A stretch of 64,000 bases of DNA from Halobacteriovorax marinus SJ (lineage in GTDB: Bacteria > Bdellovibrionota > Bacteriovoracia > Bacteriovoracales > Bacteriovoracaceae): the NCBI RefSeq assembly GCF_000210915.2, contig NC_016620.1, forward strand, positions 2,294,001-2,358,000, written 5' to 3'. Below the pieces are notes generated by a model. It was not told the DNA's origin and did no database searches. It saw only the letters and a program-made list of their open reading frames with translations. Numbering within the stretch: the first letter of the stretch is position 1; each line of letters starts with the position of its first letter. Below, piece after piece: positions 1 to 64,000 of this stretch. A program made the translations under genes and the position numbers.

Positions 1-852
1 AAATGGATCATGTACGAAGAACTTAGAGAGATAATTATAAAGAGCAGGTTTCCTACACTTATATTCACTATCTAATAAGAAGTATTCCATATTAACAGCA
101 AAAGCTTCTTGAGCATTTACAAATTCATAGTTATCTGGACTCTGAATATCTAAATTATTACTTGTTATAGATTTAAATACACTTCTAAAAGATGCAGTAT
201 TAGAAACATTGTATTTTACATACTTCATGAGCTGGAGTTTTCGATGTCTCTTATCCTCCATTCTAATTCTTCTAAGTGTATCTTCTTCGAACTCTCTAAT
301 ATCTCTCCAAAATTCATCATCTCCATAGACCTCTTCAGGAGAAAGTTTTCTTAGGTCAAATACATGGGAAAGCTCATGAACTAAAGTCGCCTTTACCACT
401 TGATACATTGTTTTATGATTATTTGAAGAAGGTAAATCTCGTTGAGACTCATCTAAAATTATTGGTAGAAATTCATTATGAAGATTGATTTTATAATCAC
501 TACCAAAGAACTCTTTCTTAGTATAAGCAAGCGCTCCAAAACTCTCTTCACTTTCAGAATGATCTGAATCACTTTCGGCCCATAATTCTTTTCTAAGCTC
601 TTGAGGACTAGATAATTTAGGAAGACTTCTATTGGCAACCTTTGTGAAGTTTAACTCAACATTACCAAAGTGCTTAATCATTTTATCTGGCATAATATCG
701 AGTGTTTCGCTTATAAATTGATGAATACGATCTATCTCTTCTTTTTGTAGTTGCTCTTTAAGCTCTTTATTTAAGAAGATATCAGCACTTGATGTAGAGG
801 AAAGAATACTAAGAATTAAAAAACAAAATATATGAATGAGCTTAATATTCAT
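1..852 (-). CDS. Secreted HExxH metalloprotease-like protein, C-terminus beyond window
   Basis: The frame runs from an ATG at 852 to the left edge without a stop, so 284 residues are seen and the C-terminus is missing. Residues 1-23 form a signal peptide ending near SSA. An HELSH motif at about residue 159 gives two zinc-ligand histidines and the catalytic glutamate. About 80 residues later, QEAFAVNMEYFLLD supplies a candidate third ligand, the gluzincin arrangement. The C-terminal stretch (LLDSEYKCRKPALYNYL) resembles metalloprotease-like domains found in proteins linked to DUF4105, and a DUF4105 protein lies at 47777-49627. That resemblance is from memory. Role in envelope or prey-protein processing is inference; export and the zinc motif are directly visible. 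Confidence 0.75.
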   Translation of the reverse strand, partial: MNIKLIHIFCFLILSILSSTSSADIFLNKELKEQLQKEEIDRIHQFISETLDIMPDKMIKHFGNVELNFTKVANRSLPKLSSPQELRKELWAESDSDHSESEESFGALAYTKKEFFGSDYKINLHNEFLPIILDESQRDLPSSNNHKTMYQVVKATLVHELSHVFDLRKLSPEEVYGDDEFWRDIREFEEDTLRRIRMEDKRHRKLQLMKYVKYNVSNTASFRSVFKSITSNNLDIQSPDNYEFVNAQEAFAVNMEYFLLDSEYKCRKPALYNYLSKFFVHDPF

Positions 853-1010
853 TTCTTCCCTTATGTGATAAAAACAGTTTCGCAAAGTATCTGCAACCTT
901 TAGGCCAATAAACAATTAATAATTTTAGATAGATATGAAGAATATTTTGACTAAATTTTAAACAGTGTAAAATGCAATGACATACTTTAGAGGTGATATG
1001 CTCAGGGTAG

Positions 1011-1046
1011 AAACAAAAAGACCCACTTAAAGATTATAAGTAGGCC
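1011..1046 (-). terminator. Rho-independent terminator of the 1062-1379 gene
   Basis: Read on the minus strand, a 10-bp stem (arms 1037-1046 and 1020-1029, including G-U pairs) with a 7-base loop is followed by TTTTTGTTT. It begins 15 bases after the stop codon of the small secreted protein gene. Confidence 0.75.
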
Positions 1047-1061
1047 TTTAGTTTTATAAAA

Positions 1062-1379
1062 TTACTTTCCAGCTTCTTCAATAATTGCAATTGCTGCTTC
1101 TTCTAGGCTCTCAAACTTAACTTTATTTTGAGTTTCGATGGCCTCTACTACTTCAATAAATAGATCTGATGCCACTCCACCTGCAAGTACTTCTTCTGCA
1201 TCAGGTAGAGCTGATTTAATTGCTTGCTTGTAGAAATATGTTCCAGAAGATTGACCACGACTTGAAAAGTTTAGTCCATTATCAGTATGAGACATTCTTG
1301 AATTGCCAGATACAACTCCAAGCTCAGCAAATGAAGATGCAGTTACAAGTAGTGATGTGATTAAGATTAGTTTTTTCAT
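1062..1379 (-). CDS. Small secreted protein of unknown function (105 aa)
   Basis: The ATG at 1379 is preceded by a strong GGAGG ribosome site. Residues 1-18 are a classic signal peptide (MKKLILITSLLVTASSFA) cut before Glu19. The mature part is about 87 residues, without cysteines. It has a Ser/Gly/Asn-rich start and a C-terminal half that looks helical and acidic (FESLEEAAIAIIEEAGK). I do not recognise a family. The gene has its own terminator and is followed upstream by another small secreted-protein gene on the same strand, 53 bases away. The two may be co-transcribed, but a function cannot be assigned. Confidence 0.7.
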   Translation of the reverse strand: MKKLILITSLLVTASSFAELGVVSGNSRMSHTDNGLNFSSRGQSSGTYFYKQAIKSALPDAEEVLAGGVASDLFIEVVEAIETQNKVKFESLEEAAIAIIEEAGK

Positions 1380-1432
1380 GTTTCCTCCGAATAGATAGAA
1401 AGCCTTGCCTTCTTTTTATAAATTTATATTAA

Positions 1433-1972
1433 TTAAAGACTATTTAAATCCATGTAGATATTTCTAAGGGCCTTAAAGCTAACAAAACTATAAGTTCCAG
1501 ATGCAGAAATCTTAGATGTAATTCCATCGAGTGCTTCTCTAACATTTTGCTTATGTTGAGCTATATACTGAGCTCTCTCTTCTTTACTCATCTTCTTTAG
1601 TATTAAATGATTATGTGCGGATATAGTTGCAACACTTCTCATCTCTTCCATCAAAATCTTCTCTAATGATCTATCATTAAAGTTTCTTTGCGAGAGTTGC
1701 CCCAAGGTTTCAAGCATATCTTCATTTCTAAACTCTGCTTCAATAATTTTATGATCAATTGATTCTAAGACCTCGCCCTTACCCATCTGTGAGTTTGTCC
1801 TAACGATTAAGTTATCCATATTGCTCTCAAGAATTCTTCCCTTGGCAACTAACTCTATCGATGGCTTTGTAGACTTGAAAGCTTGCTGCACTCTCTTTGT
1901 CAAAGCACTAACAACTGATGCCTCTGTAGTTAAAGAAATGCAGGTTATAAGAAGAAAAATAATCTTACGCAT
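1433..1972 (-). CDS. Secreted helical protein of unknown function (179 aa)
   Basis: The ATG at 1972 follows CGAGGATTCT, an acceptable ribosome site. Residues 1-18 form a signal peptide ending near TEA. The mature chain has no cysteines and is rich in Lys, Glu, Ile and Leu. From about residue 75 to 150 it looks like consecutive amphipathic helices, including KKMSKEERAQYIAQHKQNV. No catalytic motif is visible and I do not recognise the family. It lies just upstream of the 1062-1379 secreted protein on the same strand. A periplasmic location is inferred from the signal peptide only. Confidence 0.65.
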   Translation of the reverse strand: MRKIIFLLITCISLTTEASVVSALTKRVQQAFKSTKPSIELVAKGRILESNMDNLIVRTNSQMGKGEVLESIDHKIIEAEFRNEDMLETLGQLSQRNFNDRSLEKILMEEMRSVATISAHNHLILKKMSKEERAQYIAQHKQNVREALDGITSKISASGTYSFVSFKALRNIYMDLNSL

Positions 1973-2079
1973 AGAATCCTCGATAATTAATTTTCAAGGA
2001 TTATTACATAGAAAAAAATGAGCTAATGAAAAATATGAAAATTAGGGTAAAACTTTTATGTAAAAAGAATAGACACTTC

Positions 2080-2239
2080 CACCCGATCTCGCGCTTCCTG
2101 CGCCTCCTCTCTTCGGTTCGCATCCTGCTCACCTACGCGTTGTTCGGCGTTAAATAGCTTCGCACTTCAAACGCTACACCCGATCTCGTGCATCCTGCAG
2201 CAGATTTGCTTGCACGCAAATCAGTGGGTTGTTCGGCGT
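2080..2239. repeat. Pair of GC-rich degenerate direct repeats
   Basis: Two units of about 62-71 bp, at 2080-2150 and 2178-2239, each begin with CACCCGATCTCG, then GC(T/A)TCCTGC, and each end with GTTGTTCGGCGT. Their interiors differ. A third GCATCCTGC lies inside the first unit at about 2119. The stretch is much richer in G+C than the surrounding sequence. Both repeats sit in the 1973-2327 gap between the convergent ends of no gene: it lies upstream of the 1433-1972 gene and downstream of nqrF. I see no open frame here that looks like a gene. Confidence 0.65.
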
Positions 2240-2265
2240 CATATGCCATCGTGGCATATGACGCC
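2235..2265. repeat. Perfect 14-bp inverted repeat
   Basis: Arms 2235-2248 (GGCGTCATATGCCA) and 2252-2265 are exact reverse complements around a 3-base loop. The left arm is the tail of the second GC-rich repeat unit. There is no T-run on the plus strand. On the minus strand it follows the nqr terminator by a few bases, so it may be a second barrier or part of the repeat element. Confidence 0.8.
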
Positions 2266-2268
2266 TCC

Positions 2269-2301
2269 AAAAAACAAGGCCCCGCGGTTGAGCGGGGCCT
2301 T
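2269..2301 (-). terminator. Rho-independent terminator of the nqr operon
   Basis: A perfect 10-bp stem (AAGGCCCCGC at 2276-2285 and its complement at 2292-2301) with a 6-base loop is followed on the minus strand by GTTTTTTGG. It lies 26 bases past the nqrF stop. Confidence 0.9.
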
Positions 2302-2327
2302 GAGTAATTTAAAATGTATTTTTGTGA

Positions 2328-3554
2328 TCATCCACCGAAGTCATCAAGCATGATATCTTCTCTCTCAACACCAAGGTCAAGAAGCATATCGATAACACAC
2401 TTATTCATGATTGGAGGTCCACATAAGTAGTACTCACAATCTTCTGGTGCCGGGTGATCCTTTAAGTACTCATCGTGAAGTACTTGGTGGATAAAGCCAG
2501 TGTATCCTTCCCAATTATCTTCCGGAAGAGCATCAGAAAGAGCGCAGTGCCACTTAAAGTTATCATTTTCTCTTTGAAGCATTTCAAAATCTTCAACGTA
2601 GAACATTTCTCTCTTAGAACGAGCTCCGTACCAGAAAGTAATCTTTCTATCAGTCTTAATTCTCTTTAACTGATCAAAGAGGTGTGATCTCATCGGCGCC
2701 ATACCTGCACCACCACCAACAAAGACCATTTCTTTCTTAGTGTCTCTTGCGAAGAATTCTCCGAATGGACCAGAAATAGTTACTTTATCACCTGGCTTAC
2801 AGTTAAAGATATACGACGACATCTTACCTGGAGGTGTTCCTTTAGGTGCTCTTGGCGGAGGTGAAGCAATACGAACATTTAACATAATCATCCCTTCTTC
2901 CTCAGGATAATTTGCCATTGAATATGCTCTGATTGTTTCATCTTCTACGTAAGAGATATTATCCCAAACATTGAACGCATCCCAGTCACTTCTATATTCT
3001 TCTTCAATATCGAAGTCTTTATAGTCGATCTTAAGACCTGGAGGTCTTTCAATTTGAATAAATCCACCAGCTCTAAATGGAACTGACTCACCTTCAGGAA
3101 GGTCTAGGACAAATTCTTTAATAAATGTAGCAACATTGTGGTTTGATCTAACTGTACATTCCCACTTCTTCACACCAAAGACTTCATCTTCAACTTCAAT
3201 TTCCATATCTTCTTTTATAGAAACCTGACAAGCGAGACGACAACCATCTTTAGCTTCTCTCTTAGTAATATGAGATAATTCTGTTTCTAAAATTTCTCCA
3301 CCACCAGAGTGAACGTGAACTTTACATTGTCCACAAGTACCACCACCACCACAGGCAGATGATACGAAGAGTTTCTGATCAGCAAGTGCATTTAATAATT
3401 TTCCACCTGCTGGAATTTCTACCGTTTTCTCTCCATTGATACTTAATTTAATATTCCCAGAGCTTACTAATTTAGACTTAGCAAAGAGAATGATAAGCAC
3501 AAGGGCCAAGACAACGGCGGTAAACATTAAAACGCCAAGTATAATTTCATTCAT
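2328..3554 (-). CDS. nqrF: Na+-translocating NADH:quinone reductase subunit F
   Basis: NqrF is the NADH-oxidising subunit of the sodium pump; it passes electrons from NADH through FAD and a 2Fe-2S centre. The 408-residue length is normal for the family. Residues 5-25 are one N-terminal membrane anchor. The ferredoxin-like domain has the cluster cysteines Cys68, Cys74, Cys77 and Cys109 ([10 protein letters not shown], then CRLAC). The flavin site is RAYSMANYP near residue 210. A nucleotide-binding [11 protein letters not shown] and the C-terminal CGPP segment form the NADH domain. It is the last gene of the operon, 24 bases after nqrE, and is followed directly by a strong terminator. Confidence 0.98.
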
Positions 3555-3578
3555 AGTTATGACCTTTCTTTATAATCC

Positions 3579-4190
3579 TTAAAGTTGAATACCTGAGAAT
3601 GACAGAAAACCTAGGGCCATAAGACCAACTGTAATAAAGGTAATCCCTAATCCTCTCAATCCATGAGGTACATCACTGTACTTCATTTTCTCTCTAATAC
3701 CTGCAAGTGCTGCAATCGCAAGGGCCCAACCAATACCTGAACCGATTCCGTAAACAGTACTTTCTGCAAAGTTATAATCCCTCTCCACCATAAAGAGTGA
3801 ACCACCAAGAATGGCACAGTTCACTGTAATTAGAGGAAGGAAGATACCAAGCGCTGTATAAAGAGCTGGAAAAAACTTATCTAAAGTCATCTCTAAGATC
3901 TGTACCATTGCTGCAATTACACCAATATAAGAAATTAGACCTAAGAATGATAAGTCATAACCAGTAATACCTGCCCACTCTAGAGCGTTCTCTTTTAGAA
4001 AGTAAGTGTAGAGAAGATTGTTAACAGGGATAGTAATCGTCTGAACAACAACAACTGCAACACCAAGACCTAAAGAAGTCTTAACTTTCTTTGAAACCGC
4101 TAAGAATGTACACATTCCTAGGAAGAAAGAGAGAGCAAGGTTTTCAATAAAAATAGATTTAATAAATAAACTTAAATAATGTTCTAACAT
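3579..4190 (-). CDS. nqrE: Na+-translocating NADH:quinone reductase subunit E
   Basis: NqrE is an integral membrane subunit that, with NqrD, forms the central Na+ channel and holds an intramembrane iron centre. The 203-residue protein has six predicted membrane segments. The conserved cysteines are in GMCTFL and VNCAILGGS, the two half-sites known to bind iron in this pair. It is homologous to NqrD, its neighbour, as expected from their antiparallel pseudo-symmetry. It begins 3 bases after nqrD ends, so translation is probably coupled. Confidence 0.97.
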
Positions 4191-4193
4191 CTC

Positions 4194-4811
4194 TTACTCC
4201 TTCTCAACCTGATCAGTTTTCCAAGTTCTTAAGGCCCAGATAAATAATCCGATCAAAAAGAATGCACTTGGAGCCAATAGGGCCATACCATTTGTTTGGT
4301 ACCAACCACCTTGACCTGTTGTTGCGAGAATTTCAAACCCTAGAAGCTTTCCACTTCCTAGTAGCTCTCTAAAGATTGCTACGAAAATTAGCACAACACT
4401 ATATCCAATTCCGTTACCGATTCCGTCTACAAAAGACATAAGCGGTGTATTCTTCATGGCAAATGCTTCCGCACGTCCCATAACAATACAGTTGGTAATG
4501 ATAAGACCTACGTAAACAGACATTGACTTAGCAACATCGTAAACAAAAGCCTTGAGAAGTTGATCCGTTAAGATAACAAGTGATGCAATCACAATCATCA
4601 TAACGATGATACGAATACTAGATGGAACATGGTTTCTAATTAAAGAAACAAAGAATCCAGAAAAACCTGTAACTAATGTCACAGCGATACACATTACAAG
4701 TGCTGTTTCCAACTTAGTTGTAACCGCAAGAGCAGAACAAATACCGAGAATCTGTAATGCAACAGGATTATCTTCAAAAAGTGGGTTAAAAAGTGTTTTC
4801 TTGAGGCTCAT
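4194..4811 (-). CDS. nqrD: Na+-translocating NADH:quinone reductase subunit D
   Basis: NqrD is the second channel subunit, partner of NqrE. It is 205 residues long with about six membrane segments. Conserved cysteines occur in GICSAL (Cys25) and [13 protein letters not shown]. The latter motif, with the following GIGNGIGYS, is diagnostic of the NqrD/RnfE family. The presence of linked NqrA and NqrB separates this from an Rnf complex. The start overlaps the last base of the nqrC stop codon, which suggests coupled translation. Confidence 0.97.
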
Positions 4812-5575
4812 TATTTGATCCCTCCTTCTCTAAACTTAGCAAGGAAAGGACCGAAAGCATCGTCTCCTAACCAATATTGAATAGTTCCAGTAACACCAAC
4901 TGCAGTTAAAGTTGCACCAGAAAGACCATCAATCTCAGTCTCTGTTCTAGCTGCACCTTTTACAACTTTTAGAATTGGGCTAAAACTCTCATCAAGTGCC
5001 TTCTTCCCATTCCAAGTTGCCTTCCAGCTTGGGTTATCAATCTCACCACCAAGACCAGGAGTCTCACCGTGAGAGTAGAAACCAATCCCTTTTACTGTAA
5101 CAGTATCAGGAGCAAGAGCTAAGAATCCATACATTGTTGACCAAAGACCTTTTCCATGGACAGGAAGAACAATCATAGAAACCTCTCCCGCATCCTTAAC
5201 AAGGTAAGCCTTAGCAACTTTAGCTCTAAATTTAATATTTCCAAGATCCTTAGCTGCATCAATTCTTAAATTCTGCTTAGGATCTTTTGCTGCTTTTTTC
5301 TGATCGTAATTCTCAATATCACCTTCAATAACATCTCCTGTCGCAAGATCGACGAGAAGTGGTTGAACGTTCTTATAAGCTGCATCCACATCAGCTTTTG
5401 TAGCATTACCATCAACTAAACCAGACGCGATAAGAAGGTTCTTCTTAACGTCTAATTTCTTATTAGCTTCCTGCATAGGCTTTAGTGATACTGCTGCTCC
5501 CGATACTAGGATCGAACAAACAATACACAGAAGGAATGCAACAAGTAGTGTTTTTCCTGTTTCGCTTTTCATCAC
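4811..5575 (-). CDS. nqrC: Na+-translocating NADH:quinone reductase subunit C
   Basis: NqrC carries a covalently bound FMN on the outer face of the membrane and relays electrons between the NqrDE iron centre and NqrB. Residues 9-30 are the membrane anchor. The FMN attachment motif is DGLSGAT with Thr222 as acceptor. The 254-residue length is typical. Residues 150-185 contain the family's [18 protein letters not shown] signature. The ATG at 5575 sits 6 bases after nqrB. A flavin transferase (ApbE) is needed for maturation but is not in this window. Confidence 0.97.
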
Positions 5576-5581
5576 TCCTCC

Positions 5582-6787
5582 CTAAGCCTTGATACGCGCT
5601 TGTCTCTTCTTGATATGTCCATCCACTACGAACCAGTCGATAAGTGGAGCAAAACAATTTGCGAAGAGAATTGCTAGCATTACACCTTCCGGGAATGCTG
5701 GGTTAATAACACGAACTAGAATAACCATAAATCCAATCAGTGCTCCGTAGAAGTATTGACCTTTGAAAGTCATTGCTGCAGAGACAGGATCTGTGGCCAT
5801 AAAGACAAGACCAAATGCAAAACCACCAATAACAAGGTGCCAGTGTGGTGCTAGTGCAAACATTGGGTTAGTAGATGATCCGATCATATTTAGAACAAAG
5901 GCAAATGCCATTGCTGAAACGAGCATAGAGAGCATAATTCTCCAAGACCCAATTCCTGTTACGATTAGAACTACTGCTCCAATTAAACAAGCAAGAGTAG
6001 AAGTCTCACCCATTGATCCTGGCATGAATCCTAAGAAAGCATCCATCCAGCTAACAGAGATCGCTGAAGCTCCACCAATCGCTGCTTGACCAAGAGCTGT
6101 TGCTCCAGTGAAACCATCAACTGCTGTCCATACTGCGTCCCCTGAAATCTCTCCAGGATACGCAAAGAAAAGAAATGCTCTAGCAGTAAGAGCAGGGTTT
6201 AAGAAATTCTTCCCTGTTCCACCAAAAACTTCCTTTCCAAAAACAACACCAAACGAGATACCTACAGCAACTTGCCATAGAGGAATCGTTGGAGGAAGAA
6301 TACATGGAAAGAGAAGTCCTGTTACTAGGAAACCTTCATTAATCTCATGCTTTCTTACTGTTGCAAAAATAACTTCCCAAAAACCACCGGCAATATTTGT
6401 AACCAAAAATACTGGTGCAAAGAATAGGAAACCGTAAACAAAGTTTGAAACACAACTTGTAGGATCAAAACCTAATCCTAAAGCTGCCATAACAGCACCA
6501 CGCCAAGAATCAACTGAAGTGATCCCCTGAGCAGCTAAAACTGTATTGGCCTGTAGACCTGTATTGTAACAAGCAAAGAGCAAACAAGCCGTAAGGGCCA
6601 TCGCTACTGTTGTCATTGTTCTCTTTAGATCAATTCCATCACGTACATGTACTGATCCTCTACTTACTTCACCCGGAGTGTAGATAAAAGTGTCTATCAT
6701 TTCATACATTGGATAGAACTTTTCTAACTTTCCGCCTTTGGCAAAGTGATGATGTTGAGAATCTAGAAAACCTCTTAAAGCTTTCAT
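5582..6787 (-). CDS. nqrB: Na+-translocating NADH:quinone reductase subunit B
   Basis: NqrB is the largest membrane subunit; it binds covalent FMN and riboflavin and takes part in quinone reduction and Na+ translocation. It is 401 residues with about ten membrane segments. The FMN acceptor is Thr230 in DGFTGAT. The family segment [17 protein letters not shown] is intact. The N-terminal cytosolic arm (residues 1-50) includes an [15 protein letters not shown] stretch typical of NqrB. It starts immediately after nqrA with no gap and is followed by nqrC after 6 bases. Confidence 0.98.
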
Positions 6788-8128
6788 CTAACCTTCCTTC
6801 TCAATAGTTGTTAAATTTTCTCTTAGCACAGGACCGAAGTCGACTTTACCAATACTGGCAAATGTACATAGTGCTAAATCTTCCTCGTCTAATTCAAGAC
6901 AACCTAATTGCTGAGCAAGGTCAGTGTCTTTAGTAATTAGAGCTCTTAATAATTGAGTTGGAAGAATATCTAGTGGCATAACTCTTTCATACATTCCCAC
7001 TGGTACCATTGCTCTTGGAGAGCCATGAGTTCCTGTCGTCATGTCAAATTTCTTTGAAGGAGTTAAAAACTTAGAAACAAATGTTCTCTTGATAGAGAAC
7101 TTATTAAGTCCTGGCGCTTGCCAACCAAGGAATTCTCTCTCGCGCCCTTCGGCCAAGATTGAAATTTGGTTATGGTATCTACCTAAGTAGAGGAATGAGT
7201 CCTCAACTTTTCTTCCGTTTAAAACAGAACCAGAAACAATTCGAAGCTCTCCTTCTAGAGTTTCGTTGGCAACGATATCTAGAATATTGGCCCCTAATTG
7301 AGTCGTTAAAAGTCTTGGATTCTTTGCCTTTGGTCCAGCGACAGCAATAACTCTCTCTGTCCAAAGTTTACCAGTAGTAAATAATTTACCAATTGCGATT
7401 ACATCTTGGTAACCCGCATGCCAAACAACCTTTGCCTCGTGAACTGGGTCAAGGTGATGAATATGAGTTCCAACAAGACCAGCAGGGTGAGGCCCAGCAA
7501 ACTCGTGAACTGAAGCACAGCTTGGTGCTTGAACCTTAGAACCGCTTGCCTTAGCAACAAAAGTCTTTCCTTCAGTTAATTTAGAAAGAACTTCTACACC
7601 GGCCATAAAGTCTTCAGTATATTGTCCAATAACTTGTTCAGGATTTGGGCTTAGTGGGTTTGTATCCATTGCATTGATGAAAACTGAATGTGGCTTATCT
7701 TCTAACATGGCCACTTTAGAAAATGGTCTCATTCTTAGAGATGTCCACAGTCCCGACTCAAGAAGTAGTCTCTTCACCTCATCAAAAGAGAGGTCTGAAA
7801 CACTCTTTTGCTTGTATGAGCTGAACTCAACTTGCTCAGTACCAGTAACTTCGATAACAATAGTTTGAAACGCACGTTTCGCACCTCTGTTAACTTCCAC
7901 AACTTTTCCATTTGCAGGAGAAGTAAATGCTAATCCTTCGTTCTTCTTACACTCGAAGAGAACTTGACCAGCTTTAACAGTGTCGCCGATTTGAACTTTC
8001 ATCGACGGCTTCATCCCAACGTAGTCAGGACCTGTTAAGGCCACTCTTTTAACTTGAGGACCAGCTTCGATTGTTTGTTTAGGGATTCCCGTTAAAGGAA
8101 CGTCTAAACCTTTTTTAATACGAATCAT
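6788..8128 (-). CDS. nqrA: Na+-translocating NADH:quinone reductase subunit A
   Basis: NqrA is the soluble subunit, linked to the quinone site of NqrB, and is diagnostic for Na+-NQR rather than Rnf. It is 446 residues, the normal length. It begins with the expected [17 protein letters not shown] and has an early biotinyl/lipoyl-like fold ([15 protein letters not shown], residues about 47-62) and the [16 protein letters not shown] segment. It is first in a six-gene operon that carries every subunit in the usual ABCDEF order. Upstream, 8129-8329 is an AT-rich leader. The nearest Shine-Dalgarno-like GGGA is 13-14 bases from the ATG, so the ribosome site is weak. Confidence 0.98.
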
Positions 8129-8329
8129 GGTAATAATAATCCCGTTAAAACGTTAATATGTTTAGCTTATATAACTATAAAAAAATAGAATTTGATTTTT
8201 TATACTCCTATGAAACCAATATGTAACTAGTTCATATTAAAGAAATCAAAAAAATAATTTTCTTAAGAGTTTTTTAAATAAAATAACTTTTCAGTATAAG
8301 TCCGCGCTCTATTTGAATATGCGAAGAAT

Positions 8330-8818
8330 CTAAGCATTCGCCAAGCAGCATTTCTTATACTTCTTCCCACTACCACAAGGGCAAGGGTCGTTTCTTCCTA
8401 CTTTTGGCCCTGCGCGCCTAACCGCATCACGAAGAACATCTCCCTCTACGAAGAACCATGCGTCATCTTCAAAGATAAAGCTACTTCTCTCGTGGTGCAC
8501 AACTTGTCTATCGCCAACAACGTAAGTTGCTTTGAACTCTACGATGCCATCCTTATCTCCAGGTTGCCCCTTAACCGTGTCTACGATCTCAAGTCCTTTC
8601 CACTCACTTTCGTTAGACCAGATTTCAATTTCATTGCGATTGAGCTCTTCTCTACTGCCCTTATCCTGAGTACTAATAATGTAGTCCACATTATGCTTAG
8701 CGAAAGCAGCATAACGTGCTCTCATTAATTGTTCTGCGCTTTGCGCCTTTTCACTACCAGCATGCAGAGGTGCACAACATTTCTCATACTCAACCTCGTG
8801 ACCACAAGGACAACTCAT
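8330..8818 (-). CDS. YchJ-like SEC-C motif protein (UPF0225)
   Basis: The 162-residue protein has the two-part YchJ layout. The N-terminal SEC-C-like motif is [13 protein letters not shown] (residues 3-15), followed by the family's [24 protein letters not shown]2-like middle contains [12 protein letters not shown]-terminal classical SEC-C zinc motif is [15 protein letters not shown]. The same zinc finger is used by SecA to bind SecB and ribosomes, but the role of YchJ proteins is not established. The ATG has an AGGAG site 6-7 bases upstream. It stands between nqr and the methyltransferase gene, with 38 bases on that side. Confidence 0.93.
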
Positions 8819-8856
8819 ATAAACTCCTATAAAAATTTAAAATCTTATTCTACTCA

Positions 8857-9519
8857 TTAAAACCTAAAAAGTAAGTCCGTAAAAAAAGTATTTTCTTCTT
8901 GGAAGTGGTGCTTGCTCTCTAGGATTCTCGAAGAGACAAAAGTAAAGTGCTTCTTTATTTCTTTTTGATACCACGACCTAGAACGTCGTATAGCGTACTC
9001 ATCTTTGAACTCGAGGTCTTCAATTTGCCTATCTAATTCCTTATTAGTTGGAACACTAAAGTAGAGGTATTTCACTCTCTTTGATAATACGGGAAGAACT
9101 TCTCTTACTTCCTCATCGCTTAGATATTGAAAAACAGAAGTGCATATCCCAAGATCGAAGTGCTTACTAAACTTCTCATCCTTGCACCACGAAAGTAAGT
9201 CGGTGTTTAGAAGTTTTAACTTTGTTGATTCAACAGGGGCAATTCCTCGCTCCTTAACTTGATCGTAGACAAATTTTGATGGCTCTATACCTAGTGCTCT
9301 ATAGGGAATAAACTCTTTCATCACCGCCTCAAAGAGATGGCCAAGACCAAAGCCTAAATCCACGACACTACTTATATCCACAAAATCTAGATCCATCGTT
9401 GCCTTAATATAGCGAGCATGATTTGTGGCGTTTCCAATACCGTCCATCTCATCAGGATTAGAATAATTCACTTCCCAATACTCTTTACTAAAGCCGTCGC
9501 TTCCCTTTTTCACTGTCAT
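8857..9519 (-). CDS. Class I SAM-dependent methyltransferase
   Basis: The 220-residue protein has a Rossmann-type SAM-binding motif I, VVDLGFGLGHLFEAV (residues about 52-66), followed by an acidic motif II region (YRALGIEPSKF) and DLGICTSVFQYLSDEEV as motif IV. These show the fold but not the substrate. The start codon follows directly on the stop of the upstream MATE transporter gene, so the two are translationally coupled. A metabolite or toxin modification-plus-export pair is possible but speculative. Confidence 0.85.
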   Translation of the reverse strand: MTVKKGSDGFSKEYWEVNYSNPDEMDGIGNATNHARYIKATMDLDFVDISSVVDLGFGLGHLFEAVMKEFIPYRALGIEPSKFVYDQVKERGIAPVESTKLKLLNTDLLSWCKDEKFSKHFDLGICTSVFQYLSDEEVREVLPVLSKRVKYLYFSVPTNKELDRQIEDLEFKDEYAIRRSRSWYQKEIKKHFTFVSSRILESKHHFQEENTFFTDLLFRF

Positions 9520-10842
9520 TTATCCATTCACCCTTAAACTGCGTGTTCCAATATAACCAATGACTAACCTATAAGTCCCAAGAGAGATTAAGGCCAGCCA
9601 AATACTTAGTAGGTCTTTAGAATAGTAGGAGTAAATGAGAAATGGAAGAAAAGATATAATCAGTCCATAGAACATTTGTCTTCTCACAAAATCAAAGCGC
9701 CCCAACCCAAAGAGAAGCCCATCATAAGTATATGTCCCACAGAGAATGAGTTGAGAAATTGCTAACCAAGGCCAAACAGACTCTATCGCTTCAATGACGG
9801 CCAAGTCCTTTGTAAATATTGAAAGTAGTGGCTCTTTAAATAAGAGGTAGCTTAGTAAAAATAAAACCCCAATGATCTGTGATAACTTTAAAAGAGTCCC
9901 CTTCATCTTTTCATAATTCTCAACATCATTAAGGGCCTTATACTTTGCAGATAGGATATTTGCACTAAGGGCAAGACCATCAGTTAAGAACGAAGAGAAG
10001 AGCCAAAACTCCATTAATATTTGGTGCGAGGCCAAGGAAACATGCCCAAGCCTTGCAGCACTCTTAGTGCAGAGAAAGAAGCTTCCCGTTAAGATAATAG
10101 AGCGACAAAACATATTAAAAGAATTTTTTCCAAAACTTATCCACTCTCCTTTAAGTGGAGCACCCCATAAACTAGTTAGACTAAGCCCTTCAACTCTTAG
10201 AACAAAAATAAGAGAGAAGAGGGCCGTAAAAACTGCTCCAACAACACTACCATAAGCTACACCCGCCAGCCCTAGGTCTGTCCCCTCTAACAGCGCCCAA
10301 GATAGAGAACTATTAATGAGCGTAGAGAGAGCAATTAAAATAAAGCAAGTTTTAATTCTTTCAAAACCTCGCAAAATAGAAATGAGAGTGCCTCCTAAAA
10401 TTAAAAAAGGTTGACCCAGAAGACGTATATGAAAGTACCTCTGACAAAGAGGAAGAAGCTCTTCACTCGCTCCCACGAAGCGAAAGAGAAGTGGGCTAAA
10501 GAAATATAGTATTAAAGACGAGCCTACTCCCACAATGACAGAGAGAATAAGAGCAACTTTTACGCGAGAATTCACTCTTTGATTATCCCCAAGCGAGAAG
10601 GCTTCACTCACCGATTGAATAGAAGTGTGAATTAGAAAGTTAAAAACCCAAGTAAAGGAGCTTAGGATAACTACGCCCAAAGAGAGCGCCGCCAACCATG
10701 TGGTGCTCTTATGCCCTATCAAGGCCGTATCGACTATTCCCGTGACAGGCTCTAGTAGAGATCCAAAAATACTTGGAAGCGAAAAAAAGAAAAGCCCACT
10801 TAGAGTGAGCTTTACAGAATTCTTGGGATTTTTATCTTGCAT
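9520..10842 (-). CDS. MATE family efflux transporter, DinF-like
   Basis: The 440-residue integral membrane protein has about twelve predicted segments. The N-terminal LFFFSLPSIFGSLLEPVTGIVDTALIG contains the MATE signature PxxxxxxxxPxxxxxDxxxxG, seen here as SIFGSLLEPVTGIVDTALIG. GTLISILRGFERIKT is also typical of the DinF/NorM branch. Such exporters exchange cationic drugs or metabolites for H+ or Na+. A Na+ gradient would be available from the nearby NQR pump, which is inference. The start overlaps the stop of the preceding small membrane protein as TAATG. Confidence 0.92.
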   Translation of the reverse strand: MQDKNPKNSVKLTLSGLFFFSLPSIFGSLLEPVTGIVDTALIGHKSTTWLAALSLGVVILSSFTWVFNFLIHTSIQSVSEAFSLGDNQRVNSRVKVALILSVIVGVGSSLILYFFSPLLFRFVGASEELLPLCQRYFHIRLLGQPFLILGGTLISILRGFERIKTCFILIALSTLINSSLSWALLEGTDLGLAGVAYGSVVGAVFTALFSLIFVLRVEGLSLTSLWGAPLKGEWISFGKNSFNMFCRSIILTGSFFLCTKSAARLGHVSLASHQILMEFWLFSSFLTDGLALSANILSAKYKALNDVENYEKMKGTLLKLSQIIGVLFLLSYLLFKEPLLSIFTKDLAVIEAIESVWPWLAISQLILCGTYTYDGLLFGLGRFDFVRRQMFYGLIISFLPFLIYSYYSKDLLSIWLALISLGTYRLVIGYIGTRSLRVNG

Positions 10843-11195
10843 TAAAACGATTTATTTACTGCAAAGTAAATGGCAATGAAAAATAGTAGAATTAATCCCC
10901 AGAATGCCTTTGGCTTAAGAGAGCTAGATAATCTCTTCGCTAAAACTGGACCGGCCACTGCAATAATAAGCCAGATCATCATTTTAACCATTACCCAACC
11001 TGGAAATCCTTCTCCGTGAGAAACGCCAAGTCTGGCAAGTAGACCCATCCCTGAAACTAAGATCAGAAGGCTGGTAATACCTGAGATAATTTTAATATGC
11101 TTAGGTTGAGTTGAATAGTAACCAACTGCAAGCCCAGCAACTGTTAATAAAATACAGAGTAAGTGAATAACTTTATACACTTCATAAGAGATCAT
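10842..11195 (-). CDS. Small four-helix membrane protein, SirB-like
   Basis: The 117-residue protein has four predicted membrane helices (about residues 9-25, 35-53, 67-84 and 95-113) and little else. The opening YEVYKVIHLLCILLTVAG and the internal GMGLLARLG resemble the SirB/SirB2 membrane family, but that match is tentative. It is the first gene of a tight unit with the MATE exporter and the methyltransferase (overlapping TAATG junction). The start has an AAAGGAAAG ribosome site. The function is unknown. Confidence 0.75.
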   Translation of the reverse strand: MISYEVYKVIHLLCILLTVAGLAVGYYSTQPKHIKIISGITSLLILVSGMGLLARLGVSHGEGFPGWVMVKMMIWLIIAVAGPVLAKRLSSSLKPKAFWGLILLFFIAIYFAVNKSF

Positions 11196-11215
11196 AATCT
11201 TTCCTTTCCTATTAA

Positions 11216-11662
11216 TTATTTCTTATCTTTTGCTTCTAGATTATCAATGATTTTCTTTAACTCTTCAATAGATTTAGAGAGCTGTTCCTCTTCTGTCGAT
11301 ATTTCTCTATAAAGACCACGAAAACGTTTGGTGTAATCCCCTAGAACAGCATTGGCGAAGAGAGCAGTATAAATGGCAAAAATAGCGGTCCCAAGTAACA
11401 TGAGAAAAATCCCAAAGATCTTCCCAGTAATCGTAACCGGTACAACATCACCATAGCCCACGGAAGTTACTGTAGAAAAACACCACCAGACTGCATCAAT
11501 GAAGTGATTCATATTTGGGTTTGAACCACCTTCTATAAAGTAGATGACAATTGAGCACAGAAAAATGAAGAGGTTACCAAAGATTGTGATTGCAATAAAT
11601 TCAACTGAGGTTACCAATTGCATTATGCGCTTAAAAATAATTTTATTATTATTTGTTATCAT
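11216..11662 (-). CDS. Two-helix potassium channel
   Basis: The 148-residue protein has membrane helices at about residues 14-40 and 82-110. Between them is a pore loop with the potassium selectivity filter TSVGYGD (near residue 67) and the preceding WWCFSTVTS. This is the minimal KcsA-like two-helix ion channel architecture. The C-terminal 35 residues are a charged helix (ISTEEEQLSKSIEELKKII) that probably forms a tetrameric coiled coil. No regulatory RCK domain follows in this gene. It is transcribed with the small membrane protein and MATE genes, 20 bases upstream of them. Confidence 0.92.
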   Translation of the reverse strand: MITNNNKIIFKRIMQLVTSVEFIAITIFGNLFIFLCSIVIYFIEGGSNPNMNHFIDAVWWCFSTVTSVGYGDVVPVTITGKIFGIFLMLLGTAIFAIYTALFANAVLGDYTKRFRGLYREISTEEEQLSKSIEELKKIIDNLEAKDKK

Positions 11663-11704
11663 TACACTCTATCTTTAATTCTCATTGTTAAGTAAAATAA
11701 TAAT

Positions 11705-12448
11705 ATGGGACTAACAGACAATTCAAAGAAAAAAGACAATAAGGTGTATCGCGGCGCATACAAATATATGCGAAATGCGAATGTTTATAGCGAAGAAACT
11801 TTTGAGGTTTTTAAAGAGAAGAGTGATAGTAGTATGCTCTTTCAAAGCCAAATCATGTCTAGAGTTTCAACTGGTGAGCTACTCAATATCACTGTTGATT
11901 ATAAAATTAATAAAGACTATATCCCAACTCTCGTCGTTATCAATAAAGTACTTGGAAATGATAACGTTGTAGAGACATTTTCTTTTAACAGTAAGAATAA
12001 TACTATTAGTTATACTTTTGAGTCTTCAAACGAAAGTAAAACGACCATTTTAAATACTACGCCGAAATTCTTTATATCAACTCCTGCCGTTTGCACCAGT
12101 ATGCTCTACTTGCGTTCAAAGAAATTTGATACTACAGGAAAGAATATTTACAACGTTCTGGCGAGCTCTAATCAGTGGAGCTATGAAGATGAACCTGTCT
12201 TTAATGCCATTACTGTCAGAAGAATGAATCAATCTAGTGAGACGAGAACTATTGATGGAAGTAGTGTCCAAGGTGTTGACTATAAAATTGAGCAGCAGGC
12301 CGATAGTGACGATTACGATAAGGACACTCCAAGCCTTCGATGCTTTGTTAGTCAACACGTTACTATCCCCTACTTTCTTGAAGATGGTCACGGTACAAAA
12401 ATAGAAGTTAAATATTTAAATAATCTTTCAGAAAGAGAACTAGATTAA
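11705..12448 (+). CDS. Cytosolic protein of unknown function (247 aa)
   Basis: The 247-residue protein has no signal peptide or membrane segment. It looks beta-rich, with many Ser/Thr/Asn-containing strands such as LLNITVDYKINKDY and NTISYTFESSN. A PilZ-like or lipocalin-like fold would fit, but I recognise no signature. It is transcribed divergently from the potassium channel gene, with 42 bases between the two starts and no clear Shine-Dalgarno. It converges on the next minus-strand gene with only 3 bases between stops. Confidence is in the coding call, not in any function. Confidence 0.7.
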   Translation: MGLTDNSKKKDNKVYRGAYKYMRNANVYSEETFEVFKEKSDSSMLFQSQIMSRVSTGELLNITVDYKINKDYIPTLVVINKVLGNDNVVETFSFNSKNNTISYTFESSNESKTTILNTTPKFFISTPAVCTSMLYLRSKKFDTTGKNIYNVLASSNQWSYEDEPVFNAITVRRMNQSSETRTIDGSSVQGVDYKIEQQADSDDYDKDTPSLRCFVSQHVTIPYFLEDGHGTKIEVKYLNNLSERELD

Positions 12449-12451
12449 GAG

Positions 12452-12973
12452 TTACTTACATCTCTTATTTAATTCATAATTCTCACTCAAGGCCAAGCGA
12501 ATTGTTCTGCAGACTTTTGTGACATTGGTCTTTGCACTTTTTAATTCAATCTCAATTTTCTTAGTTGCAGTATAGATATTATCTTCCATATTCTTATAGA
12601 TTTTAGGTGAGCAGTTTTCTTGATCTATAAATTGAGTAATAGTTTTTGAGATGCCCTCTCCACTTAGAACAGTTGTCTGACTAGGTAGACTTTCGGCCAC
12701 AGACTTTAATTTACAGAATTTAAAATGTTCTTTCTTTTGAGCAATGATAGTCTCTACAATTTCACTCTTCTTGCATAGGTGTTCGTAGTTATAAATATTG
12801 CCAGGGAAGCCTGCTCTTTGATCATTTTGTGTGGATTCGTAAAAGTGCTGATTCCCATAGGCATTTAACATATCTTTGAGTTTTAAACTTACTAGAAGTG
12901 AGGCGTGCTCAGTGCAATTTGATCCCCACACTTGAGCACTAAAGAGAAAAAGGATAGCTATAACTTTCTTCAT
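12452..12973 (-). CDS. Secreted six-cysteine protein of unknown function (173 aa)
   Basis: The protein begins with a signal peptide (MKKVIAILFLFSAQVWGS). The mature part has six cysteines, in SNCTEH, HLCKK, KFCKL, ENCSPK, KVCRT and KRCK, consistent with three disulfides in the periplasm or outside the cell. It looks helical and basic, and I do not recognise a domain. It lies 79 bases upstream of the beta-barrel candidate at 13053-13721, whose terminator ends its transcript separately. A secreted role is inferred from signal peptide and cysteines. Confidence 0.65.
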   Translation of the reverse strand: MKKVIAILFLFSAQVWGSNCTEHASLLVSLKLKDMLNAYGNQHFYESTQNDQRAGFPGNIYNYEHLCKKSEIVETIIAQKKEHFKFCKLKSVAESLPSQTTVLSGEGISKTITQFIDQENCSPKIYKNMEDNIYTATKKIEIELKSAKTNVTKVCRTIRLALSENYELNKRCK

Positions 12974-13023
12974 AGTTATAGCTTAAGCGAGACTCTTACT
13001 TCATGGCAAGAATCAATAACTTA

Positions 13024-13052
13024 GAGAAAAGAGCTGCCCATAATGTGGGCCA
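13024..13052 (-). terminator. Terminator after the beta-barrel candidate gene
   Basis: On the minus strand GCCCA (13046-13050) pairs with TGGGC (13036-13040) across a 5-base loop and is followed by CTCTTTTCTCT. The stem is short but sits directly after the stop codon at 13053. Confidence 0.5.
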
Positions 13053-13721
13053 CTAGAAACTCATTCCAAGTTGTAGATTTAAAAGTCTAAGAGCACCTTT
13101 ACTATTTATTAAATCTAGAGAATCATTCTGGTTGCCACCACTTAAGTTTAGCGCCATTGAGCTATAGCCAATCCAGCTTACCCCAAGAGTAAAAGAATCC
13201 CACTGCCACTGATTACCTATTTCACCTTCAAACGAAAGAGCGCTATACTCAGTTTTTTTAGTTTCAGAATAGTCACTAAAGTTTCCATAATAATCATAGC
13301 TCCATCTATAAAGAGTAGATTCAGCTTTTCCTCTAGTATATCCAATTCCACCTTTGGCGTAGAAGCTATTAGATGCAAACTTCTTTATTCCTAAATCAAT
13401 TCGATACAAACTCCCCTTAGTACTTTGAACGTATGCCCCTTCATAATCAACATCATTAAATTTAGAAAGAGATAATTCTAGGATAGCTGAGTCATTCAAA
13501 TACTTACCGCCAGTAACTTGAATAAATGTTCCTCTTGAGTCGACGCCAACTCCACTAAGAATTTCATAGTTCTTTGACTCTCGACTTATTAAACTTGAAT
13601 TAAGCCTTTTATGAATTTCATTCTCGATGATTTTTTCAAGTGTCCCTTGTTCAATCTTGGAACTTGCAAAAGTCGAGCTAATAGTAAGAACTGATAGTAA
13701 GTAGATAAGCAGTGTTTTCAT
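13053..13721 (-). CDS. Outer-membrane beta-barrel-like protein
   Basis: The 222-residue protein has a signal peptide (residues 1-19, ending TFA). The rest shows alternating hydrophobic and polar residues with many Gly, Tyr and Ser, such as SFYAKGGIGYTRG and LNLQLGMSF. It ends in a terminal phenylalanine, the usual outer-membrane assembly signal. The length suits a small eight-stranded barrel of the OmpA or OmpX type. It has no peptidoglycan-binding domain. The call rests on pattern rather than on a recognised family. It has its own terminator. Confidence 0.65.
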   Translation of the reverse strand: MKTLLIYLLSVLTISSTFASSKIEQGTLEKIIENEIHKRLNSSLISRESKNYEILSGVGVDSRGTFIQVTGGKYLNDSAILELSLSKFNDVDYEGAYVQSTKGSLYRIDLGIKKFASNSFYAKGGIGYTRGKAESTLYRWSYDYYGNFSDYSETKKTEYSALSFEGEIGNQWQWDSFTLGVSWIGYSSMALNLSGGNQNDSLDLINSKGALRLLNLQLGMSF

Positions 13722-13806
13722 ATTTAATCCTTTGATAGTGTTTATGACATATAGAGCAATCTATATGCCAAAAATACTTTCAAAAGAATCAAGGACTTAC
13801 TCCCTT

Positions 13807-13828
13807 AGTGTTCCAATTCTGAAACACT
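13807..13828. repeat. Dispersed palindrome GTGTTCCA-N4-TGAAACAC, copy 1
   Basis: An imperfect 8-bp inverted repeat lies exactly at the stop codon of the exonuclease-helicase gene. A near-identical copy (GTGTTCCA-N4-TGAAACGC) is at 59257-59274, also just after the stop of a minus-strand gene. There is no T-run, so it is not a classic terminator. Confidence 0.45.
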
Positions 13829-16719
13829 TACTGGATCACGAAGTCCCTTACCTTTTCACAGGCCTCATCTAGTGTCGTTCTCTGTATTTGGTAGGGCTCC
13901 ATTAGCTTTAGAAGCTGCTGCATGGTTCTCCCCTTCCAGGACCTAATTCTTGAATCTACAACAATCACGCCGCCAATATCTTCTTCCGTTCGAAGAAGCC
14001 TTCCAAGCTTTTGATGTAGAGATCTTGTTCGATGTGAGAGGTAGTAATCTGTAAATTCATTTCCAATATTAGACTCATAGAAGTCTCTTCTATCCTGGAT
14101 AACAAGATCCATTCTAAGGTCTGGGATCTTGTCTACAAAGACAAATTGTAGCGCATCCCCAGGGATATCAATTCCCTCACCAAAAGACTCCATCCCAAGT
14201 AGAATTCCCGACTCTGACTTCTTAAAGTCTTCCACAACATTATTGCCCATTCCCTGAATAAAGAGAGGAATCTCTCCATCAAATTCTTCTAGAAGGAGCT
14301 CTCTAGCGATCTCAAATCTAGAGCGCGCAGAGAAGAGAAGTAAACTTCTTCCCTTGAGTTCACGAATAAGTTTAGAAACTTTTTTAAGTGTCTGAGGAAC
14401 AAAACTCTTATCCCAAATTGGCAGAGTATCGTCACAGAGAAAAACTTTAGTCTTATTCTTATAATCAAATGTTGCCGGAAGATAGAAGCCAGACTTAAAT
14501 CTTCTCTCTGGCTCTAGGTAAGAGTAGCCAGTCGCCCACTCAATTCCACGACTCCCCTGATCACCTTTATCATTTCCAAGTGTAGCAGAAGTAAAGACGA
14601 CGGAATCAGAAATCTCTAAGAGACCTTGGTGTAAAACTTTTCCAACATTTACTGGAGAAGCACTGACACTCATGCCGTGCTCTCCGTGGTACTTAAGAGA
14701 CTTAGTATAACCGGCCACTTCTTCTGGCTGATCCAAAGCGACCTCTAAGGCCTTTTGAGTATCATCTAATACACCCATAAATTTTTCAAAGCGAGTGAAG
14801 GCCACGATTTGATTATCATCAGTTAATTCCTTAACATCCCATCTCGAGTGATAAGGAAGTAAGTAATTATTTAAATTCGTGATGATAAAACGAATAGAAT
14901 CCAAGTGATTAAAGATTGCCATTCCAAGCTCATCCGTTCTCTTTCTATTTATCATCGGCGCTTCATTCCAAAAAATATCCGTATACTTTGGACGCTTCTT
15001 AAAATAACTCTCCACTACTGTAGGCAGTCCATTTAAGTGATCTTGCAATAATTGTTGAGTATTCGTGACCTCGCCTCTTATATTGGTAATAACAGCAGTA
15101 CTTTCTCCCTCTGTTGTTTCATTCTGTGCCAGAAGATAAAAGAGAGAGCCAATTCCTTGAGAATGCAGCAGTGCTTTATTTAAAGAATTTAAATCAGACT
15201 CACTTACTTCATAAGTAAAAGCACTTGTTGTCTCCCCTTCAACTTTGTGGGCCTCATCAACTACAACATACGAAGGTCTAGGAAAACTTCTTGGCCAAGA
15301 AAACATTAGGGCGTGATTACCTATGATAATATTTGCGTCCTTGGCCTCACGCAGACCTTTAATATAGGAGCAATCATTTTTAAAAGGACAGCTCTGTCCC
15401 GTACAAGATCTAAAATCAACCGTGATATCACTTTCTTTAGTTGAGAAATCTTCAATTTTTCTCTTCATTACAAAAGGCAAATCTCCACGAGTGATCTGAT
15501 CATCAACATGTGATCTTGAATTGTAGAAGAAAACGAGATCAAAGAACATATCTGTATATTTTTCTTTAAATTCTTTAGTATTTGTAAGTAGGTCTTCCTC
15601 TTCTACACTTTGCCTAAATAGAAGCTCGCACAAGTGATTTCCCGATCCGATGAGCTGTCTCACCTTTAGTTCATCATCCCCTAGTCCAAGTAACCTTCTA
15701 AGCCCCGGTACATCTTTAGAGACTGCTTGATGCTGTAGAGTTTTTGTTCCAGTGGCAACCAGCACTTGTTTTTGCTCAGACATTGCAAAGAGAGCTGATG
15801 GAATGAGGTAGCCCAGAGTCTTCCCCGTTCCCGTTGGCGCTTGAATAAGAGAGTGCACCTTATTTTTAAAAGACTGACCAATTCTAAGTGCGAGTGTCTC
15901 TTGGGACTCTCTATATTTATAAAAAGGGGCCTTCAATCTTACTGCATCTTCATTTCTAAAAATATTCTTTAAGTTCTCACCATTAAATTCTAGTGAAAAG
16001 AGCTTCTCTCCCGCGTCCACTTTCTCGTCAACAGGATACATCCACTCCCATGCAATATTGCAATGATAGTCTAAATCAAGTTCTATACTCTCACTCAATT
16101 GAGCTATTTCTTCATCGCTAAGAGAGAAGAATTTATAATACCAATAATCTGTTAAGTTATATTTCTTAAAAAGTGCCCCTAACGTAGCATTTAACTCTAC
16201 ATCCCTTCTCACTGTCGCAACGGCAATAAGAAGAACCTTTAAGAGATCCAAAGAATCTTGAAAACCTCTGTGCTCCTCGTGCTCAGCGATCTTCCAATCA
16301 CAAATAAAGTTCTCCAATTTTAAAGAGGACATCTTTGGAAAGAGTAATGAGAGAAAATAGAGACTATCTTCGTAACTCTCGCGTCCTGATCCATCGTCAA
16401 TGCGAGCGAAGTGATCACTTAGAAAAGATCTTTCAAATTCAGCATTATGAGCAATAAGGTGATGCCCAAAGACATCCATAACTTCTGGAGACACCACTTG
16501 CCAGCTAGGAGCATTAATTAGCATCTTAGAGTCGATTCCAGTGAGCTTCTTTATAAACTGAGAAAGCTTACCATCATACTGAACTAGAGAGCTGTACTTG
16601 CGAACAAGAGTTGTCCCTTCAAATTGCAAGTAACCCACGTCGATAATTTGGTCATAACTCGGATCAATTCCAGTTGTCTCAATATCGATAACGGCCCAAC
16701 GACCAAGGGGATGTGTCAT
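13828..16719 (-). CDS. DinG-family helicase with N-terminal 3'-5' exonuclease domain
   Basis: The 963-residue protein joins two enzymes. Residues 7-165 are a DnaQ-like exonuclease with DIE (Asp12, Glu14), HNAEFERSF near 91 and His150/Asp155 in HRGFQD, so all catalytic positions are kept. Residues from 280 on are an XPD/DinG-type superfamily 2 helicase with Walker A APTGTGKT (294-301), four cysteines around CTGQSCPFKNDC that would bind an Fe-S cluster, a DEAH box and the C-terminal LGRLLRTEED motif VI. The layout is that of DinG proteins from Firmicutes and some Bdellovibrionota. It probably resolves R-loops or replication conflicts. It is transcribed divergently from the BolA-glutaredoxin unit. 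Confidence 0.95.
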   Translation of the reverse strand: MTHPLGRWAVIDIETTGIDPSYDQIIDVGYLQFEGTTLVRKYSSLVQYDGKLSQFIKKLTGIDSKMLINAPSWQVVSPEVMDVFGHHLIAHNAEFERSFLSDHFARIDDGSGRESYEDSLYFLSLLFPKMSSLKLENFICDWKIAEHEEHRGFQDSLDLLKVLLIAVATVRRDVELNATLGALFKKYNLTDYWYYKFFSLSDEEIAQLSESIELDLDYHCNIAWEWMYPVDEKVDAGEKLFSLEFNGENLKNIFRNEDAVRLKAPFYKYRESQETLALRIGQSFKNKVHSLIQAPTGTGKTLGYLIPSALFAMSEQKQVLVATGTKTLQHQAVSKDVPGLRRLLGLGDDELKVRQLIGSGNHLCELLFRQSVEEEDLLTNTKEFKEKYTDMFFDLVFFYNSRSHVDDQITRGDLPFVMKRKIEDFSTKESDITVDFRSCTGQSCPFKNDCSYIKGLREAKDANIIIGNHALMFSWPRSFPRPSYVVVDEAHKVEGETTSAFTYEVSESDLNSLNKALLHSQGIGSLFYLLAQNETTEGESTAVITNIRGEVTNTQQLLQDHLNGLPTVVESYFKKRPKYTDIFWNEAPMINRKRTDELGMAIFNHLDSIRFIITNLNNYLLPYHSRWDVKELTDDNQIVAFTRFEKFMGVLDDTQKALEVALDQPEEVAGYTKSLKYHGEHGMSVSASPVNVGKVLHQGLLEISDSVVFTSATLGNDKGDQGSRGIEWATGYSYLEPERRFKSGFYLPATFDYKNKTKVFLCDDTLPIWDKSFVPQTLKKVSKLIRELKGRSLLLFSARSRFEIARELLLEEFDGEIPLFIQGMGNNVVEDFKKSESGILLGMESFGEGIDIPGDALQFVFVDKIPDLRMDLVIQDRRDFYESNIGNEFTDYYLSHRTRSLHQKLGRLLRTEEDIGGVIVVDSRIRSWKGRTMQQLLKLMEPYQIQRTTLDEACEKVRDFVIQ

Positions 16720-16767
16720 GTGTGTCTCCGAAAAATAACATCAGTTTATGTGTGATAAATGCTCATA

Positions 16768-16782
16768 GATATTGGCAATATC
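16768..16782. promoter_or_regulatory. Perfect 7-1-7 palindrome in a divergent promoter region
   Basis: GATATTG and CAATATC are exact reverse complements around one G. The site lies midway in the 108-base gap between the divergent starts at 16719 and 16828, a position typical of an operator. No regulator can be assigned. Confidence 0.4.
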
Positions 16783-16827
16783 ATCATTTTATTTTAGTCT
16801 GTGAAGCTTAAATGACAAGGAATCCGT

Positions 16828-17214
16828 ATGAGCAGTGCGCCAATTTTTCAAATTCAATCGATTTTGATTTTATCTCTTATGATATTAGGTGTTTACCTAA
16901 GAAGAATGAGAAAGACGCACGTTAAGATTATGTCCACAGTTATTATCTGGGACTTACTTCTCATTTTACAAATCGAATTCACAAGAAGTGCCATTCTAAA
17001 GGCCTCAAAAGTCATGACTAATCCAACGATGCTAAAGATTCACCTCTTCTTCGCAATTGGCTCAGTTATTTTATATATACTTATGGTATTATCAGGAAGA
17101 AAACTTCTCTCTGGTGATATCAGTGTACGACCAAGACACAAAAAGCTTGGTTGGACGACCCTGATCTTTAGAATCATGACTTTGGTTACAAGTTATTGGG
17201 CAGTCGCAAAATAG
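16828..17214 (+). CDS. Four-helix membrane protein, DUF420-like
   Basis: The 128-residue protein has four predicted membrane helices (about residues 8-24, 33-50, 71-90 and 107-125). Histidines in KTHVKIM, KIHLFFA and RPRHKKLGW are placed as in the DUF420/YozB (CtaM) family, which is linked to cytochrome oxidase maturation. The match is from memory and the substrate is unknown. The ATG follows AAGGAA. It opens a plus-strand unit with BolA (24-base gap), glutaredoxin and a small helical protein, which hints at a link to iron-sulfur or heme handling. Confidence 0.65.
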   Translation: MSSAPIFQIQSILILSLMILGVYLRRMRKTHVKIMSTVIIWDLLLILQIEFTRSAILKASKVMTNPTMLKIHLFFAIGSVILYILMVLSGRKLLSGDISVRPRHKKLGWTTLIFRIMTLVTSYWAVAK

Positions 17215-17238
17215 AGAATTTATAAAGAAGGAAATAAA

Positions 17239-17493
17239 ATGAATTTTGAAGAATTAAAGGCCCTTATTCAATCACATATTGAAGACGCTAAAGTTCAAGT
17301 GACAGATCTTACGGGAACTCAAGATCACCTAGGACTTCTCGTGGTTAGTGATGTCTTTAAAGGTAAGATGCTAATTGCACAACACCAAATCATTATGGAT
17401 ATTTTAAAAGAGAAATTAAAACAAGAAATTCATGCAGTTCAAATTAAGACAATGACTCATGAGCAGGCCACTAATCAAGGCATTCAAATATAA
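17239..17493 (+). CDS. BolA family protein
   Basis: The 84-residue protein matches the BolA/IbaG size and pattern. Its N-terminal helix LKALIQSHIEDAKVQVTDLTG leads into the DHLGLLVVSDVFKGKMLIAQHQIIMDIL core, where the conserved histidine of FxGxxxxxxHQ is in IAQHQII. BolA proteins pair with CGFS monothiol glutaredoxins to bind and traffic 2Fe-2S clusters. Here the glutaredoxin gene follows after 10 bases, which strongly supports that pairing. A GAAGGAAATAAA ribosome site precedes the ATG. Confidence 0.92.
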   Translation: MNFEELKALIQSHIEDAKVQVTDLTGTQDHLGLLVVSDVFKGKMLIAQHQIIMDILKEKLKQEIHAVQIKTMTHEQATNQGIQI

Positions 17494-17503
17494 GGAGATT
17501 ACT

Positions 17504-17896
17504 ATGAGCAATGATAATCCATTTAACATTTTAGGTTCAGATAAAGTTCCTCAAGAGGGAGCAACAGCGGTTTCAGAAGAAAATAAATCAAATGATCTCA
17601 ATGAGAGAATCAAGGCCCTTATTGGTTCAAGTGATATTTTTCTTTTCATGAAAGGAAATGCGGCCATGCCACAATGTGGTTTCTCTGCTAATACAATCGC
17701 GATCCTCGATGCACTAAACGTTAAGTACAATACTTTTGATATTCTATCTGACATGGATATTAGACAAGGTGTAAAAGAATTTTCAAATTGGCCAACATAC
17801 CCACAACTCTACTTCAAGGGACAACTTGTTGGTGGAAATGATATTATTACTGAGATGTATCACTCAGGTGATCTCGCGCAAGTTCTTGGAGCATAA
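17504..17896 (+). CDS. grxD: Monothiol glutaredoxin, CGFS type (Grx4 family)
   Basis: The start at 17504 is chosen because TAAGGAG lies 6-7 bases upstream and overlaps the bolA stop; an upstream in-frame ATG at 17459 would overlap bolA. The 130-residue protein has the CGFS active site (in MPQCGFSANT, about residue 63), the cis-proline WPTYPQLY and the C-terminal GGNDIITEM glutathione-binding motif. An N-terminal extension of about 30 residues (NPFNILGSDKVPQEGA) precedes the domain and is not typical. With BolA it should form a 2Fe-2S transfer complex. Confidence 0.95.
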   Translation: MSNDNPFNILGSDKVPQEGATAVSEENKSNDLNERIKALIGSSDIFLFMKGNAAMPQCGFSANTIAILDALNVKYNTFDILSDMDIRQGVKEFSNWPTYPQLYFKGQLVGGNDIITEMYHSGDLAQVLGA

Positions 17897-18103
17897 GTGG
17901 AAAAGTTTGAGAACTTAGAAGAATGGTCTCCAAAGAGAATGAGAACGCTGAGAAATAATCTCAACAATAGATTGGCCTCTTACAAGGCCTCTGGTGAAAA
18001 GGCCAAGTCACTCCAGGCCAGTCACGCTCTCTACGGTTTATCTGAAGATGACTGCAAAGAGCTCTTAAAGAGAGTGACAACACTTTTAAAATCACAGAAA
18101 TAA
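17897..18103 (+). CDS. Small basic helical protein downstream of glutaredoxin
   Basis: A 68-residue frame begins with GTG at 17897, immediately after the glutaredoxin stop codon. The AGCATAA upstream offers no good ribosome site, so coupled translation is likely. It is basic and entirely helical in appearance, with EEWSPKRMRTLRNNLNNRL and a C-terminal LSEDDCKELLKRVTTLLKSQ, and has one cysteine. No known family is evident. The start depends on the lack of any ATG in frame. Its place as last gene of the BolA-glutaredoxin unit, ahead of a terminator, makes it a candidate partner of the iron-sulfur proteins. Confidence 0.6.
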   Translation: MEKFENLEEWSPKRMRTLRNNLNNRLASYKASGEKAKSLQASHALYGLSEDDCKELLKRVTTLLKSQK

Positions 18104-18105
18104 AG

Positions 18106-18135
18106 AAGGGAGCAATCAGCTCCCTTTTCTTATTC
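18106..18135 (+). terminator. Terminator of the bolA-grxD unit, possibly bidirectional
   Basis: AAGGGAGC (18106-18113) pairs with GCTCCCTT (18119-18126) over a 5-base loop, followed by TTCTTATTCTT. It also lies at the end of the convergent yebC gene and could serve both strands. Confidence 0.8.
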
Positions 18136-18879
18136 TTCCATCATTGATTCATCAAACTCACAATTGTGATAAACCTTCTGAACATCATCGTTATCTTCAA
18201 GAACGTCTAAGAGCTTCATAAAGGTAGGAATATGTTTTGGATCTAATTCTTTATTAGTTGTCGCAATTCTTTCAAGTCCGGCTTCTTTCGCCTCAACACC
18301 GAGCTCAGCTAATTTATTAGAGGCATTACCAAAATCTTCCATCGCAGTAGTGACAATAATAAACTCTTCATTTTCAAAGTCTACGTCCTCTGCCCCACCG
18401 TCGATCATCTCTAACATAAAGTCATCGTTATCCATTTCCACTTGAGACTTCTCAATAGTGAATATTCCTTTGCGATCAAAGATAAATTGTAGACAGCCAT
18501 CCTTACCAAGAGAGCCGTTGTACTTATTGAAGGCGGCCCTTACTGCCGAAACTGTACGAGTATTATTATCAGTAGCCGTTTCTACGAAAACCGCCACTCC
18601 ATCTGGCCCATAACCTTCAAATGTTGTTTCGATATAATCATCACCACCAACACCTGAAGCCTTATCGATGGCCCTTTGAATTGTATCTTTTGGAAGGTTT
18701 TGTCCTCTAGCATTTTGTAGGGCAAGTCTGAGTCTTGGATTCATTTCCGGATCAGATCCCCCGCCAGTTTTAACGGCAACCGTTATCTCTTTAATTAGCT
18801 TAGTAAAAATCTTCCCTCTTTTTGCATCCTGAGCGCCTTTTCTATGTCTAATATTCGCCCATTTACTATGACCTGCCAC
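18130..18879 (-). CDS. YebC/PmpR family protein (translation factor or regulator)
   Basis: The 249-residue protein begins MAGHSKWANIRHRKGAQDAK, the family hallmark, and keeps the full length (typical 240-250). LRLALQNARGQNLPKDTIQRAI and EGYGPDGVAVFVE are also family signatures. YebC-type proteins were first described as DNA-binding regulators; some members are now reported to relieve ribosome stalling at proline stretches. Which role applies here is not visible. The start codon is GTG at 18879, supported by GAGGAG about 8 bases upstream. Confidence 0.95.
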   Translation of the reverse strand: MAGHSKWANIRHRKGAQDAKRGKIFTKLIKEITVAVKTGGGSDPEMNPRLRLALQNARGQNLPKDTIQRAIDKASGVGGDDYIETTFEGYGPDGVAVFVETATDNNTRTVSAVRAAFNKYNGSLGKDGCLQFIFDRKGIFTIEKSQVEMDNDDFMLEMIDGGAEDVDFENEEFIIVTTAMEDFGNASNKLAELGVEAKEAGLERIATTNKELDPKHIPTFMKLLDVLEDNDDVQKVYHNCEFDESMMEE

Positions 18880-18961
18880 AGTGAACTCTCCTCATTGATT
18901 TATTAGGGTTAGGATACTAGCAAAAAGCTAACAAAAAGAAAAATCATGGAATCTAGAAAGG

Positions 18962-19342
18962 CTATTTACTAGAGAGCTCTTTTTCGATCTCTTTGATGAG
19001 ATCATCTAAATCAAAGGGCTTAGAAAAGAACTTCTTAGCTCCAGCGTCAATTGCATCTTTAATTGAGATATCGGCCTGTCCTGAGACAAAGAAGAAATCT
19101 GGTCTAGTTTCAGCGGCCATTGTATTGACTTCATCTAATACGGCCATACCGTTACCATTTGGCATCTTATAATCTGAAACAATTATATCGAATTGGTGAG
19201 AGCGCAGCTTACTAATTGCATCATTACCGCAATCAGCAGTCATCGTCTGATAGCCGTAGTAGTTAAACTCCTCTTCCATCAGCTCTAAAATATCTGGTTC
19301 ATCATCGACAATGAGAACTCTAAAATTACTTCTCTCAATCAT
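18962..19342 (-). CDS. Stand-alone response regulator receiver domain
   Basis: The 126-residue protein is a bare receiver domain. The acidic pocket is Asp13/Asp14 (VDDEP), the phosphoacceptor is Asp57 (VSDYKMP), the switch serine is Ser87 (VSGQ) and the conserved lysine is Lys108 (SKPF). No output domain follows, so it acts like CheY or Spo0F through a partner. Its gene begins 11 bases after the secreted CFI-box protein gene on the same strand, so the two are probably one transcript. No histidine kinase lies nearby. Confidence 0.93.
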   Translation of the reverse strand: MIERSNFRVLIVDDEPDILELMEEEFNYYGYQTMTADCGNDAISKLRSHQFDIIVSDYKMPNGNGMAVLDEVNTMAAETRPDFFFVSGQADISIKDAIDAGAKKFFSKPFDLDDLIKEIEKELSSK

Positions 19343-19353
19343 ATCAATTTATA

Positions 19354-20589
19354 TTACTCGGTAATGCTATTTTTGAAAACCTTTGAGGTAAGAAAAATTA
19401 CCATGACAGATATCATTAACGCAACGAGACCAAAGTTAAAAATAAAATAAACGCAATACGCAAACCCACGTATTAGAGCCTGTAGCCAAGGTCTCTCAAT
19501 TATAAATGGGACATATTGCGGCGCAGTCTCATAATAGAAGTCTACAAAGCTCTGGCCTAATTTTACCTTAAGGAGATAATGATCGCGAATATAGCGGAAG
19601 TAATTGAGAACATAGTGCTGCTCCATAAAGCCAGCAGAAATAAAGTAACATTGATTCTTCTCAAGGAATTCTGCGATCTCTAACGGTGTCCCGCTAAGTG
19701 GCGAAGCAAGTGGAGTATAGAATCCATAGAAGTCCCTTACAGCAAAGGAAATATTATAAGTTCTTCCGTTTGAAAGATTCTTGGCCTCAAATAGGCCACT
19801 GGACTGAGGTGTCACATCATCGTCTATAGAAAGGATTTCGTTGATTCCCGCCTGTCCAAATTTACTATTGAAGCTACTGACATCAAAAATAGCTATATCT
19901 CTATAATCATTTTGAATCGCAGACACTGTGTAATTGAGTTTTAATCTTTGGTCACCTTTTTCAATAGATGTTAAGGCCGTAGTGACTGTGGATTCATAGA
20001 CTCTTCCACTAATATTGAGCTCTACAAATAGACCGTCACTACCACTAGTAGGATCCGAGATTGAAGTATCAACACCGGCCTGAGAAAGATAGAGGTAAGA
20101 GCTTACAGTCACTGGTGCTGAGAGTGCTCCCGCACAATCGATCTCCGTTGAGTTACAGATCGTCGCGATTGAGAAGCTTGAAATAACATCTTCACAAGTA
20201 GAACTTGTAGAACACCCAATAGTTGAGCGCCCAACAAAGAGATAATTGGTGCTTGAGTCATCTTTGACATAGAGAGTTGGATAGAGAACATTTACACTAT
20301 CCGTATTTACGATATCAATTGTTGTATTGAGCGTTTGAGTACTATTAGATTTAAAGAGTGCTGTCTTTAGAATATGATTATCTGATTGAGTTGTTCCAGA
20401 GCCAGAGAGCGGTATATAGAGCTTGAGTGGCGCACTTGATGAAGTTCCGTCTCCACCCAAAGTATTATAAACGGAATAAATATTTCCGACATTAACTACC
20501 GGCTCGGTAGTATCGCTTAGTCGCACAGTGCTAGCGAATGTATTAACCGAAAATAAGATTGCAAAGAGTGTTATAAGATATTTTTTCAT
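19354..20589 (-). CDS. Secreted protein with CFI-box-CTERM region and C-terminal membrane helix
   Basis: The 411-residue protein has a signal peptide (residues 1-19, ending TFA). About 290 residues follow that are rich in Ser, Thr and Asn and look beta-stranded, with a Cys pair region near 130-153. Near residue 313 begins a CFI-box-like domain: CYFISAGFMEQH, then YFRYIRDHYLLKVKLGQSFV, FYYETAPQY and PWLQALIRGF. This order matches the CFI-box-CTERM family, though CFI is CYFI here and the usual AYG is AGF. A single membrane helix follows (about 383-403). The domain's function is not established; sorting or surface anchoring is often supposed. Confidence 0.8.
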   Translation of the reverse strand: MKKYLITLFAILFSVNTFASTVRLSDTTEPVVNVGNIYSVYNTLGGDGTSSSAPLKLYIPLSGSGTTQSDNHILKTALFKSNSTQTLNTTIDIVNTDSVNVLYPTLYVKDDSSTNYLFVGRSTIGCSTSSTCEDVISSFSIATICNSTEIDCAGALSAPVTVSSYLYLSQAGVDTSISDPTSGSDGLFVELNISGRVYESTVTTALTSIEKGDQRLKLNYTVSAIQNDYRDIAIFDVSSFNSKFGQAGINEILSIDDDVTPQSSGLFEAKNLSNGRTYNISFAVRDFYGFYTPLASPLSGTPLEIAEFLEKNQCYFISAGFMEQHYVLNYFRYIRDHYLLKVKLGQSFVDFYYETAPQYVPFIIERPWLQALIRGFAYCVYFIFNFGLVALMISVMVIFLTSKVFKNSITE

Positions 20590-20674
20590 CTTATTGATTA
20601 TCTCAGTAATTTACGACTTTCGTCAAATTTATTGCTCTTGTCAGCTAAAGCTAAGCATGGAATATTACTTAATT

Positions 20675-21175
20675 ATGAAAAGATACATCTTTATACTCTC
20701 TCTCTTATTTCTTCAGTCGTGCTTAAAGCCCGATGAAGTTGAAAATAAATCTCATGTTGTTAAGTCCATGGGCGAAACTGTGGCCAAACAATATTCAGAT
20801 ATCCCTCACCTCTCTATTGAACAAATGCAAAGCTTAGAGAAAGACACTTATATTCTTGTAGATATAAGATCATTGCCTGAAATAGAAATTAGCTATATTC
20901 CAAACTCTTTAACGCAAAAAAAGTTTGAGCAGGAACTACCAAACTTTCAGGGCAAGAAAGTCATTGTATACAGCACCCTTGGACCGAGAAGTTCTAAGTA
21001 CGTTCGTCTTCTTAGAGAAAAGAAAATTGACGCCTATAATTTGAAAGAGGGAATTCTTGGCTGGGCCCACAGAAAACTGCCTCTCTTAGAAAATGGAAAA
21101 GAAACTCTGCGCCTGCACGTCTACACTGATGCCTATAACTTCACACCAAGTGGTTATGAGGGAGTTTACAAATAA
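20675..21175 (+). CDS. Lipoprotein with a rhodanese-like domain lacking the active cysteine
   Basis: The start at 20675 is chosen because it gives a lipoprotein signal, MKRYIFILSLLFLQSC, with Cys16 in a LQSC lipobox. An ATG at 20657 in the same frame is possible. Residues 60-150 follow the rhodanese pattern: ILVDIRSLPEIEISYIPNS, KVIVYSTLGPRSSKYVRLL and LKEGILGWA. The catalytic cysteine expected in the loop xCxxGxRS is missing (YSTLGPRS), so sulfur transfer by the usual route is unlikely. It heads an operon with an aminotransferase, an ankyrin-like protein and adenine deaminase. Confidence 0.85.
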   Translation: MKRYIFILSLLFLQSCLKPDEVENKSHVVKSMGETVAKQYSDIPHLSIEQMQSLEKDTYILVDIRSLPEIEISYIPNSLTQKKFEQELPNFQGKKVIVYSTLGPRSSKYVRLLREKKIDAYNLKEGILGWAHRKLPLLENGKETLRLHVYTDAYNFTPSGYEGVYK

Positions 21176-22029
21176 AGTCCTTAGTTTCTATTAACGGAGT
21201 TATTAGCGATCCATCTAGCGCCAAAGTCTCAGTCTTTGACAGAGGTTTCTTATATGGTGACTCCATCTATGAAGTGACCCAAACATTTAGTAGGAAGATT
21301 TTTAAGCTAGACGAACACTTTGAAAGACTTCTTTACTCTGCTGATAAAATGGAGATGCCACTCGACTTTACACTAGAGAAATTAAAAAGCGATTTAGAGA
21401 AAGTCTTAGAACAACTAGACACTGATTTTGCTTATATAAGAATTGTCGTAACTCGTGGAGAGGGAGAAATTGGTCTTGACCCTGCTCTGGCCACTAAGAA
21501 TAATGTCATTATCATTGTAAAGGAATTACCTCCCAACCCTAGTTGGTGGTATGACGATGGTGTTCATATGATTATTTCTCACACTATGAGAAATCCTAAA
21601 AACGCTGTCGACCCTAGAATTAAATCTGGTAACTACCTCAATAATGTTATGGCCATGCACGAAGCCAAGAAAGCCGGCGCATTCGACGCTATTATGCTCA
21701 ATGCAAAGGGAGAAATTACAGAGGCCACCACTTCAAATATCTGGATCGTTAAAGATGGCGAAGTTATTACGCCACCAATTAAGGCCGGTCTCTTAGGCGG
21801 TATTACCAGAAAGTCACTTATTCAAATTGCTAAAGATAATAAGTTAAATATTTCCGAGAGAAACTTCGATGAAGATTTTCTAAAGTCGGCAGATGAGTGC
21901 TTTCTCACTAGTACGACAAAACTCTTAGTACCCATTACTAAGATTGATAATTGTCTCATTGGAGATGGTAAACCTGGAAAGTATACGCTGCAATTATTAG
22001 ATCTTTATAAGAAAGCTAATCATATTTAG
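21172..22029 (+). CDS. Class IV PLP aminotransferase (IlvE/D-amino-acid aminotransferase type), apparent AUA start
   Basis: The 285-residue protein has the class IV fold: FDRGFLYGDSIYE near residue 23-35, the PLP lysine in DPRIKSGNYLNNV, EATTSNIWIV for the phosphate cup and GLLGGITRKSL. The family covers branched-chain and D-amino-acid aminotransferases and aminodeoxychorismate lyase; the motifs do not decide which. No ATG, GTG or TTG lies between the in-frame stop at 21157 and the codons for essential FDRG. ATA at 21172 fits: it overlaps the upstream stop as ATAA and has GAGGGAG 7 bases before. A GTG at 21274 would cut off 34 conserved residues. Confidence 0.9.
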   Translation: MKSLVSINGVISDPSSAKVSVFDRGFLYGDSIYEVTQTFSRKIFKLDEHFERLLYSADKMEMPLDFTLEKLKSDLEKVLEQLDTDFAYIRIVVTRGEGEIGLDPALATKNNVIIIVKELPPNPSWWYDDGVHMIISHTMRNPKNAVDPRIKSGNYLNNVMAMHEAKKAGAFDAIMLNAKGEITEATTSNIWIVKDGEVITPPIKAGLLGGITRKSLIQIAKDNKLNISERNFDEDFLKSADECFLTSTTKLLVPITKIDNCLIGDGKPGKYTLQLLDLYKKANHI

Positions 22030-22037
22030 GAGCACCT

Positions 22038-22694
22038 GTGGACAACAAGGCCCAAACAAACGCAAGACGATTACTTAGAATACTCACTGAAGATAAATAT
22101 ATTAAACGTAGAGCTCCATTTATTATTTCAGTGGGAGTGGTGGCTATTGTTTTAATGATTGTATCATTCTATAGAAATACCCACGCCACTAAAGAGCAAT
22201 ACTTAATTGGAAGGGAAGATAAATTAAACTTCAAAGATATTGATGATGCTCTCAAATCTGGGATCAATTTTGAAAAGCTTGGAAAAGAAAAAAAGCATAT
22301 TCTCTTCTACCTTGGAGCAGCACCCTACTCTCTTGAGGTCTTAAGTTATTTGAAAAAGTCTGGAGTCAATCTTAAGTCCTACAACTCAAATAATCATAAT
22401 GCTCTTGAAGACATCCTACTTTATCTCGACCTTGATCCAGAGGCCCTTGAAGAGAGCTTTTATACAAATATCTCGACTCTGCTAAGTTTAGACTTAAGCG
22501 TAAGTACAGAGGTTTTAAAAGAAGCTTCAAAGAAATGTGAGACGACTTCTCTTTCAACATGTCTAAAAATCGCCTTCTACTATAAGGCCATAAATAAAAC
22601 GAACCACGCCAGAAGCTATGGTATGAGGGCCTGTTATACATCTAAGGAAAATCCTATTTGTGCCTTGGCCCAAAGAAATATTCTAGGGGAATAA
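22038..22694 (+). CDS. Membrane-anchored protein with ankyrin- and Sel1-like segments
   Basis: The start is GTG at 22038, with TAGGAG six bases upstream. The 218-residue protein has a short cytosolic arm and one membrane helix (about residues 25-43), so most of it is probably periplasmic. Residues 90-130 (SLEVLSYLKKSGVNLKSYN) resemble an ankyrin repeat. The last 50 residues (CLKIAFYYKAINKTNHARS, then CYTSKENPICAL) resemble a Sel1/TPR unit with a cysteine pair. Both resemblances are weak. It sits 8 bases after the aminotransferase and abuts adenine deaminase, so it is an operon member with an unknown role. Confidence 0.65.
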   Translation: MDNKAQTNARRLLRILTEDKYIKRRAPFIISVGVVAIVLMIVSFYRNTHATKEQYLIGREDKLNFKDIDDALKSGINFEKLGKEKKHILFYLGAAPYSLEVLSYLKKSGVNLKSYNSNNHNALEDILLYLDLDPEALEESFYTNISTLLSLDLSVSTEVLKEASKKCETTSLSTCLKIAFYYKAINKTNHARSYGMRACYTSKENPICALAQRNILGE

Positions 22695-22696
22695 TA

Positions 22697-24448
22697 ATGA
22701 TTCAATCTAAAAGTACTCAGCAATTAACCAGAGAAGAATTAAAGCACGTACTAAGTGTGGCCAGAGGTGATGGTGAAATTGATATTCTTATAAAGAACGT
22801 TAAAATCATGGATCTAGTTAATGGAGAAATCAATGAAAGTGCCATTGCTATTGCCGGAAAAACCATTGCAGGAACAGGACTTGAATACTTAGATCAAAAG
22901 GCAAAGAGAGTTATCGATGCTAATGGTGACGTCGCTGTCCCAGGGTTTATTGATGGTCACTTACATATTGAATCATCCATGATGCATCCTTTTGAATTTG
23001 AAAGACTAACTCTCCCTCTTGGAACAACAACGGCTATCTGCGATCCACATGAAATTACAAATGTAATTGGAGACAAAGGTTTTAGCTGGTTTCTTAGATG
23101 TAGTGAATTAATGAAGCAGAACCTCTTTGTACAAGTAAGCTCATGCGTTCCCGCTCTTCCGGGGTTTGAAACAAATGGTGGACCATTTCCTCTAGAGAAA
23201 ATGAAGGCCTATAAGAATCACCCTAATGTATTAGGCCTTGCAGAAATGATGAATTTCCCAGGTGTGATCAACGCCTTTGATGATGTTTTAGACAAGGTAG
23301 AAGAGTTCCAAGAGATGAATTTAGATGGGCACTGTCCACTAGTTAGGGGAAAAGACCTCAATGCCTATATCGCTGCAGGAATTCAAAATTGCCATGAAAC
23401 TATCACTAGAGAAGAAGGCAAGGAAAAACTCTCCAAGGGAATGGCGCTCATAATTAGAGAAGGTTCAGTTGCCAAGAATTTAAAAACTCTAGCTCCACTA
23501 GTTACTGACTTTAACTCTTGCCAATGTCTACTTTGTACAGACGATAGAAACCCTTATGAAATTTTCAACGAGGGCCATATAAACTATCTCGTAAAAAAGA
23601 TGATTAATGAAATTGGTATTGAGCCACATGTGGCCTATCGTCTAAGCTCTTACTCCGCAGCTAAGCACTTTGGACTTAAACGACTTGGTCTTATTGCCCC
23701 GGGGAAGCAGGCCGATATTGTTCTCCTAAGTGATTATAAGAATGTTGAAATTAGTGACGTCTTAATGAAAGGTCTTCCAGTGAAAGAGCACAAAGTCGAG
23801 CAATCACTTTCAAAAAATTTAGAAGAGTCTAAACCTCCAATTGAAAATACAATGAAGAGATCACCTTTGGGCGACAAAGAAATTGAGTTCAACTTTGAGC
23901 AAGGAACCTACAACGTTATCGAAATTGTAAAAGATGAAATCATCACGAATCACCTAAAAGTAAATTATGATGGTGAAAAATTTGAATTAGATGATATTAA
24001 AAAGATTTGTGTCATCGAGAGATACGGACAGAATATAAAGCCGGCGCTAGGACTGGTAAAAGGTGCAGGACTAAGCACTGGGGCGATTGCTTCATCTGTG
24101 GCCCACGACTCTCACAATATTATTGTCATTGGTGAAGATGAGAGTGATATGACTGTTGCGGCCAATAAACTCATTGAAATGGGTGGTGGATTCTGTGTTG
24201 TTAAAGACGGAAAAGTTATCGCCTCTTTAGCACTTCCAATTGCTGGGCTACTTAGCTTAGAGAGCGCTGAAGTTCTCACCGAGGGAATTATAGAACTTAA
24301 GAAGGCGTGTAAAGAAGTTAATGTTCACTTGAATGAACCTTTTATTCAAATGGCCTTCTTGGCCCTGCCAGTTATCCCATCTTTAAAAATTACTGATAAA
24401 GGCCTTGTTGATGTTACAAAGTTTGAATTTATTGATCTTAAAGACTAA
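22697..24448 (+). CDS. ade: Adenine deaminase
   Basis: The enzyme converts adenine to hypoxanthine and ammonia in purine salvage. The start at 22697 is preferred over an upstream in-frame codon at 22658 because AGGGGA lies 6-7 bases before it and the family N-terminus fits. It is 583 residues, close to the usual 570-600. It has the amidohydrolase metal motif DGHLHIESSMMHP (near residue 88), the family's CDPHEITNV and a C-terminal domain with HDSHNIIVIGEDESDM. It ends the four-gene operon and is followed by a hairpin. A scavenged-nucleotide diet would suit it. Confidence 0.95.
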   Translation: MIQSKSTQQLTREELKHVLSVARGDGEIDILIKNVKIMDLVNGEINESAIAIAGKTIAGTGLEYLDQKAKRVIDANGDVAVPGFIDGHLHIESSMMHPFEFERLTLPLGTTTAICDPHEITNVIGDKGFSWFLRCSELMKQNLFVQVSSCVPALPGFETNGGPFPLEKMKAYKNHPNVLGLAEMMNFPGVINAFDDVLDKVEEFQEMNLDGHCPLVRGKDLNAYIAAGIQNCHETITREEGKEKLSKGMALIIREGSVAKNLKTLAPLVTDFNSCQCLLCTDDRNPYEIFNEGHINYLVKKMINEIGIEPHVAYRLSSYSAAKHFGLKRLGLIAPGKQADIVLLSDYKNVEISDVLMKGLPVKEHKVEQSLSKNLEESKPPIENTMKRSPLGDKEIEFNFEQGTYNVIEIVKDEIITNHLKVNYDGEKFELDDIKKICVIERYGQNIKPALGLVKGAGLSTGAIASSVAHDSHNIIVIGEDESDMTVAANKLIEMGGGFCVVKDGKVIASLALPIAGLLSLESAEVLTEGIIELKKACKEVNVHLNEPFIQMAFLALPVIPSLKITDKGLVDVTKFEFIDLKD

Positions 24449-24461
24449 AAGATGATAGAAG

Positions 24462-24495
24462 CGCGCACCTAAGAAGTTAGGTGCGTTCTCGATCT
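24462..24495 (+). terminator. Hairpin after adenine deaminase
   Basis: CGCACCTAA (24464-24472) pairs perfectly with TTAGGTGCG (24477-24485) across GAAG. The following TTCTCGATCTTT is only weakly T-rich, so efficiency is uncertain. It lies between two convergent genes. Confidence 0.6.
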
Positions 24496-24499
24496 TTAC

Positions 24500-25021
24500 T
24501 TACTGAATTTTCTCATTGAGAAGATGCAATAGAACCTCTTCCCTATCCATTTTCAATTTATTTTCTTTTAAATACTTATTGAGCTTTTCTTCTAAGATAC
24601 GGCTTGAAGCTATTTTTTGAATCTGAAATTTTTCATCAGCACTAAAGCCTCTCGTCATAATAAAGTTAAAAATATCTTTAATTTCAACTTCTTCACCTAG
24701 AGAACTTAGTGTTGCAAAAGCGAGCTCCGCTTCTTCGTTTTCATTTTTATTAAACTGAATGGTGTACTTTCTCGGCGCTTGAGCGATCGGCTCACTTATC
24801 TTAGCTGGAGACTTCCTTGATTTCTTCTCTTTCGTCGTATGACTTTTTCTCGAGACAGTCTTAGAAACTTTTAATATCTTCTTTCCCTGCTCTTCGATAT
24901 CTTCCATATCGTCATCTAAAATAGAATCAGAGAATTCAAAATTACCCTCGTCATCAATTCCAATTATTCCTATGGCCTCAAGCTCTCTCTTCTTAACTTC
25001 CTTGATAGAATCAAAATTCAT
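24500..25021 (-). CDS. Charged protein of unknown function (173 aa)
   Basis: The protein has no signal peptide or membrane segment. Residues 25-45 are acidic (DDDMEDIEEQG), residues 50-80 are basic and Lys/Ser/Thr-rich (a disordered linker), and the C-terminal 90 residues look helical (KFQIQKIASSRILEEKLNKY). The C-terminal half could be a small DNA-binding or dimerisation domain, but no motif is decisive. It converges on adenine deaminase and is 79 bases from the next minus-strand unknown gene. The start at 25021 follows a GAAGGGG ribosome-binding site. Confidence 0.65.
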   Translation of the reverse strand: MNFDSIKEVKKRELEAIGIIGIDDEGNFEFSDSILDDDMEDIEEQGKKILKVSKTVSRKSHTTKEKKSRKSPAKISEPIAQAPRKYTIQFNKNENEEAELAFATLSSLGEEVEIKDIFNFIMTRGFSADEKFQIQKIASSRILEEKLNKYLKENKLKMDREEVLLHLLNEKIQ

Positions 25022-25100
25022 ACTAACCCCTTCAATCCTTGAATAGTTTTTTCTATTTTAACACGATCTAAAAAATGGCTGTAGACACGGATGGCCAAAA

Positions 25101-25487
25101 TTAATTATTTATTGAAACGTTAGCGCTTACTCGAATATCAAAAGATAAAAGGGCCTTTTGCAATTGTTCATATTTAAGACTTGCCCTATCACTCCAGTGC
25201 ATTGTGTGGCTGTCTAGAAATACTTGGGCCATAAACTGAGGAGGCTCTCCCCCTTTTCTCTCCACAGATGAAGGCTCTATTTCTAGAATCTTTGACATCA
25301 CTTCCACAGACTTTATAAGAGTTTCTTTAGAGAATTTATTAAAGAGGAATGTGAAGATCACACAGACTTGATCATCTGATTTATCTATCAACTTTTGGAT
25401 AGGAAAGGTCTCTAGGAGCTCTTCATTTATCCCCACTAACCCTAAGTGAGATATTAATAAATTCTTTTGAATATCTACTATTTTCAA
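25101..25487 (-). CDS. Protein of unknown function (128 aa)
   Basis: The frame starts with TTG at 25487, which has AAGGTG 7 bases upstream; no ATG is available before the middle of the protein. There is no signal peptide. The sequence is mixed helical and strand, ending in a beta-like FDIRVSANVSI. I recognise no domain. It lies divergently from rpsD, whose promoter is at 25604-25632. The call depends on the length of the open frame and the ribosome site. Confidence 0.5.
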   Translation of the reverse strand: MKIVDIQKNLLISHLGLVGINEELLETFPIQKLIDKSDDQVCVIFTFLFNKFSKETLIKSVEVMSKILEIEPSSVERKGGEPPQFMAQVFLDSHTMHWSDRASLKYEQLQKALLSFDIRVSANVSINN

Positions 25488-25603
25488 CTACTTTCACCTT
25501 TTCTAAGATAATTCCGTTAAGAATTACAATAAAATTTAACGTAAGTTGGTATTTAATGCAAAAGATAATCTTTAAATTTAAGGTATTTAAAGGTTCTTTT
25601 AAA

Positions 25604-25632
25604 TTGACAGCCACCCATAAATTAGCTAAAAC
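25604..25632 (+). promoter_or_regulatory. Sigma-70-type promoter of rpsD
   Basis: TTGACA (25604-25609, a perfect -35) is followed after 17 bases by TAAAAC (25627-25632), a four-of-six -10 match. It lies 100 bases before the rpsD start codon, leaving room for a leader RNA. Confidence 0.55.
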
Positions 25633-25639
25633 CATCGAA

Positions 25640-25691
25640 CACGTATTCCAGTATATGACGCGGGGTCTTAATTTATAAGATGTGATACGTG
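25640..25691 (+). promoter_or_regulatory. Possible structured leader of rpsD mRNA
   Basis: CACGTAT (25640-25646) can pair with ATACGTG (25685-25691). Between them TCTTA-ATTTA-TAAGA forms a small hairpin. S4 commonly represses its own synthesis by binding a leader structure, so this could be its site, but the fold does not match a leader I know. Confidence 0.35.
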
Positions 25692-25731
25692 TTTAGCCAT
25701 ATACCCCAAGTCACTAATTAAGGAGTCTGAA

Positions 25732-26358
25732 ATGGCAAAAGCAACTACGGGTAAAGCTCGTTTTAAAATCCAGAGAGCACTAGGTCTTGAACTTCCAGGT
25801 CTTGGTAAAGCTGGTGCACTAGAAAGAAGACCATACGGTCCAGGTGTTCACGGTAACAGAAGAAAGAAAATTTCTGACTATGCTGTTCGTCTAAAAGAAA
25901 AGCAAAAGCTAGTTTACCACTACGGTCTACGTGAGAAGCAACTTGTTTCTTATGTTAAGCAAGCAAAGAAAAACCAAACTAAGCCTTGGATGGAGACACT
26001 TCTCTCTACTCTTGAGTCTAGATTAAATAACGTAATCTTCAGACTTAACTGGGCACCTTCAATGGCCGCAGCTTCTCAAATGGTAGCTCACGGACAAGTT
26101 CAAGTTAACGGAAAGAAAGTTGATAAGTCTTCTTTCATCGTTAAGAAAGGTGACGTAATCACTTTATCTGACAAAGGTTACGCAAACCAACTTTACAAGT
26201 CATCTGTTGAAAGCCCAAGAATGGCAACAGTTCCAGCTTGTTACAATATTGAAGCTGATAAGAAGAAAGGAACGATGATTGATCTTCCACTTCCATCTGA
26301 TATTCCATTTGAATTCGAACAACAGCTTGTGATCGAATACTACTGGAAAGTTAAGTAG
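25732..26358 (+). CDS. rpsD: 30S ribosomal protein S4
   Basis: S4 is a primary 16S rRNA-binding protein and assembly initiator. The 208-residue protein has the usual length. The N-terminal region lacks the zinc-binding cysteines of C+ type S4. The S4 RNA-binding domain is TLESRLNNVIFRLNWAPSMA followed by VAHGQVQVNGKKVDKSSF. It stands alone, outside an alpha operon with rpoA, with its own promoter and a strong terminator. An AAGGAG ribosome site precedes the ATG. Its codons are distinctly more biased than those of the neighbours, as expected for high expression. Confidence 0.98.
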   Translation: MAKATTGKARFKIQRALGLELPGLGKAGALERRPYGPGVHGNRRKKISDYAVRLKEKQKLVYHYGLREKQLVSYVKQAKKNQTKPWMETLLSTLESRLNNVIFRLNWAPSMAAASQMVAHGQVQVNGKKVDKSSFIVKKGDVITLSDKGYANQLYKSSVESPRMATVPACYNIEADKKKGTMIDLPLPSDIPFEFEQQLVIEYYWKVK

Positions 26359-26388
26359 TAAGTCAGAACAAATTAAAAGAATTAATAT

Positions 26389-26419
26389 TAAAGGACTCTA
26401 TTTTAGAGTCCTTTTTTTT
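26389..26419 (+). terminator. Strong terminator of rpsD
   Basis: AAGGACTCTA pairs perfectly with its complement across a TTT loop (stem 26391-26413) and leads into eight T residues at 26412-26419. It lies 32 bases after the stop codon. Confidence 0.95.
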
Positions 26420-26436
26420 GTTAGAAAATAAGAAGC

Positions 26437-27267
26437 TTAGACTTGCTTATCGCCTTTATTGATTCTCGTCTTCGGCAAAAGAATTGAGTGAGGCTTCACT
26501 GTCACCTTCTCCCCCACAACAACATCTCCCATAATAGAGGCCTTGAGACCAATTGTTGCCCCCTTTCGAATAATCGTTGGAGCAATCACAAGATAGCCTC
26601 CTTGAGCGTAGTGAGCAAAGAGCGTAGCTGATCCTCCGATAGTCACATTATCTTCAAGTGTAATAAGACAAGGGTCTGAGATATTAGTAGTGTTAATCAT
26701 TACACCCTTTCCAATTTTCATTCCCATCATTTTGTAAAAGAGAACATTAATCGGAGTTGGAGTAACCAGATCAAGAAATGTATAGCGAACGAGTTGTACT
26801 AAGGCATTGTGGTAATACCAAGGCAGTGATTGAAGAGAGTACCATCCTCCTCGCCACGGCTTAAGCTTTAAGAACATTAACTTATTTACAAGCGGTACGA
26901 TAAAGATAATGCTCACACCGTAGAGAAGATAAGCGCAGGCAAGAGAGAGGCAAATAAAAAGAGGTCTAAGAACACTTACCTCATTCCATACGTACTCAAC
27001 TAAAATATAGCCAGGAATGAGAGATAGACCAAGGCATACAATATAGGATAATCCTATAGGTAACATTGCCAGTGCAAATGCAGGCCCTTTAAATTTTCTA
27101 AGAAATCCCTCTAAAATTCCTGCCGCCCCCGACAAGTCTGAAGTAGTAGCGTGAACGTTGACTCGGCTTGATTTATAGCTCGTCTTTTTCTGATCGCCAT
27201 CAGTAGATTCAGGCTCTCCGATGTGAGGAATATCTTCTTCTATTTCTGAATTCTTATCTTTAATCAT
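26437..27267 (-). CDS. Membrane-bound hexapeptide-repeat acyltransferase-like protein
   Basis: The 276-residue protein has a charged 60-residue N-terminus and three hydrophobic segments (about residues 66-90, 95-120 and 122-130). The C-terminal 110 residues follow the left-handed beta-helix pattern: MKIGKGVMINTTNISDP, ITLEDNVTIGGSATLF, IRKGATIGLKASIMGD and IGEKVTVKPHS-like repeats. The conserved arrangement (membrane part plus hexapeptide domain) is that of the C-terminal domains of some non-ribosomal peptide synthetases and O-acetyltransferases. The substrate is unknown. It sits next to an unusual NadD-like gene, 12 bases away, on the same strand. Confidence 0.8.
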   Translation of the reverse strand: MIKDKNSEIEEDIPHIGEPESTDGDQKKTSYKSSRVNVHATTSDLSGAAGILEGFLRKFKGPAFALAMLPIGLSYIVCLGLSLIPGYILVEYVWNEVSVLRPLFICLSLACAYLLYGVSIIFIVPLVNKLMFLKLKPWRGGWYSLQSLPWYYHNALVQLVRYTFLDLVTPTPINVLFYKMMGMKIGKGVMINTTNISDPCLITLEDNVTIGGSATLFAHYAQGGYLVIAPTIIRKGATIGLKASIMGDVVVGEKVTVKPHSILLPKTRINKGDKQV

Positions 27268-27279
27268 GAGATTATTATA

Positions 27280-28113
27280 TCACGATTTTTTTTGAGCACG
27301 AATTTTGGTAGAGCTTAGGTCCATAAAGTCATGCTCCCCTAGGACCGAGAGTGAAATGGAATCATTTATTGCCAATAAATCTTGCGCTGTTTGTTCAATT
27401 TCTTTCATTGAGTGATTTCGACTTAAGACGAAGATTGTGTCCAAATGATTTAGTAATTTTTTATAATCTTTCCATTTTGAAAAGGAAGTAAAATTATCAT
27501 CGCCTATTAAGAGGGATTTATTTTTAAAAATTGTTCTTGGCAGCCAATCAACAGTTGGATTTCCCTCTTCAAGTCCATAGAAGCCAGGAAAAACTGAGTA
27601 CGGTGAATCACTAAACTTCAAACATAACTCTTTGAAGGACTTAAAGTAGCACTCTTTTTCTAATTCGCTCTTCCAAGGGTTGCGATCTGGGATAATTAAA
27701 ATATTCTCACTAGGACAACGACGAAGACATTCACTGTGTCCCTCGTGCCAAGGATTAAAGCTTCCACCAAAGAAAGTCACTTGGTTTGTGTTAAAACTCT
27801 TTTTTAAAAAGAGCTCTGGTAGAGAGTATTGTGACTTATGAAAGAAAGGAAAAATTGCACCGATTGACTCGCAAATAATTGCACCATCATTGCTAGAGAA
27901 GTGATCCACTGATAATAAGTCAACCCAGTGGTGAGAAGGTATCTCTCTTTTCACATCTAATACAGTAAAGAAAGTATTCCCATCTCTTCTCTTGGAAAGC
28001 GGTGTACATCCCTCTAGATCAATATCTCTTGCAAGAAGAGTTGACGTCTCGTCTGAGACTAAGACTTCAATTTTAGAATTTTCAATATAGAATACTGAAA
28101 ATATATTATGCAT
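27280..28113 (-). CDS. Nicotinate-nucleotide adenylyltransferase-like protein with N-terminal extension
   Basis: NadD enzymes make NaAD from NaMN and ATP. The C-terminal 165 residues carry the family motifs: GGSFNPWHEGH (near residue 115-125), IPDRNPWKS, GDDNFTSFSKW and SSTKIR. The N-terminal 110 residues are an added domain not seen in usual NadD proteins, and I do not recognise it (no conserved catalytic residues). Residue changes within the motifs (for example GDD in place of GAD) leave the true nucleotide substrate open. It overlaps the end of rarD by 8 bases. Confidence 0.8.
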   Translation of the reverse strand: MHNIFSVFYIENSKIEVLVSDETSTLLARDIDLEGCTPLSKRRDGNTFFTVLDVKREIPSHHWVDLLSVDHFSSNDGAIICESIGAIFPFFHKSQYSLPELFLKKSFNTNQVTFFGGSFNPWHEGHSECLRRCPSENILIIPDRNPWKSELEKECYFKSFKELCLKFSDSPYSVFPGFYGLEEGNPTVDWLPRTIFKNKSLLIGDDNFTSFSKWKDYKKLLNHLDTIFVLSRNHSMKEIEQTAQDLLAINDSISLSVLGEHDFMDLSSTKIRAQKKS

Positions 28114-28990
28114 TGGATATCCTTTGCATTCGAGAAAAGAGCACTAAATCAAAAGTATATATGATAAGTGCACACCAAATCAAACTAAATGCATAGGCAT
28201 GAGTTATTGTGAAGAGTTCTCCATAAATAAATACAGCTAAGATAAACTGAAGTGTTGGCGCTATATATTGCAGGAGACCTACACTTGTGAGCGAAATATT
28301 TTTTACCGCATAATTAAACGATACCAGAGGGATGAGCGTTGCAATCCCCGCCAAAGAGGCCATGAACATCTCATAGCTTGACGCCTTAAAGAACGATATT
28401 TCAGAAGTATAAAATCTATAACCAAAGAAAATAAGAATTGGAATGAGTGAGATAAGCATCTCTAAGAACAACCCCTCCATTGAAGGAATATTCATTTTCT
28501 TTCTGACAAGGCCATATGTTCCAAAACTAAGGGCCAAGAAGAGTGAAACATCTATTCTACCTACACCGCTAGAGAGAAAAACGAGTAATCCAAGGAATGC
28601 GATAAATACAGCGAGCTTTTGCTTAGCACGCAATGTTTCTTTTAAAACAAAAACACCTAGGGCCACATTAACGAGAGGATTAATAAAGTATCCTATACTC
28701 GCCTCTAAAACATGCCCCGTCCCAACGGCCCAAACAAAGACAAACCAATTGGTAAAAATTAAAATGGTAGAAACTCCCAAGAGCTTTCTCTTTCTAGGAG
28801 TGTCTATACATGAGCGAAGAGCACCCCAAGGTCTCTTAAAGAGAAAGTATAAGAGAAAAGTTAAAACACCCCAAAATATTCTATGACCAAGAAGCTCGTA
28901 AGAATCAAAGAAGCTCAATTGCTTCCAGTAGATCGCAATGAGACCCCAAAAAAAGAAAGAGAATATTCCGGCTAAGTAACCTAAGTTCAT
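28106..28990 (-). CDS. rarD: RarD/EamA-family drug/metabolite transporter
   Basis: The 294-residue protein has ten predicted membrane segments. The N-terminal GIFSFFFWGLIAIYWKQLSF and the following ELLGHRIFWGV are specific to the RarD branch of EamA transporters, typical length about 295. YFINPLVNVALGVFVLKETL is the first EamA repeat signature. The substrate of RarD is not known. The gene overlaps the NadD-like gene downstream, so the two are probably co-translated. AAAGG directly precedes the ATG with little spacing. Confidence 0.93.
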   Translation of the reverse strand: MNLGYLAGIFSFFFWGLIAIYWKQLSFFDSYELLGHRIFWGVLTFLLYFLFKRPWGALRSCIDTPRKRKLLGVSTILIFTNWFVFVWAVGTGHVLEASIGYFINPLVNVALGVFVLKETLRAKQKLAVFIAFLGLLVFLSSGVGRIDVSLFLALSFGTYGLVRKKMNIPSMEGLFLEMLISLIPILIFFGYRFYTSEISFFKASSYEMFMASLAGIATLIPLVSFNYAVKNISLTSVGLLQYIAPTLQFILAVFIYGELFTITHAYAFSLIWCALIIYTFDLVLFSRMQRISNA

Positions 28991-29089
28991 CCTTTACTTA
29001 TAGCAGTAACTAGCTGCGGGCACTAGAAAAATTAGTTTAATATGATCACAATACATGATACCTTTGTACTTAAGAGGTAAATAATTTTC

Positions 29090-29431
29090 ATGAAATTTTC
29101 AACAGAAGTAGAAGGTATTGTATTTGAAATAGAAGTCACAGCAACTGATGACTACAAATCCTTTAATCCGCTATCTACCTACTCAATTCAAGACCTCGAT
29201 GATCTCAAAGAGAATCTCATTCGTATTTATGCTATTGAGGTGAGTTCTTCAAAGAATCAAACCACTCTAAAGCACTACACTCCAGGTGTTCTTATGTCTT
29301 CAAATGAAGAGGATATTCCAGAAGAACTGGAAGATGCTCTCGATGAATTCGGCATCATTGAACATATCCTCAAGCACTGGAAGTTGAATGATTCAAATAA
29401 CTTAAGACCTGAGTGGGCCAAGGTAGAATAA
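29090..29431 (+). CDS. Acidic protein of unknown function (113 aa)
   Basis: The 113-residue protein has no signal or membrane segment and is strongly acidic (NEEDIPEELEDALDEFG). The N-terminal 70 residues look like alternating strands. The family is unknown to me. An AAGAGG site lies 11 bases before the ATG. It stands alone, 99 bases divergent from rarD and 98 bases before the secreted peptidase-like gene, so its own promoter is likely but not identified. Confidence 0.65.
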   Translation: MKFSTEVEGIVFEIEVTATDDYKSFNPLSTYSIQDLDDLKENLIRIYAIEVSSSKNQTTLKHYTPGVLMSSNEEDIPEELEDALDEFGIIEHILKHWKLNDSNNLRPEWAKVE

Positions 29432-29529
29432 CTGTCTAATTTCTTTACACCTCAGTAAAGCTTTCAATATCCATAGAGAGTAATCCATATAAGCGCTATA
29501 AATAGATACTCATTATTTATAGGAAGCTT

Positions 29530-30981
29530 ATGCAAAAGTTAATCTTTTTTCTCTTACTCATTATTTCAACCAATAGCTACTCTAGCGAACTCAATCGCTT
29601 TGAAGATAGCCTTGAGCAAATTTTAAGTAGTGAAAAAGAGCAAGATGCTCACCTACAAATATATCAACATACCCTCAATTTAGGAGCCTATGGGCTGGAA
29701 TACCTTTGGACAAGAACTAGTGGAAATGGCCAACTCTTAAATTTAATAAGAGAGAGTTGGGAACAATATCTTGCCAGTAGTGAAGATTACTTAAATGACT
29801 TGAGTACTGCTCTTAATGGCAATGCTAATCATGAGCAAGCTCTTAGGGCCCTTCAGCTAATAGAGAGAACTCAATCTTTATATGATACATATATGAAAAA
29901 TAAGAATATGAGATATATTCTCTTAGACCAATCTGCGATTTTAAATAATAGAGTTGAGAATCACTTTAATACTACTCTTTCAGTCATCGTAAATGAATCA
30001 ATCCCAAATATTATTAAACAAACCAATTGGAATATTCTCAATGTTCAAAACTCATCTGTCATTTTAACTTATGATGGACAAGGAAAAGATATTTCAGAAT
30101 TTGCAAAGCAAGAAGACTTTGTCGGTGATGTGATCACAGACTTTCTAGCGGGTGCCAGCTCTGGAATAAGTTCAGGTTTTGGTGCTCTTGCCGGTCCAAT
30201 AGAATGGGGAGATGGTGGACAGCTTCGCGATGACTTAAATGCCCAAGAGAGAATCTATAAAGACCTCATGCCTCTAGATATTATTTTTGAGAAGAAGGCC
30301 TATAAGTTAACCGATTATACTATCCCTGGTTACTGGGGACACAACGCTGTTTGGCTTGGGACACAGGAACAATTAAAGGCCGCTGGGCTGTGGGATGCAG
30401 AGGAGTTAGCTCCATTTAGAAAACAAATTGAAAAAGGTTACTCTATTTTTGAAATGAGAAAATGGGGAACAACATTTGATAAGTATTCTCAGTGGATGAA
30501 CTTAGATGATTTTGCTCAAATAAGAGTAAAAGGAATTGAGTCACAGTCAAAGAGTAAGATATTGAAGATCTATAAGATTCTTGGTCAGCAGATTGGAAAA
30601 AATTATGACTTCGCCTTCAATGCTGATACTGCTTTTAAAATTACTTGTTCAGAAATTATTTATCTTTCTTACGGTGATGTAAGCTGGCCTTTGGAGAGAA
30701 TTCTAGGAAGAAATACAATCACTCCAAACGCTATGGCAGAAGTTCTATTCTATGAGAACTCACCTGTTGAATTCATTAACTTTGTAAAAGGAAATAGAAA
30801 GAATGGTGCAAAGTTTCATACCAAAGAAGAATTTGCTAATGTGATGAATTTTGTCAAGAAAGGTAGAAATACATATCACCAAAACTATAGGTCTTGTAAA
30901 CTTAAGAGAGTTAGAATTAATAGAAGAGGATATAAATTAATCAATCATTGTGTTACTAAAACGAGACAGCTCAGTTTATAA
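29530..30981 (+). CDS. Secreted YiiX/C92-like permuted papain hydrolase
   Basis: The 483-residue protein has a signal peptide (residues 1-18). The middle 200 residues are an all-helical region of unknown type. From about residue 265 it follows the YiiX/YebB-like NlpC/P60 pattern, in which the catalytic order is permuted: IPGYWGHNAVWLGT holds the histidine and ITCSEIIYLSYGDVSW holds the cysteine, with a mid-domain NYDFAFNAD. Such enzymes hydrolyse amide or ester bonds in cell-wall or lipid substrates. It begins a plus-strand set with a carboxypeptidase-like and a hydrolase gene, suggesting an envelope-digesting role. Confidence 0.85.
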   Translation: MQKLIFFLLLIISTNSYSSELNRFEDSLEQILSSEKEQDAHLQIYQHTLNLGAYGLEYLWTRTSGNGQLLNLIRESWEQYLASSEDYLNDLSTALNGNANHEQALRALQLIERTQSLYDTYMKNKNMRYILLDQSAILNNRVENHFNTTLSVIVNESIPNIIKQTNWNILNVQNSSVILTYDGQGKDISEFAKQEDFVGDVITDFLAGASSGISSGFGALAGPIEWGDGGQLRDDLNAQERIYKDLMPLDIIFEKKAYKLTDYTIPGYWGHNAVWLGTQEQLKAAGLWDAEELAPFRKQIEKGYSIFEMRKWGTTFDKYSQWMNLDDFAQIRVKGIESQSKSKILKIYKILGQQIGKNYDFAFNADTAFKITCSEIIYLSYGDVSWPLERILGRNTITPNAMAEVLFYENSPVEFINFVKGNRKNGAKFHTKEEFANVMNFVKKGRNTYHQNYRSCKLKRVRINRRGYKLINHCVTKTRQLSL

Positions 30982-30988
30982 TACTAAA

Positions 30989-31951
30989 ATGAAAGAATAT
31001 AACTTCGAAGAACAAGAGTTAATTAACGGTCTTATTGAAATAATGCCTCCCGAAGTGAGTGTTGAAACACTTGAGGTTATTTCCTATAAAGAATCCTCCT
31101 ATCCCCTACACTGCTTCACTATTGGTAGTGCTCCTAAGGGAGCTCCTACACTTCTACTTATTGGAGGAGTGCACGGACTAGAAAAAGTCGGTACCCATGT
31201 TGTCATTTCTTATCTCAGCTTTCTCTTTGAACAATTAAAGTGGAATACTGATCTACAAAAGATTTTTCAAAACTTTAAAATAGTCGCTATCCCTATGGTT
31301 AACCCTGTAGGTGTCGCACACAATATGAGAAGTAATGGCAAAGGAGTGGACCTCATGAGAAACTCCCCTACAGAGGCCATAGATAAATCGTTATTTCTCA
31401 TTGGTGGTCATAGACTTGGAAATTTTCTTCCATGGTATAGAGGAAGAAAGAAAGATCCGATGCAAATTGAGGCGAAAGCACTCTGTGATAAAGTGAAGTC
31501 CATTGTCTCTCAAAGTACTCATTGTCTAGCACTAGACTTTCACTCAGGCTTTGGACTAAAAGATAGACTATGGTACCCCTACGCTAAAACATCCACCCCT
31601 TTCAGTGCCCAGAATCAAGTAGAAAAGATTCAAGCGCTCTTTGATAAAACGATCCCTCATCATATTTATAAAATTGAACCACAATCTGATCAATATACGA
31701 CTCACGGGGATTTATGGGACTACCTATACGACTGGAAAGAAGAGAATCACCCTCGGCATAACTTTATTCCATGGACCCTAGAGATGGGTTCATGGACCTG
31801 GCTTAAGAAAAATCCTATTCAATTATTTTCTAAGTTAGGACTCTTCAATCCTATTAAAGATCATAGATATAGCCGAACAATGAGAAGACATCTTTTATTA
31901 ATTGATTTCTTCTCCAATATAACTAAGAATAACGAAGTATGGAAAAAGTAA
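30989..31951 (+). CDS. M14-like zinc carboxypeptidase
   Basis: The start at 30989 is the first ATG after the stop of the upstream gene; an in-frame TTG at 30950 is a weaker choice. The 320-residue protein has no signal peptide. It has GGVHGLEKVGTHV, with the HxxE zinc pair near residue 72, then the third ligand in LALDFHSGFG and a candidate catalytic glutamate in TLEMGSW. This is the arrangement of M14 (carboxypeptidase or succinylglutamate desuccinylase-like) enzymes. The length and the MRSNGKGVDLMRN segment fit the DUF2817-like branch. Its stop overlaps the next gene. Confidence 0.85.
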   Translation: MKEYNFEEQELINGLIEIMPPEVSVETLEVISYKESSYPLHCFTIGSAPKGAPTLLLIGGVHGLEKVGTHVVISYLSFLFEQLKWNTDLQKIFQNFKIVAIPMVNPVGVAHNMRSNGKGVDLMRNSPTEAIDKSLFLIGGHRLGNFLPWYRGRKKDPMQIEAKALCDKVKSIVSQSTHCLALDFHSGFGLKDRLWYPYAKTSTPFSAQNQVEKIQALFDKTIPHHIYKIEPQSDQYTTHGDLWDYLYDWKEENHPRHNFIPWTLEMGSWTWLKKNPIQLFSKLGLFNPIKDHRYSRTMRRHLLLIDFFSNITKNNEVWKK

Positions 31952-32688
31952 ATTGGGTTCTCTTAAGAGGGCTGGCCAGAGAAAAGGGACATTGGGCTTC
32001 ATTTGATAAGAGAATGCAATCTGCATTTAATGGGGATGTACTCTGCCTTGACCTTCCAGGGGCCGGAGATAATTTAAACGAGCAAGTTCCACTAAGCATC
32101 GATGAGATGACTGACTTTATCAGGGAGAAGTGGTTACAGCAAAGAGGCGATAAGAAGTGGTCGCTCCTCGCAATATCTCTGGGTGGTATGATCTCACTCA
32201 ATTGGTCTTCAAGATATCCAGAAGACTTCCAGCAACTCGTGACAATAAATACTTCTTCAAAGAAATTCTCAGGTGTCTTTGAGAGAATCTCCCCTCTCGC
32301 CATTAGAACTCTTCTTAGCACTCTCTTTATAAACGACGCTCATAAGAGGGAGAGCTTAATCCTGAGTCTTATTACCAATCATGAAAATGTCGATAAGCAG
32401 ATAGCAAAAGACTGGGCACAACTAGCTAAGACTAGACATATAAAGATAATTAGCTTTTTAAGGCAATTATTTGCGGCCTCTAAGTTTCGATTACCCGATC
32501 AAATAGCAATTCCCTACCTTGCTCTCGCGGCACAGAAGGATCGATTCACAAGTAGTGAGTGTTCAAGAAAGATTGCTTCACACTTTGGAGCAAAGCTAGA
32601 ACTTCACCCTAGTGCTGGCCATGACCTTCCTATAGATGATGGGGACTGGATTATTGAAAAGATTAAAGAGCATAGACTCACTCTTTAG
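31939..32688 (+). CDS. Alpha/beta hydrolase
   Basis: The 249-residue protein has the alpha/beta hydrolase layout: WVLLRGLAREKGHW with an oxyanion-side loop, the nucleophile in AISLGGMISL, an aspartate in AAQKDRFTS and the histidine in SAGHDLPID. The triad is intact. The substrate is unknown. It has no signal peptide. It overlaps the end of the carboxypeptidase-like gene by 13 bases, so the two are coupled. Its 3' end overlaps the next convergent gene by 4 bases. Confidence 0.88.
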   Translation: MEKVNWVLLRGLAREKGHWASFDKRMQSAFNGDVLCLDLPGAGDNLNEQVPLSIDEMTDFIREKWLQQRGDKKWSLLAISLGGMISLNWSSRYPEDFQQLVTINTSSKKFSGVFERISPLAIRTLLSTLFINDAHKRESLILSLITNHENVDKQIAKDWAQLAKTRHIKIISFLRQLFAASKFRLPDQIAIPYLALAAQKDRFTSSECSRKIASHFGAKLELHPSAGHDLPIDDGDWIIEKIKEHRLTL

Positions 32689-33257
32689 TAGCAAGTACTC
32701 TCGTAGCGATACACCTTCTTAACTATCTTCTTCACACCACTAAATTGAGCTATAGATTCATGAGTATCATCAAAGCGAAGATTTAATACGACATTCTTTT
32801 GATGAATTTCATCGTAGAAAATAACATCCTTAATCCCCTCTCTAGAGCGGTAGAGAACTCTACAATTTCCTTGCTCATCACAGTGGTGATATCTCTCAAT
32901 CCATGAGCATGTCTCTCTTCCCACTAGCTCTTCTCCGCGAATGATATGAGTCACTAACCTCGCATAGACTCCGTAGTCCTGAGATGTTTGGTGAGCTGTG
33001 AGGGAGAGCTCTCCATTTTCACGAGGAAGCTTCACATCCTTTGGGATAGTGAAGTTGAAAGTATGTTGGTCTAAGTTAAGAGTAAAGAGCCTGCTAGAGT
33101 TAAGCTCTAAAGTTGCAGGATTTGCACCTTCTAAGAGAGTAATCGACTCCCCTTTAGAATTCAAAAGAGAATAGTCTCGAAAATTATGTAACTCTCCATC
33201 AAGAGAGTTACATGATTGGAATATAAAAATTAAAACTAAGAAAAAATACTTAGACAA
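32685..33257 (-). CDS. Lipoprotein of unknown function (190 aa)
   Basis: The start is TTG at 33257, with AAGG 7 bases upstream; no ATG gives the signal peptide. Residues 1-16 are a lipoprotein signal (FLVLIFIFQSC, lipid on Cys16). The mature protein has two close cysteine-bearing regions: RETCSWIERYHHCDEQGNCRV near residue 135 and a C-terminal ESTCY. These suggest disulfides. The body looks beta-rich. I recognise no family. It follows the 33262-33618 secreted protein gene by 4 bases, so the two form one unit. Confidence 0.7.
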   Translation of the reverse strand: MSKYFFLVLIFIFQSCNSLDGELHNFRDYSLLNSKGESITLLEGANPATLELNSSRLFTLNLDQHTFNFTIPKDVKLPRENGELSLTAHQTSQDYGVYARLVTHIIRGEELVGRETCSWIERYHHCDEQGNCRVLYRSREGIKDVIFYDEIHQKNVVLNLRFDDTHESIAQFSGVKKIVKKVYRYESTCY

Positions 33258-33261
33258 TGAA

Positions 33262-33618
33262 CTACCTTACAAAGGCGAAACAATTCGCATATACAGTAGG
33301 TCCATTATTTACAGGTCCACTGAAGACTTGAGGAGTCTGAGTTCTTACGCGACAATTATAGCGACAGTGAAAATCTCTTCTGGCCATATCAATTCCGCCG
33401 AATCTATTTCTATAGAAAATTTCGTAGCTATAATTCATAACTCTAATTGGTCTGTGTGAATCATTCCAAATCTCACACGTTAACGTTGGCCCATAGATCA
33501 CACGACCTTCTATTAACCTACCTCTATAATTTTCTTCTAAGCTTTCAACACTTGAAAATGACTCGACAGAGGCAAGTAAGATACCAAAGACCATCACTAA
33601 CTTGATTAGTCTGTTCAT
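33262..33618 (-). CDS. Small secreted protein of unknown function (118 aa)
   Basis: The 118-residue protein has a signal peptide (residues 1-21, ending ESFS). Four cysteines appear in LTCEIW, FHCRYNCRV and ANCFAF, likely two disulfides. The mature part has many Arg and Tyr residues and looks like a small beta sandwich. The pattern of a conserved CEIWN start and cysteine end recalls small periplasmic proteins of Bdellovibrionota, but no named family is assigned. It sits 4 bases upstream of the lipoprotein gene at 32685-33257. The ATG has an AAAGGAG ribosome site. Confidence 0.65.
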   Translation of the reverse strand: MNRLIKLVMVFGILLASVESFSSVESLEENYRGRLIEGRVIYGPTLTCEIWNDSHRPIRVMNYSYEIFYRNRFGGIDMARRDFHCRYNCRVRTQTPQVFSGPVNNGPTVYANCFAFVR

Positions 33619-33690
33619 TTCAAACTCCTTTTTGAATAAATATATAAATATTATGGAAATTATTTTTTTAAATGAGAATGGAAAAATTCT

Positions 33691-33719
33691 GAAAAAGCCT
33701 CACTTCTGACAAGTGAGGC
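33691..33719 (-). terminator. Terminator of the 33727-33990 lipoprotein gene
   Basis: On the minus strand a perfect 9-bp stem (GCCTCACTT arms 33697-33705 and 33711-33719) with a 5-base loop is followed by five T residues. It begins 8 bases after the stop codon. Confidence 0.85.
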
Positions 33720-33726
33720 CTGTAAG

Positions 33727-33990
33727 CTATTGACACTTACCCTTTTGAACATAGTTATTCTTGATGCGCATAACTTGCTTCTTACCATACCAGTGCTCAT
33801 TGTGAGGCTTACCTGCTATAGATACGCGATACCAACTCTTGTTTCGCGAATGCTGTTCAACAGCGCAAACCGGTGTGTTCACCGATGCTACATTTCTCTC
33901 AGCTAGAGCATGGGAGTTGGAGGCCATTTCGTTACTTGAACATGACGCAAAAACTAACCCAAGAGCAGTGAGAGTCAATAATTTCTTCAT
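33727..33990 (-). CDS. Small lipoprotein with VC..E.H and HWY.K motifs (paralogue 1)
   Basis: The 87-residue protein has a lipobox (LVFASC, lipid on Cys17). The mature 71 residues contain the pattern VCAVEQH ... WYRVSIAGKPHNEHWYGKK ... KGKC. A second gene at 37003-37245 codes for the same layout (VCSLEKH ... YQVKINDKKINTHWYLKE ... NKC), so the two are clear paralogues despite low identity. The paired cysteines of the conserved ends suggest a disulfide-closed small domain. The function is unknown. The gene has its own terminator. Confidence 0.75.
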   Translation of the reverse strand: MKKLLTLTALGLVFASCSSNEMASNSHALAERNVASVNTPVCAVEQHSRNKSWYRVSIAGKPHNEHWYGKKQVMRIKNNYVQKGKCQ

Positions 33991-34179
33991 TATCTTCCCC
34001 TTGTCTTCATGTAGAGGACTTATCGTTAAAACAAGAGAAATACTTTAGCTTTTTAATCAACTAACCAGTAATTTCGTAAAATTTCAGAAAATCTTCGGCT
34101 TTTTCGTGACCAATATAGTCTTTTAATGTAAATATATTAGGTAATTATGTTTAAAATTTAGTTTAAAGGATATGACTCT

Positions 34180-34425
34180 ATGAGCAATGAGACAGCGACT
34201 AAGAATGTAAAAGTATATGAAACATCAATTGTACCTAAGGGTGAAGAGATGGTTCCGGCAAGAAAGCACGAAATGATTGCCAGCTCAATTCAAATTGAAG
34301 TTGTTCACGTTCTCGTTTTCTTTATCGTTCTATTTGGAATTTTTGGTGGTCTATGGAAAGCTGCTGTTAAGGCCGAAAAAGAAGAAGAAAATAAAGCTAA
34401 CTCTACTGGTCTAAATCACAAGTAG
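34180..34425 (+). CDS. Small single-pass membrane protein (81 aa)
   Basis: The 81-residue protein has a polar N-terminus of 40 residues and one membrane helix (about residues 42-62, VVHVLVFFIVLFGIFGGLW). It ends with a charged Lys/Glu-rich tail of 18 residues. No signal cleavage site is visible, so it is probably inserted with one end in the cytosol. I do not recognise a family. An AAAGGA lies 9 bases before the ATG. It stands alone, convergent with the D-aminoacyl-tRNA deacylase gene. Confidence 0.65.
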   Translation: MSNETATKNVKVYETSIVPKGEEMVPARKHEMIASSIQIEVVHVLVFFIVLFGIFGGLWKAAVKAEKEEENKANSTGLNHK

Positions 34426-34428
34426 AAC

Positions 34429-34863
34429 TTAGAACTCTAAGAAGAAGGTCACTGGCCCATCATTGATGATAGTGACCTGCATACTCTCAGCAAAGACACC
34501 TTTTTTCACGCCAACGCTTTCACCAACTAAATTACAGAATTTCTCAAAGTACTCATTAGCGAGATTTGGCTCCATAGATCGATCGAAGCTTGGTCTATTT
34601 CCCTTCTTACCTGGCCAGGACAAAGTAAATTGACTAACTGCTAATATCTCACCACCTGCCTGTGAGATATTCTTATTCATTTTTCCGTTCTCATCTGAGA
34701 AGATTCGTAAATTTATTATTTTTTGGGCGGCTTGCTTAATGGACTCATCACTATCACCTGTTTCCATGCAAACTAATAAAACCAACCCGGACCGGATTTG
34801 AGAGACGACTTCTCCCCTAATACTTACAGATGAATTTAGAGATCTCTGGACGACAATTTTCAT
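34429..34863 (-). CDS. dtd: D-aminoacyl-tRNA deacylase
   Basis: Dtd removes wrongly attached D-amino acids (and glycine) from tRNA. The 144-residue protein has the normal length and the family motifs: SQFTL near residue 78, KKGNRPSF near 86-93 and a C-terminal NDGPVTFFLE, with the Gly-cisPro placement of the active site. The start codon overlaps the stop of the upstream FHA gene as TAATG, so translation is coupled although the two functions are not obviously related. Confidence 0.96.
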   Translation of the reverse strand: MKIVVQRSLNSSVSIRGEVVSQIRSGLVLLVCMETGDSDESIKQAAQKIINLRIFSDENGKMNKNISQAGGEILAVSQFTLSWPGKKGNRPSFDRSMEPNLANEYFEKFCNLVGESVGVKKGVFAESMQVTIINDGPVTFFLEF

Positions 34864-35831
34864 TATGAAGCAAGTCTATTTTTCTTATACTTCAAACTAT
34901 CTGCATAGTCCTCTTGAAGAGATTTATAATTATCGTATTCATCTTTAATTTTCTTTTGTAGATCTGTTTTCTTTGTATCTAGATCTTGAGTGCGATAACT
35001 ACTTACTTGATTAGAGAGTTCTTGTTCAAGCACTCTATCTTTTTCAAGACAGTCGAATATTAGCTCAACCCTTTTGACTTCTTCTATCTTTGTTTGAATT
35101 GACTCAATATCTTTTTTCCAAGCATTGATTCTTTCTTGTGCCTCTTGAATGCTACTGTTGAGTTCAGCAATGGAGAAATTAAAACTCTTATGGTCTTGCT
35201 CTAACTTATCTCTACTCTCATAATTTGCATTCTTTAATTCTTGCTGACTATTTTTAATCTTAATCATTAAGGAGTCATAGTCTTTAGCAATAATATCTCT
35301 TCTTTCAATATCAGATAGAATCTTCTTTAAGTTAACCTCATACTCATCAACTCGTGACTTTGACTTCTTAAGTTGAGAGAGCTTACTCTCTTTCTTATCC
35401 CCTACTGTCGCTATAGAGAGATTAATTCCACTAAAGTCTCTATTATTATCTTCAAGCATTTCATCTACAATATCTAAAGTATTTGAGATTTTTAAAGTCT
35501 TTGTAATATCTGGAATAATAAAATTATCAATAGATTCGAAGAAGAAGTAGTAGCTCTGAGCTCCAAACTTAACTTTGTCTTTCCTCGATAACTTCATCTC
35601 TGTATTTGGAGTAACTTCGTCATCATTAAGTTTTGTCTTATTAGAAGATTCTAAATCAACAATGAAAACATTCTCATCTTTAATGACAACTTTAAAGTGC
35701 ATCCCACTCACACGGTGATCGACGACTGAATAATCACATTCTTTATTTCTTCCAAAGGTCATGCCATTGCTTAGTTCAATGAGAACTTCTTTAGTAGAAT
35801 CGAAGAAAAATGGGACTGCTTTATCTGACAC
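34863..35831 (-). CDS. FHA-domain protein with long coiled coil
   Basis: The start is GTG at 35831, supported by AGGAGGAG at a good distance. Residues 10-95 are an FHA phosphothreonine-binding domain: GMTFGRNKECDYSVVDHRVS, SGMHFKVVIK and DLESSNKTKLNDDEV. The remaining 200 residues are a charged coiled coil (SKSRVDEYEVNLKKILSDIE and many similar heptads), so the protein may be an elongated scaffold. Partner kinases are not in the window. The conserved Arg/Ser/Asn of the FHA peptide site are present, so binding is plausible. It overlaps dtd downstream. Confidence 0.85.
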   Translation of the reverse strand: MSDKAVPFFFDSTKEVLIELSNGMTFGRNKECDYSVVDHRVSGMHFKVVIKDENVFIVDLESSNKTKLNDDEVTPNTEMKLSRKDKVKFGAQSYYFFFESIDNFIIPDITKTLKISNTLDIVDEMLEDNNRDFSGINLSIATVGDKKESKLSQLKKSKSRVDEYEVNLKKILSDIERRDIIAKDYDSLMIKIKNSQQELKNANYESRDKLEQDHKSFNFSIAELNSSIQEAQERINAWKKDIESIQTKIEEVKRVELIFDCLEKDRVLEQELSNQVSSYRTQDLDTKKTDLQKKIKDEYDNYKSLQEDYADSLKYKKNRLAS

Positions 35832-36047
35832 TTGGGAACTCCTCCTAAATACTCAATTAATAATATTTCGTAATATTATTATATAATTATATCGGTCATT
35901 AACGGCTATATATTAGAATAAAATGCTAAGATATTGTTAATCCATCTTCTTAAGATAAAATTAATAGCAAAGATCTTTTGGCATCCTAAATAAATTTAGC
36001 GCAATGACGATAATTTAAAGAAATAATATTTTGTAAATGGAGAAGAA

Positions 36048-37025
36048 ATGCGCTCAGTCTTTCTGGTCACGTTCACTTTTTTAATATCTATTACAACGCT
36101 CGCCATAGAAAAAGGAATTGGCCAAGTGGCTTTAATAAAGGGCGAAGCAAGCGTTGTGAGGAATAATAAAAAGATAAGTCTAACTTTGAATGCAATGTTA
36201 GATGAAGCAGATATTATTAGTACCAGTGATCAATCACTTTTAAAAATAACATTAAAAGATAAAACCAATTTTATTCTTGGAGCAAATAGTACTTTAGAGA
36301 TAAAGAAGTACTCTACTAATGACAGACAAAATATTTTTAACTTTATAAAAGGAAGCTTTAGAACAAAAGTTCAAGAGAAAGTTAAAGAAGATCAAAGTCT
36401 TCAATTTATGGCCAATCAAGTTTCAGTTGGAGTGAGAGGTACAGAGTTTCTTACTAATACCTATACCGTTTCGAATAAAGGAGTAAGTGACCTCGCACTT
36501 TTAGAGGGGAATCTTCAAACAGCTGTTACCAACTCACAAGAATTTGCCCTTAAAGCGGGCGAAGTGATCAATACGACGGCTTATCAGACGAGCAAGGAAG
36601 TTAAGAAATTAAGTGAATCGGCCATTAAAGAATTATTAAGCAATGAACTTTCTCTACTTCCAAAGCTGCAAGATATAAGTGGGAAGTTCAATGAAATGAA
36701 TGATTTCTTTGAAACCTCATTATCAACACCTACGCCTCCTCTTCCTTCCATTGCAGCAGGAGCAGCAAGTGCTGCTGCCCTAGTGACAGCACCAAAAGTT
36801 CTAGCAGATAAAGAAGAGAAGAAAGAACCTCGCCCTATCGCAATTACGAATAGACATAATCTAAAGAATGAACCTTGGGATATTCGTGACGCAATTTTAA
36901 GAAGAAAGGAAATGCGAGAGGAAAATAATTGTTTCTACTGGTTCTACAAGGCCCTTCCGGGATCAGGTGAATTAGAAAGATTTAGAAGAGAGAGAGATTG
37001 TGATGACTTTGAATACGACTTATAA
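36048..37025 (+). CDS. Secreted FecR-domain protein
   Basis: The 325-residue protein has a signal peptide (residues 1-20). Residues 25-150 are a FecR domain: GQVALIKGEASVVRNNKKISL, DIISTSDQSLLKITLKDKTNFILG, SFRTKVQEKV and VGVRGTEFL. FecR domains here probably act as stress or envelope-binding modules rather than sigma-factor sensors, since no cytosolic N-terminal part or sigma gene is near. The region 225-265 is Pro/Ala-rich and disordered, followed by a basic tail. Its C-terminus overlaps the next lipoprotein gene by 23 bases. Confidence 0.85.
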   Translation: MRSVFLVTFTFLISITTLAIEKGIGQVALIKGEASVVRNNKKISLTLNAMLDEADIISTSDQSLLKITLKDKTNFILGANSTLEIKKYSTNDRQNIFNFIKGSFRTKVQEKVKEDQSLQFMANQVSVGVRGTEFLTNTYTVSNKGVSDLALLEGNLQTAVTNSQEFALKAGEVINTTAYQTSKEVKKLSESAIKELLSNELSLLPKLQDISGKFNEMNDFFETSLSTPTPPLPSIAAGAASAAALVTAPKVLADKEEKKEPRPIAITNRHNLKNEPWDIRDAILRRKEMREENNCFYWFYKALPGSGELERFRRERDCDDFEYDL

Positions 37026-37245
37026 ATTTATTTTCATAACAGGTGTTCTACTTCTCGTAACGAGCTGTGGCTCAGGAACAATTGTTCCAACTACCGATGT
37101 CTGCTCTTTAGAGAAACACTGGGATGATAATCTTTATCAAGTTAAAATAAATGATAAGAAAATAAATACTCACTGGTATTTAAAAGAAGACGCACTAGAT
37201 ATTACTAAGCAGTTAGCTAAAGACAATAAATGTATGGATCACTAG
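37003..37245 (+). CDS. Small lipoprotein with VC..E.H and HWY.K motifs (paralogue 2)
   Basis: ATG at 37003 is chosen; GTG directly before it (37000) is also possible. The protein is 80 residues with a lipobox ending TSC at Cys22. The mature part follows VCSLEKH, LYQVKINDKKINTHWY and a terminal NKC, matching the lipoprotein at 33727-33990. It overlaps the FecR-domain gene, so the two are translationally coupled. Its function is unknown. Confidence 0.7.
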   Translation: MTLNTTYKFIFITGVLLLVTSCGSGTIVPTTDVCSLEKHWDDNLYQVKINDKKINTHWYLKEDALDITKQLAKDNKCMDH

Positions 37246-38285
37246 ATCCTAAGTAATTGGCATTGATCAAGTAAAATATCAAATTTAACGGCGCGGTTCA
37301 TTTCGATCTTATCAGAGAGAGAAGCACTAATTTTGAATTTTTCTATACCACCGATCTGAACCCAAACTTCATAAAAAGCACCAAGGTGAATAATCTTCTT
37401 CACCTTTCCTTTGTACTTTCCTTCAGAGGAGATACGACAGGCCTCTGGTCTTATAAGCATATAAGAAAAGTCCCCATCTTTAATGGATTCGTCGAAGCAG
37501 GACACTTCGAAAGTATCTAATTTATTTGTTTGAGAAAAATTTCCATTAGAGGTTTTAACAGTTCCGGCCATCAAGTTTACTGGCCCCGTAAATTTCGCAA
37601 CCCATGCATCTGCGGGATGAGTGTAAACATCCCTAGCGTTTGAAAATTGCTTTATAATTCCATCCCCAAGAACGAGGATTTTATCAGAGTGAGAAAATGC
37701 ATCTTCAAGATTATGAGTGACAATTAAAGCAGAGATTTTTCTCTCTTTTAGAATCTCTACCAACTCACTCTTTATCTCATCTCTAAGACTTCTATCTAAA
37801 TTTGCAAAGGGCTCATCTAGAATAAGTAATTCAGGAGAACTAACTAGGGCCTTCGCCATCTCAACGCGACTCTTTTGCCCTGTAGAAAGTTCCGTTGGGT
37901 ACTTATGGTCTTTATACTGCAATCCGAAGACTTCGATCATATCTCTGATTCTATGATGTCTCTTCTCTTCATTTTCTTCATTTAAATTTGTTCCAATATT
38001 TTCGTAAACAGTAAGAGAGTTATCTAGGGAGAGCTCTTGTGGAACATAGGAAAACTCGTCCTTAAAATTTGAGAGATCACTCTTTGATTTATATAGAATC
38101 TCACCACTATCTTGCTCTAATAATTGAGCGATAATTTTTACGAGAGTACTCTTTCCCGTTCCACTTGGACCAATAATGCTAACAACTTCGTCCTCACAAA
38201 GAGAAAAGCTTATATCTTCAAGAGCAGCAATAGATTTGTGATCAAAAGATTTTCTTATATTTCTTATTGTCAGTAACTCTTTCAC
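37242..38285 (-). CDS. ABC transporter ATP-binding protein, PotA/FbpC/ModC type
   Basis: The start is GTG at 38285, overlapping the upstream stop as GTGA. The 347-residue protein has Walker A GPSGTGKST (near 39-47), the signature LSTGQKSRVEMAKAL, Walker B LLILDEPFANL and the switch histidine in VTHN. Residues 245-345 form a TOBE-like substrate-regulation domain. This layout is that of ATPases for import of spermidine, iron, sulfate or molybdate. No permease or binding-protein gene adjoins it, so the substrate is open and the partner is elsewhere. It converges on the 37003 gene by 4 bases of overlap. Confidence 0.9.
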   Translation of the reverse strand: MKELLTIRNIRKSFDHKSIAALEDISFSLCEDEVVSIIGPSGTGKSTLVKIIAQLLEQDSGEILYKSKSDLSNFKDEFSYVPQELSLDNSLTVYENIGTNLNEENEEKRHHRIRDMIEVFGLQYKDHKYPTELSTGQKSRVEMAKALVSSPELLILDEPFANLDRSLRDEIKSELVEILKERKISALIVTHNLEDAFSHSDKILVLGDGIIKQFSNARDVYTHPADAWVAKFTGPVNLMAGTVKTSNGNFSQTNKLDTFEVSCFDESIKDGDFSYMLIRPEACRISSEGKYKGKVKKIIHLGAFYEVWVQIGGIEKFKISASLSDKIEMNRAVKFDILLDQCQLLRI

Positions 38286-38755
38286 TTTTCTTCCTTACTA
38301 AAATGACAAATTGTGGGCTCAACCAGCTTTTTATAATCATTCATATTCATAATAAATGATTTGGTTAATATCCCAGCATTGAAAGCAATGCGCTCATTTC
38401 TAAAAATAGACTCATCAATATAGAGGTCAAAGTCTTGTAAAGGTCTACCAAAGGGAGGAAGGGCACCCTTCACCACTCCACATAGATCCATTAATTCTTT
38501 CTCACTAGCAAAGCGCAATCTCTGTGAGCCAAGAATTTTTCTTACTTTATTTGAGTCCACTTGTAGCGAAGCGGAAATAACAAAGAGTTTAAAACCCACT
38601 TTATCTTTAAACAATAAAGTCTTACCACCTATGTCCATGCTCTCGCCTCTATACTTGGCCGAGAGCTCACATGTGGGAGCAATGTCATGGTCGACTTCTC
38701 TATAAGTCACCGAATTCTCTTCAAGAAAATTGCGTATTTGCTGAGTTTTATCCAT
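38282..38755 (-). CDS. YbaK/EbsC (aminoacyl-tRNA editing) domain protein
   Basis: The frame is open from 38812; ATG at 38755 is chosen because MDKTQQIRNFLEENSVTYREVDHD is the normal N-terminus of the family, while the extra 19 residues are not. The 157-residue protein has the editing fold: TCELSAKYRG, GGKTLLFKDKVGFKLFVISA, LRFASEKELMDLCGVVKGALPPFG and the C-terminal IAFNAG. These proteins hydrolyse mischarged tRNAs such as Cys-tRNA-Pro or Ala-tRNA-Pro. A second, different member is at 44632-45135. The stop overlaps the ABC ATPase start. Confidence 0.85.
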   Translation of the reverse strand: MDKTQQIRNFLEENSVTYREVDHDIAPTCELSAKYRGESMDIGGKTLLFKDKVGFKLFVISASLQVDSNKVRKILGSQRLRFASEKELMDLCGVVKGALPPFGRPLQDFDLYIDESIFRNERIAFNAGILTKSFIMNMNDYKKLVEPTICHFSKEEK

Positions 38756-38857
38756 GCCCAAAATTACACAATGGGCCAGAAGCTGTAAAGAAGCACTCTC
38801 TATTTGACACATTTTAAAAAGAATTGAATAAATACATCTACGCTTAAGGAGAAAGAA

Positions 38858-39751
38858 ATGGTTTCAGATATTTTTAACCCAGAACTATGGAACGAAGTTC
38901 CTAATTTTAACTTTAAAGACATTACTTACCACAGGGCCAAAGATCAGGGCACAGTAAGAATTGCCTTTAATAGACCTGAGGTTAGAAATGCTTTTAGGCC
39001 ACAAACTGTAGACGAGCTCTACCAGGCCCTAGACCACGCAAGAATGAGCTCAGACGTAGGCTGTGTTCTTATCACAGGAAATGGTCCCTCACCTAAAGAC
39101 GGAGGCTGGGCCTTTTGTTCAGGTGGAGACCAAAGAATTAGAGGAAAGGACGGCTATCAATATGTTGGTGATGAGGGTGAAAAAGATCCTGCTAAATTAG
39201 GTCGCCTCCACATATTAGAAGTACAAAGGCTCATTAGGTTTATGCCTAAAGTTGTTATAGCCGTTGTTCCAGGTTGGTCAGTTGGTGGAGGTCACTCGCT
39301 TCATGTTGTTTGCGATATGACTATTGCTAGTGAAGAGCACGCTGTCTTTAAGCAGACTGATCCAGATGTTGCGAGTTTTGACTCAGGCTACGGTTCTGCT
39401 TACCTAGCAAGACAATGTGGACAGAAAAGAGCTAGAGAGATTTTCTTTCTGGGACTTAACTACTCGGCTAAGGAAGCCTTTGATATGGGTATGATTAATA
39501 AAGTTGTTCCTCACGCGCAACTAGAAGATGTTGCACTTGAATGGGGTAAATTAATAAACTCGAAGTCACCAACGGCCATGAGAATGTTGAAGTTTGGCTT
39601 CAATCTCCTCGATGATGGTCTAGTAGGACAACAACTCTTCGCTGGAGAGGCCACAAGACTTGCCTACGGGACAGACGAGGCCAAAGAAGGTAGAGATGCT
39701 TTCTTAGAGAAGAGAGATCAAGACTACTCAGGTTTTCCATATCACTATTAA
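38858..39751 (+). CDS. menB: 1,4-dihydroxy-2-naphthoyl-CoA synthase
   Basis: MenB cyclises succinylbenzoyl-CoA in menaquinone synthesis. The 297-residue protein has the crotonase fold. Diagnostic segments are WAFCSGGDQRIRG (oxyanion loop), GYQYVGDEG, VVIAVVPGWSVGGGHSLHVV and the QTDPDVASFDSGYGSAYLAR catalytic segment with Asp and Tyr. The C-terminal LEKRDQDYSGFPYHY end is typical. GGAG lies 8 bases before the ATG. It stands alone; other men genes are not in the window. Menaquinone would serve the quinone pool used by Na+-NQR. Confidence 0.96.
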   Translation: MVSDIFNPELWNEVPNFNFKDITYHRAKDQGTVRIAFNRPEVRNAFRPQTVDELYQALDHARMSSDVGCVLITGNGPSPKDGGWAFCSGGDQRIRGKDGYQYVGDEGEKDPAKLGRLHILEVQRLIRFMPKVVIAVVPGWSVGGGHSLHVVCDMTIASEEHAVFKQTDPDVASFDSGYGSAYLARQCGQKRAREIFFLGLNYSAKEAFDMGMINKVVPHAQLEDVALEWGKLINSKSPTAMRMLKFGFNLLDDGLVGQQLFAGEATRLAYGTDEAKEGRDAFLEKRDQDYSGFPYHY

Positions 39752-39844
39752 TTTCAAATAGATAAATAGTGTTTTGACACGCCCGTCCAATGTAAAGATT
39801 ATCACCCGATGGCCAATCTGGGTGATAATTTCTATATTCTCGCC

Positions 39845-40726
39845 ATGAGAAGAACCTTACCCTTACTAGTATTACTTATAATTTCTAATCCATTGAAGGC
39901 CAAGTCCAATAAAGTAATCTACGGGGAAGATAATCGCAGAGAACCTTTTGAAGTTGCAAATTCAAGATTAGAATATGCTTCAAATTCTGTTGCCGCCATA
40001 ATTTCAAATTACTCATTAAGAAAAATAGGTCACCAAACAGAACTCGTTTCCCTCACTCTTGATGAAACCATCAATTACTGCCCTAGTGTTCCCTATACAG
40101 ATCAAATATCTGCTGCCAGCTGCACTTCTTTTTTAGTGGCACCTGACATTGTACTCACAGCAGGACATTGTATTAAAACAGATTGGGATTGCCAGACTAA
40201 GTCCTTTGTCTTCGATTATAGAGTAGATAAAATCGGCACAAGAGTTGGGCCATATAAGAGATTTAGAATCGATAATGATAATATCTATAAATGCGCAGAA
40301 ATCTTAGAGAGAAAACTTGAAAAAGAAGGTACTCTAGAAGACTGGGCCATCATAAAACTAGATAGAAGAGTTGAAGACAGAGAACCTCTAGCAATTAGAA
40401 CAAGTGGTCGAATGCAAAGTGATGTTAAACTTTCTCTACTTGGTTTCCCAAGTGGAATTCCACTAAAAATTGCAACAGATGGTAAGCTTAGAAATGACGA
40501 AAATAAATACTTCTTCGTAGCAGAAGTTGATGCCTTTCACATGAATTCAGGTTCCCCAGTCATCAATGAAGCGACTCTCGAAGTAGAAGGTCTCCTAGTG
40601 AGAGGAGAGAAAGACTTTATAAATCGGGTTGGATGCTACGACCTTATGAGATGTAATGACGGAAGTTGTAGAGGTGAAGATGTCTCAAGAATTACAAGTA
40701 TTCCACTTGATAAGTATCTTGACTAG
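39845..40726 (+). CDS. Secreted trypsin-like serine protease (paralogue 1)
   Basis: ATG at 39845 gives a clean signal peptide (MRRTLPLLVLLIISNPLKA). An earlier in-frame codon at 39809 would bury it. The 293-residue protein has the chymotrypsin-fold triad His108 (LTAGHC), Asp166 (EDWAIIKLD) and Ser237 (NSGSPV). A pro-region with VIYGEDNRRE near residue 24-33 is shared with the protease at 58141-59166 (IYGADNR). Cysteines at 89, 93, 109 and 116 suggest disulfides. The primary specificity is unclear. Secretion to the periplasm or prey is inferred. Confidence 0.88.
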   Translation: MRRTLPLLVLLIISNPLKAKSNKVIYGEDNRREPFEVANSRLEYASNSVAAIISNYSLRKIGHQTELVSLTLDETINYCPSVPYTDQISAASCTSFLVAPDIVLTAGHCIKTDWDCQTKSFVFDYRVDKIGTRVGPYKRFRIDNDNIYKCAEILERKLEKEGTLEDWAIIKLDRRVEDREPLAIRTSGRMQSDVKLSLLGFPSGIPLKIATDGKLRNDENKYFFVAEVDAFHMNSGSPVINEATLEVEGLLVRGEKDFINRVGCYDLMRCNDGSCRGEDVSRITSIPLDKYLD

Positions 40727-41055
40727 AGATAGAACTCCACGCCTTCAGACCATTTAAAACTATCCACATTTTCTGTAGTCACCTGATGTTTATCTAAATC
40801 AAAGACAAGATCTAATTCTTGAATCTTCTCTACCCTGGCTCCCCAAGAATTTAATTTTTCAAGGTTAAGTAAGTCATTTAAGAGTGAATCAATTTCTTCT
40901 TCATTTCCGCTAACTGTACATGTAACCATCTGCTTATTTTCATGACTATTCGAGGCCCCTGCACACAATTTTCTTCGATGGCAAGATCTAATAAATGTCT
41001 GTCTAAACATTATTCCCTGAACCTTTCCAAAAACGTTAAAACTTTTCTCCATCAT
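40723..41055 (-). CDS. Acylphosphatase
   Basis: ATG at 41055 is chosen because GGGAGG lies 6 bases upstream; a TTG at 41058 would be too close. The 110-residue protein has the acylphosphatase signature VFGKVQGIMFRQTFIRSCH, with the catalytic arginine in FRQ. The conserved downstream asparagine of the active site is in GASNSHENKQM, where the usual GxVxN is changed to GASN. It hydrolyses acyl phosphates, though the cellular role is unclear. The C-terminal tail of about 20 residues (EKIQELDLVFDLDKHQV and onward) is longer than usual. Confidence 0.85.
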   Translation of the reverse strand: MMEKSFNVFGKVQGIMFRQTFIRSCHRRKLCAGASNSHENKQMVTCTVSGNEEEIDSLLNDLLNLEKLNSWGARVEKIQELDLVFDLDKHQVTTENVDSFKWSEGVEFYL

Positions 41056-41102
41056 CAAAATCCTCCCTTTGCAAATAGTAGCAAAATGTATAAATTTGAT
41101 AA

Positions 41103-41783
41103 ATGAAATTAACAGATATCCCTCTCCATTCTAGCTGGAAATCATTGCTAAAAGATGAATTTTCTAAAGATTATTTTAAAGATTTAGAAGAGTTCTTAGT
41201 GAATGAATTTGAGAACCAAACCATCTATCCTCCTAGAGAAATGATTTTTCATGCCCTTAATCAAACGCCGCTGGAAAAAGTAAGAGTCGTCCTCATTGGT
41301 CAAGACCCCTATCACGGAGAAGGACAAGCTCACGGACTAAGTTTCTCTGTTGAGAAAGGAATAAAGATTCCACCTTCTCTTCGTAATATTTATAAAGAAC
41401 TAAATGATGATTTAGGAGTTGAGATACCAGAGCATGGAGATCTCAGCAAGTGGGCACAAGAAGGCGTTCTACTTTTAAATGACGTACTTACTGTACAAGC
41501 AAAGAGTGCTGGCTCTCACCAGAAAAAAGGTTGGGAGAAGTTTACAGATAGAATTATAGAGCTCATTGATCAAGAGTGTGAGAATGTTGTCTTCTTTCTC
41601 TGGGGAAGTAGCGCTCAGAAGAAAGCAAGAAAAGTGGATACTAAGAAGCACCTTATCCTAAAGTCTGTTCACCCCTCTCCACTCTCTTCATATAGAGGTT
41701 TTTTTGGAAGTAAGCCATTTTCAAAAACGAATCACTATTTAAAAGAGAAAAGAGTACAAGAGATTGATTGGAATTTAAAATGA
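41103..41783 (+). CDS. ung: Uracil-DNA glycosylase
   Basis: Ung removes uracil from DNA. The 226-residue protein has the family's catalytic GQDPYHGEGQAHGLSFSV (Asp in QDPYH), VLLLNDVLTVQ and the DNA-intercalating HPSPLSSYRGFFGSKPF. The length is normal. The start lies 48 bases from the divergent acylphosphatase start. Its stop overlaps the start of the following ABC ATPase as ATGA, so a DNA-repair gene and an exporter share a transcript, probably for historical reasons. Confidence 0.97.
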   Translation: MKLTDIPLHSSWKSLLKDEFSKDYFKDLEEFLVNEFENQTIYPPREMIFHALNQTPLEKVRVVLIGQDPYHGEGQAHGLSFSVEKGIKIPPSLRNIYKELNDDLGVEIPEHGDLSKWAQEGVLLLNDVLTVQAKSAGSHQKKGWEKFTDRIIELIDQECENVVFFLWGSSAQKKARKVDTKKHLILKSVHPSPLSSYRGFFGSKPFSKTNHYLKEKRVQEIDWNLK

Positions 41784-42772
41784 TACAAACAGATAAATTA
41801 ACTAAGAGTTTTAAAAGTTATAAGAAGAAGCCTGGATTCAAAGGTTCAATTGAATCACTCTATAAGAGAGACTATACCATTAAGCATGCTGTAGAGGGAT
41901 TTGACCTCGATATACCGGATGGACAGATTGTTGGTCTCCTAGGTCCTAATGGAGCAGGTAAAACAACATTAATGAAAATGTTCACAGGAATCATTGTGCC
42001 CTCTGGCGGAGAGATTAATGTTCTGGGGCATAACCCTAGCGAGAGAGAAAAAGATTTCAGAAAGAAAATCGCTCTTGTCATGGGACAAAAGTCACAGCTT
42101 TGGTGGGATATTCCAGCAATGGATTCATTCTTATTATTACAAAAATATTATGAGATCGATGAAGAAGAGTTCAAAGAAAAAATTGAACATATGAGTACCA
42201 TTTTAGAAGTGAAAGATCTTCTCCATATTCACGTTAGAAAGCTCTCTCTTGGAGAGAGAATGAAGATGGAATTAATGGCCTCTCTCCTTCACTCTCCAGA
42301 AGTTATTTTTCTAGATGAGCCAACTATTGGTCTAGACTTAGTCGCTCAAGAGAGTATTCGAAAATTTATTAAAGACTATCACCAGAAAAACCAATGTACT
42401 ATTATCCTTACCTCCCACTACATGGCCGATGTCCAAGAGCTTTGCTCTAGAATTGTTCTCATTCTCAAAGGAAAAAAGGCCTATGACGGAGCGATTGGAG
42501 AATTTGAAAAGATTCTTGGTCACGAAAAGAGAGTCTCTTTTATTTTCAAGTCTAAGGTAGATAGAGAAGATCAGCTCTTTACGAAATTCAAACCAGAATG
42601 GTCACAAGGTGATTTAAAAGTTGAATTGCTCATTCCAGAAGAAGAGTTAAGAGAAGTTAGTGCAGAGATCATTACTAAATTTGATGTAAGTGATTTTAAT
42701 ACAGAGATCCTTCCAATTGAGAAGGTCATGAAAACGCTTATGTCTAACCCAGAGATTCTCAGTGTTAAGTAA
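41780..42772 (+). CDS. ABC-2 exporter ATP-binding protein
   Basis: ATG at 41780 overlaps the ung stop (ATGA). The 330-residue protein has Walker A GPNGAGKTT (near 55-63), the signature LSLGERMKMELMASLL, Walker B VIFLDEPTIGLD and a switch histidine in LTSHY. An N-terminal segment KSYKKKPGFKGSIESLYKRDY precedes the domain and is typical of the DUF990-linked ATPases of this class. Two permease genes follow with no gaps, giving a complete ABC-2 type exporter. The substrate is unknown. Confidence 0.93.
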   Translation: MIQTDKLTKSFKSYKKKPGFKGSIESLYKRDYTIKHAVEGFDLDIPDGQIVGLLGPNGAGKTTLMKMFTGIIVPSGGEINVLGHNPSEREKDFRKKIALVMGQKSQLWWDIPAMDSFLLLQKYYEIDEEEFKEKIEHMSTILEVKDLLHIHVRKLSLGERMKMELMASLLHSPEVIFLDEPTIGLDLVAQESIRKFIKDYHQKNQCTIILTSHYMADVQELCSRIVLILKGKKAYDGAIGEFEKILGHEKRVSFIFKSKVDREDQLFTKFKPEWSQGDLKVELLIPEEELREVSAEIITKFDVSDFNTEILPIEKVMKTLMSNPEILSVK

Positions 42773-43571
42773 TTTTCCAAATATACAGAAATGGATTCAG
42801 ACCATAAGAATTTCATGGTCTACTCTTACTGCCTATAGAGTTAATTTCTTTTTGCAAGTTATAGGGCCCTCGCTTGTCTTCTTCTTTATAAAGTACAACC
42901 TTTGGTCATCCATATATAGAGGCGCTGAAGACCTTATTATTCAAGGCTATTCCTTTACTCAGATGATTAATTATCATGCTTGGAGTTTAGTCGTCTCTCT
43001 AATTGCAGGAGGCTATGCCTCTCACAACTTAGCAGAAGATATTAGAATGGGTAGAATTTCTACTTATCTTATATACCCTTTTAACTTCTGGGAGTTTCAT
43101 ACAGCTTCCTTTATTTCATTTCAATTCATGCAGACTTTCATATCGGCGATAACGATTCTTTCCATATTCCTCTTAGGTATATTTGAATCCCTCACTCTTG
43201 CCTCTCTCCTAAGTGGTTACCTCTTTTGCTTCTTAGTAAGTCTAATGTGGTTTAGCCTTCAGTATATGACAGGGATACTCTCCTTCTGGCTAGAGGAGAC
43301 TTGGATATTGCGTGTCCTGCTACAAATAATGTCTGCGTTCTTATCGGGGGCCATCCTTCCACTAGAGCTCTATCCAAATTGGATTACGAAAATACTCGTT
43401 TACACTCCCTTTCCTTATCTTAGTTACTATCCAATTAAGATTTTCCAAGGCGAGCATTCTCTACTTTCCAGCGCTCCACTTATCATAGTCGCTTGGACAA
43501 TAGTCTTTGCTCTAGTGAATAAGTTTATATGGAATAGAGGCATGAAACTTTATACTGCGGCGGGGATGTAA
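42762..43571 (+). CDS. ABC-2 permease subunit (DUF990-like), first
   Basis: The start is GTG at 42762, inside the end of the ATPase gene; the frame has no ATG near the family N-terminus. The 269-residue protein has six predicted membrane segments. TAYRVNFFLQVIGPSLVFFFI and the following SFTQMINYHAWSLVV, with IRMGRISTYLIYPFNF, match the ABC-2 permease family formerly called DUF990. It begins 10 bases before the ATPase stop and ends on the first base of the next gene. It should pair with the second permease as a heterodimer. Confidence 0.88.
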   Translation: MLSNFPNIQKWIQTIRISWSTLTAYRVNFFLQVIGPSLVFFFIKYNLWSSIYRGAEDLIIQGYSFTQMINYHAWSLVVSLIAGGYASHNLAEDIRMGRISTYLIYPFNFWEFHTASFISFQFMQTFISAITILSIFLLGIFESLTLASLLSGYLFCFLVSLMWFSLQYMTGILSFWLEETWILRVLLQIMSAFLSGAILPLELYPNWITKILVYTPFPYLSYYPIKIFQGEHSLLSSAPLIIVAWTIVFALVNKFIWNRGMKLYTAAGM

Positions 43572-44362
43572 TGGAAAATTTAAAACATCACTTAAGTGTT
43601 TATCGAAAATTTGTAAGCACTAGCTTTTCCCAGTCCATGAGCTTTAGACTGAACTTCTTTCTATTGATCATTATGGATATATTTTTTTATTTCTCAAGCC
43701 TAATGACCGTTAACTTTATCTTTGATCACGTTCAAACAATTGGTCCATGGAATAAAGATCAACTCATGTTCTTCATCTCTTTCATGCTTTGTATTGATCA
43801 CTTACACATGACACTCATAAGTGAGAGTTTCTGGGTTCTCTCTAGAGATATAAAGTCTGGCAATATGGACTTCACAATACTAAAACCAATCAACTCAATC
43901 TTCACTTGTTTCTTTAGACATATTCGTACCTCTAGTATTTGTAATACGATTGTCGTTTGGAGTTGTCTTATCTATTTTGGAACTAAAGTAAACCTAGATA
44001 CTCTGGCGTGGATCACTCTTCCCATTCTTGTTCTATTAGGCTTTACCTTACTAGCAATTCTGGAATTCATAATTTCTACAAGTATGTTTTGGATGACTGA
44101 AGGAATGGGTATCAATTTTCTTAGAATGCAATTTCAAAATTTAAGTCGTTGGCCTAACTTTATTTATGCCTCACTCTCTAGGAAAGTTTTCACAATTATC
44201 ATTCCTATCTTGCTCATTGGATCTGCTCCAGTACACTTCTTATTAGATCACACAATGTGGCACTATCTAATCTACCTCGTCGCGGCGATTATAGTAAGCT
44301 ACTTTGTTCTTCAATTTATTTGGAAAAAAGCGATCAACCAATATGAATCAGCGTCAAGCTGA
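43571..44362 (+). CDS. ABC-2 permease subunit (DUF990-like), second
   Basis: The 263-residue protein has six predicted membrane segments. The family pattern is clear in SMSFRLNFFLLIIMDIFFYFS, DQLMFFISFMLCIDHLHMTLI, SGNMDFTILKPINS and a C-terminal LQFIWKKAINQYESASS. It is distantly related to the first permease. The start overlaps the stop of that gene by one base (TAATG). A pair of GC-rich hairpins follows its stop. Such exporters transport drugs, lipids or polymers; the substrate cannot be told. Confidence 0.88.
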   Translation: MENLKHHLSVYRKFVSTSFSQSMSFRLNFFLLIIMDIFFYFSSLMTVNFIFDHVQTIGPWNKDQLMFFISFMLCIDHLHMTLISESFWVLSRDIKSGNMDFTILKPINSIFTCFFRHIRTSSICNTIVVWSCLIYFGTKVNLDTLAWITLPILVLLGFTLLAILEFIISTSMFWMTEGMGINFLRMQFQNLSRWPNFIYASLSRKVFTIIIPILLIGSAPVHFLLDHTMWHYLIYLVAAIIVSYFVLQFIWKKAINQYESASS

Positions 44363-44368
44363 TATAGG

Positions 44369-44429
44369 GGCCCTGGACACGGTATGCGCTGCTAATTTAT
44401 GTCCAGGGCCTTAATGGGACTTACGTCCC
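44369..44429 (+). terminator. Tandem hairpins after the ABC-2 exporter genes
   Basis: GGCCCTGGAC (44369-44378) pairs perfectly with GTCCAGGGCC (44401-44410) across a 22-base loop, and TGGGAC/GTCCCA (44415-44430) makes a second stem. No T-run follows, so this may be a processing or termination structure of a different kind. The rest of the 44363-44631 spacer is AT-rich and I see no further feature in it. Confidence 0.5.
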
Positions 44430-44631
44430 AGTAATAAAATAAATTTATATATATTATTTTTATCAGCATAATCCACTGCATACAAGAAAAACAACTTAAA
44501 GATTTCTTGATGATTATCATTTTTGCCCTCATAACCTACTGAAATCTCGAAAATGTGATTTTTTATCTTCATAGTTTTCTAATACTTCATTCATATTTTG
44601 ACACTATCATGGCCTTAACGAGGGGGTTTCT

Positions 44632-45135
44632 ATGACAGTCCCAAAATCACTAATGGCCTACGTGGATTCAAAGAAAGTGAATTATTCACACATTCTACAC
44701 CCGGCCGCCTATACAGCAGAGGATGTAGCGCACTCCATTCACTGCCCAAAACATCAACTTGCAAAAGTCATTGCAATTCATGCAGACGATAGAGATTTAC
44801 TGGCGATTCTTCCAGCGTGTGACAAATTAGATATGAAGTCACTTAAAAGAGAGCTTGGCAGTAGAGAGGTTACACTCTTTTCTGAAACCGAACTTAAAAC
44901 AGCGTTCAATGATTGTGAAATTGGAACAACTCCAGTCTTTGGTCATCTCTATGGAATGGATGTAATCGCTTCAACTAACCTCTTAGAAGACGCTGAAATT
45001 TACTTCAATGCAGGAACACATACAGATGCAATGAAGTGCACCCTAGAGGAATTTATCAATATAGAGCATCCAGTATTTGCTCAAATCTCCACTCTGCATA
45101 AGGACAATTTTGTCTGTCGTGACTTAGATTACTAG
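44632..45135 (+). CDS. YbaK/EbsC-domain protein, second type
   Basis: The ATG follows GAGGGGG. The 167-residue protein carries the editing domain: SHILHPAAYTAEDVAHSIHC, HQLAKVIAIHADDRDLLAILPACDKLD, REVTLFSETELKTAFNDCEIGTTPVFG and IYFNAG. The cysteine/histidine-rich first third and the YTAEDVA motif separate it from the ProX/YbaK-like protein at 38282-38755, and it is close to the group of stand-alone editing proteins often labelled YbaK/prolyl-tRNA deacylase-like. It is probably cytosolic. A GC-rich hairpin pair lies upstream. Confidence 0.85.
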   Translation: MTVPKSLMAYVDSKKVNYSHILHPAAYTAEDVAHSIHCPKHQLAKVIAIHADDRDLLAILPACDKLDMKSLKRELGSREVTLFSETELKTAFNDCEIGTTPVFGHLYGMDVIASTNLLEDAEIYFNAGTHTDAMKCTLEEFINIEHPVFAQISTLHKDNFVCRDLDY

Positions 45136-45191
45136 CCTTTACGTGACAATTTCTCCTCTTTGTGAAAGAATTATTTTGCAAAGGGGAATTT

Positions 45192-45569
45192 ATGTCACAA
45201 GAGTTAGATAAATTTAAAGAACAAGTTCTTAAGAACCTACATAATCATGGCTATCCAGAAAAGAGTATCTCTTTTCCATTAGAGAAAATGTATGAAGTCG
45301 CCGACAATAAAGGACTGAGCTTTAATAAAGTTTTAGAAGTCTTAAAGTCAGAAGGCCATGAGAGCGAACTTACTGTTGATAAGGTTATCTTCTTCAAGGC
45401 TCAGGAAACTGAAGCCGAACTCGATGACAACTTTATGGCAAAGGCCCAAGAGGCCATGGCAAATATGTCTCCAGAACAACTCGAATCAATCCAGCAGATG
45501 ATACTTGGAATGAGCCAAGAAGAAAGAGAAGACCTTCTTAAAAAAGGTAAAGAGATGGGGATGATCTAA
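45192..45569 (+). CDS. Small helical protein of unknown function (125 aa)
   Basis: ATG at 45192 is chosen because AAGGGG lies 6 bases upstream. An earlier start at 45162 would run through this site. The protein is acidic and helical throughout, with EKMYEVADNKGLSFNKVLEVLK and a C-terminal MSPEQLESIQQMILGMSQEEREDLLKKG. No signal or membrane segment. I do not recognise a family, though the C-terminal repeat of MSxEExxxL is regular. It is followed by truA after 7 bases, so the two share a transcript. Confidence 0.7.
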   Translation: MSQELDKFKEQVLKNLHNHGYPEKSISFPLEKMYEVADNKGLSFNKVLEVLKSEGHESELTVDKVIFFKAQETEAELDDNFMAKAQEAMANMSPEQLESIQQMILGMSQEEREDLLKKGKEMGMI

Positions 45570-45576
45570 ATCCCCT

Positions 45577-46380
45577 ATGAAATTCTTCTACAATGCTGAA
45601 GTTCACTACAATGGTGAGAATTACTTCGGTTGGCAAAAACAGAAAAATTTTAAAACGATTCAAGACACGATAGAAGATGCCCTAAGAGTCATTGCTCCAT
45701 CAGAGAAAATTCGTACAATGGGCTCCAGTAGAACCGATACAGGAGTTCACTCTAGGGCCAATGTCTGCTTTATTCAAATTCAAGAAGATCTAGAGCCACA
45801 TGAGCTTACAAAGAAACTTAACCAAGAATTACCAAACGACATAAGAATTACTAAATGTGAGAGAACATATCGTCACTTTAAAGTTGTCTACTTTGCAAAG
45901 AGAAAACAATACCTCTATATTTTTAAAATAAATAATAGTGACCACTCAACTTTCTATCATAGTATTGAAGAGAATCTAGATATTGAAAAAATGAAAGAGG
46001 CCGCAAAAGTATTTATAGGTACACACGACTTTAGAAATTTCTGTCATAAAGTTAGTGAGAATGTAGATAAGAAGAGAGAAATCTTTGAATGTAAAATCAT
46101 TGAAGATCAAGACTTCATCTCAGAAAATAATTGCCACGGTAGCTACGCTCTTGTTATTGAAGGTAGTGGCTTCTTAAAGCAAATGGTGAGAATCATTATG
46201 GGCTCACTAATCAATATCGGCTTAGGTAAAACGACGCTCTCTCAAATTCAGGAAGCCCTAGTTTCAACTGAGTTTAAAAAAACCGGTTTTATTGCTCCTG
46301 GAGGCGGGCTCTATTTGAATGAAATTGAGTTTATACGAGACCCCTTCAAAGGCCCGAAATCAAAGAAGAAGAAATCATGA
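45577..46380 (+). CDS. truA: tRNA pseudouridine(38-40) synthase
   Basis: TruA makes pseudouridine at positions 38-40 of tRNA anticodon arms. The 267-residue protein has NGENYFGWQKQ near the start, the catalytic aspartate in GSSRTDTGVHSRANV (near residue 54), the conserved YAKRKQYLYIF and the C-terminal GFLKQMVRIIMGSLI. The length is normal. The start follows the previous stop by 7 bases with only a distant GGGGA, so coupling is likely. Its stop overlaps the next methyltransferase gene (ATGA). Confidence 0.95.
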   Translation: MKFFYNAEVHYNGENYFGWQKQKNFKTIQDTIEDALRVIAPSEKIRTMGSSRTDTGVHSRANVCFIQIQEDLEPHELTKKLNQELPNDIRITKCERTYRHFKVVYFAKRKQYLYIFKINNSDHSTFYHSIEENLDIEKMKEAAKVFIGTHDFRNFCHKVSENVDKKREIFECKIIEDQDFISENNCHGSYALVIEGSGFLKQMVRIIMGSLINIGLGKTTLSQIQEALVSTEFKKTGFIAPGGGLYLNEIEFIRDPFKGPKSKKKKS

Positions 46381-47126
46381 AGGCCATCAAGAAATATTTT
46401 AATAATTTATTCTTTTTAAAAAACGCTCCCCCAATCTTTGAAAAAACTTATCAGAGTATGAATAAGTCCAAGGCCTATAGAGACTACTGTGAAAAGGTTC
46501 ATGGAACTTCCTTTAGTTGCTGGAATACATTATCACCTCTTCAACTCAACTTCTTAGAAGAATATTTTGAAACAAAGAGACCAAAATCTTTTCTAGATAT
46601 TGGAAGTGGTAATGGAGAGCTTACCAAATATCTTTCTAAGAAATATAGCGCTAAGGCCACGGGCATAGACTTTGCGACTATGCCAAACTCAAGTAAGGAA
46701 GTTGAATTTATAAGAGATCAATTCTTAAATACTTCTTTTAATAAAAAGTATGAATTTATCATCTCAAATGATTCCTTCTATATGATTACAAGCTATAAGA
46801 AATATCTAAGGAAATGTTTATCTCTACTAGAGAATAATTCACACATGATTATTCTCTTCTCTCTAGTTAATGAGAAGTTTGATAAATCTCCTCTAAGAAA
46901 GGCCCTAGACTCTCTCCAATTAAATTATGAAATTAAAGACTTCACTGCTGACGATTATGAATTCTGGAAAAAGTCCCAAAGCATTCTAGAGCAAACGAAC
47001 CAAGCTTTTGTAGATGAATCTCAGTTTTCACTTTGGAATATAAAAAAGAAGGAAGCTGACAAAAATATTCAACTTCATAACTCCAATAATATTCAACGCT
47101 TGGGCCTTGTGATTCAGAGAGGATAA
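46377..47126 (+). CDS. Class I SAM-dependent methyltransferase
   Basis: The 249-residue protein has SAM motif I in FLDIGSGNGELTKYLSK (about residue 66-82), motif II in ATGIDFATM and motif IV in YEFIISNDSFYMITSYKKYL. No substrate-specific motif is visible. The N-terminal 50 residues (NNLFFLKNAPPIFEKTYQSMNK) are an unusual lead-in. It is translationally coupled to truA (overlapping ATGA). Methylation of tRNA or a small molecule is possible; the sequence does not decide. Confidence 0.82.
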   Translation: MKAIKKYFNNLFFLKNAPPIFEKTYQSMNKSKAYRDYCEKVHGTSFSCWNTLSPLQLNFLEEYFETKRPKSFLDIGSGNGELTKYLSKKYSAKATGIDFATMPNSSKEVEFIRDQFLNTSFNKKYEFIISNDSFYMITSYKKYLRKCLSLLENNSHMIILFSLVNEKFDKSPLRKALDSLQLNYEIKDFTADDYEFWKKSQSILEQTNQAFVDESQFSLWNIKKKEADKNIQLHNSNNIQRLGLVIQRG

Positions 47127-47219
47127 TTTTTCTATCTCACAGTAATGACGACAGACATATATACTAGAAAGGATAGAGTTTTTTGCTATGAGAGCAAGAG
47201 CTCTTCTTAAGGAGTAGAT

Positions 47220-47780
47220 ATGAGTTCAATTGATACTAGTTATGAACACTCACAGGAAATTAGAAAGCTTGAAACAAGAAGAAGAGAGCAATTTGATGAG
47301 TTGAAAAATAGCTACGAAGATCAAATCAGTGAAAAAGATACAGCTCATGATCAAGAAGTTAAGAATATTGTTAATACTTATGAAGACGATAGAATTGATA
47401 CGGCTAAGTCATATGATGTTCAGCTTAGAGGTTCTACAAATGAGACTAAAGAGAAGATAGCCGACATTAAGGCCCGTCATAATAAAGAGCTTGAATCATT
47501 AAAAGCAGACTTTAAAGAAGAAAGAATTCAAACACGAAATGAATTTAGAGAAGAGCTTCAAAGAGTCTCAAAGAACTTTCATGAAATTCTAGAGAAGAAA
47601 GATCACGAACTAGAGCAAGTTAAGCTGACAAATGCGAAGAGACTAGATAAGGCCAGCAAGAGAAATATCAGAGATATCCAAACGGTCAATGATAGCTATA
47701 GAGAGAAAATAGAAGAGCTTCAAGATAAGCAAAAAAATGAGATCGAAAGATTGGCAAAAAGATACAAAGGTCTAGTTTAG
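47220..47780 (+). CDS. Coiled-coil protein of unknown function (186 aa)
   Basis: The 186-residue protein is predicted to be almost entirely a charged coiled coil, from about residue 10 to the end, with repeats such as EEKIADIKARHNKELESL-like heptads and a KKDHELEQVKLTNAKRLDKA stretch. There are no cysteines, signal or membrane segments. AAGGAG lies before the ATG. The family is unknown, and coiled-coil sequences give misleading matches, so no role is claimed. It converges on the DUF4105 gene with 4 bases of overlap. Confidence 0.7.
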   Translation: MSSIDTSYEHSQEIRKLETRRREQFDELKNSYEDQISEKDTAHDQEVKNIVNTYEDDRIDTAKSYDVQLRGSTNETKEKIADIKARHNKELESLKADFKEERIQTRNEFREELQRVSKNFHEILEKKDHELEQVKLTNAKRLDKASKRNIRDIQTVNDSYREKIEELQDKQKNEIERLAKRYKGLV

Positions 47781-49627
47781 AAAAAGTGAGCTAGGCCTAT
47801 GGAATAGCTCTTATAGCTCTCCTTTGAAAGCTCCCCTACTTGTGTAAAGTAAATTCCCATCATCTTAATATCCCAATTCTTACTCACACTATGAGAGAGC
47901 TCTAGGCGACTCTGTAAATAATCTCTCTCTCTCTGATGATTTTTTAAAAATGAATAAAAGTAGCTACTCTCCAATATGAAGCGAGTTCTTAGAATATTAA
48001 GTCCCAAATTAACTTTAATATTAGGGCCCACTTTAACTTTATTCTTAAAGCTCTCATGCCCCTCTACTCTCGCACCAGTAAGAAAGCTAAAGAGGAAGTT
48101 ATGAGTATGCTTAGTGAATCCCATATTCAAATTAAAGCTACCTTTATATGCATTGAGTTTCGCCTCTTCATATAGAGGAGCAACTCTTAAGTCTAAGCTC
48201 CAAGAAGTGTTCGTATCTAAGAATTTAAAGTCTGGTAGACTTTGAATATCAGCAATTAAGAATTCATTTAAAAGAAGCTCTTTCATATCGTAATTATACT
48301 TAAGAGAGAGCTTAAATAATTCAATCTGTGACCATGGCTCATAGCCACCAGCTGGATCACTTAACGAGTGAAATGAAGGCCTGTAGGTTAAGATCGTAGC
48401 CTCTTTATTATTCTCTCTAGCTTGTAATAGATCTAATCTAGCGGGAAGATGTCCTTCATCGGGAGGAATGGGCTTAGAATAGCTCATCTGCTCTTGATTA
48501 GTGAATTTAGAGGCAAGAGTGTATATTTTCTTTTGTTTTATTTGAAACTCCTTAGAGACCTTATTTTCGTGATCATGACGTATATAATCTAGGTAGTGAA
48601 CTAAGGCCTGATAAGTTTTAGTATCCCCTTCTATATCGTGATTATCTAAAATCAATTTAAAATTCTCTTTTTGGGAGTCATTTAACTTATCGTAGTGAGC
48701 AAAAAATTGCTTTCGAAGTGAAGGGTAATATAAGTTTTTTTCAACAAGCTTATACTTCTTTAAAATTCTTAAAAAGTCCGTGGGAAGAGCGTAACCAACC
48801 ATCTCTTCATCTAAAGGAAAATTTGTCACCAGGGCTAAAATTCTGGCCAGCACAGACGTACAATTCTCATCAAAGAAGTAGTAGTCAAAGTTTGCATTAG
48901 CATAGAGCTCCCAAATATGGTTTACCAAAGAGTCTAATTGCTTAGATTTAAGCCCAAGCATATATTCCCATATATCTCTGGATTCAACCTTTGAGTATTC
49001 TCTAAGGGTTTGATAGAAAGGCTGAACATCGACTATACCAGTGTAGCCACCAAAGAGCCCCTTTAGCGCGTAAAGAAAGCCTGGACTATCTTCGGCCTTT
49101 GCAGAATAGGCCACAACATAATTAAACATATCTAGACTTAGCTGATCACCATCTTTCTTATTAAACTTTAAAAATGTATGCCCAAACATGGACGAAGGAT
49201 TATTAACAAATGATGAAGCAAAGATGAGCGATAGACTCTTGCCGCTTACAGCACTTTTCCATCTCTTAAAATGAGGACATTCTGGAGATTTAAAATCGAG
49301 CTCTGGAAAATTCTCTTTAATAAATTGAAATCTTTCAGGGAAAGCACATTGAGCGGGAATCTTTTGAGGAGTGTACTTCGCTTGCACTTTTTTAAAAGCT
49401 TCAATATTTGCTAGAAGTTCGTCTCTTAGAGAAGTCTTGCCATTTTCGGACAAGAAGAAAGACTTTGAGTCAGCATAGGACTCCTCTCCATTGAAGTGGA
49501 GAAGCCTTTTCCAATAAATATTTTCTGAAATTTGAGAAAGCTTATTTTCAAAGAGACCACTTCCCCTACTCGTTTGTACAAATAGGGTTAGTGATACAAG
49601 TAAGACTGCTTTTAGATAATTTGACAA
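47777..49627 (-). CDS. DUF4105-family secreted protein (Lnb N-terminal-like domain)
   Basis: The 616-residue protein has a signal peptide (residues 1-22, ending SRG). The mid region shows the DUF4105/Lnb N-terminal periplasmic signature: SLIFASSFVNNPSSMFGHTFL near residue 135, FNYVVAYSAKAEDSPGFLYALKGLFGGYTG and FDYYFFDENCTSVL. The histidine in GHTFL and the cysteine in ENCTS recall a thiol-hydrolase active-site pair. The C-terminal 250 residues look like a beta-barrel that ends in SIGLAHFF, so an outer-membrane anchor is likely. It overlaps the DUF3015 gene at its start by 16 bases, and such pairs recur in Proteobacteria. Confidence 0.85.
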   Translation of the reverse strand: MSNYLKAVLLVSLTLFVQTSRGSGLFENKLSQISENIYWKRLLHFNGEESYADSKSFFLSENGKTSLRDELLANIEAFKKVQAKYTPQKIPAQCAFPERFQFIKENFPELDFKSPECPHFKRWKSAVSGKSLSLIFASSFVNNPSSMFGHTFLKFNKKDGDQLSLDMFNYVVAYSAKAEDSPGFLYALKGLFGGYTGIVDVQPFYQTLREYSKVESRDIWEYMLGLKSKQLDSLVNHIWELYANANFDYYFFDENCTSVLARILALVTNFPLDEEMVGYALPTDFLRILKKYKLVEKNLYYPSLRKQFFAHYDKLNDSQKENFKLILDNHDIEGDTKTYQALVHYLDYIRHDHENKVSKEFQIKQKKIYTLASKFTNQEQMSYSKPIPPDEGHLPARLDLLQARENNKEATILTYRPSFHSLSDPAGGYEPWSQIELFKLSLKYNYDMKELLLNEFLIADIQSLPDFKFLDTNTSWSLDLRVAPLYEEAKLNAYKGSFNLNMGFTKHTHNFLFSFLTGARVEGHESFKNKVKVGPNIKVNLGLNILRTRFILESSYFYSFLKNHQRERDYLQSRLELSHSVSKNWDIKMMGIYFTQVGELSKESYKSYSIGLAHFF

Positions 49628-50082
49628 CTTCTAGATAGCTCCTGATCGCCTTGAACAGTCATTAAAATATTCTTAAGTGCCGCTGCTGGCTCAGTTGATA
49701 AATCAGGATAAATCTTATCAAAGTTTTGCTGAACTTTTGAATTAAAAAGTGCTGCATCTTCACAACCGATTAATCCAGAAAAGGCAGTAATATAGCTTCC
49801 TGAACCTAGCGCTATTTCTTTTTGAAGTTGATAGTAATTTGATTCTGCAAAGTGAATGATCTTACTTTCATTCTTAACAATCGAATGCTGAGCACAACCA
49901 GATGTACCGAAAGTCATTCCAAGAGTACTTGAGAAAGTGGCATTTATAAATGTTCTAGTAAAAGATGAAACCAGTGAGTTCTTCTTTAAAACGGCCCAAC
50001 CTAGACCACAGCCTGAAGAAGAGTCTCCAGCAAATGCGTGTGTAGAGATTAAAAGAGATGCAATCAGTAATAATTTTTTCAT
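49612..50082 (-). CDS. DUF3015-family secreted protein
   Basis: The 156-residue protein has a signal peptide (residues 1-18, ending AFA). It begins the mature part with GCGLGWAVLKKNS, then FSSTLGMTFGTSGCAQH, HFAESNYYQLQKEIALGSG and a C-terminal LSRSCQII, the recognised DUF3015 arrangement. Four cysteines suggest two disulfides. The family is of unknown function and is found near DUF4105 genes in several bacterial groups. The ATG follows GGAGGAAGA. Its last 16 bases overlap the start of the DUF4105 gene, so the pair is co-translated. Confidence 0.88.
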   Translation of the reverse strand: MKKLLLIASLLISTHAFAGDSSSGCGLGWAVLKKNSLVSSFTRTFINATFSSTLGMTFGTSGCAQHSIVKNESKIIHFAESNYYQLQKEIALGSGSYITAFSGLIGCEDAALFNSKVQQNFDKIYPDLSTEPAAALKNILMTVQGDQELSRSCQII

Positions 50083-50165
50083 TCTTCCTCCGTGAATAAA
50101 TTTCTTTTAGATTATACCTCAGAATATCTTGTACACAAGCCTCGGACATCTCTTCCCAGAGTTTT

Positions 50166-51518
50166 TTACTCGACTATGCAATTTTTAAGTCCCGCCTCTA
50201 AACTTGGCCCTATTAGGCCTTTACCGATAAAGACTATCTTATTGATTCTTTGTTCATCAGCCCACTCTCTTCCATGATCAAATTTCAATGAAGAGTAAAC
50301 TCCCTGAAAAAGAACTCTCGAATCATTGCCATAGAAGTGTAAGATTCCCTTAGATCTATAAATCTCATCTCGATATTGAGAGTAGAGAACATTTAAAAAC
50401 ATCTCAAAAGATTGTGGATTTAATGCCCCTGAGAACTCAAGTGAAATTGAATTAATCTCATTTCCATGAAAGTGCTCCACTTTCTTAAAACTATGATCTG
50501 TTTTAAACTCAATCTCATTTTCTTCTCTGTTTAGAATTTTTAATTGTAAGTGACTTGGATGATCACTTATAAAGAAGGCATAATTTCCATCGAACTCGAT
50601 ATCTAGAATATTTCTTCCAGTATGTTCTCCACCAAAATCTAAAAGAATATGCTCATCGACATTTACGTTAGCTCCACGCTTTGCTCGTCTTTGAGGAGAG
50701 AAGAAGAGAGAATTTGCATAATTAATAATTTTATCATTCAAATCATCTTCATCAATTTTAAAGAAGACCATTCTCTCATTGTGATGAGTATGATCAATGT
50801 TAAATTTATAAAATCCGGCCTTAAGCTCTATGACACCTGCCCAACTAAAAGGATACTCTACAGCATTGGCTGAGGGCATTGTCTCCTCTATCGCTTTTAA
50901 ATCAAAAGACCTTGTTCCCATTACTTTTGAGAGATCCACTTTTGAATGAGTGGTTGAAATAATTTGAGCATTAGGATTTTTCACTTTTACTTTTTCTCTT
51001 ATAGAAGTTAACTCTTCAGAAGTTCTAGTATCAGACTTGTTAAGTAGTATTGTTTCACTAAAAGCAATTTGATCATAGAAAGCAATCTCCTCACTATTTT
51101 CAAACTTCTCTAAGTTCTTTTCAAAGTGCTCACTATCGACCAGTCCTATCACAGAGTCTAATACAAAAGAGCGACTTAACTCTTCTGAAGAGAAGAAGGT
51201 TTCAATGATTGGTCCAGGATTGGCCATACCAGTGGCCTCAATTACAATGTGCTCAAAGTTCTTAGCATGAACTAGTAATTTATTTAAAGATTCGACAAGG
51301 TCCCCTTTTATTGAACAGCAAATACAACCATTGCTCATTTCAACAAAGAGATCATTGGAGCCAGAGAGAATTTCATCATCAATTCCTACTTCTCCAAATT
51401 CATTTTCGATCACAGCGATTTTCTTGCCATGATCTCCATTTAATATTTCATTTATAAAGGTGGTCTTACCAGAACCTAAGAAACCTACAACGAGTGTGAC
51501 GGGAATAAGTTCTTGCAT
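50166..51518 (-). CDS. COG0523 (CobW/ZigA/YjiA-like) GTPase metal chaperone
   Basis: The 450-residue protein has Walker A GFLGSGKTT (residues 12-20), the metal-binding GCICCSI (CxCC, near 64-70), EATGMANPGP, and the LNKSDT nucleotide specificity motif. The C-terminal half holds the CobW_C domain with a histidine-rich IDHTHHNERM and an unusually long further tail (about 100 residues) of unknown nature. Such GTPases deliver zinc or other metals. It is divergent from a Fur/Zur-type regulator gene with 93 bases between, and near a MerC-like gene. A zinc-starvation role is inferred from that grouping. Confidence 0.9.
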   Translation of the reverse strand: MQELIPVTLVVGFLGSGKTTFINEILNGDHGKKIAVIENEFGEVGIDDEILSGSNDLFVEMSNGCICCSIKGDLVESLNKLLVHAKNFEHIVIEATGMANPGPIIETFFSSEELSRSFVLDSVIGLVDSEHFEKNLEKFENSEEIAFYDQIAFSETILLNKSDTRTSEELTSIREKVKVKNPNAQIISTTHSKVDLSKVMGTRSFDLKAIEETMPSANAVEYPFSWAGVIELKAGFYKFNIDHTHHNERMVFFKIDEDDLNDKIINYANSLFFSPQRRAKRGANVNVDEHILLDFGGEHTGRNILDIEFDGNYAFFISDHPSHLQLKILNREENEIEFKTDHSFKKVEHFHGNEINSISLEFSGALNPQSFEMFLNVLYSQYRDEIYRSKGILHFYGNDSRVLFQGVYSSLKFDHGREWADEQRINKIVFIGKGLIGPSLEAGLKNCIVE

Positions 51519-51611
51519 GGCAATATCCTTTGAATATAGTTAATTAATAGAGCTATTCTACCTCAAAATCTGGTAGTGGCTAGTCTCACAATTTTTTGTT
51601 AAGATATTTCT

Positions 51612-52028
51612 ATGAACGAAAAAGAACTTAAGAAGATTATCAAAGAAGCAGGACTTAGCTTTACCAAGCCTCGCGCTGCAATTTTAAAATTACTAACGAG
51701 GGAACATGGTCCCTACTCAGCTGATGAGATCTTTGAAAAACTTGAAGAGGGACTCTGTGATAGGGCCACACTCTTTAGAACATTAAAGCAATTTAAAGAA
51801 AAAAATATTTTAAATAGTATTCGATTTGATGAGGACTTTGCTAGATATGAATTCAATCACCCTGGTCACCATCATCACCATATAATCTGTAAAGAATGTT
51901 CCAAAGTTATCGTCTTAGATCACTGCTTTGTAGAAGAGATTGATCAGAAGATTGAATTAATGGGATACAAAGACGTCGAACACAAATTAGAGTTCTTCGC
52001 CATTTGTCCTAATTGTCAGAATAAATAA
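51612..52028 (+). CDS. Fur/Zur-family metalloregulator
   Basis: The 138-residue protein has a winged-helix DNA-binding N-terminus (GLSFTKPRAAILKLLTR, ATLFRTLKQFKEKNIL) and a C-terminal metal domain. The regulatory site lies in HPGHHHHHIICKEC, and the structural zinc site is the cysteine pairs CKEC and CPNC. The five consecutive histidines and the context suggest Zur rather than Fur, but the sequence does not settle it. It is divergent from the COG0523 GTPase gene, which is the classic Zur target arrangement. It converges on the MerC-like gene. Confidence 0.9.
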   Translation: MNEKELKKIIKEAGLSFTKPRAAILKLLTREHGPYSADEIFEKLEEGLCDRATLFRTLKQFKEKNILNSIRFDEDFARYEFNHPGHHHHHIICKECSKVIVLDHCFVEEIDQKIELMGYKDVEHKLEFFAICPNCQNK

Positions 52029-52436
52029 TTAGCAGTGCTTACAGAGAGAGTCTTTAAAATTAAAGAAGTGTCCTGTAACTAAAATAAGACCTGAAATAAT
52101 ATTGAGAATGATTTCAATCTCATGAATATGACCAAGAGAGGCCCTCTGCTCTACATACATGTGCAGTAGCATTGAAGAGAATAATTCAGTCAGACCAATA
52201 AGACCTAAAATCAAAGGTCTTTTCTTGTGAGTATGTCTATATGTCTTTAAGAAACTAATTAGTGCAATAGGCGCTACAAAAATAAAGAGTAGTACGTGAA
52301 TAAGAACAGATTGAAAGTATTCACCAATCGCTGGAGCGGCCATAAGAATAAATGGTGTTGCCAAGCAATGAACACAGCAAGAGAGCGAAAGCGCTATTCC
52401 GATTTTATCCATTCTTTCTTGTTGCATATGGTCCAT
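52029..52436 (-). CDS. MerC-domain membrane protein
   Basis: ATG at 52436 is chosen, with AGAGG five bases upstream; the open frame extends to a TTG at 52490. The 135-residue protein has four predicted membrane helices. The metal-linked motif is in helix 1: ALSLSCCVHCLATPF, with three cysteines in CCVHC. A histidine-rich loop (RHTHKK) and a terminal CKHC follow. MerC-like proteins move mercury or, in Zur-linked cases, are thought to handle zinc. It converges on the Fur/Zur gene (stop codons adjacent). Confidence 0.85.
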   Translation of the reverse strand: MDHMQQERMDKIGIALSLSCCVHCLATPFILMAAPAIGEYFQSVLIHVLLFIFVAPIALISFLKTYRHTHKKRPLILGLIGLTELFSSMLLHMYVEQRASLGHIHEIEIILNIISGLILVTGHFFNFKDSLCKHC

Positions 52437-52444
52437 ATTTACCT

Positions 52445-52459
52445 CTAATCTATGATTAG
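52445..52459. promoter_or_regulatory. Candidate operator upstream of the MerC-like gene
   Basis: CTAATC-TAT-GATTAG is a perfect 6-3-6 palindrome just above the ribosome site. A second inverted repeat, TGCAA-CTAGA-TTGCA, is at 52486-52500. Either could bind the nearby Fur/Zur-type protein, but neither matches a Zur box I know. Confidence 0.35.
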
Positions 52460-52509
52460 CAGTTATACTCACAATATGTTTTTTATGCAACTAGATTGCA
52501 AAAAATCTA

Positions 52510-53097
52510 TCATTTTTTCCAATATTTCCTTAAAAATTGATCTCGACCTGAGTTAAATCTATAGAATTTATAGCGAATTGGGTTCTTTTCGTAATAATCC
52601 TGATGATAGTCCTCTGCGGGATAGAATTTAGACGCCTTTGTAATCTCGGCCACAATCTTCTTAGAGAACCTTTTGCTCTTTTCCAATTCATCCCTAGACT
52701 TAAGCGCCAATTCTCGTTGGGACTCAGTGGTGTAGAAAACGCCTGGGCGATACTGACTACCTCTATCCACAAATTGTCCCTTGGTATCAGTTGGATCAAT
52801 ATTCATCCAAAAAACCTCTAGTAACTTAGAATAGCTCACTACAGCCGGATCAAATTCAATCTTTACTGCCTCTGTATGCCCAGTTCCACCAGCACTTACA
52901 ACTTTATAAGACGCAGAAGATTCACTTCCGCCGATATAACCTGAAGTCGTGGACTTCACTCCTTTTAATTTATCAAAGGGAGGCTCCATACACCAAAAGC
53001 AACCTCCTGCAAAAATCGCAACTTCACTCTTGGCCAGAGCCTGAGCACTTCCAGCTAGATATAAACTTATAAGTAGAAATATCGTATTTAACTTCAT
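52510..53097 (-). CDS. msrA: Exported peptide-methionine (S)-S-oxide reductase
   Basis: MsrA repairs oxidised methionine. ATG at 53097 is chosen because AAGGAG lies 7 bases upstream, and it gives a signal peptide (residues 1-22). An in-frame codon at 53115 is too far. The 195-residue protein has the catalytic GCFWCMEPPFD (Cys in GCFWC), the family's GYIGG, GHTEAVKIEFDP and a C-terminal YHQDYYEKNP. It lacks a fused MsrB. Export to the periplasm is an inference from the signal peptide and would fit protection of secreted proteins. Confidence 0.94.
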   Translation of the reverse strand: MKLNTIFLLISLYLAGSAQALAKSEVAIFAGGCFWCMEPPFDKLKGVKSTTSGYIGGSESSASYKVVSAGGTGHTEAVKIEFDPAVVSYSKLLEVFWMNIDPTDTKGQFVDRGSQYRPGVFYTTESQRELALKSRDELEKSKRFSKKIVAEITKASKFYPAEDYHQDYYEKNPIRYKFYRFNSGRDQFLRKYWKK

Positions 53098-53211
53098 GAA
53101 AGATCTCCTTATCAAATCTTTAGAAAACTTAAAGCTTCTAGAGATTAGTGTCTCACACTTTAAATATGTTACATTTTATGGATATAATAAGGCCATAAAC
53201 ATGGAAAAATC

Positions 53212-54264
53212 TTGAAAATACTATTACTTACTCTATTCCTTATTACGCCTCTCTCTTTATTTGCAAAGGATGGACTAAGAGTAACCTATATTTCACCAGA
53301 CCCTATCGATACTGAAAATGAGTTTTGGAAGAATACAACAAAGCAAGTAATGAAGGCCGCTAAAGATTTAGGGATTGAACTAGAAGTTCTCTATACACAA
53401 TCACACTACTCTTATTATACAAGTATGATAGACAAGGTTTCTAAGCGTCCAAAAGAAACACTCCCGCAATATCTTTTAATTCTCCCCATTAAGTCTACTG
53501 CTAGAAATACTCTCGAAAAGCTTGAGAAAGTTGGAGTCAAAACAGTCTTCATTAATGCTGAAGTAAATGAAAATGAGAGAGAAAGTATTGGATGGCCTAG
53601 ACAGAAATATAAGAATTGGATTGGAGAATTTTATCCAGATGATTATCAAGCAGGGAGACTTGTTGTTAGTGAAGTTGCAAAGAAGTGTAGAAAAGGAAGT
53701 GACGTAGTTGCTATTAATGGTACACATATCTCTAACGCTTCTTTAATTAGAGAGAAATCTTTTGAAGAGACCTCCAAAGAATTGAACTTAAACCTGAAAC
53801 AATCTTTCTATGGAAATTGGAAGAAAGAAAAAGTTGGAAGGATGCTACCCTACATAGAGGGACGCTATCCAAATATTTGCGGTTTCTTTGTTTCAAGTGA
53901 TTTCATGGCCGAGGCAATCTTAAATTCCAGATTAAAGAAGTATCAGGTATGCTCAATAGACTGGACTAAGAATGGTCTTCAGAATGTTAAAGATAAGAAA
54001 CAACTTTGTACTGTTGGTGGACATTTCCTTGAGCCGGCCTTTGCCCTTGTCGCAACTTTTGACTATCATCATGGATATGACTTTAAAAATGACTTTGGCC
54101 TAACCTATAAGTCTCACTTCTATATCGCTAATCAGTCGAACGCAAAAGAAATCCTAGAGAAGTTTATCGAGAATAAAAAGCCTCTTAACTTTAAGAACTA
54201 CTCAAAAGTTTTTAATAAAAAGATTAAAAAATACAACTTTAATATATTAAAAAATTATGAATAA
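53212..54264 (+). CDS. Periplasmic sugar-binding-like (LuxP/RbsB type) protein
   Basis: The start is TTG at 53212, with GGAA before it; a four-codon ATG frame (53201) ends over the TTG. The 350-residue protein has a signal peptide (residues 1-18). The fold is the type-I periplasmic binding protein: VTYISPDPIDTENEFW, AAKDLGIELEVLYTQSHY, VFINAEVNENERE, WIGEFYPDDYQAG and VVAINGTHISNASLIREKSF. It resembles autoinducer or sugar-binding proteins, without an adjacent ABC transporter or kinase. The ligand is unknown. It overlaps the next hydrolase gene by 8 bases. Confidence 0.8.
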   Translation: MKILLLTLFLITPLSLFAKDGLRVTYISPDPIDTENEFWKNTTKQVMKAAKDLGIELEVLYTQSHYSYYTSMIDKVSKRPKETLPQYLLILPIKSTARNTLEKLEKVGVKTVFINAEVNENERESIGWPRQKYKNWIGEFYPDDYQAGRLVVSEVAKKCRKGSDVVAINGTHISNASLIREKSFEETSKELNLNLKQSFYGNWKKEKVGRMLPYIEGRYPNICGFFVSSDFMAEAILNSRLKKYQVCSIDWTKNGLQNVKDKKQLCTVGGHFLEPAFALVATFDYHHGYDFKNDFGLTYKSHFYIANQSNAKEILEKFIENKKPLNFKNYSKVFNKKIKKYNFNILKNYE

Positions 54265-54874
54265 AAAAGACCTCATCATTTCTAAAAAATCAAAATCAAA
54301 TAAGCGTATCATTCTGGCCCACGGAGCTGGCGCCCCAATGGATCATGATTGGATGAACTCTCTAAGCGATAAGCTAGTGAGTAGAGATATTCAAGTTATC
54401 CGCTTTGAATTTCCCTATATGGCCCAAAGACGAGTTGATGGTAAGAAGAGACCACCTAATACGAAGAAGATTCTTCTTGAAACATGGAAAGAGGTCTTTG
54501 AACTCTGCGCTGATAGCGAAACATTTATTGCTGGAAAATCCATGGGTGGTCGAATGGCAACACTGATGGCCGATGAACTCACACCTAAAGGAGTCATTTG
54601 CCTAGGCTTCCCTTTTCACGCCCCTGGAAAAGATGTTCGAGATAGAATTGATCATTTAAAAAATATAAAGACCAAAGTTCATATTCTTCAAGGTACAAGA
54701 GATAGTATGGGAGCGAAGGATGAAGTCCTTGGTTATGACTTAAGCAAAAATATTTCACTACATTGGTTTGAAGATGGAGATCACTCTCTAAAGCCTAGAA
54801 AGAGAGAGACAGGCAAAACTCTAGAGGATTATCTAGAGCTCGCCGCTGATAGAATTGAATCTATTATGTCCTAG
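54257..54874 (+). CDS. Alpha/beta hydrolase, Tex30/KANL3-like
   Basis: The 205-residue protein has [15 protein letters not shown] (oxyanion region), [19 protein letters not shown], the nucleophile in [10 protein letters not shown], an aspartate in QGTRDSMG and a histidine in DGDHSLK. The spacing and the FPYM segment match the Tex30/KANL3-like alpha/beta hydrolases, found in many bacteria but without known substrate. It has no signal peptide. The start overlaps the binding-protein gene by 8 bases, so they are coupled. It converges on leuS. Confidence 0.88.
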
Positions 54875-57645
54875 CCAACTACGATATTGACAATTTTCTT
54901 TGGAACAATGATTTTCTTCTTTATCTCTTTGCCTTCAATCCACTTCTGAATTTCTTCAGACTCAAGAACGAGCTTCTCGATTTCTTCTTTAGAAGCATCG
55001 AGAGAGATATCCATTAAAAATCTCATTTTTCCATTAACAGAAATAGGATATTTATGCGTACTCTCTACTAAGTATGACTCGTTTAACTCAGGCATACTCG
55101 CAAATGTAATACTCTCACTATGACCTAACTCCTGCCACAACTCTTCACAAAAGTGAGGAGCAAATGGAGAGAGTAAAATAATAAGATCATTTAAAATATC
55201 TTTCTTATGACACTTAAGTTTCGAGAGATCATTTACGCAAATCATAAAGGCCGAAATAGATGTATTGAAAGAGAAAGTATCAATATCTTCATTTACTTTT
55301 TTAATACAAGTATGAAGAACTTTTAACTCATCTGCACTTGGCGCATCTGAAACAACACAGAGTTTTTCATCTTTGTAGAAGAGATTCCATAGCTTCTTTA
55401 AGAATCTGTGAACACCTTCGATACCATTTGTATTCCATGGCTTTGATTGCTCTAATGGACCTAAGAACATTTCATATAGTCTTAGTGTATCGGCACCGTA
55501 ATTTTCAACGATAGTGTCTGGATTAACCACGTTGAACATGGACTTACTCATCTTCTCAACTGCGTAACCACAATTATAGACGTCCTTTCCATCAACAGAT
55601 TCAGTGATAAAAGTCGCATCTTTAAACTCAGGTCTCCACGCCTTAAAAGCGTCCATATCTAATTGATCGTTGTGAACAATATTCACATCAACATGAATCT
55701 CTTGAGTGTCATACTGATCTTTGAGTCCTAGTGAAACAAATTCATTCTTACCTTTTAATCTATAAACAAAGTTCGATCGACCTTGGATCATTCCTTGATT
55801 CACCAATCTCTTAAAAGGCTCTTCTTTACAGACATATCCAATATCAAAGAGAAATTTATTCCAGTAGCGTGAATAAATAAGGTGACCTGTCGCATGCTCC
55901 GCTCCACCGATATAGAGATCAACATCTTGCCAGTAATTATTCGCATCTTTAGATACAAGCCCCTCTTCATTATGTGGGTCCATATATCTTAAGTAATAAG
56001 CAGAAGAACCAGCGAATCCTGGCATAGTAGACATCTCTAGAGGGTGCCCATCTTTAGTCGTCCAATTTTCAGCTCTTCCTAGTGGTGGCTGACCATCTTC
56101 AGTTGGAAGAAATTTATCGACCTCTGGAAGTTGTAGAGGAAGATCATCCATGCTTAGTGGTGTTGGCACTCCGTCTTTAAAATAAATTGGGAATGGTTCA
56201 CCCCAGTATCTCTGTCTAGAGAAGATAGCATCTCTTAAGCGGTAATTAGTTTGTTTCTGTCCAAGTCCTCTACTCTCAACTTCAGTAATCATTTTTGCAA
56301 TTGCGTCCTGAACACTTAGTCCGTTTAAAAAGTCAGAGTTCATAAGAGTTCCCTCTTTGGCGTCATATGACTCCTCAGAGATATCTCCACCTGAAACAAC
56401 TTGAGTTATTTCAATTCCAAAATGTTTTGCGAAGGCGTAGTCTCTTGAATCGTGAGCAGGAACGGCCATAACAGCACCTGTTCCATATCCACCTAATACG
56501 TAATCACCAATCCAAATTGGAATATCCTTTCCAGTGAAAGGATGAATACAGTAAGCACCTGTGAAAACTCCCGTCACACGTTTTACATCAGCGAGACGAT
56601 CTCTTTCACTTCTCTTTTTTGTATCTTCTAAATATTGCTCTACTGCTGCTCTTTGCTCATCAGTTGTCACTAAACTTACATAATCACTCTCTGGTGCGAG
56701 AACCATAAAGCTCACACCAAAAATTGTATCTGCTCTAGTAGTGAAGACTTCAATCTTCTCTTCACGATCTTTGATATCAAATTTAACTTCTGCGCCCGTA
56801 GACTTACCAATCCAATTCTTCTGCATCTCTTTTAAAGAGTCAGACCAATTCAGCTCGTCTAGTCCATCTAGAAGTCTTGGAGCATAAGCAGAAACTCTAA
56901 GGCACCACTGTTGCATCTTCTTTTGTTCTACTGGATGCGAACCTCTCACCGAGAGACCGTCTTTAACTTCGTCATTGGCCAGAACTGTTCCAAGACCTGG
57001 ACACCAATTCACAGCAGTTTCAGCTAAGAATGCCAATCTATAATTTTGAAGAGTATTCTCTTTCGCTTTTTCATCAAAGCTCTTCCATTCCTTGGCGCTA
57101 AACTCTTCCATCTCACCAGAGTGAGCATTTACACCAGCACTTCCCTTGCTCTCAAGTTTCTTAATTAGATCCGCAATTGGAAGGGCCTTATTTGCATCTA
57201 AATCATAGTAGTGCTCAAACATCTGGATGAAGGCCCACTGAGTCCACTTATAATATTTTGGATCACATGTTTGCACTTCTCTATTCCAATCATAAGAGAA
57301 GCCGATCTTATCTAACTGCTCTCTATATCTTGCAATATTTTCTCTCGTTGTATCTGCAGGATGTCTACCAGTTTGAATGGCATATTGCTCGGCCGGAAGT
57401 CCAAAGGCATCGTAACCCATTGGGTGAAGAACGTTATATCCCTCTAGCCTCTTAAAACGAGTATAGATATCTGAAGCGATATAACCAAGAGGATGACCTA
57501 CGTGTAGCCCCGCTCCCGAAGGATAGGGAAACATATCGAGAATATAGTATTTAGGTTTTGAACTCGACTCATGGGCCTTGAAAGTTTGATTATCGTTCCA
57601 GTACTTCTGCCATTTTGTTTCAATTTCTTGAAAATTATAACTCAT
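54871..57645 (-). CDS. leuS: Leucyl-tRNA synthetase
   Basis: LeuS charges tRNA-Leu. The 924-residue protein is longer than the common bacterial 860-870. It has the class I HVGH motif (near residue 46-49), [16 protein letters not shown], the editing domain with [10 protein letters not shown] and [15 protein letters not shown], and KMSKSMFN for the KMSKS loop. The C-terminal [13 protein letters not shown] is typical. Extra length comes mostly from inserts around residues 155-190 and 625-690. It is alone on its transcript; no start-side regulatory T-box is evident. Confidence 0.97.
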
Positions 57646-57744
57646 TGCAACATTCCTTTGGGTGCTTAAATTATGACTTTGAATTTATGAGGATATTTTT
57701 AAAAAATATTGGACTAATTGTACAGGAAAAGAGGCGTTTAGCCA

Positions 57745-57770
57745 AAATCAAAAGGCACCCTAGGTGCCCT
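57745..57770 (-). terminator. Terminator of the Cys-rich secreted protein gene
   Basis: A perfect 6-bp GGCACC/GGTGCC stem (arms 57754-57759 and 57763-57768) with a 3-base loop is followed on the minus strand by TTTTGATTTT. It lies 21 bases after the stop codon. Confidence 0.7.
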
Positions 57771-57788
57771 TCAATTCTAATAGCTTAA

Positions 57789-58064
57789 TTAAAACTTTGG
57801 CTCACAAGTCTGTAGACAGATTTGTCTTTGAGTTGGCTCTGGAAGAGAGTTACAGTATCTCTCACATGCAGGTACTGACTTATAGTTTCCATTTCCATAA
57901 TCTAAACACATTTGCATGATTGCGTTATGACACTGTAGAAAATCTTCTCTATTTGTGATTTCAGCACATGTCTCATTAGCTTGAACAGCGCACACTTTTA
58001 ACACTGATGCAGAAGCTGCAGAAGTCATTAAAGTTAAACCAATAATTGCGATTAATTTTTTCAT
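57789..58064 (-). CDS. Small secreted eight-cysteine protein
   Basis: ATG at 58064 is chosen because AGGAG lies 5-6 bases upstream; an earlier in-frame start at 58109 would hide the signal peptide. Residues 1-18 are the signal peptide (MKKLIAIIGLTLMTSAASA). The mature 73 residues hold eight cysteines (KVCAV, ETCAE, LQCHN, QMCLD, ACERYC, ICLQTC), an arrangement suited to four disulfides. No known family is apparent. The gene has its own terminator and lies next to the secreted protease gene. Confidence 0.75.
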   Translation of the reverse strand: MKKLIAIIGLTLMTSAASASVLKVCAVQANETCAEITNREDFLQCHNAIMQMCLDYGNGNYKSVPACERYCNSLPEPTQRQICLQTCEPKF

Positions 58065-58140
58065 TTCCACTCCTATTATTCTAATAAGAGTGGGTTTTAC
58101 TTTGGCCATTATATTAAGCCAAGGAATATGAAGATTTTTC

Positions 58141-59166
58141 TTAGTTTAAATAATTCCTAACCTTCAGCACTTTCTCGCCACCTGCGTCAAACTCTGAGTA
58201 TACTTTGTCGCCTACGCAATACTCATCATTTTCAATCTGCAGCTCGAAGTCCTGCTGACCTGAGACCAGTACTCCTGCTACTTCTCCAGTCTCCTCATCA
58301 AATACAGGAGAACCTGAGTTTCCGCCGTATGATGCAATATGTGCTGTAATAGTATCGTAACCATACCCATCATGCTTAACTTCCCCACTTGCAACTTTCA
58401 TTCTAAGCCCAGCAGGGTGTCCCATCATTTTTAATTCTGTCCCATCTTGAAAGTATTCTTTTCTAGAAATCTCGAGAGCTTCAACATTTTGAACTTCACG
58501 GTCAAGCTTTGCAATTGTCATATCAGAGCTAAACTCTAAATTTTCTTGAATTCCAAAAACCTGATCTTCAGTAACAAAAATATCATTCTCATAGGCTTCA
58601 TTTCTTGAGATTACTTTTCTTCCATCAGCAGCAACAGTGAAGATGACTCTAATATTTTGTGCCTTTCCACTTTCAATACAATGCCCGGCAGTCATTAACT
58701 CGTCATTTCTTCCGTTTTCATTGATGAGGAAACCTGTACAAAAACCTGGTGCAACTTCGTCTTTATACCTTAAGCTAGAGCAAGTTTTGTAGCCACTTTC
58801 TTCGCTAAGAAATCCACCCAATGTCTGAGAGTCGATTTTATAAACTTTCTTCCCTTCAAGGTTACCAGCAAAAATTAGCTGTGAAGAGTCTATAAACATG
58901 GCCACGGCCTTCATCTTCTCTCTGTCTTCTGTATCGTTGCCTTCAGAGCATACGCTCACTCTATTATCAGCTCCATAGATTGCCTTTACATTTGACTTGC
59001 TTGAGTCGCATGTATCAACAAAGTCCAACATCCCATTAGCAATAATCTTCTGAGACTCAGATAATTGAGGTGCTCTAGATTTTTCTCCAGATCCTCCACA
59101 AGAAGTTAATAATAAAGGTGAAGTCATTAAAATTGTAGAAATCAGTAAGCTCTTAAAGTTTTTCAT
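58141..59166 (-). CDS. Trypsin-like serine protease lipoprotein (paralogue 2)
   Basis: The 341-residue protein has a lipoprotein signal, with lipid on Cys23 (LLLTSCGG). The chymotrypsin-fold triad is His152 (MTAGHC), Asp205 (SSDMTIAKLD) and Ser286 (GGNSGSPV). A pro-region motif KAIYGADNRVSV near residue 61-72 recurs in the protease at 39845-40726. The lipid anchor suggests surface or periplasmic membrane attachment. It stands between the Cys-rich protein and the PilZ gene. An ATTAGGAG ribosome site precedes the ATG. Confidence 0.9.
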   Translation of the reverse strand: MKNFKSLLISTILMTSPLLLTSCGGSGEKSRAPQLSESQKIIANGMLDFVDTCDSSKSNVKAIYGADNRVSVCSEGNDTEDREKMKAVAMFIDSSQLIFAGNLEGKKVYKIDSQTLGGFLSEESGYKTCSSLRYKDEVAPGFCTGFLINENGRNDELMTAGHCIESGKAQNIRVIFTVAADGRKVISRNEAYENDIFVTEDQVFGIQENLEFSSDMTIAKLDREVQNVEALEISRKEYFQDGTELKMMGHPAGLRMKVASGEVKHDGYGYDTITAHIASYGGNSGSPVFDEETGEVAGVLVSGQQDFELQIENDEYCVGDKVYSEFDAGGEKVLKVRNYLN

Positions 59167-59256
59167 TTATGTCTCCTAATATAGTGTTTCCTACATACAT
59201 TACAAAGACGGTGCCAAAAAGAGCAAAGTTAAAGGTTTGAAATTATTATAGTTATC

Positions 59257-59274
59257 GTGTTCCAGAAGTGAAAC
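59257..59274. repeat. Dispersed palindrome GTGTTCCA-N4-TGAAACGC, copy 2
   Basis: This imperfect inverted repeat is close to the copy at 13807-13828 and lies 7 bases past the stop of the PilZ gene. Shared bases are GTGTTCCA and TGAAAC with a 4-base variable centre. Confidence 0.45.
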
Positions 59275-59281
59275 GCCATTC

Positions 59282-60382
59282 TTAAACGAGAACCTCAAAG
59301 GAAGTTGGGTCAAGAACCAGCTCTCCCGACTTCTCCTTAGCACGTATAAATTTGACGATTTCATCCTGGGCCTTATTGATGGCCGAGGGGGACTTTGGTT
59401 GGTCTAATTTATAGAGAAATTCCTCTTTCATTGTATCAGTCACTTCGCTGATAAGATCATAAATTAATTCTTTTGATGAGAGACGAAGGGATGCCGCTAG
59501 TAAATCCAGATTTACTTCTAATAGGAAATTCCTCTTCATCTCTAAGGTAAGATAGCGCAATCTATCTATATTCTCATTCTGTTCTCTAATATTATTTGCT
59601 AGAACATGATTTTCTTCGGCTATCTTTCTTAGTACTTTCTCCTGTTCTACTTCTGAGAGACCATTGAATGTTGAAACCTCAAGACCTTTTTGCTTGAGCT
59701 GCTTCTTTTCAATAACTGAACTTATGGACTTAAAAGTCACACTCTCGAGAGAGTCAGAAAACTGCACACCCAACTTTAAAAGATTTGAGTCCGTCTCAAG
59801 TGAAACAGAGTAAGGTGTAATATAGCGAATGGTTGCAAGTAAACCTGATGATAAATTCTGATCTGTAATAGATGTAATATAAATAGTTGCACCAACTGAA
59901 AACTTAGGTGCCTCACTCTCATGCACGATTAGACTCAGTCCCTTAACTGAGAGATCTTTTAGTATGTACGATACACTCTCTACATCATCATTACTTCCAA
60001 CCTTGAAAGAAACATTCTTGAAATCTTGATACTTAAAAGAAAATCTCTCAACACTTCTTCTCTCTTTCATCATCAACTCTACAGGAGTTTTAATAATGAT
60101 TCGCAACCCTTCCGTTTTGAAAGCATCCTTTTTAAAGAGAGCATCTCCCTTTGCGTAGTGAACAAAGAGAGTATTATCTTTTGTAATCTTATAATCTGCA
60201 TTCTTATAAGCATCTTCAATTTGAATTATAGTATTAGAATCTGTGACCTCAACGATTGTCGCTTGGAATTTATTTCTCTCATCCCCTCGATTTTGCCAAA
60301 TCGTAACCTCATCACCACTTTCCATTATTTGTGTAAGTCTCGACTTGATGACATCTTTTCTAAAGGTTGACCACATTTTCAT
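59282..60382 (-). CDS. PilZ-domain protein with helical C-terminus
   Basis: The 366-residue protein has an N-terminal YcgR-like domain (residues 1-105). A PilZ domain follows (about 105-220) with the c-di-GMP motifs RRSVERF (RxxxR) and DLSVKGLSL (DxSxxG). The pair is intact, so it should bind c-di-GMP. The C-terminal 140 residues are helical (EKVLRKIAEENHVLANNIREQ). In the Bdellovibrionota c-di-GMP controls predation and motility, which makes this a candidate effector; the link here is inference. It stands alone. Confidence 0.85.
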   Translation of the reverse strand: MKMWSTFRKDVIKSRLTQIMESGDEVTIWQNRGDERNKFQATIVEVTDSNTIIQIEDAYKNADYKITKDNTLFVHYAKGDALFKKDAFKTEGLRIIIKTPVELMMKERRSVERFSFKYQDFKNVSFKVGSNDDVESVSYILKDLSVKGLSLIVHESEAPKFSVGATIYITSITDQNLSSGLLATIRYITPYSVSLETDSNLLKLGVQFSDSLESVTFKSISSVIEKKQLKQKGLEVSTFNGLSEVEQEKVLRKIAEENHVLANNIREQNENIDRLRYLTLEMKRNFLLEVNLDLLAASLRLSSKELIYDLISEVTDTMKEEFLYKLDQPKSPSAINKAQDEIVKFIRAKEKSGELVLDPTSFEVLV

Positions 60383-60446
60383 ATATTCTAATTCTCCTAA
60401 CTCACACTATTTTCTCAAATAATCCATTTTTTCTAAAGGGAGAACA

Positions 60447-62384
60447 TTATTGCAACCACTTGATAAAGAAGTTCAGTGTATGACCTGTACTTAAAGTTCT
60501 ATTGGCCCTTTTACGAACACCGTGACCTTCATCAGGAAATAAGATTAATGAAGATTCTATACCTTTTTTCTCAAGTGCTTGTTGAAATTGAATTGACTCT
60601 CCTGCGGGAACTCTAGGGTCATTGGCCCCCTGAATAATTAAGAGTGGAGAATTAATTCTATCGAGATAATTTATTGGTGAGAGCTTCTCTAAGACTTCTC
60701 TATCTTTATCTAGATAACCGTACTCACTCTCTCTTAAGTACCTTCTATGCTTTGCTGTATTTTCTAAAAATGTTACTAAGCTACTCATTCCGACGCGAGC
60801 AACTCCAGCATCAAAGTGCTCTGCAAATACTGTCATTGCATAGAGAGTTGAGTATCCACCATAAGAGCCTCCAGTGACACCGATCTTTGGAGTCACCCCA
60901 TTAACGGCCCACTTCTTCTTCGCATAAATAGCAGCATCCCTAATATCTGTGATCACATCCAGTCTCTTTGCTCCATTATCAGAGTTAAGCCATTTCTTTC
61001 CATAACCTCTTGAACCTCTCACATTTGGCATGACATAGATAAAGCCTCTCTTTGTAAAGAGTTCAGAGTATGGGCTAAAACCAGGTAGGGATTGTGACTC
61101 TGGTCCCCCGTGAAAAGAGATAATAACTGGACACGTTCTTACTTCACACTGTCTTGGTTTTTTTACGAACATTGGAATGGAAGTTCCATCCTCTGCAGGA
61201 TAGCTCTCAAGTTTCCATCTTAAGTAATTGGATGTATCAATCTCTGGTGAGCTTGCAATGGTCCATTGGCGCATTGTTCTTCTCCTCCAGTCATAGACAT
61301 AATTGATTCTAGGTTTATTGTGAAAGACTTGAGAAAAAATAGTATATCTCGCATCACTTGTAGTTGAGCCAAAGAATGTATGCTCAGCTTTTTTAAACTT
61401 TGGACCACTCATCTCTTTATAAGTCTTTCCATTAATTACTTTAACTCTGTAGTAACCATTGTCATTATACCTAAGAAGAATTCTTGAAAAGTCTTTAACT
61501 ATAGAGATATTTTTAATATTCATCTCTAACTTTTTAGTAATAGGTTTAAATTTCTTTCCATCATAGAGATAGAGTCTCTTAAAGTTATCAAACTTATTTG
61601 TCAGCACTAGAAACTCGCCCTCTTTATGAGCAATGCGAACATTGTAGGACTCTCTTTCGCCCACTCCTAGTAAAGCTCTCTTCTCTTTTGTTTTTAAATC
61701 ATAGATATAGAATTCTCTGGCAATATTTCCAGTGGCGTGACCAAGTAGAATATTTCCATTCTTAAAGAACTCTACGATCCACCAATATCCCTCACCTTTG
61801 AAAATGAGTTCTCTCTTCTTAGTGGCAATATTATATTTATAAATTCCCCATGTCGTCGGCGTAATATCATTGGCCCTATAGTAGATAAACTTTCCATCTT
61901 CTGATTGATCAAGGTAACTCACCTTAACTTTCTTTTGACCAAAGATTTTAAATAACTCTCCACCTCTTTTTGCATCTTGAAGATATAGACTTGGGTATTC
62001 ATCTCCGCCCTCATCTCTTGAGATAAGAAGATACTTTCCATCATTTGTTATATCGGAGAGAGAGCTCGCATTCTCCCCTCCAGTCATCTGAATTGGAAAC
62101 TTCTTAGGTCCATTAATTTTCCAAACTTGTCTTACACCCGTCACTCCCCATGTGAAGAACATCGTTCTACCATCTGGGGCTAACTGTCCCATTCCTGTAG
62201 AGCGAATTTCATTCTCTGCTTCAATTTCAGTGGATAGTTCTTTTGGAATAGGCTTAGGCGCATACTTAGTTACGATTTCCTGATCAAGAGTCTCTACACC
62301 GTGACCAGTATAAGATTGAACTTTCTTTGTAGTACAAGAAGTCAGTAAAAGACAAAATAGAATACAAGTATTTATTATTTTCAT
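60447..62384 (-). CDS. S9 (prolyl oligopeptidase) family peptidase lipoprotein
   Basis: The 645-residue protein has a lipobox (CLLLTSC, lipid near Cys17). The N-terminal 370 residues look like a beta-propeller with repeats such as APDGRTMFFTWGVTGV and ITNDGKYLLISRDEG. The catalytic domain has the nucleophile in GVTGGSYGGYS, an aspartate in QGANDPRVP and the histidine in DEGHGV. This is the acylaminoacyl-peptidase or dipeptidyl-peptidase type of S9. It probably digests peptides in the periplasm. Confidence 0.94.
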   Translation of the reverse strand: MKIINTCILFCLLLTSCTTKKVQSYTGHGVETLDQEIVTKYAPKPIPKELSTEIEAENEIRSTGMGQLAPDGRTMFFTWGVTGVRQVWKINGPKKFPIQMTGGENASSLSDITNDGKYLLISRDEGGDEYPSLYLQDAKRGGELFKIFGQKKVKVSYLDQSEDGKFIYYRANDITPTTWGIYKYNIATKKRELIFKGEGYWWIVEFFKNGNILLGHATGNIAREFYIYDLKTKEKRALLGVGERESYNVRIAHKEGEFLVLTNKFDNFKRLYLYDGKKFKPITKKLEMNIKNISIVKDFSRILLRYNDNGYYRVKVINGKTYKEMSGPKFKKAEHTFFGSTTSDARYTIFSQVFHNKPRINYVYDWRRRTMRQWTIASSPEIDTSNYLRWKLESYPAEDGTSIPMFVKKPRQCEVRTCPVIISFHGGPESQSLPGFSPYSELFTKRGFIYVMPNVRGSRGYGKKWLNSDNGAKRLDVITDIRDAAIYAKKKWAVNGVTPKIGVTGGSYGGYSTLYAMTVFAEHFDAGVARVGMSSLVTFLENTAKHRRYLRESEYGYLDKDREVLEKLSPINYLDRINSPLLIIQGANDPRVPAGESIQFQQALEKKGIESSLILFPDEGHGVRKRANRTLSTGHTLNFFIKWLQ

Positions 62385-62432
62385 ATTAATCTCCGTTTTA
62401 AAGCATTATAAACGCAGATTAATAGATGTCCA

Positions 62433-62864
62433 TTACTCAATGGCACATGACTTTTTATCAATACTGTAGAATTCTCTTTGGTTTAAATTTTGCGCTCTGG
62501 ATTTTTCTAATTTTAATTGGTGATTAATCTTAGCTAATTCTTTTTTATCAAAGATACTGGCGCAAATTAAATCACTCAACTCGATATACTTAATAAGTGA
62601 TCTAACAACTTTCTTCTTTCCACTTTCATTCTCACTTACAGAGGCCATATAACTTACGTCTTTAACTGCTTTAGTATATTCGCTTATCTCTGTTAGCCCT
62701 AGAGTTGCAGCAGTACCATAAATGCGATCGACCATTTGTCCGAACTCTTCAAATTTTGATCCATCTTCGAGTTTTGTTTCAATAAGAGTAGAGATTGAAA
62801 CGATCATTGATTTTCTGATTTCCTTAATTTCATCAACAAAGAATGTCATCATCTCATTGTCCAT
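62433..62864 (-). CDS. HPt-like helical protein lacking the phosphoacceptor histidine
   Basis: The 143-residue protein has no signal or membrane segment. Residues 40-100 resemble a histidine phosphotransfer domain: MVDRIYGTAATLGLTEISEY matches the pattern xHRxKGxAxxLGL except that the histidine position holds aspartate. If the alignment holds, the protein cannot take a phosphate in the usual way. The C-terminal 45 residues have charged helical character. The gene is followed by the S9 peptidase gene with 48 bases between; there is no kinase nearby. Confidence 0.6.
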   Translation of the reverse strand: MDNEMMTFFVDEIKEIRKSMIVSISTLIETKLEDGSKFEEFGQMVDRIYGTAATLGLTEISEYTKAVKDVSYMASVSENESGKKKVVRSLIKYIELSDLICASIFDKKELAKINHQLKLEKSRAQNLNQREFYSIDKKSCAIE

Positions 62865-63084
62865 AAATAATCCTAAGGCTAAATATTTATATAAAGTATA
62901 AATAGTATCGGGTAAATTAATTAAATTTTTAACTTAACTTTATTAATTTTTCTATATTTTCAATCAATTATACCCGTAAACTCAAGTCAACCATAGGCCA
63001 GACTTATTCTTAAGGTTGCCTATAATTTGAGTAAAAAAGACGTAACTTATTGTAAATTATTTGAAATGGGATTATTAATAATGC

Positions 63085-64000
63085 ATGGTCAAACACTTAA
63101 AATATGACCCTGATTTAAGGTCATTTCTACGCACTCCACTTTGCCAAATCCCTCTTAAAAAAAGAGGAAGTATCGCACTCAAGTGCCTTCGGCAAGTGCG
63201 CCAGGAACTGAAGTCTAAGGGAATTAATTTTAACTTTCACTACTGGGCTTCTGACGATTGGTTTTGCCCTGACGGTATCACAGGAGTTGCCATTCCTTTC
63301 TATCTCTTCAATGAGCAAGCTCTAACTCTAGAGCAAAAATATATTGGTCACGCTGAGGGTAAGACAGAAGAGGAATGCTTAAAGCTCATACGTCATGAAC
63401 TAGGTCATGCGATAGATAATGCTTTTCATCTTAGAGACTGTGAAGAGAGAAGAGAGATTTTTGGTGACCATCGTCTAAAATATCCAAAAGAGTATATAAA
63501 GAAACCTTTCTCCAGAAGCTATGTTTTACATCTTGGAGACAACTATGCCCAGGCCCATCCAGAAGAAGATTGGGCGGAGACTTTCGCGGTTTGGCTAGAT
63601 CCAAAATCAAATTGGAAAGAGAAGTATAAAGATTGGAAAGCTCTTAAAAAGTTAGAATATGTTGACTCTATAATGACGGGCCTTAGAGGAAAGAGAGCAA
63701 AGACTATTTGCAGAGATACACTAGATGAAATTTCAACTCTAGGTATTAGCTATAAGTGTTATCTAAGTAGAAAAGTGAAGAATAAATCTAAATACAAAGC
63801 TCCTCTTTTTAAGAAAAATATTAATAGAGTTTTTAGTTCTGGAAAGCGAATCAATGCTCTAAGCTATTTAAAAGTACACGAAAGAGAGATTTGTATAAGA
63901 GTTGCAAAAAATACAAATCAGTATCATTATATTATTAAGGATGTAATGAGAGAGTTAAAAAATGAGTGCCGTGAGAGAAATCTAACTTTGCGCCATACTC
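63085..64000 (+). CDS. Putative zinc metallopeptidase, C-terminus beyond window
   Basis: The frame opens with ATG at 63085 and runs to the right edge without a stop, so 305 residues are seen. It has no signal peptide. RHELGHAID near residue 103 supplies the HExxH zinc motif. About 55 residues later PEEDWAETFAVWLDPKS gives the third ligand (the glutamate in ETF). This pair is the arrangement of the putative zinc-binding metallopeptidase family (Peptidase_Mx-like). The C-terminal region is basic and lysine-rich and is cut by the window end. Role unknown; cytosolic by signal absence. Confidence 0.8.
   Translation, partial: MVKHLKYDPDLRSFLRTPLCQIPLKKRGSIALKCLRQVRQELKSKGINFNFHYWASDDWFCPDGITGVAIPFYLFNEQALTLEQKYIGHAEGKTEEECLKLIRHELGHAIDNAFHLRDCEERREIFGDHRLKYPKEYIKKPFSRSYVLHLGDNYAQAHPEEDWAETFAVWLDPKSNWKEKYKDWKALKKLEYVDSIMTGLRGKRAKTICRDTLDEISTLGISYKCYLSRKVKNKSKYKAPLFKKNINRVFSSGKRINALSYLKVHEREICIRVAKNTNQYHYIIKDVMRELKNECRERNLTLRHT

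Follow-up and report, generated by a model that had tools for sequence, protein, structure and literature searches.

The window, a 64,000-nucleotide stretch of the Halobacteriovorax marinus SJ genome (3.44 Mb in two contigs), carries on its forward strand a gene for a rhodanese-domain lipoprotein (20675..21175; starting with MKRYIFILSLLFLQSC) and, directly after it, a gene for a class IV PLP aminotransferase (21172..22029; 285 amino acids). The first protein matches PF00581 (E = 1.3e-7) and bears a lipoprotein-type signal, as read from the sequence, and its frame is conserved as far as its own stop codon, TAA at 21173-21175. The second matches the Pfam profile Aminotran_4 (PF01063) over the whole domain, with E = 3.8e-64 and 217 bits against a cut-off of 28.5, and thus belongs to the class IV aminotransferases. 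It is predicted to be of the branched-chain/D-amino-acid type and reaches no NCBIfam subfamily cut-off; the best match, PRK08320, gives 280.8 bits, under its cut-off of 363. Public relatives of the enzyme are found in Halobacteriovorax marinus isolate 36_234_T64 and Bacteriovoracaceae bacterium UBA3083. A second, longer class IV-like aminotransferase of 357 amino acids, read as IlvE-like, is encoded in the same genome, and the gene studied here therefore need not encode the main branched-chain aminotransferase. The next gene on the forward strand (22038..22694; GTG start, 218 amino acids, no family match) likely belongs to the same operon. An Rfam search of positions 20000-23000 matched no regulatory RNA family, and scans for promoters and terminators gave matches at chance level.

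On its upstream side, the aminotransferase frame is closed by an in-frame TGA (21157..21159, forward strand), after which it reads GGG AGT TTA CAA ATA AAG TCC TTA GTT TCT ATT AAC GGA. No ATG, GTG or TTG is present in this frame between the stop and codon 35, counted from the ATA at 21172..21174. Codon 35 is a GTG (21274..21276) located 3' of FDRGFLYGDSIYEV and beyond the FDRGFLYGD segment, which bears out the original prediction that the conserved protein is intact before any canonical start. The same prediction had left two initiators after the stop, ATA 21172 and ATT 21190, of which the former is conserved and the latter is rejected as an internal isoleucine codon. Initiation at GTG 21274, the first canonical start, or at AUU, a known rare start, is very improbable: the GTG start would delete the conserved FDRGFLYGD and its counterpart is missing in three relatives (G002-G004), while the ATT (21190..21192) codes for the conserved isoleucine of SING/NING, is kept inside the protein in ATG-started relatives and lies 25 nucleotides from the Shine-Dalgarno (SD) sequence. 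In two relatives, the first canonical start in the frame lies as far as 58 and 62 codons downstream of the ATA. Counted from the ATA, the predicted N-terminus appears to have the right length, with no deficit compared with the solved archaeal-type branched-chain aminotransferases 5cm0 and 5e25, whose residue 4-5 aligns to residue 4 of the present protein.

The ATA shares nucleotides with the TAA of the rhodanese gene in a four-nucleotide stop/start overlap, ATAA (21172..21175, forward strand), which is ATAG in two species and ATGA or GTGA in relatives. It is preceded, with a spacer of 7 nucleotides, by the SD sequence GAGGGAG (21158..21164, forward strand; duplex energy about -8 kcal/mol). Both the overlap and the position of GAGGGAG had been proposed and were confirmed, and the same overlap recurs in ten genomes. 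With a stop/start overlap and an SD inside the upstream gene, the two genes have the layout of a coupled overlapping pair. A hairpin, GGAGTYTA-CAAA-TARA, can be drawn across the SD and AUA within the genus (window positions 21160-21185; loci L002-L005), and one of its pairs covaries there from T-A to C-G (L001-L003 versus L004-L005). It is not claimed here: most z-scores are weak (in the genus, +0.4 to -2.3), and the other genera do not keep the structure.

Alignment of the orthologous locus, set beforehand as a test, placed ATA at the same position in all five sequenced species of the genus (G000-G004; three with ATAA and two with ATAG), where the relatives are 65–82% identical to the window protein, and in five species of two further genera (G040 and G074-G077; 52–57% identity). 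The search of the family covered 129 genomes, 71 of which had a match to the aminotransferase, and the ATA carriers beyond the own genus were one of two genomes of g10 and four of the five g12 genomes having the gene. All ten ATA loci share the -4 overlap with the rhodanese stop and keep purines at positions -12 to -8, and no canonical start replaces the ATA. In g10 and g12 the SD just upstream is AAGGAG, AAGGGG or GAGGGAG, and most of these loci contain no ATG, GTG or TTG between the in-frame stop and FDRGF. The remaining g12 genome, that of a sister species (G015), has ATG in the same column (CCCATGAAAG versus ACCATAAAAG), and in the rest of the family the start is usually ATG, otherwise GTG or TTG. 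In G010 (g7), the aminotransferase has an apparent ATT start (GAAGGGGTTAGCGATTAAAG) with an SD of AAGGGG and an in-frame ATG open further upstream; its rhodanese stop stands in a different frame relation, and two congeners use TTG. A single G-to-A change would be enough to create the ATA, but a sequencing error or a mutation newly acquired by one strain is vanishingly improbable, because the codon is present in ten genomes that were assembled independently and come from different species, several with a completeness of at least 99%. Of the two possibilities originally offered, the natural AUA start has thus held, whereas error or fresh mutation has not. Like the conserved AUA/AUU starts of the infC/ccpN kind, the gene has no canonical in-frame start before the conserved protein, and its start codon is conserved between species together with a strong, well-spaced SD.

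The phase of substitutions was compared among five genomes of the genus. In the last 20 codons before the ATA, 70 synonymous and 48 non-synonymous differences were counted in the rhodanese frame versus 18 and 101 in the aminotransferase frame, while 3' of the ATA the counts were 61 and 90 in the aminotransferase frame versus 12 and 137 in the other frame. Variation is greatest at the third position of rhodanese codons 5' of the ATA (difference rates 0.54/0.15/0.15) and at the third position of aminotransferase codons 3' of it (0.58 versus 0.41 and 0.24). Precisely at the ATA, constraint passes from the rhodanese frame to that of the aminotransferase, whose coding constraint therefore begins there; this counts against an extended N-terminus. 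A rival reading is a -1 frameshift as ribosomes finish the rhodanese gene, producing a rhodanese-aminotransferase fusion with AUA as an internal isoleucine codon. The frame relation is indeed -1 in every ATA locus, and CCCAUAA, found in three loci, would allow tRNA-Pro to re-pair after the slip. However, re-pairing would be poor at the CAAAUAA and ACCAUAA junctions, and no slippery sequence is conserved across the junctions TACAAATAA, TACAAATAG, TACCCATAA, TCACCATAA, ACACCATAA and TTCCCATAA. Moreover, sister genes have an ATG, GTG or TTG start at this junction, the SD and its spacing are conserved, and with the lipoprotein signal of the rhodanese protein a fused product would carry a PLP enzyme out of the cytoplasm. 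A frameshift is accordingly improbable. It is very likely instead that the aminotransferase is translated from AUA 21172, an old initiator in a coupled stop/start overlap, because this is the only start-like codon that gives an intact N-terminus of the right length, is conserved, follows a strong SD and coincides with the change of frame.

The rarity of such starts was assessed in 400-kb stretches of four genomes. In the 400 kb from the genome of the window, 377 open reading frames had conserved counterparts in the stretches taken from other members of the genus, and 331 were matched in the two more distant ones. The more distant genomes were used because alignments to the closest genome alone ran into conserved upstream DNA and were uninformative, and genes found frameshifted or truncated in one genome were set aside. 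Among the 331, only the aminotransferase gene and one other (G000:2459818) were, on inspection, consistently without a usable canonical start. The latter (contig C1, ~2459818, forward strand) shows an ATT after conserved GGAGGCGCCT and encodes a 217-amino-acid signal-peptide protein with no Pfam family. This ATT is common to the G000, G003 and G002 stretches, with no in-frame ATG, GTG or TTG for about 40 codons past it in G000 and G002, and appears to be a second conserved non-canonical (AUU) start. Checked separately, infC (G000:C1 ~2041178, minus strand) has an AUU start in five of the five genus genomes (TGGAGGTGATTT-ATT-AAAGACAAG). The other ATAA junctions in the 400 kb mostly have ATG or TTG directly after them. 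Two further loci were encountered in G000 (contig C1, forward strand). At ~2456245, a frame for a secreted protein, M23 peptidase-like by eye, lacks a canonical start in G000 and G003, overlaps the end of the upstream gene and contains an in-frame TGA in G000 where G003 has CGA; it is possibly a damaged gene or has an odd start. At ~2139265, the first codons (TTGAATTATTCAACAATC) are out of frame with the remainder in comparison with G001, which is a frameshift, either real or a sequence error.

The phylogenetic analysis of 71 family members, with the start region left out, showed that all ten ATA sequences fall into one group of 12 (SH-aLRT 83), the other two members of which have ATG. The start-codon state requires three changes on this tree, compared with a mean of 9.6 for shuffled labels. 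A single gain followed by two returns to ATG is favored; three separate ATA gains would also cost three changes, with support for the group at 83. The AUA probably arose from AUGA, when the upstream stop went from UGA to UAA in the ancestor that the three genera share; two later losses would have followed. Such an ATG-to-ATA change through the neighboring stop, as first suggested from the window, finds its counterpart in a sister species whose junction reads CCCATGA. Because ATG goes with an upstream TGA and ATA with TAA or TAG, part of the conservation could stem from selection on the stop codon. It is quite plausible, at somewhat less than even probability, that AUA is a start without regulatory purpose, a by-product of UAA being favored over UGA upstream, whether by selection or by mutation, with the strong SD and the coupling making the loss of AUG nearly neutral. 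TGA is the rarest stop in the 400-kb control (40 out of 377), both ATAA and ATAG are found, and the SD is strong wherever AUA is used. Nevertheless, the same control contains 12 ATGA overlaps, which argues that UGA is not excluded at overlaps, and AUA was retained through several speciations, with two ATG exceptions in the clade.

Under translation from AUA, ribosomes ending the rhodanese gene at UAA or UAG and held by the SD would reinitiate one nucleotide back on AUA, which the ordinary fMet-tRNA(CAU) would read despite a C-A mismatch in the third codon position. Three tRNA-Met(CAT) were identified among the 30 tRNAs read out of 36; five of the six unread ones have the usual length of Leu/Ser tRNAs. 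A special initiator tRNA with a UAU anticodon was sought as well, and none was present in the 30 of 36 read. Initiation on AUA would be weak and probably sensitive to IF3, with the strong SD and the coupling as compensation; the sensitivity is suggested by the finding that raised IF3 in E. coli inhibits non-canonical starts, as well as SD-less reinitiation (PMC2268962). Energies of the SD:anti-SD duplex ranged from -6.8 to -8.3 kcal/mol (median -8.0) at 11 AUA/AUU loci, while they were scattered, with a median of -6.1, at 16 rhodanese-coupled ATG/GTG/TTG loci (p = 0.007, shared ancestry ignored), and the SD is nearly absent (-0.1) in the ATG-bearing g12 species. This fits a compensation of the weak start codon by SD strength, a trend described for GUG/UUG starts (PMC5622118) and, in S. 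aureus, for starts with AUA or AUU (PMC13009471). Coupling of termination and reinitiation has been demonstrated at ATGA overlaps (PMC6728339), and S. aureus provides proven cases of AUA initiation with an extended SD, where output is ~10% of AUG in reporters and, for ccpN, up to 30% in rich medium (PMC13009471). By analogy, AUA probably throttles expression of the aminotransferase. More tentatively, and in our view rather doubtfully, the AUA/AUU genes of Bacteriovoracaceae (infC, the aminotransferase and G000:2459818) might form a class responsive to IF3 or growth, with AUAA/AUAG as a distinct near-cognate reinitiation site.

Among 61,358 inferred ancestral AUG starts, switches to GUG, to UUG, to CUG (two) and to AUU (one) were recorded and none to AUA (PMC5622118). 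Surveys of annotated genes almost never register AUA starts, and gene finding limited to ATG, GTG and TTG, as in the open reading frame list of the window, truncates the genes that use them. A conserved AUA that overlaps an upstream stop offers a natural system for asking whether reinitiating ribosomes are less strict about the start codon, how far a strong SD makes up for a weak start and how selection on stop and start codons conflicts at overlaps; since sister species naturally carry either ATG or ATA, the comparison is direct. In the open-access literature, outside which most subscription papers lie, no description of this aminotransferase gene, lineage or AUAA/AUAG overlap context was found.

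Conserved starts other than AUG, GUG and UUG are already known as a kind. E. coli infC starts with AUU and is autoregulated by IF3. The likeness lies in a weak AUN start against which IF3 discriminates, infC of the present genus also starting with AUU; however, the IF3 link belongs to infC, and none is known for the aminotransferase. In S. aureus, infC, ccpN and, in one lineage, citZ start with AUA and cvfC1 with AUU, sharing natural AUA/AUU codons and a strong SD with the present gene, and the non-canonical starts of ccpN and cvfC1 are conserved between species (PMC13009471). Ribosome profiling and reporters located those starts, which are not described as stop/start overlaps, whereas the AUA reported here overlaps the upstream stop, lies in another gene of another phylum and is known from sequence. 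The ATGA/TGATG systems of termination-reinitiation (PMC6728339) share the four-nucleotide overlap and the SD inside the upstream gene, but here the overlap is ATAA or ATAG and the start falls outside AUG, GUG and UUG. The enzyme itself resembles the branched-chain/D-amino-acid aminotransferases (PDB 5cm0, 5e25 and 1daa) as a full-length class IV protein by sequence, although it falls below the NCBIfam subfamily cut-offs. Set against these systems, the locus is best read as a natural, long-conserved AUA start inside a stop/start overlap.
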